The notes beneath the pieces were generated by a model. It saw only the letters and a program-made list of their open reading frames with translations, did no database searches and was not told the DNA's origin. Positions 1 to 64,000 of a stretch of 64,000 bases of DNA are shown here, in pieces. The stretch's first letter is position 1. Every line of letters starts with the position of its first letter. Source of the DNA: Powellomyces hirtus. Taxonomy: Eukaryota; Chytridiomycota; Chytridiomycetes; Spizellomycetales; Powellomycetaceae. A program made the position numbers and the translations under genes. Location of the stretch: NCBI GenBank assembly GCA_025526995.1, contig JAHLKG010000009.1, positions 1,033,903 to 1,097,902 on the forward strand, in the 5' to 3' direction.

Positions 1-3000
1 GAGGGCGATGGCTTGCAGCGGTCTGGAGGGTGTTGCTGTCGTCGGCGATGGTGTCGTCGTTGTCATTGTCGTTGCTGTGGCTCCTTGTGCGGCTGTCAAA
101 GATGGGGTGGATATCGCTGGGGTTGTTGGTGGTTGCTGTTGGTGGGCATTCGGGTAAGAGGGTGGGACGGCGCCGAGGAGGGAGTCTCGCCGGCTGGCTC
201 GTCGGGCGTTAGCGCCGACTCCACCAAACACCAAGTCCCTGACGCCCTGCACAAGCTCGAGATGGGTGACGCATTTGACCAGGACATAGTCGAAGTCCAA
301 CGTGTCCAGTGTGACGCGCTTTCCCTCGCCTACCGCCTCTCGAGCGGCGCGGTATCCGATGTCCACGACGGGCGTTCGGTCTTGCACCGGTACGACGGTC
401 GAATTGGCAATGCTTGCTGCTGGCACTGGGTCGTATTCGCAACACAACAGCTCTCCCGGAACAGTGCCTTTGAAAGCACGCTCGACGGCCTCGGTAACCA
501 CGTTCCACACCGTATCTGACTCGATGTTACCCATGTTGTCTCGCACAAAGCCGTGGAGACATATCCCACCAGTGGTCGCGAGCTTCTCGTCGCGCTTCGT
601 GAGCATCCCGACCAAAAGATCAAAGACTCCCCGTAGCAGGTCCGGGTTGGACGAGAGGGTGGTGAAGTAGGTGGTAGCGAGGTCAATGTAGAGGCGAAGT
701 CCATGAATGTAGATGGCGGTCATATTAGGATCCTTCAAGCCGCCGGCGCCGGCGCCGCGCTGTGAAGACGGGACCCGTTGCAAGGCGGAGCGCGGATTGT
801 TTTCGTCGAGGGTGGTATCGTCGTCGTTATCGCTCTCGTTCTCATCAGCGCCGGTGCCTCGGCCCAGCTCGGCAAAGATGGGCAAGATGACGCTACGTTG
901 AATATTTTTCCAGTATCCAACTTCGAACACGGCTCCGGCGGTGCGCAGAGTCTCGAACAGCGCGTCCATCGCGCGGGTTCTGACCGTGATGCTTTCGGAA
1001 TCAATGATGATGCGCGAGAAGGCAGAGAGAATGGGGAACCATTTGAGGAAAAAATGGTCTTCCGAGACGAGGCCGTTGGGTGACAGGTACGGTTGGGACG
1101 GCAGGCGTTGAGGTCCGAACGGCATGCCGCCGGTCGTAGGCGTCGGCGGCACTTCGGACACAGACGGTTTCCGTTTTCCGTTGATTGTGACCTCACCGGT
1201 CCATCCCAAGAGCCATTTGGCGACTCCCTGGAGGAGCTGAATTCCTGCATTGGCGACCTCTTCGGAATTGGGTCCCTCAACGAGCGTAACTTCGATCAAA
1301 CAGCCCACGAAATCGACAAAACCGGCACCGGCGTTGCCGACAACGTACTCAAAGAAACCGGAAAAGATCATTTGCACGACATTGACCGTCAAATTGACAA
1401 TCTTCTCGTCCCCACTTTGGGCCGCTTTGGCGAGCACAACGAAGATACTCTTCCATCCGCTGCGCAGGCTCTTGCCTCGGGCCATGATCATTTGTCGCGT
1501 GCTTGAGAGGATAAGCTCCTTGATCCGCGGGTCCTGGTTGTGTTTCATGATCCACTCAAAGGATCTCAGGAATTCGTTTTGCGCGGTCCAATGCCCGAGC
1601 TCTTCACGCTCGAGGAACTTCATGGAAAGCTGTCGTAACGAATCGACGCCGAACGTCGAAACGGTGACGTTAGGGTGGCATGCGACCGTGTTGAAGTAGG
1701 GTTGGAGGATGCGCCAGATTTGAGTCCATTCGAAACGGATGCGGGGCATGTTGTAGTAGGCGATCTCAACAATCTTTTGTAGGAGGTACATGCGCGGTGC
1801 GGATCCTGTTGCCTGCATGCTTTTCGTATTTGGTATGGCGCCTGGAGGGGTGGTGAGTGGGTCTATGCCGACTTCCTCCATTGATACGTGACACAAGCAT
1901 TTGAAAAAGTGGATGATGGCCGTTGCAGACAGTTTGAGAGTGTTGGTGAAGATTCGGTCAACAGCCACAACGGTCGCCTGGTTGTGGAACTCTGCAATGA
2001 GCTTCTCCACGGCCGGATTCGGGCGTGATTGGCTAGTCAGGTCTTCGATGGTCCGGTATGATGTCCCGGGAGGATTAGAGGCGTTGGTTCGTGGGCCTGG
2101 CGCAAATGACACCGGTCCCGTTTCCTCGCCATCTTCCTCGCGCTGCATTTCCCCACTGCGTTTCCCATCAAACGAATTGCCACGGTTCGCAATGACCTGC
2201 AATCTCTCTAGCTGCGAGATGGCTTTCAGAACCTGCATCCAGCTGCCTTCCAGGTACTCGCCCAGCTGGTCCGCCATCATAATGAGGGTTTTGATTGCAA
2301 GGATGTTCTTTGGGCGGATATCGTGGATGTGCGACAGCCCAGTCAGTTTCGAAAGTGAGGTCACAAATGCATCTCTCTCCGTTTCCATGCGGAAGATGCT
2401 TGCGAGGCGGATGGAGAGGGCAAAGCCTTCCAGACACAGATCCACCGGTCTGGGCTCGTAAGTTGGCCCGCCGCTGGTTTCGTCTCCGACCGGGCTTCCA
2501 GCTTCTTCATCGTCGGTGGACGCTTCAAAGGCAAGACTGAAAACTGCCATGAGGGGCCAGCTGGCCATTCCAAACATGGGTCGGGCGAGTTCCCCGCCCA
2601 CTGCCGTGCGGAACGGCACTACACTGCGGGTTTGTCCTTGGCGGAGGACACCCAACGATTTCTTCTGTACCTGGGAGATTTCCTTTCGGTACAGCTCTAT
2701 GCGCTGGCGTTCGTTCAGGTCGCCAGCCCCCCACCCGATCGCCATCTGGGCCAGTCGTCCAGCGTGTTCTTCCTCCATGATGATTTCATCCTGCGAGACC
2801 TGGTCGAAAATGTTTCCCAGTAACTCGTCAGGCAGGTCCCCATCATCGTTGATACCACGATTATTTTTGATGAAAGCCGCTTTGTCCATGCGGTGCTTGA
2901 TCGTGGGCGAATGTTGATCGGTATTGAGCATGATTACAGAGAAAGCCAGAGTGTAGGCCGTGTCGGCTTTCGCAAACACTTCGGGGTTGTTCTCGTAATA

Positions 3001-6000
3001 TCTGTCCGCAAACTTTTCCATGATTCGATCAATCTTTTGTGATTCTCCGGGCAATCGGAAGGTTTGCAGGAAGCCGCGTAGGGCAGGCACAAAGTCCGTC
3101 GCCGTAAAGTCGAGAGTATCGATGAAAGCATGCATGACCTCAATGCTAAACGGGTCGCCCTCCCCCAAATACTCGCCGATGGCTGCCTTTGTCAAGGAGT
3201 CTGTGTTGTGCAAGAACTGCGCAATGGACAACACATCCTCTTCGACAAAGTTGTGTTGAATCAACGCCTTGACGCCTTTAACGGGCTTTTGATTGAACAG
3301 CTTGATGTCCCTCCTCAGCATTTGCTTTCGGGAAGCCATGTTTTCAATCTGCGCCGAGTCTTCCGCGGGTGGCGTTTCTGACACGCCTCCATGCAATGAT
3401 GAAATGCTTCCGCTAGAAAAGCTGTGACTCATTTGCTGTGGACTTAGGGTTAACCAGCCGCTTCGAAGCGAAGTAAAGAGTGACAACTGAAACCCACATG
3501 ATCCAAGGAAACCAGGTGCAGGGGATGCTTGTAAACCAAGACGGGATTCGCCTGATTTGTAGCTGCCAACGCATCCGAGAAACTTTTGTTTGTATTGTCA
3601 ACACTGGAGGGCCGTCCTAGATCAGCGCTTTTCCTTTTCTCATCCCTCGCAAATTCGGCACTGGTGGCTTTCGCCGCCTCCAAAGCCTTCCTCCCTTTGA
3701 GCGACAACGGCAAATTTGGCGTCAGATCCTTGCTCCACTCCGCTAAGGAATTAACTAACGCCACAAGACAGCAGAGTCCACGGAGTCGCAGTCGTCGCTC
3801 TTGCCCTTTCTTGAGCTGCTCTTTAGTGTCCAATCCCGCGGCGCTGACGGCAAAGCCCATCAATCCCGTAGATGCAACGGGGGCGGTTGTGTCACGCCCT
3901 TGAGCGACGCGACTACAGACGTTAACGATGCGCTCGAACAGTGAAACCATCGCAATATCACAGTCGTTATTGATGTACAGGTCAGCCAGCGTCTAGAGGA
4001 AAAGGACCGTCTTGAAGTCAGTAGTCCATCGGCCGTTCGACAGTGTCAGGAACAGAGGCAAGGTGTGCTGACCAACCTGAGGGTTTTCACAAATTTTTAG
4101 CAGGCCTTGCAGCACCATCCTCTTTTGATTGTAGCTCGAGTTTCCCATTTCGAGAATATGCAAATAGATAGTGTTGAGCAACACCTCGACCTCCGTTTTC
4201 AGCTTTGACCGATAATATCGCGTAACCATCAGGAAGATGGACAAGCTCAGCTCGAACAAGGCCGGATTGGTGGTCACTCCGTTTCGAGAGATAGACAGAC
4301 ACAGGTTCTGCCTGATCAAGCTGACGTAGAGGTCATCGGACTGAAATATGGCGCCGCAGTTATTCATGACAGACATGATGAGTTCCAGAGCCAACTGGCG
4401 GGCCTTGGTGGACTGGTAAGAGATTTCGTCCATTGCCGCAGCTTCCTTGACGTGAGCTGCGTTGAATGTCACGGAGCTGGATTGCGAGTTCTCCGATGTG
4501 ACCGATAGGCGACACAGGAGACGGAATACGAGATAGACATCTTTCCGTAGCAGCTCATTGTAATAGGTAATCGTTGGGTTGTAAGGGTTGCCCTCCACTG
4601 GCGTGCATTTCGGAATCTTGTCGGTGGGACGCGTCGCAGGATCTGCGGCGGGTGCGACTTCTCCATCCTGTGAAGACGCCCTGTTATCGTCAACAGCGCA
4701 TTGTTTTATTGCCGCCGTTGATGATGCCTCTTTTGTTGCAAGAGGCAGCTCACTCTCGGACACATTTTCCGGCTCGCCCAAAGTAGGAGGTGTCAGCGGT
4801 ATATCAACAGGCGCGTCCGGTGCCTCCGTCGCTATCTGGTCCTTCATGGCATCAGTAGGTGGTGGTGCGGCCTCTTCATCTGTCGTCTCCAGGGCTGCCT
4901 CCTTGGCCACAGAGGTATCAGATTGTACGCTGTCCGAAACATCCGATTGCACTGATCTGCTCGCCTCCTCAGGATCATTCTCAACTACTGCAGGGCTGTC
5001 GCCATCGCCAGGGGGTTTCCCGTCCAATGGCGTGCGCGTTTCTAGCCCTGTCAGTTTCTCGATCTCGGCCATTGAGCCGGTCTCCAAGCTTCGCGCTAAA
5101 ACTTCCGCATATCTCTCCATTCTCGAGAAGATCAGGTTAACCATCTGGGTTAGGGATGCCTTGGCGGTCATCTGGTTCACTTGTGTGCGAGAGTTCAAGT
5201 GGACGTTAAAGCAGGTCTGGATCACTTTCAAAAGAGATACTTGATGAACTTGGCACGCAGGGGACGTCACGGCGGTCAATAGGACCTTCAAGACCTGCAG
5301 CTGCACTGCTTCGTCTTGTCCACCCGAGAAACTCGTGCAGACCGAGTGAATGATTTCGTCAATGAGATATGGATTTGGCGGGTAGGTTGGGGTTTCACCA
5401 GGCGCATTTGGTAGCAAGGACGTGCTGCGTGCGGTGATCAGAGGTCCGTTGCTGTGCACAGGTTGAGGAGTGACGGGTGAAGAGTCCGAAAGGGCAGGTT
5501 CAGCAGCATCTTCTTGATCGTTGTATTCCACTGGTTCTGGGGATGTCGGAGGTGAGGAGATATCCAGATGTGACAGGTCATTGTCGACGCCTGGGGTGTT
5601 TGACGCGCGGCGTTGAGGGGGCAGCGGTTGCGGCTCGAGCTTTTCCGGTAACAAGGCACCGCGAAGGACCTGGTGAGCAATGAGCTTTTGCAAGCAATCA
5701 AGAGCCGCCTCCCTTGTACGTGCGGGTTGGTTGTGCTGGCACGCGATTTTGAAAGGTCGCCAGTAATTGTCAGCGCTGCGCAAACCGTGCCGTTGGAGAT
5801 CAGATCACTGTCATTTTATGAGAGCCATTTGGTCTCAAGCTCGGGGCGTACCTTATATTGGCTTCGCTACCGCCATCTGCTTCTTTCTCCTGCTCGAGCT
5901 TTTGCAGAGAGGCTTCGACAGCATCTCTCAGCTCGCTGCCGCGTGAACTTTCGGCCAGCAGACGGTCCAAGCTCGCTTGTAGAAGACGAGCTGGCGCGGG

Positions 6001-6018
6001 AGGAGTGGCTGATGCCAT
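1..6018 (-). CDS. SEC7: Sec7-domain Arf guanine-nucleotide exchange factor (BIG/SEC7 type), 3' end outside the window
   Basis: Large Arf-GEF that loads GTP on Arf at the trans-Golgi to drive coat recruitment. Exons that close in phase are 6018-5852, 5775-4077, 3992-3537 and 3435 to the edge, giving 1,919 codons; introns are 76, 84 and 101 bp. The start is the ATG at 6018. In order one sees an N-terminal DCB-like region, a long acidic Ser/Pro/Thr linker, an HUS box reading INNDCD (just after the 3993-4076 intron), the catalytic Sec7 domain at about residues 800-990 with FRLPGESQ carrying the glutamate finger and NNRGIND, then helical HDS repeats and a Thr/Ser/Pro-rich tail still open at base 1. 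The spliced join PQ/TLADLY matches the family pattern around the HUS box. It is divergent from the cyclophilin gene. The family is certain; the true C-terminus cannot be seen. Confidence 0.93.
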
Positions 6019-6973
6019 CTTGAAGTTCAATTGTCCGCTTCCTCTGTTTTGAAACAGTATCGATGTCGAGTGAGTGGGGCTATACGGCTATGCAGTTGCA
6101 GTTCGGGGAGTGTTGCGAGTCCAACTTCAATTGTGAGGGTGCCCGTGTGCGTGGCGGAGGGTGTTGCTGCGGCGGACGGCGGCTGATGACTGAGAGGCCA
6201 TTTGCAGAGCGCGTCGCGTAACCCGCCATTACTGGTACTTGAATCACTACTGTAATTTACACATGAACAAGGAGAGGAGAACTTGTGGGGCAGAAGCAGA
6301 AGAAGTCGAAGCAGATTTTTCATCATGTGTGAAGCTGGCGTGGGAAGAGGTGTTGGGACATGCAAAAAAAGAAGAGGTTGTAAGGTACTATTGGAAGCTT
6401 TGAGTCGTTCCTGATGGATATTATCCAATCCACTGACTCACTGTCTGATTGACAGCATCATCACTATATCGATATGCAATTCATCGCATCCGCACGGCAC
6501 ACCCACCGTCTTCTGTGCTTTCTTCGTTTCCCCCATTCCTATCTTTTCCCAACGGCTTTGTTTTTCTTTCCTTCGCAGTAAAAAGGACTTTGCCCTCCCT
6601 TTGCACTGGACTGAGGTCTGCCCAGATTCAGCACCACCCCCCTGAATTAAGCATCTTCTAATGCGTCATCCTCAACGTATCAGTGTCACGTGCCTAACTC
6701 TCCAAAAAACTCAAATCAAGTCGGTCGGTCGCGAGGGAAAGCCCCCCCGTCGACTTTGTTGTGCAGATCTACTCATCTCCCTCCCATCACAAACACAAAT
6801 TTCAGAGGTATGTTTCGTTCCACTCGTTGCTGCCGTCTCAATCACCACACGCATGTGCAGGTGGAGCGTTGGCGAGAGAAATCCTACTCGTTCGTGCTGG
6901 TGTTGGCAATCCTTGATCGCAGCTCATATCAACTAACTTGTAGCCCTATCCCCCTGCTCCCTCTCCATCCACT
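6019..6973. promoter_or_regulatory. Divergent intergenic region between SEC7 and the cyclophilin gene
   Basis: No supported gene lies in these 955 bp. Both flanking genes start outward, so the promoters of both must lie here. The half next to the cyclophilin is pyrimidine-rich on the plus strand, with many CT and C runs (6590-6800), as is common upstream of highly expressed fungal genes. Short ORFs here have no family signature. No core promoter motif is claimed. Confidence 0.5.
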
Positions 6974-7296
6974 ATGGCCTTCCGATTCTCCAACGTTCTC
7001 CGAACCGTCTCAAACGCCGCGTCAAAGATGTCCAACCCTAAAGTCTTCTTCGACGTTGCTGCCGACAATGAGCCTCTTGGCCGCATCGTCATGGAGCTCC
7101 GCGCCGACGTTGTCCCCAAGACGGCCGAGAACTTCCGCGCTCTCTGCACCGGAGAGAAGGTAACATATTGCGTGGACCGCAAAGGTGTCGGATTCTTGTA
7201 CTGATGACTGCTCCTCTCTCCGTATCGCAGGGCTTTGGTTACTCTGGCTCCTCGTTCCACCGTGTCATTCCCCAGTTCATGCTCCAGGGTGGTGAC

Positions 7297-7346
<50 letters not shown>

Positions 7347-7392
7347 TGACGACGAGAACTTCACCCTGAAGCACACCGGCCCCGGTATTCTC

Positions 7393-7425
<33 letters not shown>

Positions 7426-7593
7426 TCCCAGTTCTTCATCTGCACCGTTGAGACCCGCTGGTTGGACGGCAAGCACGTGGTCTTTGGCTCCGTCACCGAG
7501 GGCATGGACGTTGTCAAGAAGGTTGAAAGCTTTGGCTCTCAGTCTGGAAAGACCAAGAAGAAGGTCACCATCTCCAAGTCGGGCCAGTTGTAA
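6974..7593 (+). CDS. Cyclophilin-type peptidyl-prolyl cis-trans isomerase, possibly dual cytosolic/mitochondrial
   Basis: Catalyses cis-trans isomerisation of X-Pro bonds and is the cyclosporin A target. Exons 6974-7159 and 7231-7593, with one 71 bp intron after GEK, give 182 aa. The cyclophilin core is complete: the catalytic arginine in [41 protein letters not shown], and the cyclosporin-binding tryptophan in [13 protein letters not shown]. The first 18 residues ([18 protein letters not shown]) contain Arg and Ser and no acid and look like a mitochondrial presequence. A second in-frame ATG at 7028 would start a cytosolic form at [10 protein letters not shown]. One gene producing both forms is known for other fungal cyclophilins; here it is inferred from the sequence only. 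It converges with UFD1. Confidence 0.96.
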
Positions 7594-7900
7594 ATCACCC
7601 GCTTGGTTGCTTGATTTTCTCTTTGTTTTTATTTTGTTGTCCCGATTTTGAGCGGTACAATATAAACCTTTTTATATGTTCATTGTATAAAATTTTTTCG
7701 CAACCTGTTTCGAGAATTCTGAAAGACGATTTATTGTCACGCCAGAATGCAGAACGGCATGACAGGATGATCGTGTCTCATGATCAACCAAGCTGCCGAC
7801 TGTGTGAGAGCTGACGGGAGACACAGACAGACGGGGGCGGGACAGGTGTATGTAATAATGTGGTTATTATGTACAGTAGTGGCATAAACTGAAGTTACAG
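7594..7900. other. Convergent 3' intergenic region (cyclophilin / UFD1)
   Basis: A 307 bp stretch between two converging stop codons. It is AT-rich near 7640-7700, as expected for polyadenylation regions. No gene or repeat seen. Confidence 0.6.
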
Positions 7901-8968
7901 CTACTTTCTCGAAGAGCTACCGGATGTCGACGAGGATCCAGCAGCGCCCCTTCGCGCGGCTTTCAGGGTTTGACCGGCACCAGTAAACGCGGGAGGACCT
8001 CCACCACTCCCCCCACTTCCACCGCCACCACCGCCACCACCACCGCTCGAAGACGGTGGTTCGGTATCACTGTGGCCTTTCCCTTTCACCGGCACAACAG
8101 GATATCCAAAAAACAGCTTTCCTGGTGGCAAACGCAGAGCAGCCGGCACGTTTGTCGTATCTACGAGCGAAGCCGTACCGTCTGGCGCGCCGTGCTTCTT
8201 TCCGCTGAGCTTCTGCCCGGACCCAGCAAACGGTTTGAATGCGATATCTTCTGCAACCGTATGCTCTTTGATGCTCGTCGTGCTTCCCTTCAAATTGGGC
8301 TGATTCACGGCCGCTGCTGCTGAGGCCGGTCGGTGCATGGGTGTCGGTTCGACGTACCCAACGGGCGGAGCAAAGTCGACTTCCAAGTCTGTCTCGACGA
8401 TCGAAATGCCCTGGCCTTCAGGTTTCTTTTCCAAAACGAGAATGTCATACAACTTGTCATTGTACTTGAACGAGATAATGTCCCCGACGGTCAAGGTGGA
8501 GAAGTTGCGCAAGGCTTGTTCCAGCACGGCTTTCGGGTCGGTGATCTCCAAGAAATCCACCGACTGCGGCTGGATCTTGACAAAGGTCCCCAGCGGCAAT
8601 TCCACATTCTTAATGTCGATAAATTGTCCTTCTTCCAACAACAAGGTTTGCATCATCCATTGTGGGACATACACGCGTCCTTCTTCCGCGGTGAATTCCA
8701 ACACGCCCGAGTGCGACGTCCGGTCCTGGGCGGCATTAGTCAGCTGAAACAGCATAGGCCAGCTTATGTGCAGAGAGGAAAGCTTGACAAAGGCAGAGTT
8801 GGGGAGCACAATCTTTCCGCCGTACAGAAGCTCGGGACGTTCGGTCATGGTCTGCATCATGGCGGCCGAGTAGCATCGGTAGGTCTCGGAGAAAGAACTG
8901 CCTTGGTGAGGGAGGGCGCCCCGCGGCAATATGTGGTGGGCATCCTCGTAATCGTAGTCACCGAACAT
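7901..8968 (-). CDS. UFD1: UFD1, substrate-recruiting cofactor of the Cdc48/p97 segregase
   Basis: With Npl4, UFD1 brings ubiquitinated substrates to the Cdc48 ATPase for ER-associated degradation and other extraction reactions. It is a single exon of 355 aa from the ATG at 8968 to TAG at 7901; the longer open frame upstream begins without ATG. The N-terminal UT3 (double-psi barrel) region is clear: FSETYRCYSAAMM, GGKIVLPNSAF, WPMLFQL, GVLEFTAEEGRVYVPQWMM, LPLGTFVKIQP, and ALRNFSTLTVGDIISF. The C-terminal half, where UFD1 binds Cdc48 and Npl4, is low-complexity, with a tract of about ten glycines and a Ser-rich end, and is less conserved. The length is normal for the family. It is divergent from the FYVE gene. 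Confidence 0.96.
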   Translation of the reverse strand: MFGDYDYEDAHHILPRGALPHQGSSFSETYRCYSAAMMQTMTERPELLYGGKIVLPNSAFVKLSSLHISWPMLFQLTNAAQDRTSHSGVLEFTAEEGRVYVPQWMMQTLLLEEGQFIDIKNVELPLGTFVKIQPQSVDFLEITDPKAVLEQALRNFSTLTVGDIISFKYNDKLYDILVLEKKPEGQGISIVETDLEVDFAPPVGYVEPTPMHRPASAAAAVNQPNLKGSTTSIKEHTVAEDIAFKPFAGSGQKLSGKKHGAPDGTASLVDTTNVPAALRLPPGKLFFGYPVVPVKGKGHSDTEPPSSSGGGGGGGGGSGGSGGGPPAFTGAGQTLKAARRGAAGSSSTSGSSSRK

Positions 8969-9627
8969 GGCTGAGAGGCGTGTATGCGTCCGTGCGTGAG
9001 GGAGAGGGTGAGGGTGAGAGTTACGGTATGTATGAGACCAAGGAAGATTGAACAAGAAGTCTGTAAGAATGTGTTTTTGGCAACAAGCGCGTTCGTTGTT
9101 CGTTGTGCTGGCACTCGTCACTCAATCCGGGTAGTAGACACAACAACCCATTCCCCCCTGCTTTTCCTTCCTTTTCTCTTTTTTTTTTTTTTCTTTTTTG
9201 TTGCCGTGTGCTTTGGCTGGCGGTCAAGACAGTCTCTCAATACCCCCACATCTCCACCTTCGTGGGTGATAAACGCTACCCGCACTCGCTGGAACTCCCC
9301 GTGGTGTAACACTTTTGAGAACACTCCTCGACTGGACAGCGAGCTTTTGGTGTATCCTTTGTCTCCTTGTCGGTGACCAACACGACGAAAACAGCGTAGG
9401 GAAACATCTCGAAGCCTACCACTCTGGATTTCCTTGTCACAACTCCCAGTAGTGGCACCTGTCTTCTCCCTATCTATACCAACATACGGACGACTAGTAA
9501 CGTCTCGAATGGCTACATGACTGGGTTTACAGTATAAGCATTATTTCGACAAACAACAATTACGTTCAAGCGATAGCACCCGCTCCAATAGCTTTTTGGT
9601 TTTGCGCCCGATATACAACCTCCCAAC
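8969..9627. promoter_or_regulatory. Divergent intergenic region between UFD1 and the FYVE gene
   Basis: 659 bp without a supported gene; promoters of two divergent genes must lie here. Notable content is a long T-rich tract at about 9176-9200 and a purine-rich GAGGGTGAGGGTGAGAG stretch just upstream of the UFD1 start. No motif is assigned. Confidence 0.45.
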
Positions 9628-10738
9628 ATGGATCCTCAGGTAACTATCACTAGCCTGGCTTGTGTCATTATCGCACTCGTAACCATATATTTTACTAGAC
9701 GCTTTACAATCGCCTCCACAAACGACCCTCTCGGCCCGTGATAGGGTCCAACCCGAATCCGCTGAACTCCACATCCCAGGTCCACTACACCCTTCCGCCA
9801 ACCGCTCCAGCAACCGACCAGCAACCACAACCTCAACAACAACAGCAACAACAACGACAACAACAGCAGCCTACCCCGTCCATGTTGCGTCTGGGCTCGT
9901 CGGTTCCGTCGCACCGCCAACAGTTTGGTGGTCGCGAGCGGACCTTGAGTAATGCAACGCTCCCCACCGTGGTTCGCAGAGTCCATGAAATGCCCTTCAA
10001 ACGAGGCGTAGTCATAGGAAGCCTGAAGGAAGACAGTTCAGGCTTTGTCATGGGCCCGCCAACGAGGGCTCATTGGAAACCGGACGTGGAAGCCCCAGAG
10101 TGCGAGAAATGTAATCAGCGCTTTGGCTTTTTGCTGAGACGGCACCATGTACGTAAAAATCTACGCGCGAACTTTGAGGGAAAATTTGCTCAAAGATGGA
10201 TGATTGACCCATTCACCCTCATTCAGTGTCGACGATGTGGAGGAGTATTCTGTCTCAGCTGTTCCTCGGTAAGCAAACAAAGGTCCAGAAGCTAACCGTC
10301 AATCTGCAAATCTGATTTACTGAGACCACTTTTGTCATCTATGCAGCACTTTATTCGATTAGACCAAAACGCCAATTTCCACCCTGCCGGTCTCGTCTGC
10401 CGTGTCTGCGACTCATGCTACGCAGAATACGAGTCCCGCGGCACACGCAGCATCCTCGGCGTTGCCAACTCAACGTCAGACAGCAGCATCAACAATAATA
10501 ATAACAGTACGGAAGAGAACACTATACCACCGGAAGCCGCTAGAGACCCGAACCAAGCAGATGTTGCGAAAGCGGTGCCCATCGCCGCTGGGAAGCAGGA
10601 TAAAGTGCCAGGTATGTAAACGATCCTCTGACCCCTCCCTGGGTTGTGGTTGCTAACTCTCTCCTATTTGTTAAACCCACAGAAGCGGCCATGTCCCTGA
10701 TGTCCGTTCCATCTGACTGGCAATGGTCCACCTTCTGA
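9628..10738 (+). CDS. FYVE zinc-finger protein, endosomal PI3P binder
   Basis: Likely binds phosphatidylinositol-3-phosphate on endosome or vacuole membranes. Five exons close in phase: 9628-9639, 9699-10148, 10227-10268, 10347-10611 and 10683-10738, giving 274 aa; introns are 59, 78, 78 and 71 bp. The first exon codes only MDPQ. A Gln/Pro-rich stretch follows, then a FYVE domain with the WKPD entry motif, the first CxxC pair in CEKCNQRFG, the basic RRHH patch split by an intron and continuing CRRCGGVFC, and the last pair CRVCDSC. The extreme C-terminus SVPSDWQWSTF resembles a conserved tail of fungal FYVE proteins. No second lipid-binding or catalytic domain is seen, so the exact orthologue is not named. 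Confidence 0.9.
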
Positions 10739-11329
10739 GAAACACGAAGAGACAGCAACACAGAAAAATCTAGCAATGTATCCGTGCCCGTATATAGATA
10801 GATATATCATTTTGCGTTCCGCACCACCAATCCCCGAGCAGGGGAGATGGGGCGAGCGAGGCTTCCGTTAGTACCAAGTGCTTCGCGAGGGAAGAGCCGG
10901 GGTAATTTTTCTTTGTTTTGTGAATACTTTTTTTTGTTGTTTCTTGTTGCCGATTTGCAAGAATTATTGGGTGTTGCAGTTTTTGACACTCGATGGGTGT
11001 TGTTAGATGGCTTGATCAATTCCAGTTGATGTCTTAAATCCTGTAGCAGTAGGTCAAATAACACGTTTGTTGGGTTGACTTGGCGTGGCGCTGCTGGGCT
11101 GTGAAACCTTCCATCTCTGGTCGTGACACGCGCGTTTAGCTTTTCGTTTTGCCGTTTGCTTGGCCGTTCCCTCTTTCCCTCCCGTCGTATCTCTTTTGTC
11201 AGGCTGTCAGTTCCTCCCTTGCTGTATACATAAGATTAACCTTGTCCTTGAACTGCGACGTAAAAGCACTCAGCACATACACACAGCTCAAGAACCTCCC
11301 TCTCGCACTACTTCGGAAAAAGTAAAACA
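10739..11329. other. Intergenic region, FYVE gene to CYSTM-like gene
   Basis: About 590 bp containing the 3' region of the FYVE gene and the promoter of the next gene. T-rich stretches occur at 10906-10945. No gene supported. Confidence 0.5.
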
Positions 11330-11948
11330 ATGGGCGACCAACCTTACTACTACCAGAACGGAGGGAATAACAACAACAACTCAACAGGTATGCACGAGAG
11401 CGAACGGACTGTTTTAGCTGTTGTTCCCAATATCGCACAGACACACCACTCTTCGTCTCTTAAACCGCACAGTCGCCCTCTAACCTTCTTCATTGTTCCT
11501 CTCTCGCTAGACAAATCCGGCTACCCAGCTCCCCAGCAAGGCGGCGGCTACGTCCCACAATACGGCGCTCCCGCGCAGGCGCCTTACGTCGCGCAACCCC
11601 AAAACAGCTTCCAGAGCGGAAACAGCGGTCAGCAGGGCTACGGACAACAGCAGTACCCACAACAAGGAGCCATGCAGCAACAGCAGTATCCCCAACAGCA
11701 ATACTACCAACCCCAGCCTGGCCCTACTACGGTCTACCAGCAGCAGCCCCAGAAGAGCAATAATGATGGACTTTGCGCTGGCCTGTAAGTATAGTGGAAC
11801 TTGCGGATGCGCGACACGAATGAGTGGCATGGGTTATTGACCTGGCATTCCACTCTTCCTTTTTTTTTCCTTCCGTTTTCCTTTCTTTTCTCGTTGAAAT
11901 AGTGCCCTCGGTGCCTGCCTGTGCTGCTGCTTCGATTGTCTGACCTAG
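11330..11948 (+). CDS. Small Gln/Tyr-rich protein with C-terminal Cys-rich membrane tail (CYSTM-like)
   Basis: Exons 11330-11387, 11511-11784 and 11903-11948 give 125 aa in closed phase; introns are 123 and 118 bp. The N-terminus MGDQPYYYQNGG and the middle are rich in Gln, Tyr, Pro and Gly with repeats of QQYPQQ. The last exon supplies GACLCCCFDCLT at the very end, giving an AGLALGACLCCCFDCLT terminus as in the CYSTM family of small stress-related, membrane-anchored proteins, whose cysteines may be palmitoylated. The family is known in fungi and plants for roles in stress and metal resistance; the function here is inferred from the tail alone. Unusually, the cysteine cluster depends on correct splicing of a tiny final exon. 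Confidence 0.8.
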
Positions 11949-12812
11949 ATAATATAATTGCCTCAGATTCGTAGTGGAAAAAATAATCGCGGCGCAAATG
12001 CTTCCCTCCGTTCGAGCAGGGCTCCAGCGGTGACAAAGCTACATACTCTTGCATTCCATTTTTGTTTTTGTTTTCGTTTTCGTTTTTTTGTGCCCTCATT
12101 TGCGAGTTTGGGACGCTGTGACCGGTGTATCCAACACAGTGTTGTTCACCCTTATTTGGCGGACTGTCTCTCGTTTTGCCGCTTTGCTGTTTGACCTAGC
12201 CCAAGTTCCAATTGGGTGGATGGAACGTTTACATGTTTAGGCAGGATAGCGTAATTGAAGCTACCATCTTCTTTCGATTCAAACCACATCAACACTTTGT
12301 TTGCGAAAATACTGGAAACCTTCTCTATCATGTGATCCTTGCCTTCATTATGCTTGTCTGCTCAATACGAAGATCAACAACTCTTTTCTCATATGGTATT
12401 GATAGTACAATGCATGAGCTGGTGCAGTTGGAAATAGAGAGTGGAGTCAAGCAGATGCACTGTATATTTAAATTTACAAGTGAAATTAGCTTCCAATGTG
12501 AGAGAAGTTTTTGCTTACCAAAAGTGAACAAGCAAACAAACAAAATCATGCTCTACACAAAATCGAGCGACACGAGAGCCGTCGGGTGCGGGGGACTTGC
12601 GGATTCCGAGTGAGGGGACGATCACAAGTGTCCGGAGAAAGAGCCCACGGAACCATAGCAAGCTTTTCAGACATAGCTTGCGGCATTTCCTCTCATCTGG
12701 CTACGCGCTGTGCTCCGCACCTTGCTAAGTTCCCAATTTCCCGACAGCATCTCAAGGACCTCACAGTTAATGGGTGGAAATACGCCTTCACGCAGACTGC
12801 GTGCTCTATTTC
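11949..12812. other. Convergent intergenic region without a supported gene
   Basis: 864 bp between the CYSTM-like gene and the kinase gene, both ending here. Short ORFs (for example 12212-12613) are AT-rich, without codon bias or family motifs, and are not called. A T-rich simple tract built on TTTTCG/TTTTTG lies at 12058-12088. Confidence 0.5.
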
Positions 12813-15800
12813 TCACTCCGCGCATGTCCGCACCGCGCTCACCAGCGCCGCCGCTGCCTCTGCCACGCACGCTTTCACACCCTCGTCCGACTCCGCTTCA
12901 GTCATGTGGTGGAGAAGGCCATGGACACCCGCCTCCTTCAGCGCCCTGTCCAGCCCTGCTCCGTCTCTCCCACGCTCTTTGGAGGTGCGCGATAATTTGG
13001 CGACCGCGATTACCAGTTTACAAGTTGCTGACCGCAGGGCCGGGGAGGGGTGGATGAGCAGAGGGGGTAAGCAGCCTGGAATGCTAGATCCTGGGTTGTT
13101 GGCGGCGAGATCGTGTCGAAACTCCCGTCGGGCATGAGCTACCAATGCTGTCAAGAAGGTCACTGCCCCCACCAGCGCGTCCTCGGTATGTCGCCCTACA
13201 TCCAACAGTTGTGTCCACACCTGCTCCTCATGCACTCTTTGCATCACATCCCGCACAACATCACCCGTCATGTCATTCAACACCGCATGGCTGAGAATCA
13301 TTAAGGGCAGCGCTGTCGATTGGGTTGATGCGGATGCGATCACCACCATGCCCGTCAGGGCATCGAGCACGTCGGTTGAGAACAGGGGCGGGGGTGCGGT
13401 GTCGGGGTCGTGTGGATGTGAAAGATCGCGGCACTGCTGTTGGGCGAGAATAAAGATCGACCCAGCGACGTGGTTGGATATGTCTGTGACCGGGTCCTGA
13501 TTGCCTTTCTCCTGCTTATCATCATCGTCATCAACATCGTTCTGATCCTTGCTGGTGCCCAGGAACTGGACGAGCGCGGATGGAGAGACACTCCACTTGC
13601 CACGCCTCGTCTCACTCTCCATCCGTAATTCCCGACTCAACAGGTTATAAACGACTTTCATTAAGGCCCTCTTTGCCTTCCGTGTCAAGTTTTCAGCACC
13701 GCGGTCTACCAGCATCTTGATATCCTCCATCACGCTGCACTGCGACTCCCGATCGAGGATCTGACTCGATTGCTGCAAACACCGATCCAGAAAGGGGACC
13801 AGCACTTCAGCAACATTGAGAGTTACCTTCATATCCCCGTTGGCGACCTGCAGGGTAATAGTGACCGTCTTCGCCAGAGCGTTCTTTTGAGCCAACTCAT
13901 AGAGCCATCGAAACAATGAGTGGTGCTGGTGTTGGATGTCGAAGCTCAGATGCGGAGCGTCCGGCACGGAGGAAATGAGATTCATGAGCACGATACATTT
14001 TTCGACTGTCAGATTGGAATACTCGGTGCGGGCCATGTTGTCCATGATCCGTCGGGAAAGCGAGACGGCGGGTGTGGCTTTCCCGCTGTGGTCCTTGTCC
14101 GCATGGTCCGCGCGCACGAGGCTGGCCAGGAGCAACACGGCCAAGATGCAACTGCTCTTCTCGTCCATATCCCCATCATCGTTGACGTTTTCCTCGTGCT
14201 CACCCAAAATCCGTTTCTCACACCCCTCAACACTGACGACCGCTTTCAAAACCCCGTCCGCTCTCCCTCCCCCCATCTGTCCCATCTTCACCAGCATCCC
14301 TGCCACTGTTCCGAACTCGCTAGTTTCTAACACATTCCTCAACCTCGCCACAGCATGCTCATTTGTCAAAAGCGTATCTAGAACGGCACGGACAAGGGTT
14401 TTGCTCTCCAATTCTACCAGACAGGCAACGACCCGGACCGCTGCTGTCACCTGCCCTTCCTGCTCATCATTGGCGGCCAGGTTGTCGATGATAACGGGCA
14501 CGAGGCCCAAATCCAACACATCCCTCGCGTACGCTGCAGCTTCATCTTTCTCACATGTCTTAATCAGCGACAAGATGCGTTGGGTGGCCCGGAGTGATGA
14601 TGTGCAAATTTTGGGATGGGGCGGATCTGAACGAGTTTGAAAGAGCCGTGGGAGAAGCGGGAGAAACGTTTGCGCGATGGTGCGGAGCAGAGCGTGGGAT
14701 ATATGCTGTTGTTGATTTGGTGGGTGTTGTTGTTGTTGTTGTTGTTGTTGTTGGTGCTGCTGATATTCTGTGCTTCGCGTCCGTGTTCTCCCCGCCACAG
14801 ACGACGGCCGCGAATTCGTCCGCGATCCGGCCGGACTCGCGACGCTCAAGTCCCACGCTGCCGCACACTGCAAACACTCCAAGCACGCGACATACACCTC
14901 TATCGCCAACGCTTTCACATCCTCGTCCACCCGCTCACCACCCACAATCCCGACAATCCATGCCAAGGCCCCTTTCAGGAACCCATGAATGGCGGGTAGT
15001 CGTTCCAGCCAGTATGGGTGGGGTTGTGACGTTAGGGTAGTGGCTAGCTCGGAGGTAATGTCGAGAGCCTGTGGAATGTTATTGGAGGTGTTATTTGAGG
15101 TACTTTTGGTAGTAGTGGTAATGAGGAGGCGGGTCAGAGTTCGTGTGCGGTCCGGAGAGGCGAAGAGGTCGGAATTGGGAGAGGTGAGGAGAGTGTGCCA
15201 GGCGTCAGTAGAGGTGGAGGTGGAGGTGTTGGGCGTGGGCGTGGGCTCCTCTGCGGCTGGTGCGTATGCGTCGAGTGGTGGATGGGACGCTGATGGTGAA
15301 GTAGCAGCGACTGGCGGAGAGTGACTTGGTTCGTCTTTTGCTCTCTTTGGCCATATCGGTATTGTTGCTGTAGTCGTTTTGGGTGGTTCATCGTCATCAT
15401 CCTTTAGCTCCTCTCTCTCTCCTTCACCACCACCCTCGGCCTCGTCCCCCTCCACATCCCCCATAATAAAAGGATGCCGTCTCAACTCCGGCCACCCCAT
15501 CCGCTCCTCGGGCTCTTTCTTCAACAACCGCTCCAACAGATCCCTCAAATCGCTGGGCATGTCCGCAGGCCACTTGACGTCTTCCTCAAGGATCAGGTTG
15601 ACGAGTTTGAAGATGCTATTGGCGTAGAATGGGGGCATGCCCACAAACAACTCGTACAGAATAATTCCCATCGCCCACAGATCGATCGCGTGCGAGTATG
15701 GCCGTTCGCGGATCAGTTCCGGTGCCATGTAGATCGGGGTGCCTTTGACGGACGTGAGGGTCACGTTGTGCCCGGGGAGCATGCGGGAGAAACCAAAGTC

Positions 15801-16303
15801 GCAGATTTTGACCGTGTGTTTGTCGTCCAGGAGAATGTTCTGACAGTAGCAATATAAGTATTTGGCATTTGTGTGATGCCAGCCTCTACGTCCCCACTTC
15901 ATTCCCACATGCTTTGACTTACCTGTAACTTCAGATCCCGATGCACGATTCCCCGTTCATGGAGATACCGCAGCCCCCGACACAAGCCCCGGGCAACATT
16001 CCTCACCTCGTCGACCTCGAACCGTCCCTTTTCCTGCAACAATCCCAACAAGTCTCCATTCGCACAGTACTCGGTCACAACGCACACCTCCCCATTGGCC
16101 TCGAAGCAATCGGTAAGCGTGACAATGTTGGGGTGGGTGAGGGCGCGGTGGGTGGCGATTTCGGCTTGCAGGGCGTCAGCGTCGGGGAGGGACGCGGGAA
16201 TGAGTTTCAGGGCACACCGTTTGAGCGTGCGACGGTGGATTGCGATGTGGACTTTGCCGAATTGGCCGGACCCGATGGCGGGACCGACTTTGTAGCGTTG
16301 CAT
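12813..16303 (-). CDS. Fused/STK36-type serine/threonine protein kinase with long C-terminal helical-repeat region
   Basis: Two exons, 16303-15923 and 15839-12813, with an 83 bp intron, give 1,135 aa. The kinase domain occupies about residues 1-255: glycine loop IGSGQFGKVH, VAIK-type lysine in CALKLIP, catalytic HRDLKLQN (intron inside), DFGFSRM, activation segment TSVKGTPIYMAPELIRERPY and WAMGIILYELFVGMPPFYA. The segment from DFGF to PPFYA is the signature of Fused kinases rather than of generic CAMK/AGC families. The tail has acidic and Ser/Pro/Thr-rich linkers, a poly-Gln tract and then Leu/Ala/Val-rich helical repeats of ARM/HEAT character. Fused homologues act in Hedgehog signalling or, more anciently, in building the ciliary central apparatus; a ciliary role in a zoosporic fungus is inference. 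Confidence 0.92.
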
Positions 16304-18427
16304 TTGGGAGGAACTGGGCTATTACGATAGACTGTCAACAACCCTCCCACTCCGACCGATGCGCGCGCGTTTGTGGGATGGCAGTGAATCTCAATACCCA
16401 ACCCCAAACTACATGAAATAACAAGCTACGACGCCCGTTGGACATGGAGCTTCAGAGCCGGAGTTGCTGCCCGCCCCTGTTGTTTCAGAGAGCGACTTCA
16501 CTGATTCCAGTAGCAGCTTGGATGTGGACGTAGATGTTCAGAATCCGACCGCCGCACTAATGCCGGGTCAAACTAGGATTGGCATGCGATTGACTTGAGC
16601 AACGAACCACACTACAGGACAACATGGACGCTGGCTCGGACATGGCCATTTTATCCGCAAATGTCACGCAACAGGAACTGCAGGGCGCTGGCTCGGACAT
16701 GGACATTTCAGTTGTGTCGCCAGTACCCATTTCGCAGCAACTTCTCGTCCATCAAGCCCTCACCCGGCGCAACAACCCAGTCTCAACAGCAGCGCCCAGT
16801 GATCCTCCCGATTGACAATACCCATAATTCCCAGCCACCATACCATCCTCGCCGTTGTCCGCGGAACGCGGCCTACGGCTCTTCCAACTATCGAATGATA
16901 CACCTTCTATCGTAACGCCCACCTCACGCTCGACTACAAACCCTGCACTGAAAGGTCGGGTGTCCCCTCCTCCGTCATCTCTCCCGTCGTCTCTTTCCCC
17001 GCCTAGTTCCCGATGGAGGTGGGCTTTCCTATTCCGCTAGTGAATAAGGCAATGAAGACAAAGCAGCGCAGCCCGTAAATGCAAATAACGTGCTTTTTAT
17101 GCATAGCATGGTAGGCTGTATGCTCATGCATTGTTTTGACATTCATTTTTAGACGGAAAACTCTCGATCCTGCGCTTCGAGATAGCCCGACGCGTGTGGA
17201 TGATTCCGCGATTGTGCTCAGTGAGCGAGTGAAAGTTTGTAGCGTGTTCATCGCCCTCGCGTTTCTTTGGCATGACTGCTAGCTTTACTGCCGTCGCTCC
17301 AGATGCAGAAGCGCCGCGAATCCCCTTCTAAATCGAGAAACCAATCCACAAGATGCACCGCAAAAAGCATGGAAAACCGCGCCTCATCCATAGAAGAGGG
17401 TATCTACGAAGTCAAAACAATCCTCGATGTTCGCCGCGCACATGCCCCTACCCCGACTTCCTCTACACCGCACTCATGGCCGTTCTTGACTGAACACACA
17501 CCCGTCGACGTGGAATACCTGATTGCTTGCTGACAACCAGCGGGAACATCAGACCAATGTGAAGGACGCGTACTTGAGGCTCAAGGGGTTTTGGACTAGA
17601 CAGTTCAAACGGACCCGTCGAAGGAGGAGTCACCGCTTGATGGGTATAGCCCCAAGCACACATCAAGTAGCATAGTTTCAGTAGAAAAAAATGACGTATG
17701 CGTTTTGCGTATGCCAGTTGACAGTCTGTAGCTTAGCAAACTTATAGAAGTTCGTGCATCAATGCTATCTTACGCAATAGGATTGTGCCCAGGTTTAGCA
17801 TCACGCCGTTAACCTTCCCAAGTACCCCTCACTCTAAGATAAAACCTTCAGTCAGATCAGCAGAGTGTCCCAATGCGGATCCCCCAGATTCTACACAGAA
17901 GAAGAGAAGAAGGAAGGATATTGATACATGAATAAATGTTCGGTTGCTTCCACCATCTTGCATAGCCCCAGGAAATATATGATCAGATAGCCTCGTCAAG
18001 GATAAGGCATATAGACTGATCTGGTGACCTCTCATCGGACAAGTGCCACACATTATCATGGCTGGAGCCCATGAGACCTTGCCAAGGTCGATCGACACGG
18101 TTCCGACAAGCCTTCGGCTTACGGACAATTACGACGATCCCAACTGCAAACAGTTCCACAGACTTTGAGGCAACTCCAACGTCGAACCAGGTGTTCTTAA
18201 CTTTCGTGTCGCTTCAATTTCCAAGAGGTGTATGGATGAGATATAGAAACATGAGATGTGCTTTCATCTGGGCAGCAAGCGATTACTCCGATTATTACGT
18301 AACTTCGGACGTTCGGGATATGCGCAGCAAAAGGAGACCAAACCAATGCTGACTCACCGCCTTCATGACACCTTCCTACCCGTAACACCCCTTCCTGCCC
18401 AATCCCGTCATTCCCGCCCTCCTTCGG
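16304..18427. other. 2.1 kb region with coding-like fragments but no intact gene
   Basis: Several short stretches read like protein but are broken. On the plus strand, 16438-16599 encodes an acidic, Ser-rich piece ending at a TGA; 16624-16815 (MDAGSDMAILSANV...) carries a near-repeat of the AGSDM(A/D)I unit; 17395-17660 resembles a broken chromodomain-like segment (IYEVKTILDVRR then shifted frames). None has a start, a consistent frame and an end. The kinase gene promoter must lie at the left end and the GPHR promoter at the right end. It looks like a decayed gene or transposon remnant. Confidence 0.4.
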
Positions 18428-20780
18428 ATGCCCCTCGTCAACAACGACACCGCCCACTATGTCCCCGCCCCATTACCTCTCACCAACGCCTCTGCAACAT
18501 ACAACACCGCGGACCTCATCCAAGCCACCCTGGTCGTATGGGGCTCGCAGCTCCTCTTCTTTGGCGTCGGCTGGGTGTTTGTCATGGAGAAACTGTTCAA
18601 GGACTATGAAGTCAGGACCGGCTTGGTTCGGATCGTATTTGCAGCTACATTTGCTGCCTGCTGTACGCTTTTTGAAATGATTATATTTGAAATTGGGGAT
18701 GTTCTGGATGCGAGGTAAACAAAACCACACGACATGCAAGGACCACCCAGGCAAAAATACCTGGATGTGCAATGTGTTTTGATACCCGAACGCAACTCGG
18801 TTGAGCTATTAAGTTCGCCGCTGCTTTCCCAAGTCCCGCGCGTTCGGAGCTGATCCTCCTTTCGCTTCCTGTCTATAACTTACCCCGTTGTATCTCCCTC
18901 TAGATCGCGATGGCTGCACTGGAAAATCACATTGTATCTCATGCTCTTCAACGTCATCGTCCTGCTCCCCTTCTACCAATTCTATATCTGTTTTGCTGAA
19001 CGCGATAATGGTGAGGCAGGATTGGGACGTAAAACTCTTGTGAGTTGTTCCACAAGGGACTTATATGAGCTCCTTTCTGTCTTTTTTCGTTCTGTTGCAA
19101 AACAAAAGCATGGTTGCGACGACGTCGGTGGCCGCTTGCCGCGTTCTGCTGGACTTTGTATCTATACTTTTTTTGGAAGATCGGTGACCAGTTCCCGATC
19201 AACGCTGCGCAGACAGCTGGCAATACGAGTGAGTAACGTGAGGCAATTATACATCCACATCTCCCCGCCAGGTAAAACAAGTGTCTGATCTTATGTCACT
19301 TTGTCAGGTATCTTTGGCATTGAGCCAGGGATGGGCCGGGTAGGCGTGATCGGCGTCACAATGATGGCCATTTTGTCCGGTTTTGGAGCCGTCAACAGTC
19401 CTTACACGACTCTCTTCTTCTTTCTGAGGTAAAAGACATTACAAAAGGGAGTCAAGCCGTGAACAATCCTATCAATCTGGCTGACGGGTCCACACACGAT
19501 GGCTAGAAAAGTCACGGATGCGGACGTGGCACTTGCGGAAAAGAAACTTCTGCAGACCATGGACATGCTGTTCAGCAAGAAGAAAAAGTACCTTCTTGCC
19601 CAGCGGCGAATAAAGCCCTCGGATGAGGTGAAGTAGCGCATTCCTTCCTCCCGCTCCTGCCCTCGCCTTCATTACAGCACTTCTGGGAGAACACGATCTA
19701 TGCTTGACATTTTCTGCTCAATAGCCAACGGTCGGTGTGGGCGGATTCATGCGCAACATGTACAGCAAAGTAACGAGCGGGTTCGGTACCAGCAATGAAA
19801 GTAAATATCCTTTGCCGACCTCTCCACGCACCCTCCCTCTCACTCTTTCTCTCAATCCTCATTTGATGTGTCTTTCTTTCGTTCTTTCTGGCATTTTGCA
19901 GACCTCAGCATTCTCACACACGAAATCAAAGCTCTCGAAACCGTGATGCAGCAGCTTTTCCTCGACCTTGACGAGCTCAACACGGAACGCGAACGCATCA
20001 AGTTCTCAAAAACTTTCAAAGGCCACTACTTCAATGCTCTGGGTTACATCTTCTCAGTCTACTGTCTGTGGAAAATGTTCACGTCGACATTGAACATTGT
20101 CTTCAACCGGGTCGGCGGCGCCGATCCCGTCACCCATGGCCTCAACATGCTCGTACACAGGTTTGGATTCGACGTCGATGTCACCTTTTGGGCCCCGCAG
20201 TTGTCGTTTGTGTTTGTGGGGGTGATGGTCGTGTGTTCCATTCGAGGGTTGTTGATCCAGTTCATGAAGGTAACAAACAAACTTGGGGACACAAAAGCAG
20301 ACCCCTTCCTTACCTACTTAGTCCCCGACGGCTCACACTCCCTTCTTTTTTTGAGTAGTTCTTCAGAGCCTTCTCATCCTCCCTCTCGCCCAACAACATT
20401 GTGTTATTCTTGGCACACGTGATGGGGATGTACTTTCTCAGCACAGTGCTAATGATGCGGATGAGCGTGCCAGCGCAGTACCGCACCATTATCACGGACG
20501 TGTTAGGACGCATCGAGTTTAATTTCTATCATCGGTGGTTCGATGTCATCTTTTTGGTCAGTGCCATTGCGAGTGCTGGGTTTATAGCAGTACGTATTTG
20601 TTCCCTTTGTTTCGATGCTTAGTGTTTCCCGTGCGTGTGATATGCCCAGCTGATCACATACTTCCGCCCGCTCGTTCCCCTTCTCAGATATTAACGCAAA
20701 TCCAAAAGCAAAGGGATATGGACAATGCAGTGTGGGCAGGCGGAGGAGGGGCCGGACTAGGCAGTTTGGGCTGGGATTGA
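18428..20780 (+). CDS. Golgi pH regulator (GPHR/GPR89) family multi-pass membrane protein
   Basis: Nine exons in closed phase: 18428-18714, 18904-19010, 19109-19228, 19308-19428, 19507-19627, 19725-19800, 19902-20269, 20359-20589 and 20688-20780, giving 507 aa. The family is an anion channel or exchanger that sets Golgi lumen pH (plant GTG1/2). Conserved blocks run in order: SRWLHWKI and [15 protein letters not shown]; the [11 protein letters not shown] exon end; [20 protein letters not shown]; the coiled-coil exon [30 protein letters not shown]; and the most diagnostic [15 protein letters not shown] followed by [17 protein letters not shown]. About nine hydrophobic segments are visible. Slightly longer than the human protein because of the termini. 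Its 3' end faces that of PSMA4. Confidence 0.95.
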
Positions 20781-20955
20781 TCTAGTCTTAATCTGCGTCC
20801 CAACACTTCTTACAAATAGCAAAAGGGTTGGTTCTGCCAACTTCAGCGGGTGGTCGAAGACATTTTTAACATTTCAGCCGGCAAACATCTGAGAGCTATG
20901 CACATAGGAAGGAAAAAATTCAAGTCGCTTTTGGGGGTTTTGCTTTTCTTTGCTT

Positions 20956-22033
20956 TTACGCGTCGGCAGTGGCTCCTTCTACTGGTGCCGTCTGGACTCC
21001 CTCGTCTTTTAACAGTTGCTCTATTTCGCTGGGCTTGTAGATCTTGTAGACGACCTTGCCGCCCGAGTTCAGATGCAGGGTCGCGAATTCCACTGTTGTT
21101 CAGAGCAGAATCATGATCAGTTTCTGTGCTTCTGCCACGGAATTGAGAACGAATACGCACATTTGTCGCTCCCCATATTTGTGGTGTCCATTGTCTTGTT
21201 CAGGACTTTTATGGCCAAGCTCTTCGCCTCCTTGAGGTTCATCTCCTCCTTGTAGTCTTGCTTCAAAATGCTTTGCGCATTTGAGCTGTTGGCTCCAATG
21301 ACGGTGGCTTTCCATCCGCTGTAGTTTCCGGATGGGTCAGAGTGGTACAATTGGAATCCAAAATCGTCGTCGTGACCTGCGTAGAGGAATGATACGCCAA
21401 ACGGACGAAGACCTAGTTTACAAGATACCGCAAACATGAGTCTTTCGGTCTTGTGCTCCTCAAAAAAAGGGGAGAGAAGCAAGACATAACAGGCCAACTC
21501 TGAAAGAGCGTGTTTTTACCTCCATATTGAGTGTACCCTTGTTTCAGATCGCAGAGTTTCTGCACGAGTTGCTCAATCGGTATCGGTTCGTTGTACGTGT
21601 ACAGGTATTTCTGAGCTTCCAGACGAGAGTAGTTGATCAGAGTATTGGCATCCGAAGTGATTCCCGCAACTGCACAGCAAGCATGACTAGACAACAACGA
21701 GAGAGGGAGTCAACCGTGTGTCCAACACAAGTGAAGATCGCTTTTGCATTTGTTGCCGTACTCGCTGAGTTGATAGATCTTTTCACTACTGGCCAGTTGC
21801 TCCAACAATTTGCTGGAAACTTTTTTCTCCGCAGCCAGTACCACACCGTCCGTGGCAAGAATTCCTAGAGCTGTTCCAGCATGCGAAATTGCTTCCATAG
21901 CATATTCGACCTGGTAGAGTCGCCCTTCAACAACAAACCAGTTTAGCATTCACATGGGATGGACTCTGTATACGGCTGATATGGTACCTTCAGGCGAGAA
22001 GATGGTTGTTCGGGAGTCGTAGCGTCTGGCCAT
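20956..22033 (-). CDS. PRE9: 20S proteasome alpha-3 subunit (PSMA4 / yeast Pre9 type)
   Basis: Structural alpha-ring subunit of the 20S proteasome. Five exons, 22033-21988, 21924-21762, 21686-21520, 21412-21161 and 21092-20956, close in phase to 254 aa. The N-terminal alpha signature is intact: [20 protein letters not shown]. Downstream are [84 protein letters not shown], and [13 protein letters not shown], which together separate PSMA4/Pre9 from the other six alpha types. The C-terminus is shorter and less Lys/Glu-rich than the human one. Start chosen at the ATG of MARRYDS. One exon join gives an Asp-His where many relatives have Glu-Asp-Met; the splice is canonical. Confidence 0.96.
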
Positions 22034-22819
22034 GGCTGGGTGACGGGGCTTGCTGTCTTCAGTAGGACTGTGTGGGGATGGCAATCTTGCAAGCAGTTAG
22101 GAAGCCCTTTCAGTGATAGAAGCAGCGCGTCTATCAAAACGGAACTCGCGTTGAGTGACGAGTCTAGTGAGTGTCACGTGCAAGGATCTTTCTTCATGAT
22201 AGCAGCGCAACTATTGTGTGAGAGCGATGTTCAGGAAGGAAGTTGGTTTAGAAAACGATGAGATTTTTCGAAGCACCTAGAAACTTCCATCATATGAGAT
22301 TTTCATTTCTTGCGTCTTCGGCTTCAGATTTTTGCGTTTCAAAGCGTAGCGTTCTTCAATATGTGGCATGGACAGAGCCGCTTCTGCCGCTTGGGATTAG
22401 CTTCGGTCTCTGAGCAGTTCGACGCTGATGCCGGATCCTTTGCGATTTGAAAAATAAAGCCATTGAATGAACGTTTAATTTCTGGATACGACGGTGGTGC
22501 ACATTTATGTTTTTGAACACCGCATGGTTAAACACGGCCCTAGGTTCCTTACAGGACCATTCGATCTAATGCTTCCAAAATCTCGGACAGATCATCATCA
22601 AAAGCTATATGACCGATGCATATATGTTAAACGTCTAGTCATTTAACAAAAGAGAACATGGTGAAGAGAGAAAAGATGGGACGGATATGGTCAAAGATCT
22701 TTAGACGAAAAACGTTGAGTACGGATAGATGACGCGACAGGAAAGATTACCAAGAACCAAACCCGTCTGACAGCATCCATTCACTCTGCAGCATGAAGAT
22801 TGTTGATCTGCACTCACCG
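22034..22819. other. Intergenic region upstream of PSMA4
   Basis: About 790 bp, AT-rich in the middle (22260-22700), no gene supported. The PSMA4 promoter should lie in the first few hundred bases. Confidence 0.5.
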
Positions 22820-23276
22820 TCAATCAGTACCCCGCTCCATATTATGGCCTGCAGGTTCGCTTGCACTAGGAATGTGCGTGCAAGAAGAGTCGGCACAGTT
22901 GTCTCCGTCTGGGTAATACACGTTCATGCAACAACAAGAGTCAATTCACGTTATATCATTCTCTAAAATCGAATAGCCAGAGGAGAAGCTGCAGTATGCA
23001 TGAGACGTACCACGGATGCTGTTCTTGGGCAGGAGGTCGTTGCGTATGCCCTAGAGTTCAATGGCGGTGGAGATGGTGACGTGCGGTATGTAGGTTGTGG
23101 AGATGCACGAGGAGTTGGGAAAGTTGACGATGACCGGGCTCGTGGCATTCGAAACGAGGTTGTGCGCGGCGGCATACTGTGATGTTGCTCGTCGTGAAAT
23201 TGTCGAACGGTGGAAAGTACCCTAATGAATAAACGCGACCCAACCGACGCGCTGGGTCCCCCCAAAAAAGCCTCAT
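22820..23276 (-). CDS. Hypothetical short protein, possible luminal/secreted fragment, gene model tentative
   Basis: A spliced reading of 75 aa can be built from exons 23276-23178, 23050-23011 and 22908-22820, with canonical GTATGC...TAG and GTACGT...CAG introns and closing phase. It begins MRLFWGDPARRLG, has two N-glycosylation sequons (NFTT, NIT), a NDLLPKNSIR segment and a C-terminal NCADSSCTH with two cysteines. The frame remains open upstream of the ATG for about 16 codons without another ATG, so the real 5' part may be missing or lie in an unseen exon; a hydrophobic leader-like frame (23340-23400) is out of phase. No family recognised. Alternative frames cover parts of the same segment. 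Could be a truncated gene. Confidence 0.25.
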
Positions 23277-23472
23277 ACGGATAACGAAGCGGTCGAAGAA
23301 TACTGCCCAAAGAAATATGACTTATGAGGACGACAAAAGGAAGCAGACTGCGTGTGGAAGCCAACCCAAGTAAGGCGACTAGTAGCGTCCTCCAAACACT
23401 GCTGATACAGCCCTGAATTGACCAAATGCAGAGAATATATATAAAAATTATGTACTCCAGTAACGATATGAA

Positions 23473-24033
23473 TTACGCGACAGAGACAAGTTGTCGCATG
23501 GTATTCAGGACGTTTCCTTTGTTCTCCCGCAGAGCCTGTTCCGCCTGGACCTTTGTGACTTGAAATTCATTCATCTGGCAAAGACCAAGACGACATCGAG
23601 GTTAGTACTGTGTGCTGTAAGCTGCCCCCTCGATTTCCAAAACAATGGGACACGTACAATCAGCTCGACATCCTCTTTTCCAATGACTACTTTGGCCAAT
23701 TCTTTGTCCCTTGCTGATTGTTGAGCCTTTTGCTTCTTGTTGACGTCGGTGAGGAAAGACATGGCCTGTGTAACCAGAAAACGCGAGTAAGAACGCATCC
23801 CTTAGGACTCTGCAAGTGTCATTCCTGAATCTGCGCTTGTATTATTGTACCTTGCCAAGCTTATCCTCGTCCACGTTATCCCCGGCTTCGTCGTCAAAAG
23901 CCGAGACGTTCTGCATCTCCTTGTTGGCCTGCGCCTTTACGCCCGTCTCAACTTGCTCCTCGTCGCCATCCTCCGCACCGTCCACGTCCTTTGCTGGTGC
24001 CACCTTGGTCGCGGTTTGCTTATCGTCTGACAT
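23473..24033 (-). CDS. HYPK-like protein, ribosome-associated partner of the NatA acetyltransferase
   Basis: HYPK binds and regulates the NatA N-terminal acetyltransferase and ends in a UBA-like domain. Exons 24033-23851, 23765-23658 and 23574-23473 close to 130 aa, the typical family length. The N-terminal half is acidic and Lys-rich (EDGDEEQVETGVKAQA). The C-terminal half has the family hallmark ARDKELAKVVIGKEDVELI, followed after the intron by MNEFQVTKVQAEQALRENKG and NVLNTMRQLV. The last intron has a clear TACTAAC branch point. It shares a 289 bp divergent promoter with the mitochondrial EF-Tu gene, so co-regulation of two translation-linked genes is plausible. Confidence 0.92.
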
Positions 24034-24322
24034 TACTATTTCGTTGTGTATTGTGCTTCTGCTCCTGGAAGCATACTGTCAGGGTGAGGAACACGAAAGC
24101 ACCAGACGCTTTGCTGAGTCATGCACCATGGTTACCGATCCCTCACTGATTCAGCTGCTGCTATTGCTTACGCAAGCATGAACTTCATTTCGGAAGTGCA
24201 TTTGTTGCTATGCGCGTTTGGGAAATGAACAAACCCATCGAGTTTATGCGCATTTCGGGCATCTCCGTAGAGCAACGACAGTAAGCCCTCCCACAAACAG
24301 CATCGCACCCACATAAGAAGCA
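24034..24322. promoter_or_regulatory. Compact bidirectional promoter, HYPK and mitochondrial EF-Tu
   Basis: Only 289 bp separate the two divergent start codons, so both promoters and 5' UTRs must fit here. No specific motif is claimed. Confidence 0.6.
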
Positions 24323-26251
24323 ATGTCCGGCCGCATACTCTCGAATGCTTTCAGAAGCACTGCACAGTCGTGCAGACGGACTCCTCTTACATGCAGTGCG
24401 TTCGGATTAGCCGTATCAGTCGCATGACTTTGGAAATGCAGAAATTTAAAGATTTTTTTTTGTTTTCAATAGCCGGCGCTCTCTGTGCCTCTGCCACCCG
24501 TGGGATTCAGACTGTGAGTGAATGGGCATTCTATGGCTTTGGAGCTGTTCTTTGGCGTTTTCCTGACCAAACATTTGCTTCTTCAGGGCACCCGCTCTCT
24601 CCTCACCCCTTCCGCCCGCGCCTCTCCCGCCCATACCTTTGCCCGCCCATCTCTAAATGGTGGGAAAGCAATGCGTGTTGAATGATCTTGCGAGCTTTGC
24701 ATCTTACCGCATGAATCATCTTTTCAGTGTTCCGGTCTATGGCGACTTTCTCGCGTACGAAGCCTCACGTGAACATCGGAACCATTGGTCACGTCGATCA
24801 CGGAAAGACCACCCTTACCGCCGCCATCACCAAAGGTAGGTTTGCCTGTCCGTGAAGCTTATGACGCTGATTGTGAATGAACAAAGACTGATGCTGTGTT
24901 ACCCAAAAGTTCTTGCCGAGAAGGGAGGAGCTGATTTCCGTGACTACGCCTCGATTGATAAGGCCCCGGAAGAACGTGCCCGTGGTATCACCATCTCCAC
25001 CACCCACGTCGAGTACGAGACTAATACTCGCCACTACGCCCACGTCGACTGTCCCGGACACGCGGATTATATCAAGAACATGATTACTGGAGCTGCTCAG
25101 ATGGTACCTACATCGTTAATTTTCTGGCGAATTTGCGGCGGCGGAAGCCTTGACACACATGGTTCTGAAATTTCTAGGACGGAGCTATCATCGTTGTGTC
25201 TGCCACCGACGGTCAAATGCCTCAGACTCGTGAGCACTTGCTTCTCGCCAAGCAGGTCGGAGTGTCCCGACTTGTTGTGTTTATCAACAAGGTCGACGCT
25301 GTGGATGACCAGGAAATGTTGGAGTTGGTACGTGGACCGCGTGCACGTCTAAAGGACTGTTTGGCGCAGCCCAGCTTATCGCATTGCGTTCTGAACAGGT
25401 GGAGATGGAAATGCGCGACTTACTGGGCGAGTACGGTTACGATGGTGAAGAGACCCCCATCGTCATGGGTTCGGCTCTGTGCGCTTTGGAGGACCGCGAG
25501 CCGGAGATTGGGCAGCAAGCTATTCTCAAGCTCATGCAAGCTGTCGATGACTACATTCCCACTCCCATCCGTGACCTCGAGAAGCCCTTCTTGATGCCTA
25601 TCGAGGACGTGTTCTCCATTGCTGGTCGTGGTACCGTCACCACTGGGTCCGTGGAGCGAGGATTCATCACCAAGGGTGCCGATGTGGAAATCATTGGTTA
25701 CGGAGAGACCATCAAGACCACTATCACTGGAGTTGAAATGTTCCACAAGGGTTAGTCAGAGATTGGTCGCGAGTGAACGTCGTTTGGATTCCGGTTCATT
25801 TCCTCACACGGGTGTTTGCTTGTCTATCATAGAGCTGGAGCGAGCTGAAGCAGGTGACAATGCTGGCTTGTTGTTGCGTGGATTGAAGCGCGACCAACTG
25901 CGTCGCGGTCAAGTCATTGCCAAGCCCGGCACCATCACTCCGCACAAAAAGTTCCTGTCTCAAATGTACATCCTCACCAAAGAAGAAGGAGGCCGTCACA
26001 CTCCCTTTGTGGAAAACTACAAGCCGCAGCTGTATGCCCGTACCATGGACGTGACTGCGGCCCTCCTGTGGCCCGACACGGACGCCGGCAAGGCTGCCCG
26101 CAACGAAGGCAAAATGATCATGCCCGGTGACAACGTGGAGCTCCTCATTGACCTGTCCACTTCGGTCGCGATTGACGAGGGCCTGCGATTCACGGTTCGT
26201 GAAGGAGGAAAGACTATCGGTACCGGTGTTGTCACCAAGATTCTCGAATAG
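24323..26251 (+). CDS. TUF1: Mitochondrial elongation factor Tu
   Basis: GTPase delivering aminoacyl-tRNA to the mitochondrial ribosome. Eight exons close in phase: 24323-24395, 24473-24513, 24587-24659, 24728-24835, 24910-25103, 25178-25327, 25399-25750 and 25833-26251, giving 469 aa. The first three exons and the start of the fourth encode an Arg/Ser/Thr-rich, acid-free presequence of about 65 residues ([19 protein letters not shown]...). The GTPase motifs are G1 [10 protein letters not shown]2 region ARGITI, G3 DCPGHADY and G4 NKVD. Domain II contains [13 protein letters not shown], and the protein ends with the bacterial-type [14 protein letters not shown]. The bacterial-like motifs separate it from cytosolic eEF1A. 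The upstream exons are assigned by phase and composition, the rest by strong similarity. Confidence 0.96.
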
Positions 26252-27779
26252 AGAAGGCGAAAGACAGATGTTTTACATATTCCTTTCGTTTTCGTTCTCG
26301 CTGGTGTGGGCGTTCGTTTTTATACCGCACTGTATTTGTATTTATGCGCTTTTGTTAATGTCTTGAACCTTTTTTTGCAAAAAACATCAACAACAACGAT
26401 CGTGCGTTTGGAAGGGGGATCGTGTAACTGGACTGCAAAAGGTACCAGAATGAATTTGAGGGGACATGCAGGGAGAGGGAATGCGAAGGCTCGAATCGAG
26501 TCCACAATCGGGGAAACGCGACAATACCCCCCACCCCCCCTTCCCGTCCCCTGCTACCGTTGAAGAACGGTGCATCCCATCAACGAATGTTTCACAAAAC
26601 TTGTCGGCATATCCCGGCAACAGCTTCTTGCCGTATAGATTCCCCATCAACCTTTTGTGAAAAATACCGTCGAATCTGGCATGATTCCCCATTTCTTCAA
26701 TTTTGCTAGCTCATTTATTGCTGAGGACAAAGCCATTCAGCATGCCTCTGACGTGCACGCTGTGCAGCCAGGATTTCACTCGGCATTTCTTAGACCAAGC
26801 TTTGACAACAAGTTTGAATGGTTTTATCCGCTCTGATATGCAACGCAAACCAAGGACAGCATCAGGTTGATAGTGGCAAGCTCGTGTTTCCAGTGTTTCC
26901 GATACTCTGCAGAGGGTTTCATGGCTGAGAGGACACCCATTGGCCACGCTTCTTATCTGCTGCACGAAATGAGATCCTACTCACTATCAGACGTGCACCA
27001 AGGGTCGGTCTAATCGGCGTCCTCAGAAAGCAACGAGAACTTGAGATCTTCCAAGCCGAATGCTTCTCAATCAGATGTTTGGCCACCATCCTATGACCCG
27101 TCCACGGCAGTGTGCCAAAGGCGTGATCCGCTCCCCACGCAGGGCGCCGACGTACTTACTGCCTACTCCCCGCATCGCAACCACCCCCACTTGCCGCCTC
27201 GACCACTCATCCCCGCAGTTCCCGCTCTACATCTGCAATCGGGCGAGCAAACGTGATGGCGAACGCCGTTATTGTTATGGTTGGATTTGCACTTTTTGAT
27301 TTCTGTAGGACCGCGCGATATCAAAGTTTTTCAAAGCAGCCTCGACCTCCGCCAGCAACGCGCCCGCGCCCGCGTCGGGTTCATGGTGAGCATAGGGCAA
27401 TTGAGCGCGGTGGAAGACGGGAGTGGGACAGAGGAGTGTTGCTGTTTGCCGTTGGTGCTGGCCGATAGTAATTTTTGAGAGAGAATGTCGACGCTCTGAT
27501 GATTGATCAAGGGCAGAAAGGAGATGTGGCGATCAACGAAAAAAAAAATCAAAAACTCTATCAAAGTTCATGTCCTTGTCATATTCCGCCGCTACAGTGG
27601 AGTGTCAAAAGCAGCCGATGTAGGTCGCGTTTTTGACAGTTTTCCTGGGGCGCGCCTAACGTACTGTACGGTAATCCATCATCGCGAAAGCAGTCTCTTC
27701 GGTGATCCCGCAAAGTGCATCATCGGACGCTGCCAAAGAACGAATTGCAAATGCAAGAAGGAAAAAAGCAAAAGCAAGG
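26252..27779. other. 1.5 kb without a supported gene
   Basis: The 3' region of EF-Tu is followed by sequence in which all frames are short and lack codon bias or motifs. A C-rich run lies at 26528-26549 and an A-run at 27539-27548. Nothing further is seen before the tRNA. Confidence 0.5.
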
Positions 27780-27850
27780 GGTCCCGCCGGGGCTTGAACC
27801 CGGGACCTCCTGCACCCGAAGCAGGAATCGTGCCACTAGACCACGGGACG
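27780..27850 (-). tRNA. tRNA-Pro, anticodon CGG
   Basis: Reading the minus strand, a full cloverleaf is visible: acceptor stem GTCCCG pairing with CGGGAC, D-arm GTCTAGTGGCACGAT, anticodon stem CCTGC/GCAGG around the loop TTCGGGT (anticodon CGG, codon CCG), variable AGGTC, and T-arm CCGGG-TTCAAGC-CCCGG. Box A and box B sequences fit RNA polymerase III use, and T-runs follow the 3' end. If the acceptor stem is taken as seven pairs, the outermost pair would be C:C. No intron is present. Confidence 0.93.
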
Positions 27851-27875
27851 TTTTTTTATATCTAAAGGGTTCTTA

Positions 27876-27904
27876 GCAAGATCATGCCACTAGACCATGG
27901 GACG
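27876..27904 (-). pseudogene. 5' half of tRNA-Pro (acceptor strand, D-arm), broken duplicate
   Basis: On the minus strand, 29 bases reproduce the first part of the neighbouring tRNA-Pro (CGTCCC, then GGTCTAGTGGCA and GATC) with a few substitutions, then similarity stops before the anticodon. It lies 25 bp upstream of the intact tRNA in the same orientation. It contains box A but no box B, anticodon or T-arm, so it cannot encode a tRNA. Confidence 0.8.
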
Positions 27905-28475
27905 GCATGAATGCAGTGTGTGCACCTCAGCGGAATCCTATCGTCCCGACATGTGTTATCTGAAAGTGTTCTCAGCTGGCTTGTAAGAGAATAGCCTGCC
28001 CGCCCTCATTTACCTTCAATCAAAACGGTGGTCGCTCTCCAGGTTCCGGGATGCCCCGGGATGGTCACAATTGAGGTCGCACCGTATTGATCCCTGATGA
28101 AAATTGCTCCACTTGGCCAGAAATACGAAGCCATAAAAAGCAAGGACTTGTCTGTGTGGAAAGAGTACTGCTTTCGCGTCATTGAAATACGCAGGCAGAG
28201 ATTATGAAAGAGGCAGAAAGCGGCCTGTCGGACTGATAGGATGACGCCGCTTCACGGTCGCCCCAGTGTCGGAAGCCTATGGCTCGCGCAGGTAGCGGCA
28301 TTTCGCAATCGTAAAGAGAGGTCGGCGCGCAGCCGATATCCCTGAAGGAACGGCTTGTCGGCGGGTGGCTACCGCCATCGTGAAGCGACCGTTCTATCAC
28401 ACAAGGTTTCATGGTTATAACCAAGATACTATGTACATACCCAAACGGGCGGTGGGATATATATATCTTCCAGCA
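27905..28475. other. Intergenic region, no gene seen
   Basis: About 570 bp. Short ORFs on both strands have no recognisable feature. An ATATATAT stretch occurs near 28460. Confidence 0.45.
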
Positions 28476-28961
28476 CTAATGCCTATCTATCAAATGCTCC
28501 GCAACCGCCTTCCAATCCGTCCACGGCTGCGTGTCTGTCTCCCTATCCACACCACATTTTGGGCATCCAAAACCGCCATTCCCACTACTAGGTCCGGCGC
28601 CCGCTCTCAACAGGGCCAACTCTCTCTCAACGTCTCTAATGGCGTCCATTTCATGTTCATTGTACTCGTCGTCGGCATACATGTCGTCGAGTTTTTGTTC
28701 AAGGAAGGCGACGGCGGCGGCAATGTCGGCGAGCACAGCTTCGGCGTCCCGGACCTTGCGCGCGCGGTCTGGGTCCACGAACGAGGAGGGGGAAGAAGAG
28801 GAAGGGGATAGTGTGGAGGATGTGGTTGGGGACCGGGAGGAGAACAGTGGCATGAGTTTCAGGTACCGATGTGAGGCGGGTGTTGGTGGCATGTGGGTGG
28901 AGGAAGCCGTGGAATGGCGGGAGGATTTGTGCACGTAGAGCGGCAGTAGTTGTTGAAGCAT
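28476..28961 (-). CDS. Hypothetical 161 aa protein with helical acidic region and CPKC motif
   Basis: Single exon from ATG at 28961 to the stop at 28476. The N-terminus (MLQQLLPLYVHKSSRHS) is basic and amphipathic, then there is a Ser/Pro/Thr stretch. The central part is helix-rich and charged (RARKVRDAEAVLADIAAAV, FLEQKLDDMYADDEY, AIRDVERELALLRAG), suggesting a short coiled coil. The C-terminus has a GCPKCG pair and then DWKAVAEHLIDRH, where Cys-Cys plus His-His could form a small zinc site. I do not recognise a family. The composition and consistent helical pattern favour a real gene, but there is no conserved neighbour or domain to confirm it. Confidence 0.5.
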   Translation of the reverse strand: MLQQLLPLYVHKSSRHSTASSTHMPPTPASHRYLKLMPLFSSRSPTTSSTLSPSSSSPSSFVDPDRARKVRDAEAVLADIAAAVAFLEQKLDDMYADDEYNEHEMDAIRDVERELALLRAGAGPSSGNGGFGCPKCGVDRETDTQPWTDWKAVAEHLIDRH

Positions 28962-29552
28962 TTTGGGTGCGATTGTTTGTGGGTTTCTTGGGGTGCTGGG
29001 CGAGCTGTTTCTTCTTTGTTACTAACCCTAACCCTAAGTCTCTACTGCTCAGCTGTTGCTGTTAAGAAAGGTGTGATAACCAAAAAAAGCAGGTCCGACC
29101 CGCCCCACACGAGATTTCAATCAAGATATGGTCATTGGCCAACCTGTTACAGAAGTACAGAAGTGAGGGGTTACGGTGCACACATACGTGGCCGTGCGGA
29201 TTCTTTTGCGGTTTCTTGTGTGCGCTGAGCGCTAAAGCTGGTACAAATTTGATCTGTGGCAGTCAGTGCCTTCCAAAGTGGGATAAGACAATCACGTGGA
29301 CGGCTTATGGGGTCCGTTGAACCTTCCCCATCATCGCGTCAATTCTTCCTAATGTCATCGAGCGTCGCCAACACGAAGCAGAGATCCGTTCAGTCTCAAA
29401 CTCTTCATTAATTTATATAACTATTGGGCGGGGAAGCAAAGCCTCCGTTCACTCTCAGAATCTTCATTATTATGTATAAATATTGCCCGAGGATTTGTTC
29501 ATGCGATCAAAATTATTCCTTCACTATTTCCCCTTGTTTTTCTCCTTCTTTT
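28962..29552. other. Intergenic region containing a short interstitial telomere-like repeat
   Basis: About 590 bp. CTAACCCTAACCCTAA at 29022-29037 is two and a half telomere units. A near-repeat of about 50 bp occurs around 29380-29420 and 29430-29480 (both contain CAAAGCCTCCGTTCA/GATCCGTTCAGTCTCA, then CTCTTCATTA or TCTTCATTA followed by TATAA). No gene supported. Confidence 0.5.
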
Positions 29553-31779
29553 CTATGCCTCGATGGCGGGCCGGGGTCGGCTGCTGACTTTCAACACCAT
29601 CTCATCGCCAATGTCCGATATCGCTTGAAGGGCATACGTGAGATCTTCGATGGTGTGGGCGGCGGAAAGACAGAATCTGACTCTGCTCGTGATGATGGGG
29701 GTGGCAGGGTATCCGACGACAACGACCGCAATGCCGCGCTTGAGCATTTCACGGGAAAAGGCAGGGATTTTCGCCGGGTGAAAGAGGAGGAGGGGCACGA
29801 CGGGGGAATCCATGTCGCCATAAACGATAAAGCCCAGGTTGCGCAGACCCTGCGAGAAGAAGCGAGCGTTGCGGGCGAGTTGGGCAATTCGGGTGCGGCC
29901 TTCGTCGCCGCCTTCTTCGCCCGAGATGATGCGGAGGGACGTGTGGATCTGTTGGAGGACAGGTGGCGTGATGGCTTCCGAGTAGACGGACGAGTAGTTG
30001 TGGAGGCGGATTACATCAATGATATCTTTGCGACCAGCAATGTAACCACCGGAGGCGCCAAAGGATTTGGTGAAGGTACCCATCATAATGTCCACGTCGG
30101 CGGGGTCCACGCCAAAGTAGTCGCAGATTCCGCGGCCATTGGGTCCCATGGCCCCAATAGAGTGAGCTTCGTCCAGATACAGGTAGGTCTGCGGAAAGTT
30201 CAAGCATGAGAAATTCCCTACTCGTTTGGATGCTTATACGCAAAGTCCAACGTCGAGATGTCTCCGCTCACCTTGTATTTCTTTTTCAAAGCGACGATCT
30301 CCGGCAGCGCACAAATGCTGCCTTCCATCGAATACAGTCCTTCCACGATGATCAAAATCTTCTTCCAGGGACGGTGAGTCCGTGGTTGACCATGCGCGAT
30401 TGATTTGCGCAAGACGGCTTCAAGATCCTTGGAATCTGGCGAAATGAAATAAAATACACGAGTTCTAGCAACTCCACAGGTCGGGCGAGAAGGACTGATC
30501 GCATTCGGGAGAACCACTTCTGGCTAATCCTTACCATTGTGCTTAAAAGTCTTGATGGTGGCGCCTGATATTCTAGCTCCATAAATCAAAGACGAATGGT
30601 TCAACTCATCAGACAGGATGAGACAGCCCTTCTGAACCAGCGCCGGAATGGTGGTAGAATTGGTGGCGAATCCCATGCTGACAATCATCGAATCTTCAGT
30701 GCCAATGAAACGAGCGACCAAGGCCTCGGTCTCGAGGTGCAGTTCAAAAGTTCCGGCTTCCATGCGACTGCTGCAGGTTCCGACGCCCCATTTTCTTACA
30801 GATGCTTCGACGGCATCGGCGCATGGCCCTTCGCTCTGCGCAAAACCAAGGTAGTTATAGGATGCCAGATTCAGAACCTCGGTGGTCTTTCCGGTGAAGC
30901 TATAAGTCAAGGAATTAGAGTAACGGTGAGCACGCGGTTTGCATACCATGGAGAAAAGCTTCAGAGACATACGTGTAAGTCTTGTTGAAATCGTTGGTCT
31001 CCCGATCCAGTAAGTGCACGGTTCTTCCTGGGACCTTGGTGATGGGTCGGTTGAACACGTCCCGGATGCGCATGTAGAGACGGCGGTGATAGAAGGTGTC
31101 AAATCCAGAACTCAGCGATGCATAGCCCTACACGCCAGGCGTAGCAAGGGAAGGGTAAGCATTGGGGGAGAAAGAGAGGGAAGCTTCGGTTCAAGGAAAA
31201 TGGAATAGTTCTTCTGCCTAACTCTGCCCCTTCCTTGACCATCTATCCCGCCTCGCTTCGCTCGGCCTCTCCCAGCTTCGCTCCCCATCCCTTCGCTCTG
31301 CTCGGATTCCGCAGCCATCTTTCCCACTACCTCGCTTCACTCGGCCTCGCCCAGCCCCGCTCCACAGTTCCTCGCTCTGCTCGGACCACGCTCGCCCTGC
31401 TTGGACCACGCTCGACCTGCTTGGACCACGCTCTCCCTTGCTCGGGACTACTTACATTTTGAGCCTGCAAGTGCCTGTATTCGTGCTTTTTAAATCTCAT
31501 TCCAAAAAAGTCACGGATATGACCAAAGATGATGAGAAAAAAATAACTCATGTAGGTGGTGATGAGCACTCCGATGGGGGTATCTTCGATCAGATGGTCG
31601 GTAGATTTCTCGAGAGCGGCGTTGGGATCACCTCCATCGTGAGCAGTAGTAGTTGTTGTTCCACGGTACAATGCGGGGGGCGTGTGGTGGTGGTCGTCGC
31701 CGGCAGGTTTGTGCATGATGTCGGCCGAGGATATGGGAGGACGGGAGGAGTCAAAATGAGCTCGTTTGCCTTTGCCCAT
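29553..31779 (-). CDS. LCB2: Serine palmitoyltransferase catalytic subunit 2 (LCB2)
   Basis: PLP enzyme that condenses L-serine with palmitoyl-CoA, the first step of sphingolipid synthesis, at the ER with LCB1. Exons 31779-31456, 31127-30973, 30899-30535, 30435-30272 and 30188-29553 close to 547 aa. The N-terminal exon carries the single membrane segment ([19 protein letters not shown]). The core has [61 protein letters not shown], and the PLP-lysine motif [13 protein letters not shown], followed by [13 protein letters not shown] and the C-terminal [15 protein letters not shown]2, not LCB1, is indicated by the PLP lysine. Intron 1 is 328 bp and repeat-rich, unlike every other intron here. Divergent from the ABC transporter. 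Confidence 0.96.
31249..31440. repeat. Imperfect GC-rich tandem repeats inside LCB2 intron 1
   Basis: Two copies of about 55 bp starting CTCGCTTCGCTCGGCCTC / CTCGCTTCACTCGGCCTC (31249 and 31331, period about 82 bp) are followed by three copies of a 20 bp unit built on GGACCACGCTCGNCCTGCTT (31381-31440). All lie within the intron. Confidence 0.75.
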
Positions 31780-33113
31780 TTTGGTGTGGAGAGGGTGTAA
31801 AAAAGTGCGTATGTGCGAAATTGGGTCGGAGTGGGGTAGTCTGTATCAGGGTTCAAGACGACGACAGCGGAGGGACAATATTCTTCGTGTGCGTGTGTGG
31901 TGTGTGTGGTGCGAATCAATATATCATCTGGACGTATCGATTGAGCAAGACGAGACAAAACCCAGGGCGAGATATAACAGAACAGCAGACCAGGCTTGTC
32001 GTCGTCGTCGTTGCCGTTGTCGTTGTGGTCGTCGTCGTTCGGGCAGACGGCAAGTTCAAGCCCGTGTCCGTGGCAGTGCGATTTTTGGCGTGATTAATCA
32101 ATCCATTGGGGCCGGCCGAACGAACAGACCGAACTAAATCCAACCGCTGATCCAACCGTACTATATGTAAGCCGCAACATTCTTCATCTTTTCGCGCCAT
32201 CCTTCTGCTAGGCGCATCACGTGCCACTAGCGATCACCCTAAGGAAAGGATGGGATTGCCCGATTGCACAGTGACTGACTGACTGATTTGACAGACTTGA
32301 CTTTCTACAGTGGCTGAAGTGACTGAAGTGACTGATGGTTCCACGGTCTTTTGCTTGCTCCCGACATCTTCCGTATTCGAGTACCAATCAACTCTCATCC
32401 ATCAAATTTGTGCTCCTTGGCACTTGCACGTTGAAGTCAACCAAATTGTTAACCATCCACGTCTATCGATACAAGGGAATGAGTCGGCGAACTTGCCACG
32501 TATGTATCATAATTATAAACGACGGAGACATGCAACCCGTGTTTCCACGCCCTTTATCTCTTACGCAACGGCTCCATAGCGCGTGCAAGGAAATCGCGCG
32601 ACACGCCCACCACAACATACGAGCGAATGCTGGCTTGTCCACCACCGAGCGCGTGCCACGACCGAGTGCAAAAATGCAGCGTTTTTCCCTCGTCTGTCGC
32701 GCGTTGAAAAACTCACCGAAACCTCCGAAAAGTAACATGATGATGATGATGTGGAGAGTGAATAATGAACAAGGTGGAGGAGGAAAGAGAAAAGAAAAGA
32801 GAAAGAAAAAGGGGGACTGACTACCTGCCTGCAAGAACTCTCCACACAAATAAGCCTTGTAAAATTCTTCAGCCCGCTCCCTAAAAAGCAAAAAGCAAAT
32901 TGATCGCCCCCCCTCGTCTTCACACTCGCAACTTGCAAGCAAGGAAGCTGCAATAACAATTCCAGTTGTCACTCGTCGACATACAATACCCTTTGACGGG
33001 TCTTCTCTCTCCACACGCTCTTGCCCGCACGTTTCCGCTCGCGCATTTCAGTGCCTGTCGGGGTTTACCATCCACCTCCCGCCTCGTTGGTGTCAGCCAC
33101 ACACGACACACAA
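31780..33113. promoter_or_regulatory. Divergent 1.3 kb region between LCB2 and the ABC transporter
   Basis: No gene supported. It holds CGT/CGTCGT simple repeats at 32000-32040, a GACTGACTGACTGATTTGACAG stretch near 32272-32293 with several GACTGAAGT-type copies after it, and a purine-rich run at 32775-32815. Promoters of both flanking genes must lie here; the size is unusual for this gene-dense stretch. Confidence 0.45.
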
Positions 33114-36100
33114 ATGTCGTCCAACAACAAGCAAGAGCATGAGTCTTTCGAGCTGCCCCTCCACCAGGAGTTGGCCGTGACCGACAACAAGAACGCCACC
33201 GTCTTTGACGTGCCCGTTGTCGCTGGCGGCGAGGTCAACGCTGCTGCCGCTGCCGCTCAAGAACTGGCGACAACAACCACCAAAGGCGGCAAAGAAGGCG
33301 ACAAGAAGAAGGAGGACGAACCCAAGGTTTCCTACGGACAGTTGTTCCGATATGCCACCCCGTTCGACAAGATGCTCATGGTGCTTGGAAGTATCGCCGC
33401 TCTGGCCCACGGAACGGGAATGCCGCTCATGACCATTGTCTTTTGTAAGTATTTGGAGAACTGGGAAATATATCCGGGAGAACTGTCCGCGGAAACAGGA
33501 AGAGGCTCTACTGTATACCCGCAGAAGTACATCAGGGTTCTCCTGGCGCAAGAGGAGTTCGCATCCGCGGTTGGTGCCCGGAGCGAAGCGGAGGAGAATT
33601 TCAACCGAATGTAGCCCTATTTCAACATTTTTGCTTACGATTTACCCATCGGAGCGAAATGATGTTTAGTTTCTATTCATCCGTGTCGTGCCTTTCTCTA
33701 ACTCTATGTCTTTATCTCTCCCTCTCTCGCCTCTGATAGCCGACATCATCGGATCTTTCTTTGCCCCAGTAGTTGTCGAGGAGGACGTGAACGACAGTGC
33801 CCGCAAGGCATGCATCTACTTTGTCATCCTGGCCGTCGGCCTCTTCGCCCTTGCGTATGCCCAGATGAGCTTGTGGATGATTGCTGGCGAGAATCAGGCC
33901 AAGCGCATCCGTGAACTATACTTCAAAGCTCTCCTCCGTCAAGACATTGCGTGGTTCGACAATGTGTCTACTGGCGAGCTGACCACCCGCATGATCGCCG
34001 ACACCACGATGATCCAGGAGGGTATCAGCGAAAAGGTCGGCCTGATCCTCCAATTCGTCTGCACGTTCATCTCGGGTTTCGTCATTGCCTACATTAAAGG
34101 CTGGCGCTTGGCACTCGTCCTCACCGGGTGTTTGCCCCTCCTCGTCGGGGCCGCCATCATCATGACTCAGGCGCTGGCGGCGGGTTCGAAATCTGGCAAC
34201 ACCGCCTACGCCGCCGCTGGCGGTGTTGCGCAGCAGGTCCTGTCCGGCATCCGAACCGTCGTTGCCTTTGGTGGCGAGAAACGCTCCATCGACCGCTACT
34301 CGCTCCTCTTGGGACATGCCGAAAAGAAGGCCATCAAAAGCAGCATTATTGGAGGTCTCGGCATCGGGTTCATCCAGCTGATCATCTTCTCCGTTTACTC
34401 GATGGCCTTCTGGTACGGCGCCCGTCAGATCCGTGCCGGCCTTATGACGGGTCAGGAAGTTCTCAACACCTTCTTTTCCCTCATCATTGGAGCCTTCTCT
34501 CTCGGTCAAGCCATGCCTAGTTTCACCTCCCTGGCAAGCGCCCAGGGTGCCGCCTTCAAGGTCTTCAACACCATCGACCGCACCTCCCCTATCGATGCCT
34601 CTAATCCAGGCGGCCAGAGGCCCGCCAAAGTGAATGGCGACATCGTCTTCAAGAACATCGACTTCCACTACCCTTCGCGCCCGGACGTGCCCATCCTCAA
34701 GGGCTTTTCGCTGGACGTCAAGGCCGGATCTACCGTCGCTCTCGTCGGATCCTCTGGATCAGGCAAATCCACCATCGTTAAATTGGTTGAACGCTTCTAC
34801 AACCCCGTCGCTGGTTCCATCACCCTCGATGGCATCGAACTCTCCGACCTCAACGTCACCTGGCTTCGTCAGCAAATTGGAATCGTGTCGCAGGAACCCA
34901 CCCTCTTCGACACCTCAATCCGCCAGAACTTGCTCTACGGTCTCCGTGACGATGCGTCAAAGTATTCCACCGAAGAGCTTGACAAGATGGTCGAAAATGC
35001 CTGTCGCGTCGCTAATGCGTGGGAATTCATTCAGTCGTTGCCGCAGGGCGTCAACACCTCTGTCGGCGAATCCGGTGGCATGCTCTCGGGAGGCCAGAAG
35101 CAGAGAATTGCTATTGCTCGTATGGTCATGCGCGACCCCCGCATCGTTCTCCTGGACGAAGCCACGAGTGCCCTTGACACGGAATCGGAACGATTGGTCC
35201 AGGGCGCCCTCGAAAGCGCATCCGCAGGACGCACGACCATTGTCATTGCCCATCGTCTGTCCACCATCAAGAACGCTGACAAGATCGTCGTCATGTCGCA
35301 GGGCGAGATTGTCGAGACCGGCACCCACGATTCCCTCATTGCCGAGCAAGGCGTCTACTACGGACTCGTCGAAGCACAACGTCTCCGTGGCGCCGACCAC
35401 AGCAGGCAAGGTAGCGACGAGGCGGACAGCATTGAAGAACCGGAAATTGTCGACAATACCGTCGCTGCACCGGCCTTCCGTGCTCCGGGCGATGCCCAAG
35501 TCACTCTCGATCTCGGAAGCGACCGGCCGCCCGCCCCACAGCGCGGCGAATCGCTCGGCCGCAAGTCTTCGCTCGCTCGCAAATCCTCCGTCAAGGTCGC
35601 CACCCTGGACCGCAAAAACTCGCTCAAAGTGAACAAGATCACAGAAGAAGAACAGGCTGAAGCCGAGCGCGCCGCCCTCCTGAAACGCAAGGTGGATGTT
35701 ATGCGTCTCGTCCGAATGAACAAACCCGAATGGCCCATCATGATTTTCGGTATCATCTGCGCTCTCGGAACCGGCGCCGTCATGCCCGCGTTCGCTTACA
35801 TATTTTCCCAGATCCTCACCGTGTTTGGCCTCGCCGAGGTCGATCCCCCGGAAATGACCCGCCGCGCCAACCTCTGGGCACTTGGGTTCCTCGGCCTCGC
35901 CATTGCTGCATTCCTCGCCCAGTTCCTTCAAATCGCACTCCTCCGCATCGCCGGTGACAAACTCACCACCCGTCTCCGGGTGGATTCATTCAGCGCCCTC
36001 GTCCGCCAGGAAATTGGCTACTTCGATGAAGATAATAACAACACGGGCGCCCTCACCGGCAAGCTCGCTGAAGACGCCACTCTAGTCCAAGGTCTGACCG

Positions 36101-37557
36101 GCCAAACCTTTGCCCAGATCGTCTCCCTGATTTCCAACTTTGCTGTCGGGCTCGGCATCGCCTTCTCCCACTCATGGCAACTCACCTTGGTCGTTGTCGC
36201 CTGCGTGCCCCTTGTGGGCGCTGGCGGCTACCTCCAACTCAAGTCGCTCATGGGCGCCGGCGACAAAGCGAAGAAGGCCTACCGATCCGCCAACCAGACC
36301 GCCAACGAAGCCATCGAGTCCATCCGCACCGTTCAGACATTGACTCAAGAACAGGCGTTCTTCAACACATACGTCCACTTGATTGAAGTGCCCCACCAGG
36401 TAGTGGTCCGGGGCGCTTTCATCTCGTCGGTTGGCTTTGCCAGCGCCGAAGCCAGCATGTTCCTCACCTACGCTGTTGCCTTCTGGTATGGCTCCCGACT
36501 CATCATCTGGGGAACCTACGACGGCTCCGAGGTCATGACCGCCATGTTCTCCATCATTTTTTCTGCCATGGCTGCTGGTCAGCTGACCAATTTCGCCCCG
36601 GATGCCGCCAAAGCAAAGCTAGCCGCACTGGCCATTTTTGAGATCCTCGACCGTAACCCTCGAATCAACTCCCTTGACACGCAGGGCCAACAGCCGCTCA
36701 ACTCGCAGGGAGCGCCCTCTACCGACGACGCCCACTTTGCCTACCCGACCCGCTCCACCGTCCCGATCCTCCGCGGCCTCGATATCCGCGCCAACCCTGG
36801 CGAAACTGTTGCCCTCGTTGGCCACTCGGGCTGCGGCAAATCCACCGTTCTAGGTCTCCTGGAACGCTGGTATGATGTGACCAAAGGCCGCGCTGCTCTC
36901 GATGCGGTCGATGTCCGCGAATGGAACCTCCGCTTTCTCCGCGAGCAAATGGCTCTCGTCGGCCAAGAACCCGTCCTTTTTGACGTCTCAGTCAGAGAAA
37001 ACATCGCCTACGGCGCCATTGATGGAACTGCAACCCAGGACCAGATTGAGATGGCGGCCCGCGCCGCCAACATTCATGATTTTGTTAGCAAGTTGCCTAA
37101 AGGATATGACACGCTTGTTGGCGAAAAGGGTGGACAGCTTTCTGGAGGACAAAAACAGAGGATCGCTATTGCCCGCGCGTTGATCAGAAACCCTAAACTG
37201 CTGTTGCTCGACGAAGCTACTTCAGCCTTGGATTCAGGTAAACGTCAACCCTCCCCTTCCTGTCTTGTCCCTCAACTCACTCTTTTATTTTTCTTCTTCC
37301 CCCCCCCCCCCCCCCCCCAACAAACAGAATCCGAAAAGGTCGTCCAAGCCGCTCTCGACACGGCGTCCGCCGGCCGTACCACCATCGTCATTGCCCACCG
37401 TCTCTCCACCATCCAAAACGCCGACCGAATCTACGTCCTCAAAGCCGGGAGAGTCATTGAACAGGGAACGCACAACGAACTGGTCAATAACACAACAGGC
37501 GTTGGACTCTACGCGGAACTCGTTGCCCAGCAAACTCTGGGAAATGTGCGGACGTAG
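33114..37557 (+). CDS. Full-length ABCB (MDR/P-glycoprotein) transporter
   Basis: ATP-driven exporter, TMD-NBD-TMD-NBD in one chain. Exons 33114-33444, 33740-37237 and 37328-37557 close to 1,352 aa; introns are 295 and 90 bp. The N-terminus is polar and Lys/Ala-rich, then six hydrophobic segments lead into NBD1 with Walker A GSSGSGKST, signature SGGMLSGGQKQR and Walker B IVLLDEATSALD. The linker is Arg/Ser-rich (SLGRKSSLARKSS) and could be phosphorylated. TMD2 follows, then NBD2 with Walker A GHSGCGKST, signature GGQLSGGQKQR and Walker B LLLLDEATSALDS, with intron 2 splitting the D-loop codon. Catalytic glutamates and both H-loop histidines (IVIAHRLST, twice) are present, so both sites look competent. 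Substrate unknown; multidrug or sterol/peptide export is typical of the family. Confidence 0.96.
37299..37318 (+). repeat. Homopolymer of 20 C in ABC transporter intron 2
   Basis: An uninterrupted run of C sits 9 bases before the AACAAACAG acceptor and serves as the polypyrimidine tract. Homopolymers of this length are prone to miscounting and to slippage. Confidence 0.9.
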
Positions 37558-37991
37558 GGAGAACAGGGAAACGGAACGGACACTGGACTTCTTCTTCTTT
37601 TAGCTATACAGTACTCTTTTTTGTTTTTGCGTTGAGCTGTTCCCAATTGCCCGGCTCTTTTGAACTCTTTGCTCCACTTTTACATCAGTGGAATTGGAAC
37701 CGCTTCTTTGGCTTTCCCTTGACATTTTATACATGACCCATAATATATCCCCATGGACGAAAACAAACGATTATTCGTTGAATTTCAAAAGAATGAGCTC
37801 ACAACAGAACGAACGACATGCGTACGGGTTTTGTTCTCTGTTTCCAGTGTTTGTTCACACAAACATCCGAAAAGAGTGAACCAAAGGAAAACAAAAAACG
37901 AAAAAAGAACAACATTTATATAATACATCCTCGTTTCCCAAGTCGGGAAGCAAGAGCCCACTCGCATGTACGTACATTCACCTTCCCCCAC
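37558..37991. other. Convergent 3' region, ABC transporter and MCM4
   Basis: 434 bp between two stop codons; AT-rich with several poly-A-like and T-rich stretches. No gene seen. Confidence 0.6.
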
Positions 37992-40900
37992 TTACGCAGT
38001 TGCCGCCCTTCTAATCACTGTGTCCGCATTCGTTCTCCCCGTTGTCACCACCACGCCCTCGTCCATCAGTTGCTCCAACAGACTGTTGAATTCCGCTTCA
38101 CCCACACTCACATCCGCTTGATCATTGAATGCTCGGTACGCTTCCGCCCACCTAACTCCCCTCACAGTCCCGGATCCCCCTTGCTGCAACAACTCGTCTA
38201 CGAGTAAATTTCTCAGTGCCGCCCGTTTATCCCCATGCATCGCTCTCGTTCGCGCCGAGATGCCCGTATTGACCAGATCGAGGTCAATCAGGCCCGTCTT
38301 CGGGTCGACGGCGGCCGTCTGGAGCGCCGTGATCACGAGTCGGTGGGCTTCGTGCACGTCGGGGGCGTCGACCGTTTGGGACAATCGCATACGGGCATGG
38401 GCTTCGGCTAATCGAATCATGCTTTCGAGCTGCCGAGTTGTGAAGGTGATGGTGCGTTCACCGCCCATTTTGCGGAGCTTCACGTAGTAGTCGACCAGTG
38501 CTTCTGCGGCCTCGGCGCCGATAACGGGGTTGCTGACGGCTTTTGCGCGGTTGACGTATTTCGTAAACATTTCGATTGGAATCACTTCCGGCTTCCCACT
38601 TTCCCTCTCCCTGGCCTCCTGCGCGTCACTTCCCGCGGCATCGAGATAAAACGCAACCAAATGCTGGGCGAGCCGTCGATCATCGCGCTCGTCGGGTTTA
38701 TCGAGAATGAGGTAGGTGAGGTCAAATCGCGAGAGGAGGGGAGGAGGCAGATTGATGTTTTCGACCAACGGCAAACGGTCGTCGAATTTCGAGTGGATCG
38801 GGTTGGCGCACGCGAGGATCGAGGTACGCGCGTTGAGGGTGGTGATGATTCCCGCTTTGGCCACCGAGATGGTCTGTTGTTCCATGACCTCATGCAGCAC
38901 CGACCGTGTATAGTCGGACATCTTGTCGAATTCGTCAATGCAGCAGATGCCGCCGTCGCTGAGGACCAATGCACCACTTTCCGCGAGAAAAATAGGAATC
39001 CTCATTAGCCACCAAACCAACGAACGCAAGAAACATTGACAGAAACATCTCGTTTGCGCTACCTTTCCAATACCAACTGCTTGCTATCCGGATCTCTTGT
39101 CACATACGCCGTAAGTCCAACGGCCGATGATCCCTTTCCAGAGGTATACACGCCACGGGGGGCAACCTTATGGACATATCCCAGCAGCTGCGATTTCGAG
39201 ACACCGGGGTCACCGACAAGGAGAATATTGATATCGCCTCTGATTCTGGGCGTTCCAGGCTCCGGTTTCCGGTCTTTATTGAACTTGTTTGCGCCTCCAA
39301 ACAACTGCAGCAGCACCCCCTTCTTCACGTCCTCCATGCCAAAGATCGACGGAGCAATGGAACGAGCCAGGAGGTCATACAGGTCAGGCCGTTGGGAGAG
39401 CTCAACAATGCTTTGTTCCTCCAAGGGGTCCGCGTGGGCAATGCGGTCGCCTTCTTCAAACTGCACCGTGTATTCGTTATCGGCGACGGCGGTGCGGTCC
39501 ACGCCGAGCCGTTTGGCGTCGGTGCGCTTGATATGGACAATGTCAACGTAGGTTTTGAAGAGGGCCTTGATGGCGCGGCGGCGAGGGTTGACGCGAACAG
39601 GGATTCCGCGGAAAATGCCCGTGATTTCCACGCGGTCACCAGCCTTGCTCACATCGACGAGGTCATCATAGACACACATGGAGACCGTGTGCGGGGTCTG
39701 ACCGTCGGGGGTTTCGTCGGGGGTTTCCTGCAGTCGACAAATCTGTTTGTCCGCAAACCCGCAGCGGTTATGGACGACCTGCATCGAGTTTTTCGACTTG
39801 CACGCTTCGCGCGGGCACGCCGTGGGTTCTGCGATGCGGCCGCGGTCCAAGTCCACCACTACGGTGTGGTCGCAGACGTGGCAGCGGTAGAAGGCTTGCT
39901 TGAGGTCCGGAATGAGCGGCGAGGCGCGGATCAGGATTCCCTTGACGCTAACGAGCTGGTCAATGTCACAGGGGTTGAGCTGGCGCAAATTGACAGACCG
40001 TGCGAGGTTAAAAGGCCGGACGCGCATGGTCACTCCGTCCGGCATTTGCACATCGTCAAACAGCTCAAGGAAGAAATCGGTAAGTGTGTGATCCATCAAA
40101 GGGATGATTTCCTGTGGGTAGCGTTGGAGTTGCTTGTACAGCTTCAGAGCAGGCTCGTAGTTGCGGAGGTTGGCGCAGTCCAGGTTCATGTTGAGGATTC
40201 CGCCCTCTTTGAGCTATAAGCCATGTTCAGTATCAGTGGCAGTTCTTCTCCGCAAAACAGACACACCACGTACCTGCCGCAAAAGGGTCGGATAGAACGG
40301 ACGCGGTCCTTCATTTATCCTTCCTTCATTATCTTCTGCCGCCACAGCCTCAGAATGGGTAAAGTTCTGCAAAAAGTCGCTAAACATCTGCATGCTCTCG
40401 GCCATATTGATGGTGGTGCCCCAAATGACTCTCCCAATGGCCGCCGGGTCCGATGACGGGTCGGCGACCGAGGACGGTTCATTGACCTCGCCCATGATGT
40501 TGCCCGCCGGGTCCGACTGCGACCCTTGATGTCCTCGCAGACGGTCAAGGAAACGGTTTCCGGCCACATCTCCACGCCGGTGCCGGGACGTGCTGCTTGG
40601 AGACCCCTGCCCAAGCTGGCTGCTGCCTTCGTTTGGGAGAAGCTGGGAAAGCAGAGAATCTGTGTTTTGGGACGTCGGCAGGGCACGGCGTCGAGAGGTG
40701 GGGCCAGTTCGTTCGGACGAGAGTTGATATGCGAGCGGGGAGCCAGTAGCGTGCTCTACACCCGGATGAATCAAGTAGATGAGAATCTAAAGTCAGGAAC
40801 TTGCGCCACAAAAAAACCTTTATCTGGTTTTGCACGATCCATCTTTGCCACACTTACCGACAGTCCGCCTCGGTCTGACCAACGACGTGGGTGGCATAAT

Positions 40901-41278
40901 TTGAACACGCGACATTTCCGGGAGTCTAACACCGCCTTCTCCTTCCCGTTGATGCTGCTGTGCTCCTCTCAAAGGCGACGACAAGAACGCCGGTGATTGA
41001 GACACCCGCGACTCCGCCGTATCTTTTCTGTGATTATCCCTCGTATCATTGTTCTCAGCGTCCGAATCCAGTCCCGCAGACGGACGACCCAGGAAGCTGC
41101 TCTGGGTCGTTGAAGAGCGTTGTTTGAGTGGGCTGGACTCGAAGTCGCCGAATGATGCTGCTGTGCCCGCCTCCGAAGGGCTATTGGCGCTGTGTTGCTG
41201 GGAAAGGGGCTGAAGCGCCGCTCGGCGCCGGGCGGCCGCCGAGCGTGGTGTAGTGGGAGTGTCTCTGGATGAGGACAT
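37992..41278 (-). CDS. MCM4: MCM4, subunit of the replicative MCM2-7 helicase
   Basis: Four exons, 41278-40858, 40755-40274, 40213-39063 and 38976-37992, close to 1,012 aa. The N-terminal about 250 residues are rich in SP/TP sites (SSSRDTPTTPRS), as in MCM4, the target of DDK and CDK. The OB/zinc region contains RCHVCDHTVVVD and a second pair further on. The AAA+ core has Walker A GDPGVSKSQLLGY, Walker B CCIDEFDKM, sensor ACANPIHSKFD and arginine finger LLSRFDLTYLILD. MCM4 rather than other MCMs is indicated by VIWGTTINMAESMQMFSDFL and the late DPKTGLIDLDLVNTGIS. Intron 3 splits the serine codon of ESGALVLSDGG. It is head-to-head with the WD40 gene, with about 320 bp between. Confidence 0.95.
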
Positions 41279-41602
41279 TCCGGAAGGGCGGGCGTATGGA
41301 GAAACCAGCGGGAGGAGGTCTGGCCTGAAAAAGCGACGGGAGGGCCACAGGAAGGTGTCCGAACCGTCCGAGGTCTGAAAGGTCCGGACATAGTCACGTG
41401 CAAACAATCCGGTAGAGAAAGGGCACGGCTTCGCGGAAGGCGAGAGATGTCGCCCAAGCATCAACTTGCAAATAATGTTGGGGTCAACTGACACCGGTGC
41501 CAGCAGCACTCCGATTTGAGAAAGTGTCCCTCGCAACGCATCTAGACTACCCCTCACCCGGTGCACCAGGCTCAAAAACCCTGCAGTCCCACATGGCCCG
41601 CA

Positions 41603-42885
41603 ATGGCCGACCCCGTCTCCCAAAACTGTCTCCACGGCCGCTATAACCAGCTCTCCATTCCATACACAACTGCAACGTCGTCACAGCCCTCCAATTCGAC
41701 GCCGGCAGGATCGTATTCGACTCCGACGACCAGACCGCCTTGATCCACGACATCGCGACCGGAACTTTCCGGAAACGGTTGGAAGGCCACGATGGCGGTA
41801 TCTGGTGCATGCAATATTGGAACAACACGCTTGTCTCCGGCTCCAGGGATCGTACAGTTTGTGTCTGGGATAGGGCGCAAGGTATTTGCACGCATATCTT
41901 GGAGGGACATACGAGTACCGTGCGGGGGCCTGTGATAGCCGAGGTGAATCTGAGGACCGGTATATTGGAGCTGGAAGTCCCGTTGGTCGTGTCGGCCTCG
42001 AGGGATGCTACGATGCGGGTTTGGCGGTTGCCTGTTGCTGGCACCGAACACCGAAGCCGACAGCCGTTCCTCCGGCACGTCTTCACGGGCTACGACAACG
42101 CTGTCCGTTCCATCGCGGGACACGGCAACACCATTGTTAGCGGAAGCTACGATTCCACCGTGCGGGTCTGGGATGTGGAGTCTGGCACGGCTCTACATGT
42201 GTATCGAGGGCATAAGGACAAGGTGTACAGCATTGCGTATAGCCATGAACTTGAGCGCGCGGCCAGCGGGAGCATGGACTTGTCAGTTAAGATGTGGTGC
42301 ACGCGGTCTAGTGAGCAGCTGTACCATTTGGAAGGTGAAATGATGTGTGAATATGAAGTTCAGTTCTTATTTTGTCTTTTGTACTCATTGCTTAAAGTTT
42401 CCTTGGAACACAACTACCCAGGCCACACATCAATGGTGGGCATCATAGCGCTCTCCACCCAGTATTTAGTCACAGGCTCAGCCGATGCGACCCTCCGCAT
42501 TTGGTCACCCACCACCGGCCAACGCCTCGCCACCTTAACCGGCCACACCGCCGCCGTCACCTGCTTCCACCACGACCCGATCCTGCACCGCATCATCTCG
42601 GGCGCCTATGGCGGCGTCAAGCATTGGGTGCTCAAGTCCGATGCCGGTGCGGTGCACGGACGGTTCGTAAGGGATTTTGCCAAAGGTGTTCCGGAGCTTT
42701 GAAAGACGAGGATGGATGGGCGGAGGATGGGGTGTGCGGGGCTGAGGCAGGATGGACAGACTTGGTTAGAGGTGTTGGGTTTTGCGGAGGCGGAGGTGCA
42801 TGGGATAAGCCCCGAGGGGCTTGGAGGCACGATAGACAATGAGTCTGATGATTTTGATGAGGAGGGGAGGGTGGAGACGAAGTAA
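41603..42885 (+). pseudogene. Cdc4/FBXW7-type WD40 gene lacking the F-box, probably decaying
   Basis: The frame encodes a seven-blade WD40 propeller: blade openings LEGHDGGIWCMQY, LEGHTSTV, FTGYDNAV, YRGHKDKV, LEGHTSMV and LTGHTAAV, with SGSRDRTVCVWD-type ends. An 87 bp intron (42335-42421) splits GH of one blade and is a multiple of three without stops. The family normally carries an N-terminal F-box for SCF ubiquitin ligases; none fits in the 320 bp before MCM4. The family-typical segment before blade 1 (LHGRYNQLSIP) is in a different frame from HNCNVVTALQFD, a shift near 41655. A TGA at 42700 stands where relatives have Trp, followed by 60 more open codons with the conserved RQDGQTWLEVLGF. 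Pseudogene status is inferred from these three defects together. Confidence 0.7.
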
Positions 42886-44180
42886 ATAGGAATGAGGACC
42901 ACCAGGATATGTGGTCCTCTCCAAAGTGTCCTTTAGCAAGGGAGCTTGTGTTGATGCTTTTAATTGGAAACCCAATGGGAAGGCTTTTGATGAGTTAACT
43001 CGAGTGATAAGAAGATATTTACATCTCCATCATCCTTAGGCGTGGAACCCAATAATTTTGCTTGGTTCGTCGTTGCGGTATACAGCCTTGATAAGGAGAG
43101 GTCGGGTTCCGTACCTTATGTTTCCCTCGTCCTTGTTCCGAGTTCGGGTCTCTCTCCTGTATATAGCCAACCTGGCTCTCGAGCGTGCAACCGGACCCTC
43201 TGTCAACGTCTTGCTTAAGCAGGCTAGTTCTTCTGCCACGGCTATCAACACCGGCCACTCCCGTCCACCTGCTCAAGCGGAAGAATTTGTATCTCAGAAG
43301 TCTCACCTGAGTACCAGAATCGCTTCTCATTGATGCATACGAGTGTGCATCGCTAAAATGTCTAACGCTATCTGGACGCTATCTGGACATTGGCAATTCT
43401 CTCAATGTACCCAGATTTGAACGGATCAATAACCGAGCATGTTATGCTCAAAGACGGGACCTAGTAGAGGGGGACAAAGTGAGATTCACTCACAGAGTTA
43501 TCTATGCTTCTCGACTAAAGTCGATGTGGCCGAAGCTAACATCGCTCTTTGCAATGACATTGTCTTGTTCTAATATGTCACACATAAGAATGACGTAGAC
43601 TTGTTGGGACTCACATCCCCGTTTTTGTACAGACCGCACGGGCCTTGGAAGGTTACCTTCAAGTATATTTTGTGTGGCTGGAGGAAGGGCTTGAGGACGT
43701 TTCTGACAAAATCGCTCAATACAACCTACTGTTCACAAGTTCATTGTGGAAAAGTGCCAAATCGGTGCTAAGTACAAGACGCACAGCAGGGCCCTATGGG
43801 AAACCTTTTCCAAGTGGCAGACGACTGAAGCGCACCAGATCGGCGTCCAAGACTCTAATAACAAGCTCAGAGGTGACAAGCGGTTCAGATACTCCAAAGG
43901 AATAGACATTAGCAATTGGATCTCTAATGACTTTAGCTGGCTGTAGATTAGCTGACCACTCTAAAATAGAGCCGTGCTGCTTCCAATCGCTGGTAAGCCC
44001 TGGGAGTTGCGTGAGCCTTCCATGCTGCGTCGGCGTGGAGGCGTGTGCGTGGTCCTCACAGCACCACAGAACCGTTCACTTCCTTTCGCGCTCTTGACAC
44101 ACAAATTTGGAGGTTCCGGCTTGAGTTGTTGGCATTTCCCGCACCAACGACGCCCTGAGTCTTTCATGCTCGCACATGTC
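42886..44180. other. Gene-poor region with a short primase-like C-terminal fragment
   Basis: No intact gene. The only suggestive piece is 43743-43946 on the plus strand, ending SNDFSWL then stop, which has the rhythm of the C-terminal winged-helix of D5/P4-type primase-helicases (EKCQIGAKYKTHSRALWETF, then KLRGDKRFRYSKGIDI). It has no start, and the preceding sequence is interrupted by stops. 43019-43330 carries open frames on both strands without family signal. Confidence 0.3.
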
Positions 44181-44437
44181 TACTTAGTCTAGAAGTGTGA
44201 AACAACGGAGGGTGCGCGGCATCAATGGAGAGACAACGCAAGCTAGTCCAAGACCTGGATTTCGTCCACCATCTGTACTTCTTGCGTGATGTCGCTGTTG
44301 TCGACCCCGGCAATTGCGAGTAGACAGCGATGAAACCCCTTCCGCCTCATTCGTGCTTTCTGCAGCGTCCATTGACGACTCATTCTGATAAATATCAGAG
44401 AGCGATGGAGCGAAATGAGCTCTTTTCAAGGTTGCCT

Positions 44438-44763
44438 CTAGTCCTCCTCCAGTCCTAGCTTGCGGACCCATACTTTGATTAAGACTTCTTCCACTTTTTC
44501 CACATCTCGGACACTCTTGCTTGAAGAAACACTCGCTTGTTTTTCAGGAGAGTTTACTGGCGCTGTTACTGGGGCAGCCAGGCCTTTGTGCCCGTCATCA
44601 GGTTTGGACTTTGCGCCCTGTTGAGGTTCTGTCGGCGCGACCGGCGGAGATTCCGAGTCGCTCACGTTGTCATGGACTTTCCTCTGGCGTCTCGTCTTGA
44701 GGTAGCTCAAAGGAAGCACGCCAAGCAGAGCGATTGCTGTCTCGATTGCTGCACTTCCGATAA
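44438..44763 (-). CDS. C-terminal part of a possible single-pass membrane protein, gene model incomplete
   Basis: Minus-strand frame open from about 44763 to TAG/TGA at 44438. It begins with a hydrophobic helix (GSAAIETAIALLGVLPL) followed at once by a basic stop-transfer (KTRRQRK) and a polar cytoplasmic tail with Ser, Pro and Lys (VSDSESPPVAPTEPQQGAK), ending KVWVRKLGLEED. Upstream on the same strand (44784-44900) another frame is rich in Ser, Gly and Thr with sequons (DASGNSTVSQSS), as in fungal wall-linked ectodomains. The two can be joined only by an unverified intron. No domain is recognised and the start is not found. Confidence 0.3.
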
Positions 44764-45106
44764 CTCAGCCTATTAGCGCAGGTTTATTGATAGAGACGTG
44801 TTGCTCCGACCAGGGAATATCTGCCACTTTTCAGCGAGCCGCCACCGGTGAGCGAGCTCTGGCTCACGGTTGAGTTTCCGCTGGCGTCCAAGGTCCCTCC
44901 CGAGGCCATTAAACAGACGAGCAGACCGGGAGGAAGTTGTTGGTGTGCAGACCAACTTCGTATGAGAAGCCTCCATTGTAGTATCCGCTTTCCTGCCAAG
45001 CCCCTGGCGATCAAGAAACTTTCAGCTTGCGCCTATTTCCCTCTTCACAAGCGCAAGCCCCCGAGGCGGCGGCGGAAAGCGAGAGGACTAATAACGTTCT
45101 CATCTA

Positions 45107-45843
45107 TGGCCCACGAGGGTCGAATTCGCCACGCACGCCTTCAGGCGAGTCGTTATCGAAGTCGACGGCGATGGCGACGTGGCAGGGCCTTTTTTGATTA
45201 CCCCTCCGATCGGTGCCATAGTCGGATTCAGGGACGAGCAGGAGAGTGCCTTTTTTTTTGGAAAAGTGCTGCCTATCGCATCCCGGGATGTTCTCGTGAT
45301 GGTCCTGCGACGTACACCTGGGCCGAGCGATGTTCTCACTCCAGATGCAACGGAGGAGTTGCACGGAACTTAAGTGGCCGATCCATTTGCGACGCAGAAA
45401 GCCCCGTTTTATGATCATACAGTGTATGTAATCAACGACATCATCAGCAAGAATCCCACTTTGGCGGTAAGAAAGCGAACTATCAAAAAGCAATCTGTTC
45501 CAAGCTCCAACCAGAGACTAGTGCATTCCTCCATCATCCGCAACAGCATAAATCAAAAACAAGCTGGAGGTGGTGCAACACACTTTCCTGAAAGACGGAA
45601 CCCCACTGACCAACACCCTTCACAATCACCTCTGCGGCATCATCCGCGGCAGCGGCAATGTCTACCTCCACGAGCACGGCGGCAACATGGCCAAGATGTA
45701 CATGTGGCGTGGCAATGGGATCCTGGAGCGCTACAATCACAAAGCTGGCCTCCATGCCATGGACGAACCCCGGCGGCGGGCTGGACATGGCGCTTGATGG
45801 GCTCTACGTCGGCAAGAGGTTTTTTCGCATCGGAGCTGAATAG
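45107..45843 (+). pseudogene. Broken gene of unknown function, frames shift along the strand
   Basis: Three plus-strand pieces have good coding character but do not join. 45119-45373 reads VEFATHAFRRVVIEVDGDGD then GPFLITPPIGAIVGFRDEQE and ends at an in-frame TAA. 45374-45465 continues in the same frame (DPFATQKAPFYDHTVYVI) up to a GTAAGA donor-like site. After a possible intron, 45560-45770 encodes LEVVQHTFLKDGTPLTNTLH with GSGNVYLHEHGGNMAKMYMW, and the end (NPGGGLDMALDGLYVGKRFF to TAG at 45841) lies in another frame. No family is recognised. The internal stop and frameshift suggest a pseudogene; sequencing error could also explain the shift. Confidence 0.4.
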
Positions 45844-46369
45844 CTCAGTACACATAATTCATAGGCTGTCGCTTGCCCTTGAGAAACCTCCACTCGCTGG
45901 ACACTTCCACTGAAGGTGGAAAGTGAGAACCTGCCCACCATTTGTCGGAGTGCCGGCTGGTCCGCACACAGACGGCGCCTGGCGAAAGCTCTCCCGTGCT
46001 CTTGTGCAATGGCGCAACAATCTGCGGAACTCTGGACGCGACGGCACGAAAGGCTAGTGGAGAAGCACGTTGTCTGAAGTCCCAACGAGGAGTCCTACAC
46101 CGGGGACGGCAAAGCCAGCTGGCACATCGGAAAATCGGATGCGGGGCCAGAGGTTTTGTTGAGAATATCACTGGCGTCACAGTTGGGTATCATTGTGTAA
46201 ATGAGTGAGGGCAGAGTGAAGGCCAGGCTATGGTGGGAAAATCAATCGAGTTCATTGCGGTAGGTAGCATACAAGAATTTGGGCAAAGCTCCTGGATCAA
46301 GATTTAAGCTGCAGACTACCGCGATGTAAATACGGGCTACGGTTCCAAACAAAGCAAAATGACTTTTCA

Positions 46370-48554
46370 CTATACTGCGATGAAGCACCAAGGGGTCCTC
46401 GAGTTGGGTGTGCTCTGTTTCCAGCAACAACCTTTTGCGACACATTGAGATGCGTTGATCCCGGGATATCCGCAGTCCCTCCTGGCGGCGTCCTGCACCT
46501 CACACGACGGGAGACTAATAGTCGGGGTTGGGGAGACTGTCGTGGTGGCGACTACCGTGGTCGCCGTCGACGATGGTTTTGGATCACCCACCACCAACGC
46601 CTGCTTGAAGCACCACGGCACGCCTGCCATCGCGCTTTTCTCCCAACAGCAACCCCTCAACAGGCAGCTTCCGACCGTGACGTTGGGCTCGGGTGCACAG
46701 TCTGTCTTCTCGCTGTCCGATACAACAGCACACGTGTCCACGGGAGTAGGGACGTCCTTGATGTGTTGGAGCGCGGCCCGACGCGCGACGTCAGCGGTGA
46801 CCACTGATGCGTACGACCATGACAAGTCACCTGGGCCTTGCTGGAACCCGTTGTCGGCCCTGAACTGTTCGGCAAGGTAGCCTTCCTTTGTGGCATGTTT
46901 CTGCGTGCGGCGGAGGAACCGGTCGCCATGGTCAACCAGTCTGGCCAACGCGTCGTTAAACGTAGCCGGTTGCTCGGCCCTCGTGAGACGCCAGGGGCCG
47001 TTGGCCATTTTAGGAACCTTGATCAGGTTCCAGAACTCGCCATTGACATTGTTCACCTCGATCACACCCGACTGGGCGTGTGCGTCGGCGGCCCGGTAGA
47101 GGAACTCGGCCATGGCGTTCGTCGCGAGGAACCAGAAACCGGCCCCGGCCGTGTCCTTGTAGTTGCTATGGGTACCGTCGTACACGTCTTCCGGGTATCG
47201 ACCCACAGCGGGGTTCGCAGGGCGCCCGTTGAGGCTGAGCTCTGCGTTGATGCCGGCCCACCAGGCAGAGGTCACGCGCGTGCCGTCGAAGTTGGGAAGG
47301 AATTCCGGTGTGGTGAAGGCGCGGAGGTGTTGAGCGAAGGTGGCTTGGGCTTGTGGGTGCGAATGCGGGAAGGTGGGGATGTTGGCATGGTTCTAGACGT
47401 AGGAACATTGAAGTGAGTTTCAAGTTGCGAAAGACATAGGAACGGGGCGAATCCCACATGAGGAACCATTAGCTTACAAAGGAATAAACGGTGGCAACGT
47501 CAATGTGGTACTTTTGTTTGCTCTTGGAGATACTGCCCTCGTTGCCGCCAGGCTTGGCGGTGTCAGGTAAGGTGGCTTTGATCCTCTTGCCGTCCCAGAA
47601 GCTGTTTAACTTGATCAACGCTTTTCCGGCCTGAAGCCTGTAAAAGTCAGCGGCGGGCTTGTCACCACGAGCCAGTGCAAAGTCGGCGCCATCGATCAAC
47701 GCCCTGTAGGAGATGGCCAGGTCGTAAAAGTGCACCCCTGCGATCTCTTCCCACGGCTCGATTCCGTTCGTCTCCTCGAGGGCGTGACCCACCACCTCCA
47801 AGTCCGTCTTAATCACGCTGAAGGCGTTGAGGTCACCCGCGTAATACTTTCCGTACTCCTTTGTGATGTCCGCCCACCGGATGAAGGTGAGGGCTCGAAG
47901 CGCCGGACCGTCGTACTGAGGGTTGCCCCAGTTTATCACCGGTTTGGGGTTCTCCGCGTTCAGAGAGAACTTGGTCCACCCTTGACGCAGATGGTCTGGC
48001 AACCGCCCTTCCGGGTCGCGGGTCTCTCGCGCGGACTTCTGCACCTTTTTCGTCCATTCGAAGAAGGCGTTCATTTTGTCAACGATGACCTGCGAAGGGT
48101 TGGTCTTGTAGTGGTCGATAACCGCAAGAAGAGTGAAGCCTAAATACGAAGGAAAATCAAATAAATAGATCGTCAACAGCTGAGTAGCAGAATCCCCCAT
48201 TTTTCGTCCAATCCAGGGATATCCCATACAATATGCACGCGCTCTGTACGTCGGAAAAAGCCAACCGCCGCTATGACAGCAAAATACACCCGGCCCACAT
48301 TACATACCACCATCACGCAACCAGTACTCCTGGTACTTTCCATCATTTGGGAACGGTTCGACCGCACCAGCAACCACGGCGCCATTGTCATTTACGTGGG
48401 CGAGGAGACGGCTCACGGCAAAGGGTACCTCCGTCATGAGCCAGTCGGAGACGTCTCTGTTCTCCGCCCGACGAACGATGCCCGCAGCGTTGACGGCGGA
48501 GGAGGACAGGAGGACCGAGAGGGACAGGAGGTTGGCGGTCGTTGCGAGCTTCAT
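46370..48554 (-). CDS. Secreted GH15 glucoamylase with two C-terminal trefoil (P-type) domains
   Basis: Releases glucose from the non-reducing ends of starch or glycogen. Exons 48554-48308, 48139-47478 and 47392-46370 close to 643 aa; introns are 168 and 85 bp. A signal peptide is clear (MKLATTANLLSLSVLLSSSA). The GH15 catalytic domain spans about residues 30-510: EYWLRDGG, WGNPQYDGPALRALTF, the first catalytic-glutamate region NGIEPWEEIAGVHFYDLA, GRYPEDVYDG, and the second GYLAEQF plus GDLSWSYA. After it come two trefoil domains, one with the CLLRGCCWEKS core ending VPWCF and one with CVAKGCCWKQS ending TPWCF, joined by a Thr/Ser/Val-rich linker (TATTVVATTTVSPTP). Fungal GH15 enzymes usually carry a CBM20 or CBM21 starch-binding domain; none is seen. 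Confidence 0.95.
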
Positions 48555-49379
48555 AATGTTGTGTGAGATGCGGTGGATATGCGGTGGATGTGCGGCGGAG
48601 GATGATCTGCCTGGGTCGCTTGGATGGTATGCCTAGGAGAGCTTGGCCGGTCACCTTCCACCATTTATACCAGAAAATAGGGAGGGGCACCCGCAGGCCG
48701 CAAAGCAGAAACTGCTACTATCGAGGACCTTTGCGGGGCGACAGCGCTGATCAGCATTTCACGAGTGATGTGGCATCCTCCACGGCCGACTCCTTCCTTG
48801 ATTCCTTAGCTCAAGCATGGACATTTGCGAACTGCTATGGACGGTGGAACATTGTTTGTGGATCTCCCCGGGGCCATATCCGCACACAGTTGGTGCTTGA
48901 TCCGACGAATGTTTCATCATTTCGATTGTTGTCACCAGCTGTGCCAACTTCCTTCGTTTACTTGGCTGAGTCATACATCGTTCACGAGTATGCGGGTTTC
49001 TCCCTATGTGTAGGTGTCGATGTACCTGTGTGGGTTGGTTTGGGCGCGAGCGTAGGGGTGGGTTGGCTTTTGCGAGGGCAAAGGGTACGTGTCCCCACAA
49101 CGCCAACAACACACCGACTGCATTTGAAAGTTTGTGGACTGTACGCGTGGCAGGGCTCACACCGACTTACACACACACGTTACTCTCACGAGATCAAGTG
49201 TACGAGGTTACAAGCACGTTACTTTCACGAGACCAGTTTGTGCGAGACCCCTAGTATGTGTACAGTATCTATCCTGACGCCGAATGGGAACGGCACTTGT
49301 GGGAATGGCTGTGGCAAGCGCGCGGTGGAGGTGGCAGCTGGCACAACAGCTACGTCGTGAGGTGTATACATAGGGGCAG
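48555..49379. other. Region upstream of the glucoamylase, no gene supported
   Basis: About 825 bp. The glucoamylase promoter lies at its left end. Short ORFs on both strands lack family signals. Confidence 0.45.
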
Positions 49380-49540
49380 TTATAACTTTTGTTCCAACGA
49401 CTTCCGCTGATTCTTGGCGGCTTTGAGCTGCTCCTGCAACTCCCGAACAGACGAGTGGGCTCCAACGAACGCGCGAAGCATGTCTTTGACCTGGGTGTCC
49501 ATTTGTTTCGTGGTATGACTTTCGATCTCCTTGTGTATAG
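49380..49540 (-). CDS. Terminal coiled-coil exon of an unresolved gene
   Basis: A minus-strand frame from a TTTTCTGAAAG acceptor-like site at 49541 to TAA at 49380 encodes 52 residues of strongly helical, charged sequence (AIHKEIESHTTKQMDTQVKD, AHSSVRELQEQLKAAKNQRK, ending LEQKL). It reads like the end of a small coiled-coil protein. Upstream on the same strand, 49546-49640 has another coding-like frame with cysteines (HCHNVVQCLGDSC), but I could not join it in phase through an intron of normal size. No start codon is assigned and no family recognised. Confidence 0.4.
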
Positions 49541-51704
49541 CTTTCAGAAAAAAAACGAGTACTGCGTTTGCTTGAAAACGTGATTTTCGTGCGCGCAGCT
49601 ATCCCCCAAGCATTGGACCACGTTGTGACAATGCTGAGTTGCGTCCTGATCATTTTGATGCCAATGGCCACGGAGCAGCGAGCATCAACGGTTGGTTATG
49701 CGGACGGGGAGAAAAGGGGAGATATGAGAGAATTTTCGAGTGGCATACTTCACCTCCCCTCTCTCTCTCAAAACTATTTGTTATTAGAGTTGCTTTGCAG
49801 ACCTCGTCTGATGACCTATCCTTTAGTAGAGAAGTATTTCACAGACAGGGGAAGGGGGGGGGACTTATGGCACGCGAAGATGCTCTCAATCTCCCCGGAC
49901 AGCTTTTCTCCACTTGCTACAGCAGGCACCCGGCCACGTTGGCCCAGTGGCGGCGGCCGCCTCAGACTTTCCTGTGGTTGCAGTCGTCCGAGGCAAAGAA
50001 CCAGAGTCGATTGTTGTTGTTGAAGGAAGACGCGGGGCGGCCGAACCATTATGGTCTCGCTGAGGTTAAGGGACCTTGACCGGTAATACACGGGGTGAGT
50101 CTTTCTCAACAGGGTAGCGAGCGCGCCCATCGTGGAAAATTCCATGTTCCTGATCCGCTTGATAATGAGTCCGAGTTCTCCGTCAAACGGTCCATCTTCA
50201 GCTTGCGACTAATCAGCACAAGCCCAAGCGCGGGCGCCACGTTCGAGGAAGCTCTAGGCAAGCTTGCAACACCCTGTAACACGCTGCCATAGTTGTGGCA
50301 TCCTCTGCTATGAGAGCGTATCACTGGGCCTGACAAGCGACCTTTCCGGCATGAGACTGCACGAGATTTGGCGCTGAGCGCTTTGAAGAGGAGTCAGATC
50401 AGTGTCATGTAAGACACCAACAGTTTCTCTTGTGGCAGCACCGATTGCTCTGCTGGCACAGACTTACGCGTAGTTAGGCATACAAGCCCATGCAGTTCGA
50501 GATCAGATGCAAGGCGCCTTCCCTCCCCATTGCAGCGCACACATTCAATGCGTAATGAGGAGGCAGAGCGACGTTGGGCAGTTGCGGAGCTGACTGGTCC
50601 CGTGCTGTAGATGCTTCACATGAAACAGGTGCGTAAAAGTCCCCTTGAATAGAGCTAGGAGCGGGAAAGCAAAGAACGGTCTTTTCCGTGTTCTCCTTTG
50701 TGACGGCGCCATAGCGAATGAAAAGCTTTGGTTGCCGACCGATTATGTCTGCGCGCTTCCCGTAAATGACGGACGCCAGGTGACATGCTCGCGCGAAAGG
50801 ATCCGGCTCTGGCGCGGCGGCTCAGGTTCACCACGCGAAACTTGGCTTATCCGGTCCGGTGCGGTACCGGCTCGGTGCGGTTGTGCAAGCATGGGCTCCC
50901 CATGCTGAGGAATGATGGCCCCGTCAGAGCCTTTGCACTAAGCGAAGGAACTCCCGTCAGCTGAAGGTGGCGGTGGTTTGATCGGACCTAGCTTTAGTGC
51001 GGCGGTGCCAGTTCATTACATGCGCGACGCTTTGCGGGGGCGGTGCAGGAGCGACTCGGGGGTTTGTGCAAGATTAGCCTTCTATTCCCCGCGATGATGT
51101 TCGCCGTCGAAGCTCTCCAGTTTGCTGTTAAATAGTGTGGCTCGAAAAACGCGACTGACTACTTTCTTTCGCATGTGCAGGCATTCATGCCACGTCCACG
51201 ATGGAGCTTGATTTTGTCCAAGTATTGCCTGTTGTGGTGACTGAATGCGAGCACGGCCAACGATTTTGTCATGAACAAGGCACCAAGTTCGTAGAGGACC
51301 CTCTGTGGGCGCTTCCTCCCTTCAATGGGCTCGGGTTGCTGTAGGATAAAAGAAAGTTTGCCAGCTGCAGAGCGTGCTCGCCGTTGCCTTTTTTCATAAG
51401 TATATGCTGTGAGCACTTAAGAGTACTCTGTCGATGTTACACATCTATGACTGCACAACGAGACTCAGCGAGTCCTGACAGGGCAGAGGCCCTCGAAGTT
51501 TATCGCACAAACCATCGCGTGGTCCAGACCCGGAGCAATGCCACAGATTGCCCACAGCGTGATGGGTCTGAGCATCCACTCTCGGCAACAAGAAGGTATA
51601 CTCCTGCTCTGTACCATCTCCCTTTGTACTGCATCCTGAGTCTTGTATGACGTGCTACCGTAGTATACCCGAGACCTTGTGTATCATAGGTATCCATCCA
51701 ACCC
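49541..51704. other. 2.2 kb gene-poor region
   Basis: No intact gene seen. ORFs of 60-150 codons occur on both strands but overlap each other without motif or bias. A CCGGTCCGGTGCGGTACCGGCTCGGTGCGG stretch (about 50850-50880) is a GC-rich imperfect direct repeat. Confidence 0.45.
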
Positions 51705-52433
51705 ATGCGGTCTCACCAGCATAGACTGGCCAGGTACATTCCTCCAGTTCCTCTTCCAGCCGCTGACTGGCCAATCAATAGCGAAGCTCAGGCCGCTCGT
51801 ACCGCCATGGAAGCGGCTCGCGACGACAATCTACATTATAAAGGCCAACAAGATTTGGAAGTGATCGATCGATTTATTACTTACCACCGAAACACTTATC
51901 CTATCCTGAATCGGATCCATAATGGAATCGACGAACTTAGATATCTTACTCAACAAGTGCCAGCTACCCTTTCAGCAGAAGTCGACATATGGCACGCTCA
52001 ATACATGTTGCTCATGGTGGCCCTACCGGCTGCCCCTACCAAAGGCCCGTTGGAATCATGGGTTAGCGGGCTCCTTTATTGATGGGCGCCAAAGAATGTC
52101 ACGGTTCAACTTCATGCAGAGATTCGTGCAGCCTACTTGAAAACGTCCCTCAAAGACTATATTCGTTATATCGAGCGCCAACGCCACCTGGAAACATTGG
52201 CCATACGTGCTAATGGCGCGGCAATGGAGCGCCGTTTGGGTGACCACAAACTCGTCCACATTTTTAAAGCGGGATTGTCCCGACACCCCCGTTACGGTCA
52301 ATATCTTGTTCATTCAATAGAACAGTATGCAACGAATTCACTCACCAATGACCGGTTACAAAGCCTCAATCTGTACGCTCGACATGGTGTAGAAATGATA
52401 ATGATGATAGTGAGGATAACCGAGATCAACTGA
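51705..52433 (+). pseudogene. Gag-like or capsid-like ORF interrupted by one stop (retroelement remnant, tentative)
   Basis: One plus-strand frame is open for about 240 codons apart from a single TGA at 52080. The first half is helical and polar (AQAARTAMEAARDDNLHYKG, VIDRFITYHRNTYPILNRIH). After the stop the same frame continues (AEIRAAYLKTSLKDYIRYIE, DHKLVHIFKAGLSRHPRYGQ, TNSLTNDRLQSLNLYARHG). Its helical character and the multiple short charged helices resemble gag-type proteins of retroelements, but no zinc knuckle, protease or reverse transcriptase follows. The TGA may have replaced a coding triplet; the next codon is TGG. Assignment is an inference from composition only. Confidence 0.35.
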
Positions 52434-52942
52434 GTGGTGCTACCATGTGATATGCTTCCTTTGAAAGTGATTGATGGAAAGAGACGAGCAATATGAACTA
52501 AGTCTGGATTCCAAAGACCATATATTTCTTTAAATGTGAGCGGGAAGTACTCTACTATTTATACTTTGCACCCATTTCTGCTTATCGTGACAACCATTAA
52601 GCCACTTTTCTTATCGCGGATACAGCGGTGAGTTCATCGGGTGCAAAGACACGACTCATCCTGATTTCAGGAAACATGTGATAATGAGGCTTGTTTCAGC
52701 CACTCCTTAGCTAACTTCGATCCGCGTTCTTTTGGAGTCAAACCAGTGGCTTAGGGAGATAGTCCACATTGCTACTATGGCAGCATTTTGGACGCGGGGC
52801 GTATGACACCAACCTACGTAAGGTGGCACCAACGCCACCCTCACCACTAATAACTTCAACAGATGCTGGCATGGAGTGACAAAGGATCTATTGCCACTGG
52901 TGAGTGTATCATACAACTGTTCAAAGGAGTTTGGTAAGGGTC
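52434..52942. other. Subtelomere-side spacer before the palindrome reaches the window limit
   Basis: No gene. It contains one copy of the 60 bp inverted repeat described at 52751-52810. It would lie in the palindrome if that continues beyond the right edge, which cannot be seen. Confidence 0.5.
52751..52810 (+). repeat. 60 bp inverted repeat, left copy
   Basis: Begins TTAGGGAGATAGTCCACAT and ends GGGGCGTATGACACC. The inverted partner at 55686-55744 matches with about six substitutions and one indel. The pair brackets 3.0 kb that holds the Tc1-like element and the formate/nitrite transporter gene. Confidence 0.85.
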
Positions 52943-53156
52943 ACAGACGCGTAACGGACAACCCCTAATCCAACTGGACTGGACTTGATGCTACAGTGCC
53001 CTTCAAGAAAGACGCGGACTCCTCCTCTCCTCCCCCCCAAATTACGTCACTCATTTGTAACTGATCACACTGACATACATGCTTATGTAATGGCTTGTCA
53101 GCGACGAGCTCAAACGGCCAAACAACGCGATCTCGAGATCTCTTGCAGCATTACAC

Positions 53157-54219
53157 ATGCGTAATGGCACCCCTGAACTCCATACAGCGCGCTGCTACAT
53201 AGCGTTGCGTCGGAGTGGTAAAAGCATCAATGAGGTGACGCGCATGCAGAATGTGTCCAGATCAACTGTCACAAGGACTTGGAAACTTTGGAAAGAAAAA
53301 AGAACGTATGAAACCAAAAAACCCCCAAGAAGAAAGAAGCTGGCACACTCTGTGGACATTGTCCCACTGTTGCAGGAAATAATAACAACAGTTGGACGAA
53401 GGAAGACACTAAAGGAGCTATTGAATCTTTTTTATGAATGTGCCGGCTTTAGAGTCAGCAAAAATACCTTCAAAAGCTATGGAACTTTTTTTCTTTGTGT
53501 TAGGAACTATTGGGCTGCCTGTGGACCTACCATGACTTTACAGCATAGGCGTGACCATCTGTTGTTTGTTTTAGCACATGCTCATTGGACAGCTGAGGAT
53601 TGGAGCTGTGTCATATGGACAGACGAGGCTGCAATCCAGATTGGGGGACAGTACCGTTAACGTGTTTGGCGACAGCCCGATGAGCACTATTCACAAGAAT
53701 GCATGCAGCCTATTTTGAGAAAAGGTGTTACAGTAATGTTCTGGGGTTGTTTTATAGGAACCAGAGCTCGTTCAAATCAACAGGATGATTGCACTGCTGC
53801 CAACTGAAAAGCACAAGAAAAAGGGCAAAAGTCGAGGAATTGATTCAGAGGCTTATATCAAGCATTTGACAGAGCATTGCATGCCATTCTGGAGAGAAGT
53901 ATCTGCTCATTCTGAATGTATCTTTCAGCAAGATAACGCAAAGATTCATGTTTCATAGGAAACTATTGAATGGTTTAACTCTGATCCGAACCATCGAAGC
54001 ATCATCATGAAGTGGCTAGCCAACAGCCCTGATTTAAACCCCATTGAAAATCTCTGGGCTATCTTGAAACGGCGTATTTATAGTCTCCAACCCAAACCTA
54101 CCTCTTGGGTGCAGCTGGAATTAGAAGTAGAAGATATCTGGGCTGCAATGGAGCCCAGCATCTTGCAGAATCTGGACTACAGTCGATGGACAAATATGTG
54201 CAGCCCCCTTAGGCGGTGA
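53157..54219 (+). pseudogene. Tc1/mariner transposase, inactivated
   Basis: The N-terminal helix-turn-helix part is readable (RRSGKSINEVTRMQNVSRST). The catalytic triad lies in WTDEAAIQ (first D), FQQDNAKIH (second D) and PDLNPIENLWAILKRR (E region). The frame is broken by TAA after GGQYR at 53658, a frameshift in the middle third and TAG after KIHVS, so no functional enzyme can be made. Catalytic residues are still recognisable, so inactivation looks recent. The C-terminal end overlaps the 100 bp inverted repeat at 54177. Confidence 0.85.
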
Positions 54220-54276
54220 TTATCGGCAGTCGCGTCTCTGACTCGCATGGTCTACACTTTTGTCCACCGACTGTAG
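54177..54276. repeat. 100 bp imperfect hairpin-forming inverted repeat
   Basis: CTACAGTCGATGGACAAA at the left pairs with an inverted TTTGTCCACCGACTGTAG at the right, about 60 bp apart. It covers the last codons of the transposase. It could be an internal end of a nested or shorter element. Confidence 0.7.
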
Positions 54277-54424
54277 ACTAGACTAGAGTCAGCCTTGTGA
54301 CAGTGATGATATTGCGGATATCGCGTTTCTGAGTCATGTGACTGGGAATATCATCCAGAGGGGTCCGCGTCTTTCTTGGAGGGCACGGTACGAACATGTT
54401 CCTTTCTCACACTCCCGTTAACGT

Positions 54425-55627
54425 ATGTCGCCCAATAAGAAACTGGTGGCGGCTGTCGTCAACCCAACGGCCCCCGTCTACAATCAGTCTTGCTGCAACC
54501 TTCCTGCTCACTGCGCTCCGTTGCCCAAGACTTATGTGGCCCAGGCAACTGCACGCAACCCCGCAACCGGCGTGGAACGCCGCGCCACCATCTCGGTCGT
54601 CGCTCCGCACGTCGCTCCGCACGGGGCAGCGGTCCGTGTCCACAGGGCGCAATCAGCAGGGGCCAACACTGGAGAAGCCGTTCCGCCGTTGCCGCGCGAC
54701 TACAACACCGGGGCGGAACTGGAGGTGGCTGTCACCACGCTGGGCATTACAAAGAGCCGCATTTCCGTCGATCACCTCATCTTCCTCGGCCTGCTGGCCG
54801 GCATCTGGGTGGCCTTTGCTGGAATGTTTGCGCAGCAGATCGTTGGCGGCGTGCCGGCGAACATACGGGCGTCCTGGCCGGTGCTCTCAAAGTTGCTGCT
54901 TGGCGTCACTTTTCCCGTCGGGATCGTTTTCATCGTGCTCTTCGGAGGGGAGCTCTTCACCGGAAACACGATGATCATGGTAGTCGCATGGCTCAACCGC
55001 AAGGTGACGACTAGAGACGTCATGGTCAACTGGACCGTTGTGTTCTGCGCCAACTTTGCCGCCTGCGCGCTAACTGCCTACCTGCTGGGCTACTTGACCG
55101 ACTTGTTCGAACCGGAACCGTTTCGCTCCTATGTGATTGCGGTCGCCACACGCAAAGTTCAGCTGCCCTTCTACAAGGCGTTTCTGATGGGCATTCCAGC
55201 AAACGCACTCGTCTGTCTCTCCTTTTTTCTGGGTCTTGCCGCACGTGACGTCACCGGTAAGATTCTGGGACTTTACCTGCCGATCGCCACTTTCGCTGCC
55301 ACGGGCTGGGAGCACTGCGTCGCCAATATGTACTACATTCCCATTGGCTGGATGTATGGCGCTCCGGTCACCGTGGGCGGCATGCTTGCCAACATCTTCG
55401 CCGTTGCTTTGGGAAACATCGTGGGTGGGGGTCTCCTGATCGGTGGAAGCGAGTTTTACATGTACCACTGGCACCGCTCCAGCGAGCCGGTGAGGCACAT
55501 TGGAAAGTGGGGCAAGCCAAGCAAGGACAGGACGGACGACATCGAGATCCTTGAAGTCCATGGAGGGGTCCATGACCATGCCAGGCCTGCATCTCAAGCC
55601 CCTTCGTTGTCGGAACTCATCGTGTAA
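54425..55627 (+). CDS. Formate/nitrite transporter (FNT family), subtelomeric, left copy
   Basis: FNT proteins are pentameric channels that pass formate, nitrite or lactate. A single exon of 400 aa from ATG to TAA. The first about 110 residues are polar and Ala/Pro/Thr-rich and longer than in bacterial members. The membrane core has six hydrophobic segments and the family motifs GGELFTGNTM, FFLGLAARDVTGK, the central-His region GWEHCVANMYYIPIGW, and GNIVGGGLLIGG. The tail is soluble with an acidic stretch and His. It is intact although surrounded by broken transposon genes. It has no introns and is GC-rich at third positions, unlike most genes in this window; transfer from another organism is possible but unproven. 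An identical copy lies at 61316-62518. Confidence 0.94.
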   Translation: MSPNKKLVAAVVNPTAPVYNQSCCNLPAHCAPLPKTYVAQATARNPATGVERRATISVVAPHVAPHGAAVRVHRAQSAGANTGEAVPPLPRDYNTGAELEVAVTTLGITKSRISVDHLIFLGLLAGIWVAFAGMFAQQIVGGVPANIRASWPVLSKLLLGVTFPVGIVFIVLFGGELFTGNTMIMVVAWLNRKVTTRDVMVNWTVVFCANFAACALTAYLLGYLTDLFEPEPFRSYVIAVATRKVQLPFYKAFLMGIPANALVCLSFFLGLAARDVTGKILGLYLPIATFAATGWEHCVANMYYIPIGWMYGAPVTVGGMLANIFAVALGNIVGGGLLIGGSEFYMYHWHRSSEPVRHIGKWGKPSKDRTDDIEILEVHGGVHDHARPASQAPSLSELIV

Positions 55628-55685
55628 AAATGCAGACTCGCACGTCAAAGTCAGACGGATGGATTCAACGAGACACCCCTGTGCC

Positions 55686-55744
55686 GGTGTCATACGCCCC
55701 GCGTCCAAATACCACCATAGTAGTGATGTGGACTATCTCCCTAA
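55686..55744 (-). repeat. 60 bp inverted repeat, right partner of 52751-52810
   Basis: Plus strand begins GGTGTCATACGCCCCGCGTCC and ends GGACTATCTCCCTAA. It sits 59 bp after the transporter stop. Its mirror copy in the other arm is at 61199-61257. Confidence 0.85.
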
Positions 55745-56095
55745 GAGCATCACCAGCGGTCGGCTGAAAAGCCAGGTTTTTGCGTGTTGACTTTTTGAAG
55801 GACGCGTTCGAAGCGATTTTCAACACCACCGGGACCTCAGAATTCAGCTGAAACGAAGCGATTTGGGATTCAGATGGCCCTGTTGCACAAAATGTAGCAA
55901 TATCGGACCGCGTTTGCTGATGCTATAGGGGAGGATGAACTTTTGAGACCCCAACTTTCATATGGGGGATTTACAAGGGTTTCATGGGTGCTGTTGCCAT
56001 CTGAATGGCATATTACAGCTCGAAAACTTGAAGCATCCAGTGGGGTTGACTGCTGGAACATAAACTGAAAACACAACGCGAGCATTGACAAACAA

Positions 56096-57843
56096 ATGGC
56101 AGACGAAACAACTCCAGTGACTCCTCAGGGGGTCAAACAAACGTCAAGCGGAACTCCAGTCAGTCAGCAAAGCGCATTTCCGCAAAGCACAACTCCAGTT
56201 TCGCACCGCCAGCAAAGTGCATTTCCACAAAACACACTCCAGTTTCGCACTGCCAGCAAAGTGCATTTCCGCAAAGTGCAACTCCACTCGGTCATCAGAG
56301 CGCATTTCCGCAAAGCGCAATCCAAGTGCTACACGGCTATCAGGACGGCTTCCAGCCAGCACCCAACTACTCCGGTTATTTTTTGCATCCAACATATACG
56401 CCAGGCGCAGGACCGCTGTGAGATGGCCATAAAGGCACATATACATACATATCTTTTTCGGCTAGTAAAAAGCCATATCCTACATACAGGCACACGCGCC
56501 TCATAAGTGACTTACGTCACCCCCATAATCACAAACCCCGCAGTTTCAGCACTGCCAAGAAATCACCCACGTTACTATAGATAGACACAAATATCCTATA
56601 TACGAGGAAGGGAAAAATCCCCCCTCTTCCAACAACACACGCAATTTTACTCTCTTCACCTTCATATCATCTAAATTCCGGACCTCCTATCGCTTGCCTC
56701 ATCTTCAGAGAACTACTCGTTCAATTCTTCCGCCTGGAAAAGCAGGCACCTCACAACCCCAGTACAATCAAAACGCTCAGCCTTATCCTTTGAAAACGTA
56801 CAACGGTTTTTCACTCAGTCCCACACCGCAATTACGTTCTTTGGCAAGAAGTCGTTCACAAAACGTACTTCCTGACACTGCATCTGAGTCCTCTGGTTCT
56901 TGCAGGCCCGTTTTTAAAGCGTGCTAAGATCAAGCATTGTGTCGGGCGTAGATCGAGGTTTCTGAAGACCTTACCGTTGGAAGCGATCAAAAAAGCAATA
57001 CATTCTGGCAAAGAATTACTGAAGCATACATTGAGGATGTGCCAGAGAATTCCGCGGTCCGCACATAAAAGTCATTGAGCCATCGCTGGACCTACTTTCG
57101 CCCTTCTGTCAACAAGTTTGTTGGAAGTTATATAAGCACTGAGCGCTCTCTGCCATCTGGAACTATGCGCGAGGAGGTTATACCTCTGGCACTTCAGACC
57201 TATCAACAAAAAGAGGGCCGCGCTTTCAGCTTTTTGCATTGCTGGGACAATATTGGAGAAGTGCCCTCAGTAAGAATGTAAATACATGCTAATGTAGACT
57301 TGTTTACACTAATGCGCACTACGCTATTGCAGTTTTAGGTCTACACCCCCTGTTAAACTAGACAAAAGCGGATCGATGGAACACTTTGAAGAACAGCCTA
57401 TTAGGACAAAGCAAGCCAAGCGTCTGGCTCAAAAGGATGCAGGCGCAAAGGATGCATCAGCGATTGCCGAATTGAAGAAACGCAAACTTGAATCTCACAT
57501 TGGATTAATCGAAAACATGAAAGAACAGCAAACTGAGATAACGGAGCACCAGGCAAAGCAGTTACGCTATTCCAATGTCAAAGATGTCGTTACTCTGTTT
57601 GGCAAAGACAGCTCCCCAGCAAAGCAGGCTATTTATGACTTGCAGCTGTACTTGCGCATGACCAGAGAGCGAGAACATCAAAAGTGCACTAATGACGAGC
57701 ACATTATCGCAAAGCATATTGCTGCAGAGCAGATTAATGTAGAGCGTGATAACACGGAGGGTATTGAAGCAGACCGCATTGAAGTAGAGCACCTTAATGC
57801 AGAGCGCTTTAACGCAGAGCACATTAGAGGGTTTCAAAGCTGA
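56096..57843 (+). pseudogene. Harbinger-type Myb/SANT (NAM-associated) protein gene with nonsense codons
   Basis: The N-terminal part (MADETTPVTPQGVKQTSSG) is Gln/Pro-rich and holds a DNA repeat of about 45 bp (QQSAFPQ units), one unit of 44 bp shifting the frame. A Myb/SANT-like domain follows at 56925-57277: ALCRA, stop, IEVSEDLTVGSDQKSNTFWQ, then KSLSHRWTYFRPSVNKFVG and FSFLHCWDNIGEVPS. An intron at 57278-57338 leads to RTKQAKRLAQKDAG and a coiled coil ending in five-residue repeats such as IEADR-IEVEH-LNAER-FNAEH. In-frame stops are TAA at 56925, TAG at 56949 (where relatives have Trp) and TAA at 57066. This arrangement is known from PIF/Harbinger transposon accessory proteins and plant NAM-associated proteins. 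No DDE nuclease is nearby. Confidence 0.75.
57685..57829 (+). repeat. 15 bp coding minisatellite encoding five-residue repeats
   Basis: The end of the Myb/SANT ORF repeats a 15 bp unit close to ATTAATGCAGAGCGC about eight times, giving residues of the form hydrophobic-x-Ala/Val-Glu-basic. Mirror copy at 59114-59258. Confidence 0.75.
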
Positions 57844-58178
57844 GTTGTATCCCTAAAATAGCAACGGGTTTTTTTGTTTTAGTGGAACAAGGTTTTTTGG
57901 CCGGTCTAGCTGATGTAAGCAACTTCAGCTTTGAAACAAAAATTGCAGGTCGACGTTGTAAGAGTGACGTTGCAACAAAAAAAAAAATGCAGATGGATCA
58001 GATGGATCAGATGGATCAAATGTGGATGAGAGTGAGGGGTGAAATATGAGTACAACACTGCTGCTAGGCAACTACAATGTTGCGAAATGTTGCAAGAGGA
58101 CCGCCAAAACGTTGTAAGGTCCTTAACTCTGCTCTCGAGCAGAGGTAACGAAAAACGTTGTAAGTGGGTTTAGACCGT
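57844..58178. other. Subtelomeric spacer between the Myb/SANT gene and the telomere array
   Basis: 335 bp without a gene. Contains a GATGGATCA triple repeat (57992-58018) and an A-run of 12 (57979-57989 region). Confidence 0.6.
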
Positions 58179-58405
58179 GGTTAGGGTTAGGGTTAGGGTT
58201 AGGGTTAGGGTTAGGGTTAGGGTTAGGGTTAGGGTTAGGTTAGGGTTAGGGTTAGGGTTAGGTTAGGGTTAGGGTTAGGGTTAGGTTAGGGTTAGGGTTA
58301 GGGTTAGGGTTAGGGTTAGGGTTAGGGTTAGGGTTAGGGTTAGGGTTAGGGTTAGGGTTAGGGTTAGGGTTAGGGTTAGGGTTAGGGTTAGGGTTAGGGT
58401 TAGGG

Positions 58406-58446
<41 letters not shown>

Positions 58447-58455
58447 GGTTAGGGT
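58179..58455 (+). repeat. Telomere array, TTAGGG on the plus strand
   Basis: About 46 units of GGGTTA over 277 bp with four or five variant units (GGTTA, GGGTTTA). This orientation is that of a right chromosome end. Confidence 0.97.
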
Positions 58456-58501
58456 CACAACCACAACGGAACGCTTAGCAAAGAAAGTTACCCACTAACC
58501 A
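58456..58501. other. Non-telomeric spacer at the palindrome axis
   Basis: 46 bp (CACAACCACAACGGAACGCT ...) between two opposing telomere arrays; the axis at 58471.5 falls inside it. It is not self-complementary and has no counterpart in the arms that I can see. It could be filler at a fusion joint, foreign linker sequence or misread telomere. Confidence 0.85.
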
Positions 58502-58703
58502 CTAACCCTAACCCTAACCCTAACCCTAACCCTAGACCCCTAAAAACCTAAGAGCCTAACCCTAACCCTAACCTAAGTACCCTAACCCTAACCCTAACCC
58601 TAACCCTAACCCTAACCCTAACCCTAACCGTAAACCCTAACCTAACCCTAAACCCTAACCCTACCCCTAACCCTAACCCTAACCCTACCTAAACCCTAAC
58701 CTA

Positions 58704-58739
<36 letters not shown>

Positions 58740-58764
58740 CCCTAACCCTAACCCTACCCTAACC
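58502..58764 (-). repeat. Telomere array, CCCTAA on the plus strand
   Basis: About 263 bp of CCCTAA units, the orientation of a left chromosome end. It is clearly noisier than the opposing array, with units such as CCCCTAAAAACCTAAGAGCC at 58535-58555 and several CCTAA, CCCTACC and AAACCC variants. Confidence 0.97.
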
Positions 58765-59099
58765 ACGGTCTAAACCCACTTACAACGTTTTTCGTTACCT
58801 CTGCTCGAGAGCAGAGTTAAGGACCTTACAACGTTTTGGCGGTCCTCTTGCAACATTTCGCAACATTGTAGTTGCCTAGCAGCAGTGTTGTACTCATATT
58901 TCACCCCTCACTCTCATCCACATTTGATCCATCTGATCCATCTGATCCATCTGCATTTTTTTTTTTGTTGCAACGTCACTCTTACAACGTCGACCTGCAA
59001 TTTTTGTTTCAAAGCTGAAGTTGCTTACATCAGCTAGACCGGCCAAAAAACCTTGTTCCACTAAAACAAAAAAACCCGTTGCTATTTTAGGGATACAAC

Positions 59100-60847
59100 T
59101 CAGCTTTGAAACCCTCTAATGTGCTCTGCGTTAAAGCGCTCTGCATTAAGGTGCTCTACTTCAATGCGGTCTGCTTCAATACCCTCCGTGTTATCACGCT
59201 CTACATTAATCTGCTCTGCAGCAATATGCTTTGCGATAATGTGCTCGTCATTAGTGCACTTTTGATGTTCTCGCTCTCTGGTCATGCGCAAGTACAGCTG
59301 CAAGTCATAAATAGCCTGCTTTGCTGGGGAGCTGTCTTTGCCAAACAGAGTAACGACATCTTTGACATTGGAATAGCGTAACTGCTTTGCCTGGTGCTCC
59401 GTTATCTCAGTTTGCTGTTCTTTCATGTTTTCGATTAATCCAATGTGAGATTCAAGTTTGCGTTTCTTCAATTCGGCAATCGCTGATGCATCCTTTGCGC
59501 CTGCATCCTTTTGAGCCAGACGCTTGGCTTGCTTTGTCCTAATAGGCTGTTCTTCAAAGTGTTCCATCGATCCGCTTTTGTCTAGTTTAACAGGGGGTGT
59601 AGACCTAAAACTGCAATAGCGTAGTGCGCATTAGTGTAAACAAGTCTACATTAGCATGTATTTACATTCTTACTGAGGGCACTTCTCCAATATTGTCCCA
59701 GCAATGCAAAAAGCTGAAAGCGCGGCCCTCTTTTTGTTGATAGGTCTGAAGTGCCAGAGGTATAACCTCCTCGCGCATAGTTCCAGATGGCAGAGAGCGC
59801 TCAGTGCTTATATAACTTCCAACAAACTTGTTGACAGAAGGGCGAAAGTAGGTCCAGCGATGGCTCAATGACTTTTATGTGCGGACCGCGGAATTCTCTG
59901 GCACATCCTCAATGTATGCTTCAGTAATTCTTTGCCAGAATGTATTGCTTTTTTGATCGCTTCCAACGGTAAGGTCTTCAGAAACCTCGATCTACGCCCG
60001 ACACAATGCTTGATCTTAGCACGCTTTAAAAACGGGCCTGCAAGAACCAGAGGACTCAGATGCAGTGTCAGGAAGTACGTTTTGTGAACGACTTCTTGCC
60101 AAAGAACGTAATTGCGGTGTGGGACTGAGTGAAAAACCGTTGTACGTTTTCAAAGGATAAGGCTGAGCGTTTTGATTGTACTGGGGTTGTGAGGTGCCTG
60201 CTTTTCCAGGCGGAAGAATTGAACGAGTAGTTCTCTGAAGATGAGGCAAGCGATAGGAGGTCCGGAATTTAGATGATATGAAGGTGAAGAGAGTAAAATT
60301 GCGTGTGTTGTTGGAAGAGGGGGGATTTTTCCCTTCCTCGTATATAGGATATTTGTGTCTATCTATAGTAACGTGGGTGATTTCTTGGCAGTGCTGAAAC
60401 TGCGGGGTTTGTGATTATGGGGGTGACGTAAGTCACTTATGAGGCGCGTGTGCCTGTATGTAGGATATGGCTTTTTACTAGCCGAAAAAGATATGTATGT
60501 ATATGTGCCTTTATGGCCATCTCACAGCGGTCCTGCGCCTGGCGTATATGTTGGATGCAAAAAATAACCGGAGTAGTTGGGTGCTGGCTGGAAGCCGTCC
60601 TGATAGCCGTGTAGCACTTGGATTGCGCTTTGCGGAAATGCGCTCTGATGACCGAGTGGAGTTGCACTTTGCGGAAATGCACTTTGCTGGCAGTGCGAAA
60701 CTGGAGTGTGTTTTGTGGAAATGCACTTTGCTGGCGGTGCGAAACTGGAGTTGTGCTTTGCGGAAATGCGCTTTGCTGACTGACTGGAGTTCCGCTTGAC
60801 GTTTGTTTGACCCCCTGAGGAGTCACTGGAGTTGTTTCGTCTGCCAT
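59100..60847 (-). pseudogene. Right-arm copy of the Harbinger-type Myb/SANT pseudogene
   Basis: Mirror image of 56096-57843 with the same three nonsense codons and the same frame-shifting 44 bp repeat unit. The damage therefore predates the duplication, or the two arms are one sequence read twice. Confidence 0.75.
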
Positions 60848-61198
60848 TTGTTTGTCAATGCTCGCGTTGTGTTTTCAGTTTATGTTCCAGCAGTCAACCC
60901 CACTGGATGCTTCAAGTTTTCGAGCTGTAATATGCCATTCAGATGGCAACAGCACCCATGAAACCCTTGTAAATCCCCCATATGAAAGTTGGGGTCTCAA
61001 AAGTTCATCCTCCCCTATAGCATCAGCAAACGCGGTCCGATATTGCTACATTTTGTGCAACAGGGCCATCTGAATCCCAAATCGCTTCGTTTCAGCTGAA
61101 TTCTGAGGTCCCGGTGGTGTTGAAAATCGCTTCGAACGCGTCCTTCAAAAAGTCAACACGCAAAAACCTGGCTTTTCAGCCGACCGCTGGTGATGCTC

Positions 61199-61257
61199 TT
61201 AGGGAGATAGTCCACATCACTACTATGGTGGTATTTGGACGCGGGGCGTATGACACC
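61199..61257 (+). repeat. Right-arm copy of the 60 bp repeat
   Basis: Plus strand begins TTAGGGAGATAGTCCACATC and ends GGGGCGTATGACACC; mirror of 55686-55744. Confidence 0.85.
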
Positions 61258-61315
61258 GGCACAGGGGTGTCTCGTTGAATCCATCCGTCTGACTTTGACG
61301 TGCGAGTCTGCATTT

Positions 61316-62518
61316 TTACACGATGAGTTCCGACAACGAAGGGGCTTGAGATGCAGGCCTGGCATGGTCATGGACCCCTCCATGGACTTCAAGGATCTCG
61401 ATGTCGTCCGTCCTGTCCTTGCTTGGCTTGCCCCACTTTCCAATGTGCCTCACCGGCTCGCTGGAGCGGTGCCAGTGGTACATGTAAAACTCGCTTCCAC
61501 CGATCAGGAGACCCCCACCCACGATGTTTCCCAAAGCAACGGCGAAGATGTTGGCAAGCATGCCGCCCACGGTGACCGGAGCGCCATACATCCAGCCAAT
61601 GGGAATGTAGTACATATTGGCGACGCAGTGCTCCCAGCCCGTGGCAGCGAAAGTGGCGATCGGCAGGTAAAGTCCCAGAATCTTACCGGTGACGTCACGT
61701 GCGGCAAGACCCAGAAAAAAGGAGAGACAGACGAGTGCGTTTGCTGGAATGCCCATCAGAAACGCCTTGTAGAAGGGCAGCTGAACTTTGCGTGTGGCGA
61801 CCGCAATCACATAGGAGCGAAACGGTTCCGGTTCGAACAAGTCGGTCAAGTAGCCCAGCAGGTAGGCAGTTAGCGCGCAGGCGGCAAAGTTGGCGCAGAA
61901 CACAACGGTCCAGTTGACCATGACGTCTCTAGTCGTCACCTTGCGGTTGAGCCATGCGACTACCATGATCATCGTGTTTCCGGTGAAGAGCTCCCCTCCG
62001 AAGAGCACGATGAAAACGATCCCGACGGGAAAAGTGACGCCAAGCAGCAACTTTGAGAGCACCGGCCAGGACGCCCGTATGTTCGCCGGCACGCCGCCAA
62101 CGATCTGCTGCGCAAACATTCCAGCAAAGGCCACCCAGATGCCGGCCAGCAGGCCGAGGAAGATGAGGTGATCGACGGAAATGCGGCTCTTTGTAATGCC
62201 CAGCGTGGTGACAGCCACCTCCAGTTCCGCCCCGGTGTTGTAGTCGCGCGGCAACGGCGGAACGGCTTCTCCAGTGTTGGCCCCTGCTGATTGCGCCCTG
62301 TGGACACGGACCGCTGCCCCGTGCGGAGCGACGTGCGGAGCGACGACCGAGATGGTGGCGCGGCGTTCCACGCCGGTTGCGGGGTTGCGTGCAGTTGCCT
62401 GGGCCACATAAGTCTTGGGCAACGGAGCGCAGTGAGCAGGAAGGTTGCAGCAAGACTGATTGTAGACGGGGGCCGTTGGGTTGACGACAGCCGCCACCAG
62501 TTTCTTATTGGGCGACAT
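61316..62518 (-). CDS. Formate/nitrite transporter (FNT family), right-arm copy
   Basis: The encoded 400 aa protein is the same as that at 54425-55627, with the same start, stop and motifs (GGELFTGNTM, GWEHCVANMYYIPIGW, GNIVGGG). No difference was noticed between the two copies. If the palindrome is real, this is a second identical gene per chromosome joint, which would imply a very recent event or gene conversion. If the palindrome is a fold-back artefact, the gene exists once. Neighbours are mirror images: the Tc1-like element upstream and the 60 bp repeat downstream. Confidence 0.9.
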   Translation of the reverse strand: MSPNKKLVAAVVNPTAPVYNQSCCNLPAHCAPLPKTYVAQATARNPATGVERRATISVVAPHVAPHGAAVRVHRAQSAGANTGEAVPPLPRDYNTGAELEVAVTTLGITKSRISVDHLIFLGLLAGIWVAFAGMFAQQIVGGVPANIRASWPVLSKLLLGVTFPVGIVFIVLFGGELFTGNTMIMVVAWLNRKVTTRDVMVNWTVVFCANFAACALTAYLLGYLTDLFEPEPFRSYVIAVATRKVQLPFYKAFLMGIPANALVCLSFFLGLAARDVTGKILGLYLPIATFAATGWEHCVANMYYIPIGWMYGAPVTVGGMLANIFAVALGNIVGGGLLIGGSEFYMYHWHRSSEPVRHIGKWGKPSKDRTDDIEILEVHGGVHDHARPASQAPSLSELIV

Positions 62519-62554
62519 ACGTTAACGGGAGTGTGAGAAAGGAACATGTTCGTA

Positions 62555-63949
62555 CCGTGCCCTCCAAGAAAGACGCGGACCCCTCTGGATGATATTCCCA
62601 GTCACATGACTCAGAAACGCGATATCCGCAATATCATCACTGTCACAAGGCTGACTCTAGTCTAGTCTACAGTCGGTGGACAAAAGTGTAGACCATGCGA
62701 GTCAGAGACGCGACTGCCGATAATCACCGCCTAAGGGGGCTGCACATATTTGTCCATCGACTGTAGTCCAGATTCTGCAAGATGCTGGGCTCCATTGCAG
62801 CCCAGATATCTTCTACTTCTAATTCCAGCTGCACCCAAGAGGTAGGTTTGGGTTGGAGACTATAAATACGCCGTTTCAAGATAGCCCAGAGATTTTCAAT
62901 GGGGTTTAAATCAGGGCTGTTGGCTAGCCACTTCATGATGATGCTTCGATGGTTCGGATCAGAGTTAAACCATTCAATAGTTTCCTATGAAACATGAATC
63001 TTTGCGTTATCTTGCTGAAAGATACATTCAGAATGAGCAGATACTTCTCTCCAGAATGGCATGCAATGCTCTGTCAAATGCTTGATATAAGCCTCTGAAT
63101 CAATTCCTCGACTTTTGCCCTTTTTCTTGTGCTTTTCAGTTGGCAGCAGTGCAATCATCCTGTTGATTTGAACGAGCTCTGGTTCCTATAAAACAACCCC
63201 AGAACATTACTGTAACACCTTTTCTCAAAATAGGCTGCATGCATTCTTGTGAATAGTGCTCATCGGGCTGTCGCCAAACACGTTAACGGTACTGTCCCCC
63301 AATCTGGATTGCAGCCTCGTCTGTCCATATGACACAGCTCCAATCCTCAGCTGTCCAATGAGCATGTGCTAAAACAAACAACAGATGGTCACGCCTATGC
63401 TGTAAAGTCATGGTAGGATCCACAGGCAGCCCAATAGTTCCTAACACAAAGAAAAAAAGTTCCATAGCTTTTGAAGGTATTTTTGCTGACTCTAAAGCCG
63501 GCACATCATAAAAAAGATTCAATAGCTCCTTTAGTGTCTTCCTTCGTCCAACTGTTGTTATTATTTCCTGCAACAGTGGGACAATGTCCACAGAGTGTGC
63601 CAGCTTCTTTCTTCTTGGGGGTTTTTTGGTTTCATACGTTCTTTTTTCTTTCCAAAGTTTCCAAGTCCTTGTGACAGTTGATCTGGACACATTCTGCATG
63701 CGCGTCACCTCATTGATGCTTTTACCACTCCGACGCAACGCATGTAGCAGCGCGCTGTATGGAGTTCAGGGGTGCCATTACGCATGTGTAATGCTGCAAG
63801 AGATCTCGAGATCGCGTTGTTTGGCCGTTTGAGCTCGTCGCTGACAAGCCCTTACATAAGCTGTATGTCAGTGTGATCAGTTACAAATGAGTGACGTAAT
63901 TGTGGGGGGGAGGAGGAGGAGTCCGCGTCTTTCTTGAAGGGCACTGTAG
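62555..63949 (-). mobile_element. Right-arm copy of the Tc1/mariner-type element
   Basis: Mirror of 52994-54388, with the same TA-flanked terminal inverted repeats (CCGTGCCCTCCAAGAAAGAC at the inner end and the CAGTGCCCTTCAAGAAAGAC type at the outer end). Small indels distinguish its outer 0.5 kb from the left copy. Confidence 0.85.
62724..63786 (-). pseudogene. Right-arm copy of the Tc1/mariner transposase, inactivated
   Basis: Same triad regions (WTDEAAIQ, FQQDNAKIH, PDLNPIENLWAILKRR) and same stop after GGQYR as in the left copy. A one-base deletion and a one-base insertion, about 80 bp apart, replace the segment ECAGFRVSKNTFKSY of the left copy by DVPALESAKIPSKAM, and another deletion shifts the N-terminal frame. 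Confidence 0.8.
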
Positions 63950-64000
63950 CATCAAGTCCAGTCCAGTTGGATTAGGGGTTGTCCGTTACGCGTCTGGACC

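Follow-up and report, generated by a model that had tools for sequence, protein, structure and literature searches.

The right end of contig C9 in the Powellomyces hirtus assembly is a mirror image of itself, and we read it, with a probability of about 0.94, as an ordinary chromosome end with a technical fold-back, a strong inference rather than proof. The window (the whole stretch of 64,000 nucleotides that was analysed) comprises bases 1,033,903-1,097,902 of this contig, which belongs to an assembly of 60 contigs and 29.26 Mb. The TTAGGG array at window positions 58181-58455 is taken as the true chromosome end, and positions 58456-64000, the last 5.5 kb of C9, should be trimmed; on the sequence alone, the end is almost certainly no genuine chromosome fusion. 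The original prediction had left the choice between a real structure and a fold-back open. The fold-back option is now supported by a contig end that falls within the second arm, a raw-looking return array, one-sided indels at the tip, an ordinary first array and a foreign linker, and the real-structure options gained no support. The distinction matters, as the double-counted stretch of about 5.5 kb, formate/nitrite transporter gene included, can mislead annotation and comparative studies and the joint mimics a chromosome fusion; were the joint real, the end of C9 would be a rare stable fused end.

Geometry of the palindrome

The structure starts with an outbound arm (52939-58180, forward strand), which corresponds to the true subtelomere and carries a formate/nitrite transporter gene and a transposase-like open reading frame. 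The arm is followed by a TTAGGG array of 275 bp (58181-58455, forward), a non-telomeric linker of about 41 bp (58456-58496, forward), a return CCCTAA array of about 268 bp (58497-58764, reverse) and a return arm (58765-64000, reverse), the reversed second copy of the outbound arm, which ends with the contig. The inner boundary of the return array is not sharp, and Tandem Repeats Finder sets it at 58495.

Comparison of the window with itself by BLAST gave one long inverted match across 52939-64000 (E = 0, far beyond chance). When 52939-58184 is aligned with the reverse complement of 58759-64000, 5239 of 5248 columns are identical, the others being eight gap columns (seven gap openings) and one mismatch, and the inner 4659 bp of the arms are fully identical. 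The giant inverted repeat with genes in mirror order that was originally proposed is therefore borne out, as a near-perfect palindrome about one axis. Two details of that proposal need amendment: the mirror coordinates sum to 116,943 in the inner arms (4982 of 5237 positions checked) but not throughout, because indels in the outermost 590 bp or so shift the remaining positions, and the (TTAGGG)n and (CCCTAA)n arrays do lie head to head but do not meet directly, since the linker parts them.

The last base of C9 (1,097,902) is window base 64000 and lies inside the second arm. The outer edge of the repeat at this position is no natural boundary, because the contig itself ends there; the copy of the same arm runs to the contig end, with no unique sequence after it. 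A real and recent telomere-to-telomere joint, such as a sister-chromatid fusion or an isochromosome end with a 41-bp filler between two full-length arrays, predicts head-to-head arrays and identical arms, as seen, and arm identity does not tell an artefact from a recent fusion of the sister type. However, a fusion should have unique chromosomal sequence flanking the joint on either side, and none follows it here, the sequence halting in the second arm; moreover, both arrays have full ordinary length, the departures are one-sided and the linker is not genomic, so that such a joint is very improbable. Telomere fusions of the sister type are normally unstable.

Genes carried by the arms

The formate/nitrite transporter gene (PF01226) occupies 54422-55627 on the forward strand, with its mirror copy at 61316-62521 on the reverse strand, and its product shares 99% identity with a protein of Powellomyces hirtus and 92% with two from Geranomyces. 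Closer to the joint, an open frame of 176 aa with no Pfam match (57313-57843, forward) has its mirror copy at 59100-59630 (reverse). The third frame, of 189 aa (53091-53660, forward), shows helix-turn-helix matches below the Pfam cut-offs and is called transposase-like on our own reading of the sequence; its mirror (63283-63765, reverse) is frame-shifted. Elsewhere in the window, positions 46370-48299 (reverse strand) hold pieces of a glycoside hydrolase family 15 gene, the C-terminal piece having two trefoil-domain stretches.

Differences between the arms

All nine differences between the arms are found in the outermost 589 of 5248 columns, beside the contig end; if differences were placed randomly and independently, the chance of all nine falling there would be about 3 in 10^9 ((589/5248)^9, calculated by hand). 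In six of the eight gap columns among them the return arm lacks a base, and in the other two it has one too many. A dispersed transposase-like element runs through this outermost stretch, and three other copies of it (84-87% identity), from 28 matching places, were compared with both arms. At the five clear sites (53080, 53091, 53201, 53437 and 53525) the outbound arm agrees with all three copies for the presence or absence of the base, one copy carrying a different base at 53080, and the return arm stands alone. The differences in or beside the C/T-rich run at 53028-53039 are ambiguous in alignment, and the outermost one, at 52943, lies outside the coverage of the copies.

Because the outbound arm matches its paralogues at 5/5 clear sites, the return arm carries errors rather than divergence, and as a result its transposase-like frame is shifted and shorter, with 160 aa against 189. 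Divergence of two real arms was considered and ruled out by differences that are nearly all gaps, on one arm and at the contig tip. An old inverted subtelomeric duplication would likewise give a mirrored gene order, but it is contradicted by the full identity of the inner 4659 bp, by differences that occur at the contig tip only and are nearly all gaps, and by the lack of a flank past the second arm, and we regard it as extremely improbable.

Telomere arrays at the joint and at other contig ends

The arrays of the joint were compared with those of other contig ends, for which 1.2 kb was retrieved from every left end (60) and every right end but that of C9 (59), 119 ends in total; the left end of C30 reads as N and stands outside judgement. 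Terminal telomere arrays were found at 26 of these ends, spanning about 210-383 bp, and in 26/26 no more than 10 bp separate the outermost full repeat unit from the contig end. At 275 bp, the outbound array of C9 is typical of this set, save that the sequence continues after it.

The two arrays of the joint differ in quality. In alignments with perfect repeats, 4 of 278 columns (1.4%) deviate in the outbound array, compared with 27 of 279 (9.7%; 5 substitutions, 11 insertions and 11 deletions) in the return array, the exact figure for the latter depending on the linker end chosen. Departures in the 25 terminal arrays measured, 23 right and 2 left (that of C44, found later, was left out), range from 0 to 7.8%, with three arrays at 5.9-7.8% and a fourth, that of C26, at 5.9%; part of the noise in the return array may thus consist of true repeat variants. 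Errors of the raw-read type are confined to the return side, in the array (9.7% versus 1.4%) as in the arm (5/5 clear differences).

A covalently closed hairpin chromosome end, sequenced around its loop, would also be expected to yield a palindrome with a short loop. Nevertheless, the assembly simply breaks off at its 26 other telomeric ends, the loop is non-telomeric, and an array of the telomerase type would be redundant beside a hairpin, which together leave this explanation with a minimal probability.

The arrays are far commoner at right (24/59) than at left (2/60) contig ends, C12 having both, and this bias may come from contig orientation or trimming. A common subtelomere is lacking: 17 pairwise match rows were obtained among 27 ends (the 26 ends with arrays and that of C9), none of them involving C9, and the 780 bp before the C9 telomere had no match among the 119 fetched ends. 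By eye, arrays adjoin frames resembling retroelement reverse transcriptase or integrase at five fetched ends (L089, L042, L100, L103 and L090) and an ABC transporter-like frame at another (L110), and these abutments give the impression of telomere addition to broken ends. Short interstitial CCCTAA runs occur at the left ends of C9 (L048, 292-327) and C10 (L049, 147-1196), each behind similar sequence, and give the appearance of a family of dispersed repeats associated with telomeric motifs.

Searches for similar joints and further arm copies

A genome search for other head-to-head joints, with TTAGGG and CCCTAA repeats separated by a gap, found none with gaps of 0-30 bp, and with gaps of 30-60 bp it returned the C9 joint only, listed four times. 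Further copies of the arm were sought with three of its pieces, one scoring covering 40 of 141 candidates. The longest matches outside the arms were 84-89% identical over about 610-625 bp for the pieces 57200-58150 and 52900-53600, and 87-90% identical over about 440-660 bp for the piece 55700-57200; short non-arm matches reached 97% over 133 bp.

Of the 118 readable 1.2-kb contig ends, three contain an inverted self-match, of 30, 54 and 162 bp, and no such match lies in a telomere array; the test is blind to fold-backs with a second arm longer than about 0.6-1.2 kb, that of C9 included. Two of these matches lie near left contig ends: that of 54 bp, in C50 (L128, 972-1025), is a perfect palindrome, and that of 162 bp, in C32 (L071, 73-233 and 1039-1200), is an inverted pair with 98.8% identity.

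The linker

A 33-base stretch of the linker (58455-58487) matches the genome only at the joint itself, with up to 3 mismatches and no gaps allowed, and a genomic filler was ruled out on this ground. Over about 33 positions the linker bears a weak likeness to the PacBio SMRTbell adapter in reverse complement, without the outermost bases of the adapter, whose sequence is printed in PMC12745853. The chance of such a score is 0.25-2.3%, depending on the null. The observed score was reached by 0.25% of 2000 linker shuffles and, under a long-read error model, by 6/1000 shuffles and 20/3000 window 45-mers. In further controls, with the 41-bp linker and both orientations allowed, it was reached by 26/5000 dinucleotide-shuffled and 116/5000 mononucleotide-shuffled adapters, by 34/5000 dinucleotide-shuffled linkers and by 33/5000 window 41-mers. 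Some low-complexity places in the window outscore the linker against the adapter (42 versus 33), and the resemblance is suggestive only as a hint of a missed adapter. The Nanopore ligation, Nanopore rapid and Illumina TruSeq adapters gave no score above chance against the linker on either strand (shuffle fractions 0.26-0.84).

The fold could also have been made by another route, namely a Nanopore fold-back, a duplex read left unsplit, or a 3' end that primed its own extension during end repair of the library, in which case the linker would be badly called sequence. This route is a variant of the fold-back reading, included in its overall probability and different in the joining step alone, and it is possible but rather doubtful. 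In its favour, fold-backs make up 0.55-0.6% of Nanopore genomic DNA reads according to the results seen in PMC12870357, and the adapter match in the linker is no more than suggestive. On the other hand, self-priming at a telomere would be expected to leave a loop of telomeric repeats and not 41 bp of non-telomeric sequence, and the linker shows no match to either Nanopore adapter, ligation or rapid. A missed PacBio adapter would in turn be disfavoured if the library were of the HiFi type, in which the same results report virtually no fold-backs; these rates speak against a HiFi origin and not against older continuous long reads.

Proposed origin of the fold

We infer the platform, the missed adapter and the number of reads. 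One or a few long reads would have followed the arm as far as the end of the DNA molecule, crossed a connecting sequence and returned on the opposite strand, the connecting sequence probably being a SMRTbell hairpin adapter missed by the read-splitting software. The assembler would then have kept the palindromic read as an extension of C9, making 58456-64000 a reversed second copy. At a telomere, fragments would share an end, and the fold may survive there because no read passes the natural end to outvote the palindrome. The identity of the inner arms could be due to polishing, as polishing reads would map to either copy.

This scheme fits faults described for long reads. Missed or missing SMRTbell adapters give palindromic reads that can affect assembly, as stated in the part of PMC6218980 consulted, and PMC8848313 counts missed adapters among the known defects of real PacBio reads. 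The sections seen of PMC11258239 include P. hirtus among the fungi with 6mA values, those of earlier genomes coming from PacBio reads, and the assembly concerned there is not necessarily the present one. Among the papers listed for missed-adapter palindromes at telomeres, which offered general statements, no described case of the C9 kind was noticed.

Comparison with known systems

Telomere-telomere fusions, as generally known, share with C9 the TTAGGG repeats facing CCCTAA repeats. C9 differs from them in its lack of unique sequence past the joint, its full-length arrays, its one-sided errors and a linker absent elsewhere in the genome.

The long-read fold-backs in the portion of PMC12870357 consulted resemble C9 in that the second segment comes from the same place on the opposite strand and forms a near-perfect palindrome with the first; as far as that portion goes, reads rather than contigs are treated and the fold-backs are mainly from Nanopore, whereas the C9 case is a contig. 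In PacBio reads with a missed adapter, as described in PMC6218980 where consulted, the palindrome joins the two strands of one molecule, as in C9. Unlike in those reads, the palindrome of C9 persists in a finished contig and at a telomere, with the adapter only weakly recognisable, a case that hints at why fold-backs may persist in an assembly at telomeres in particular.
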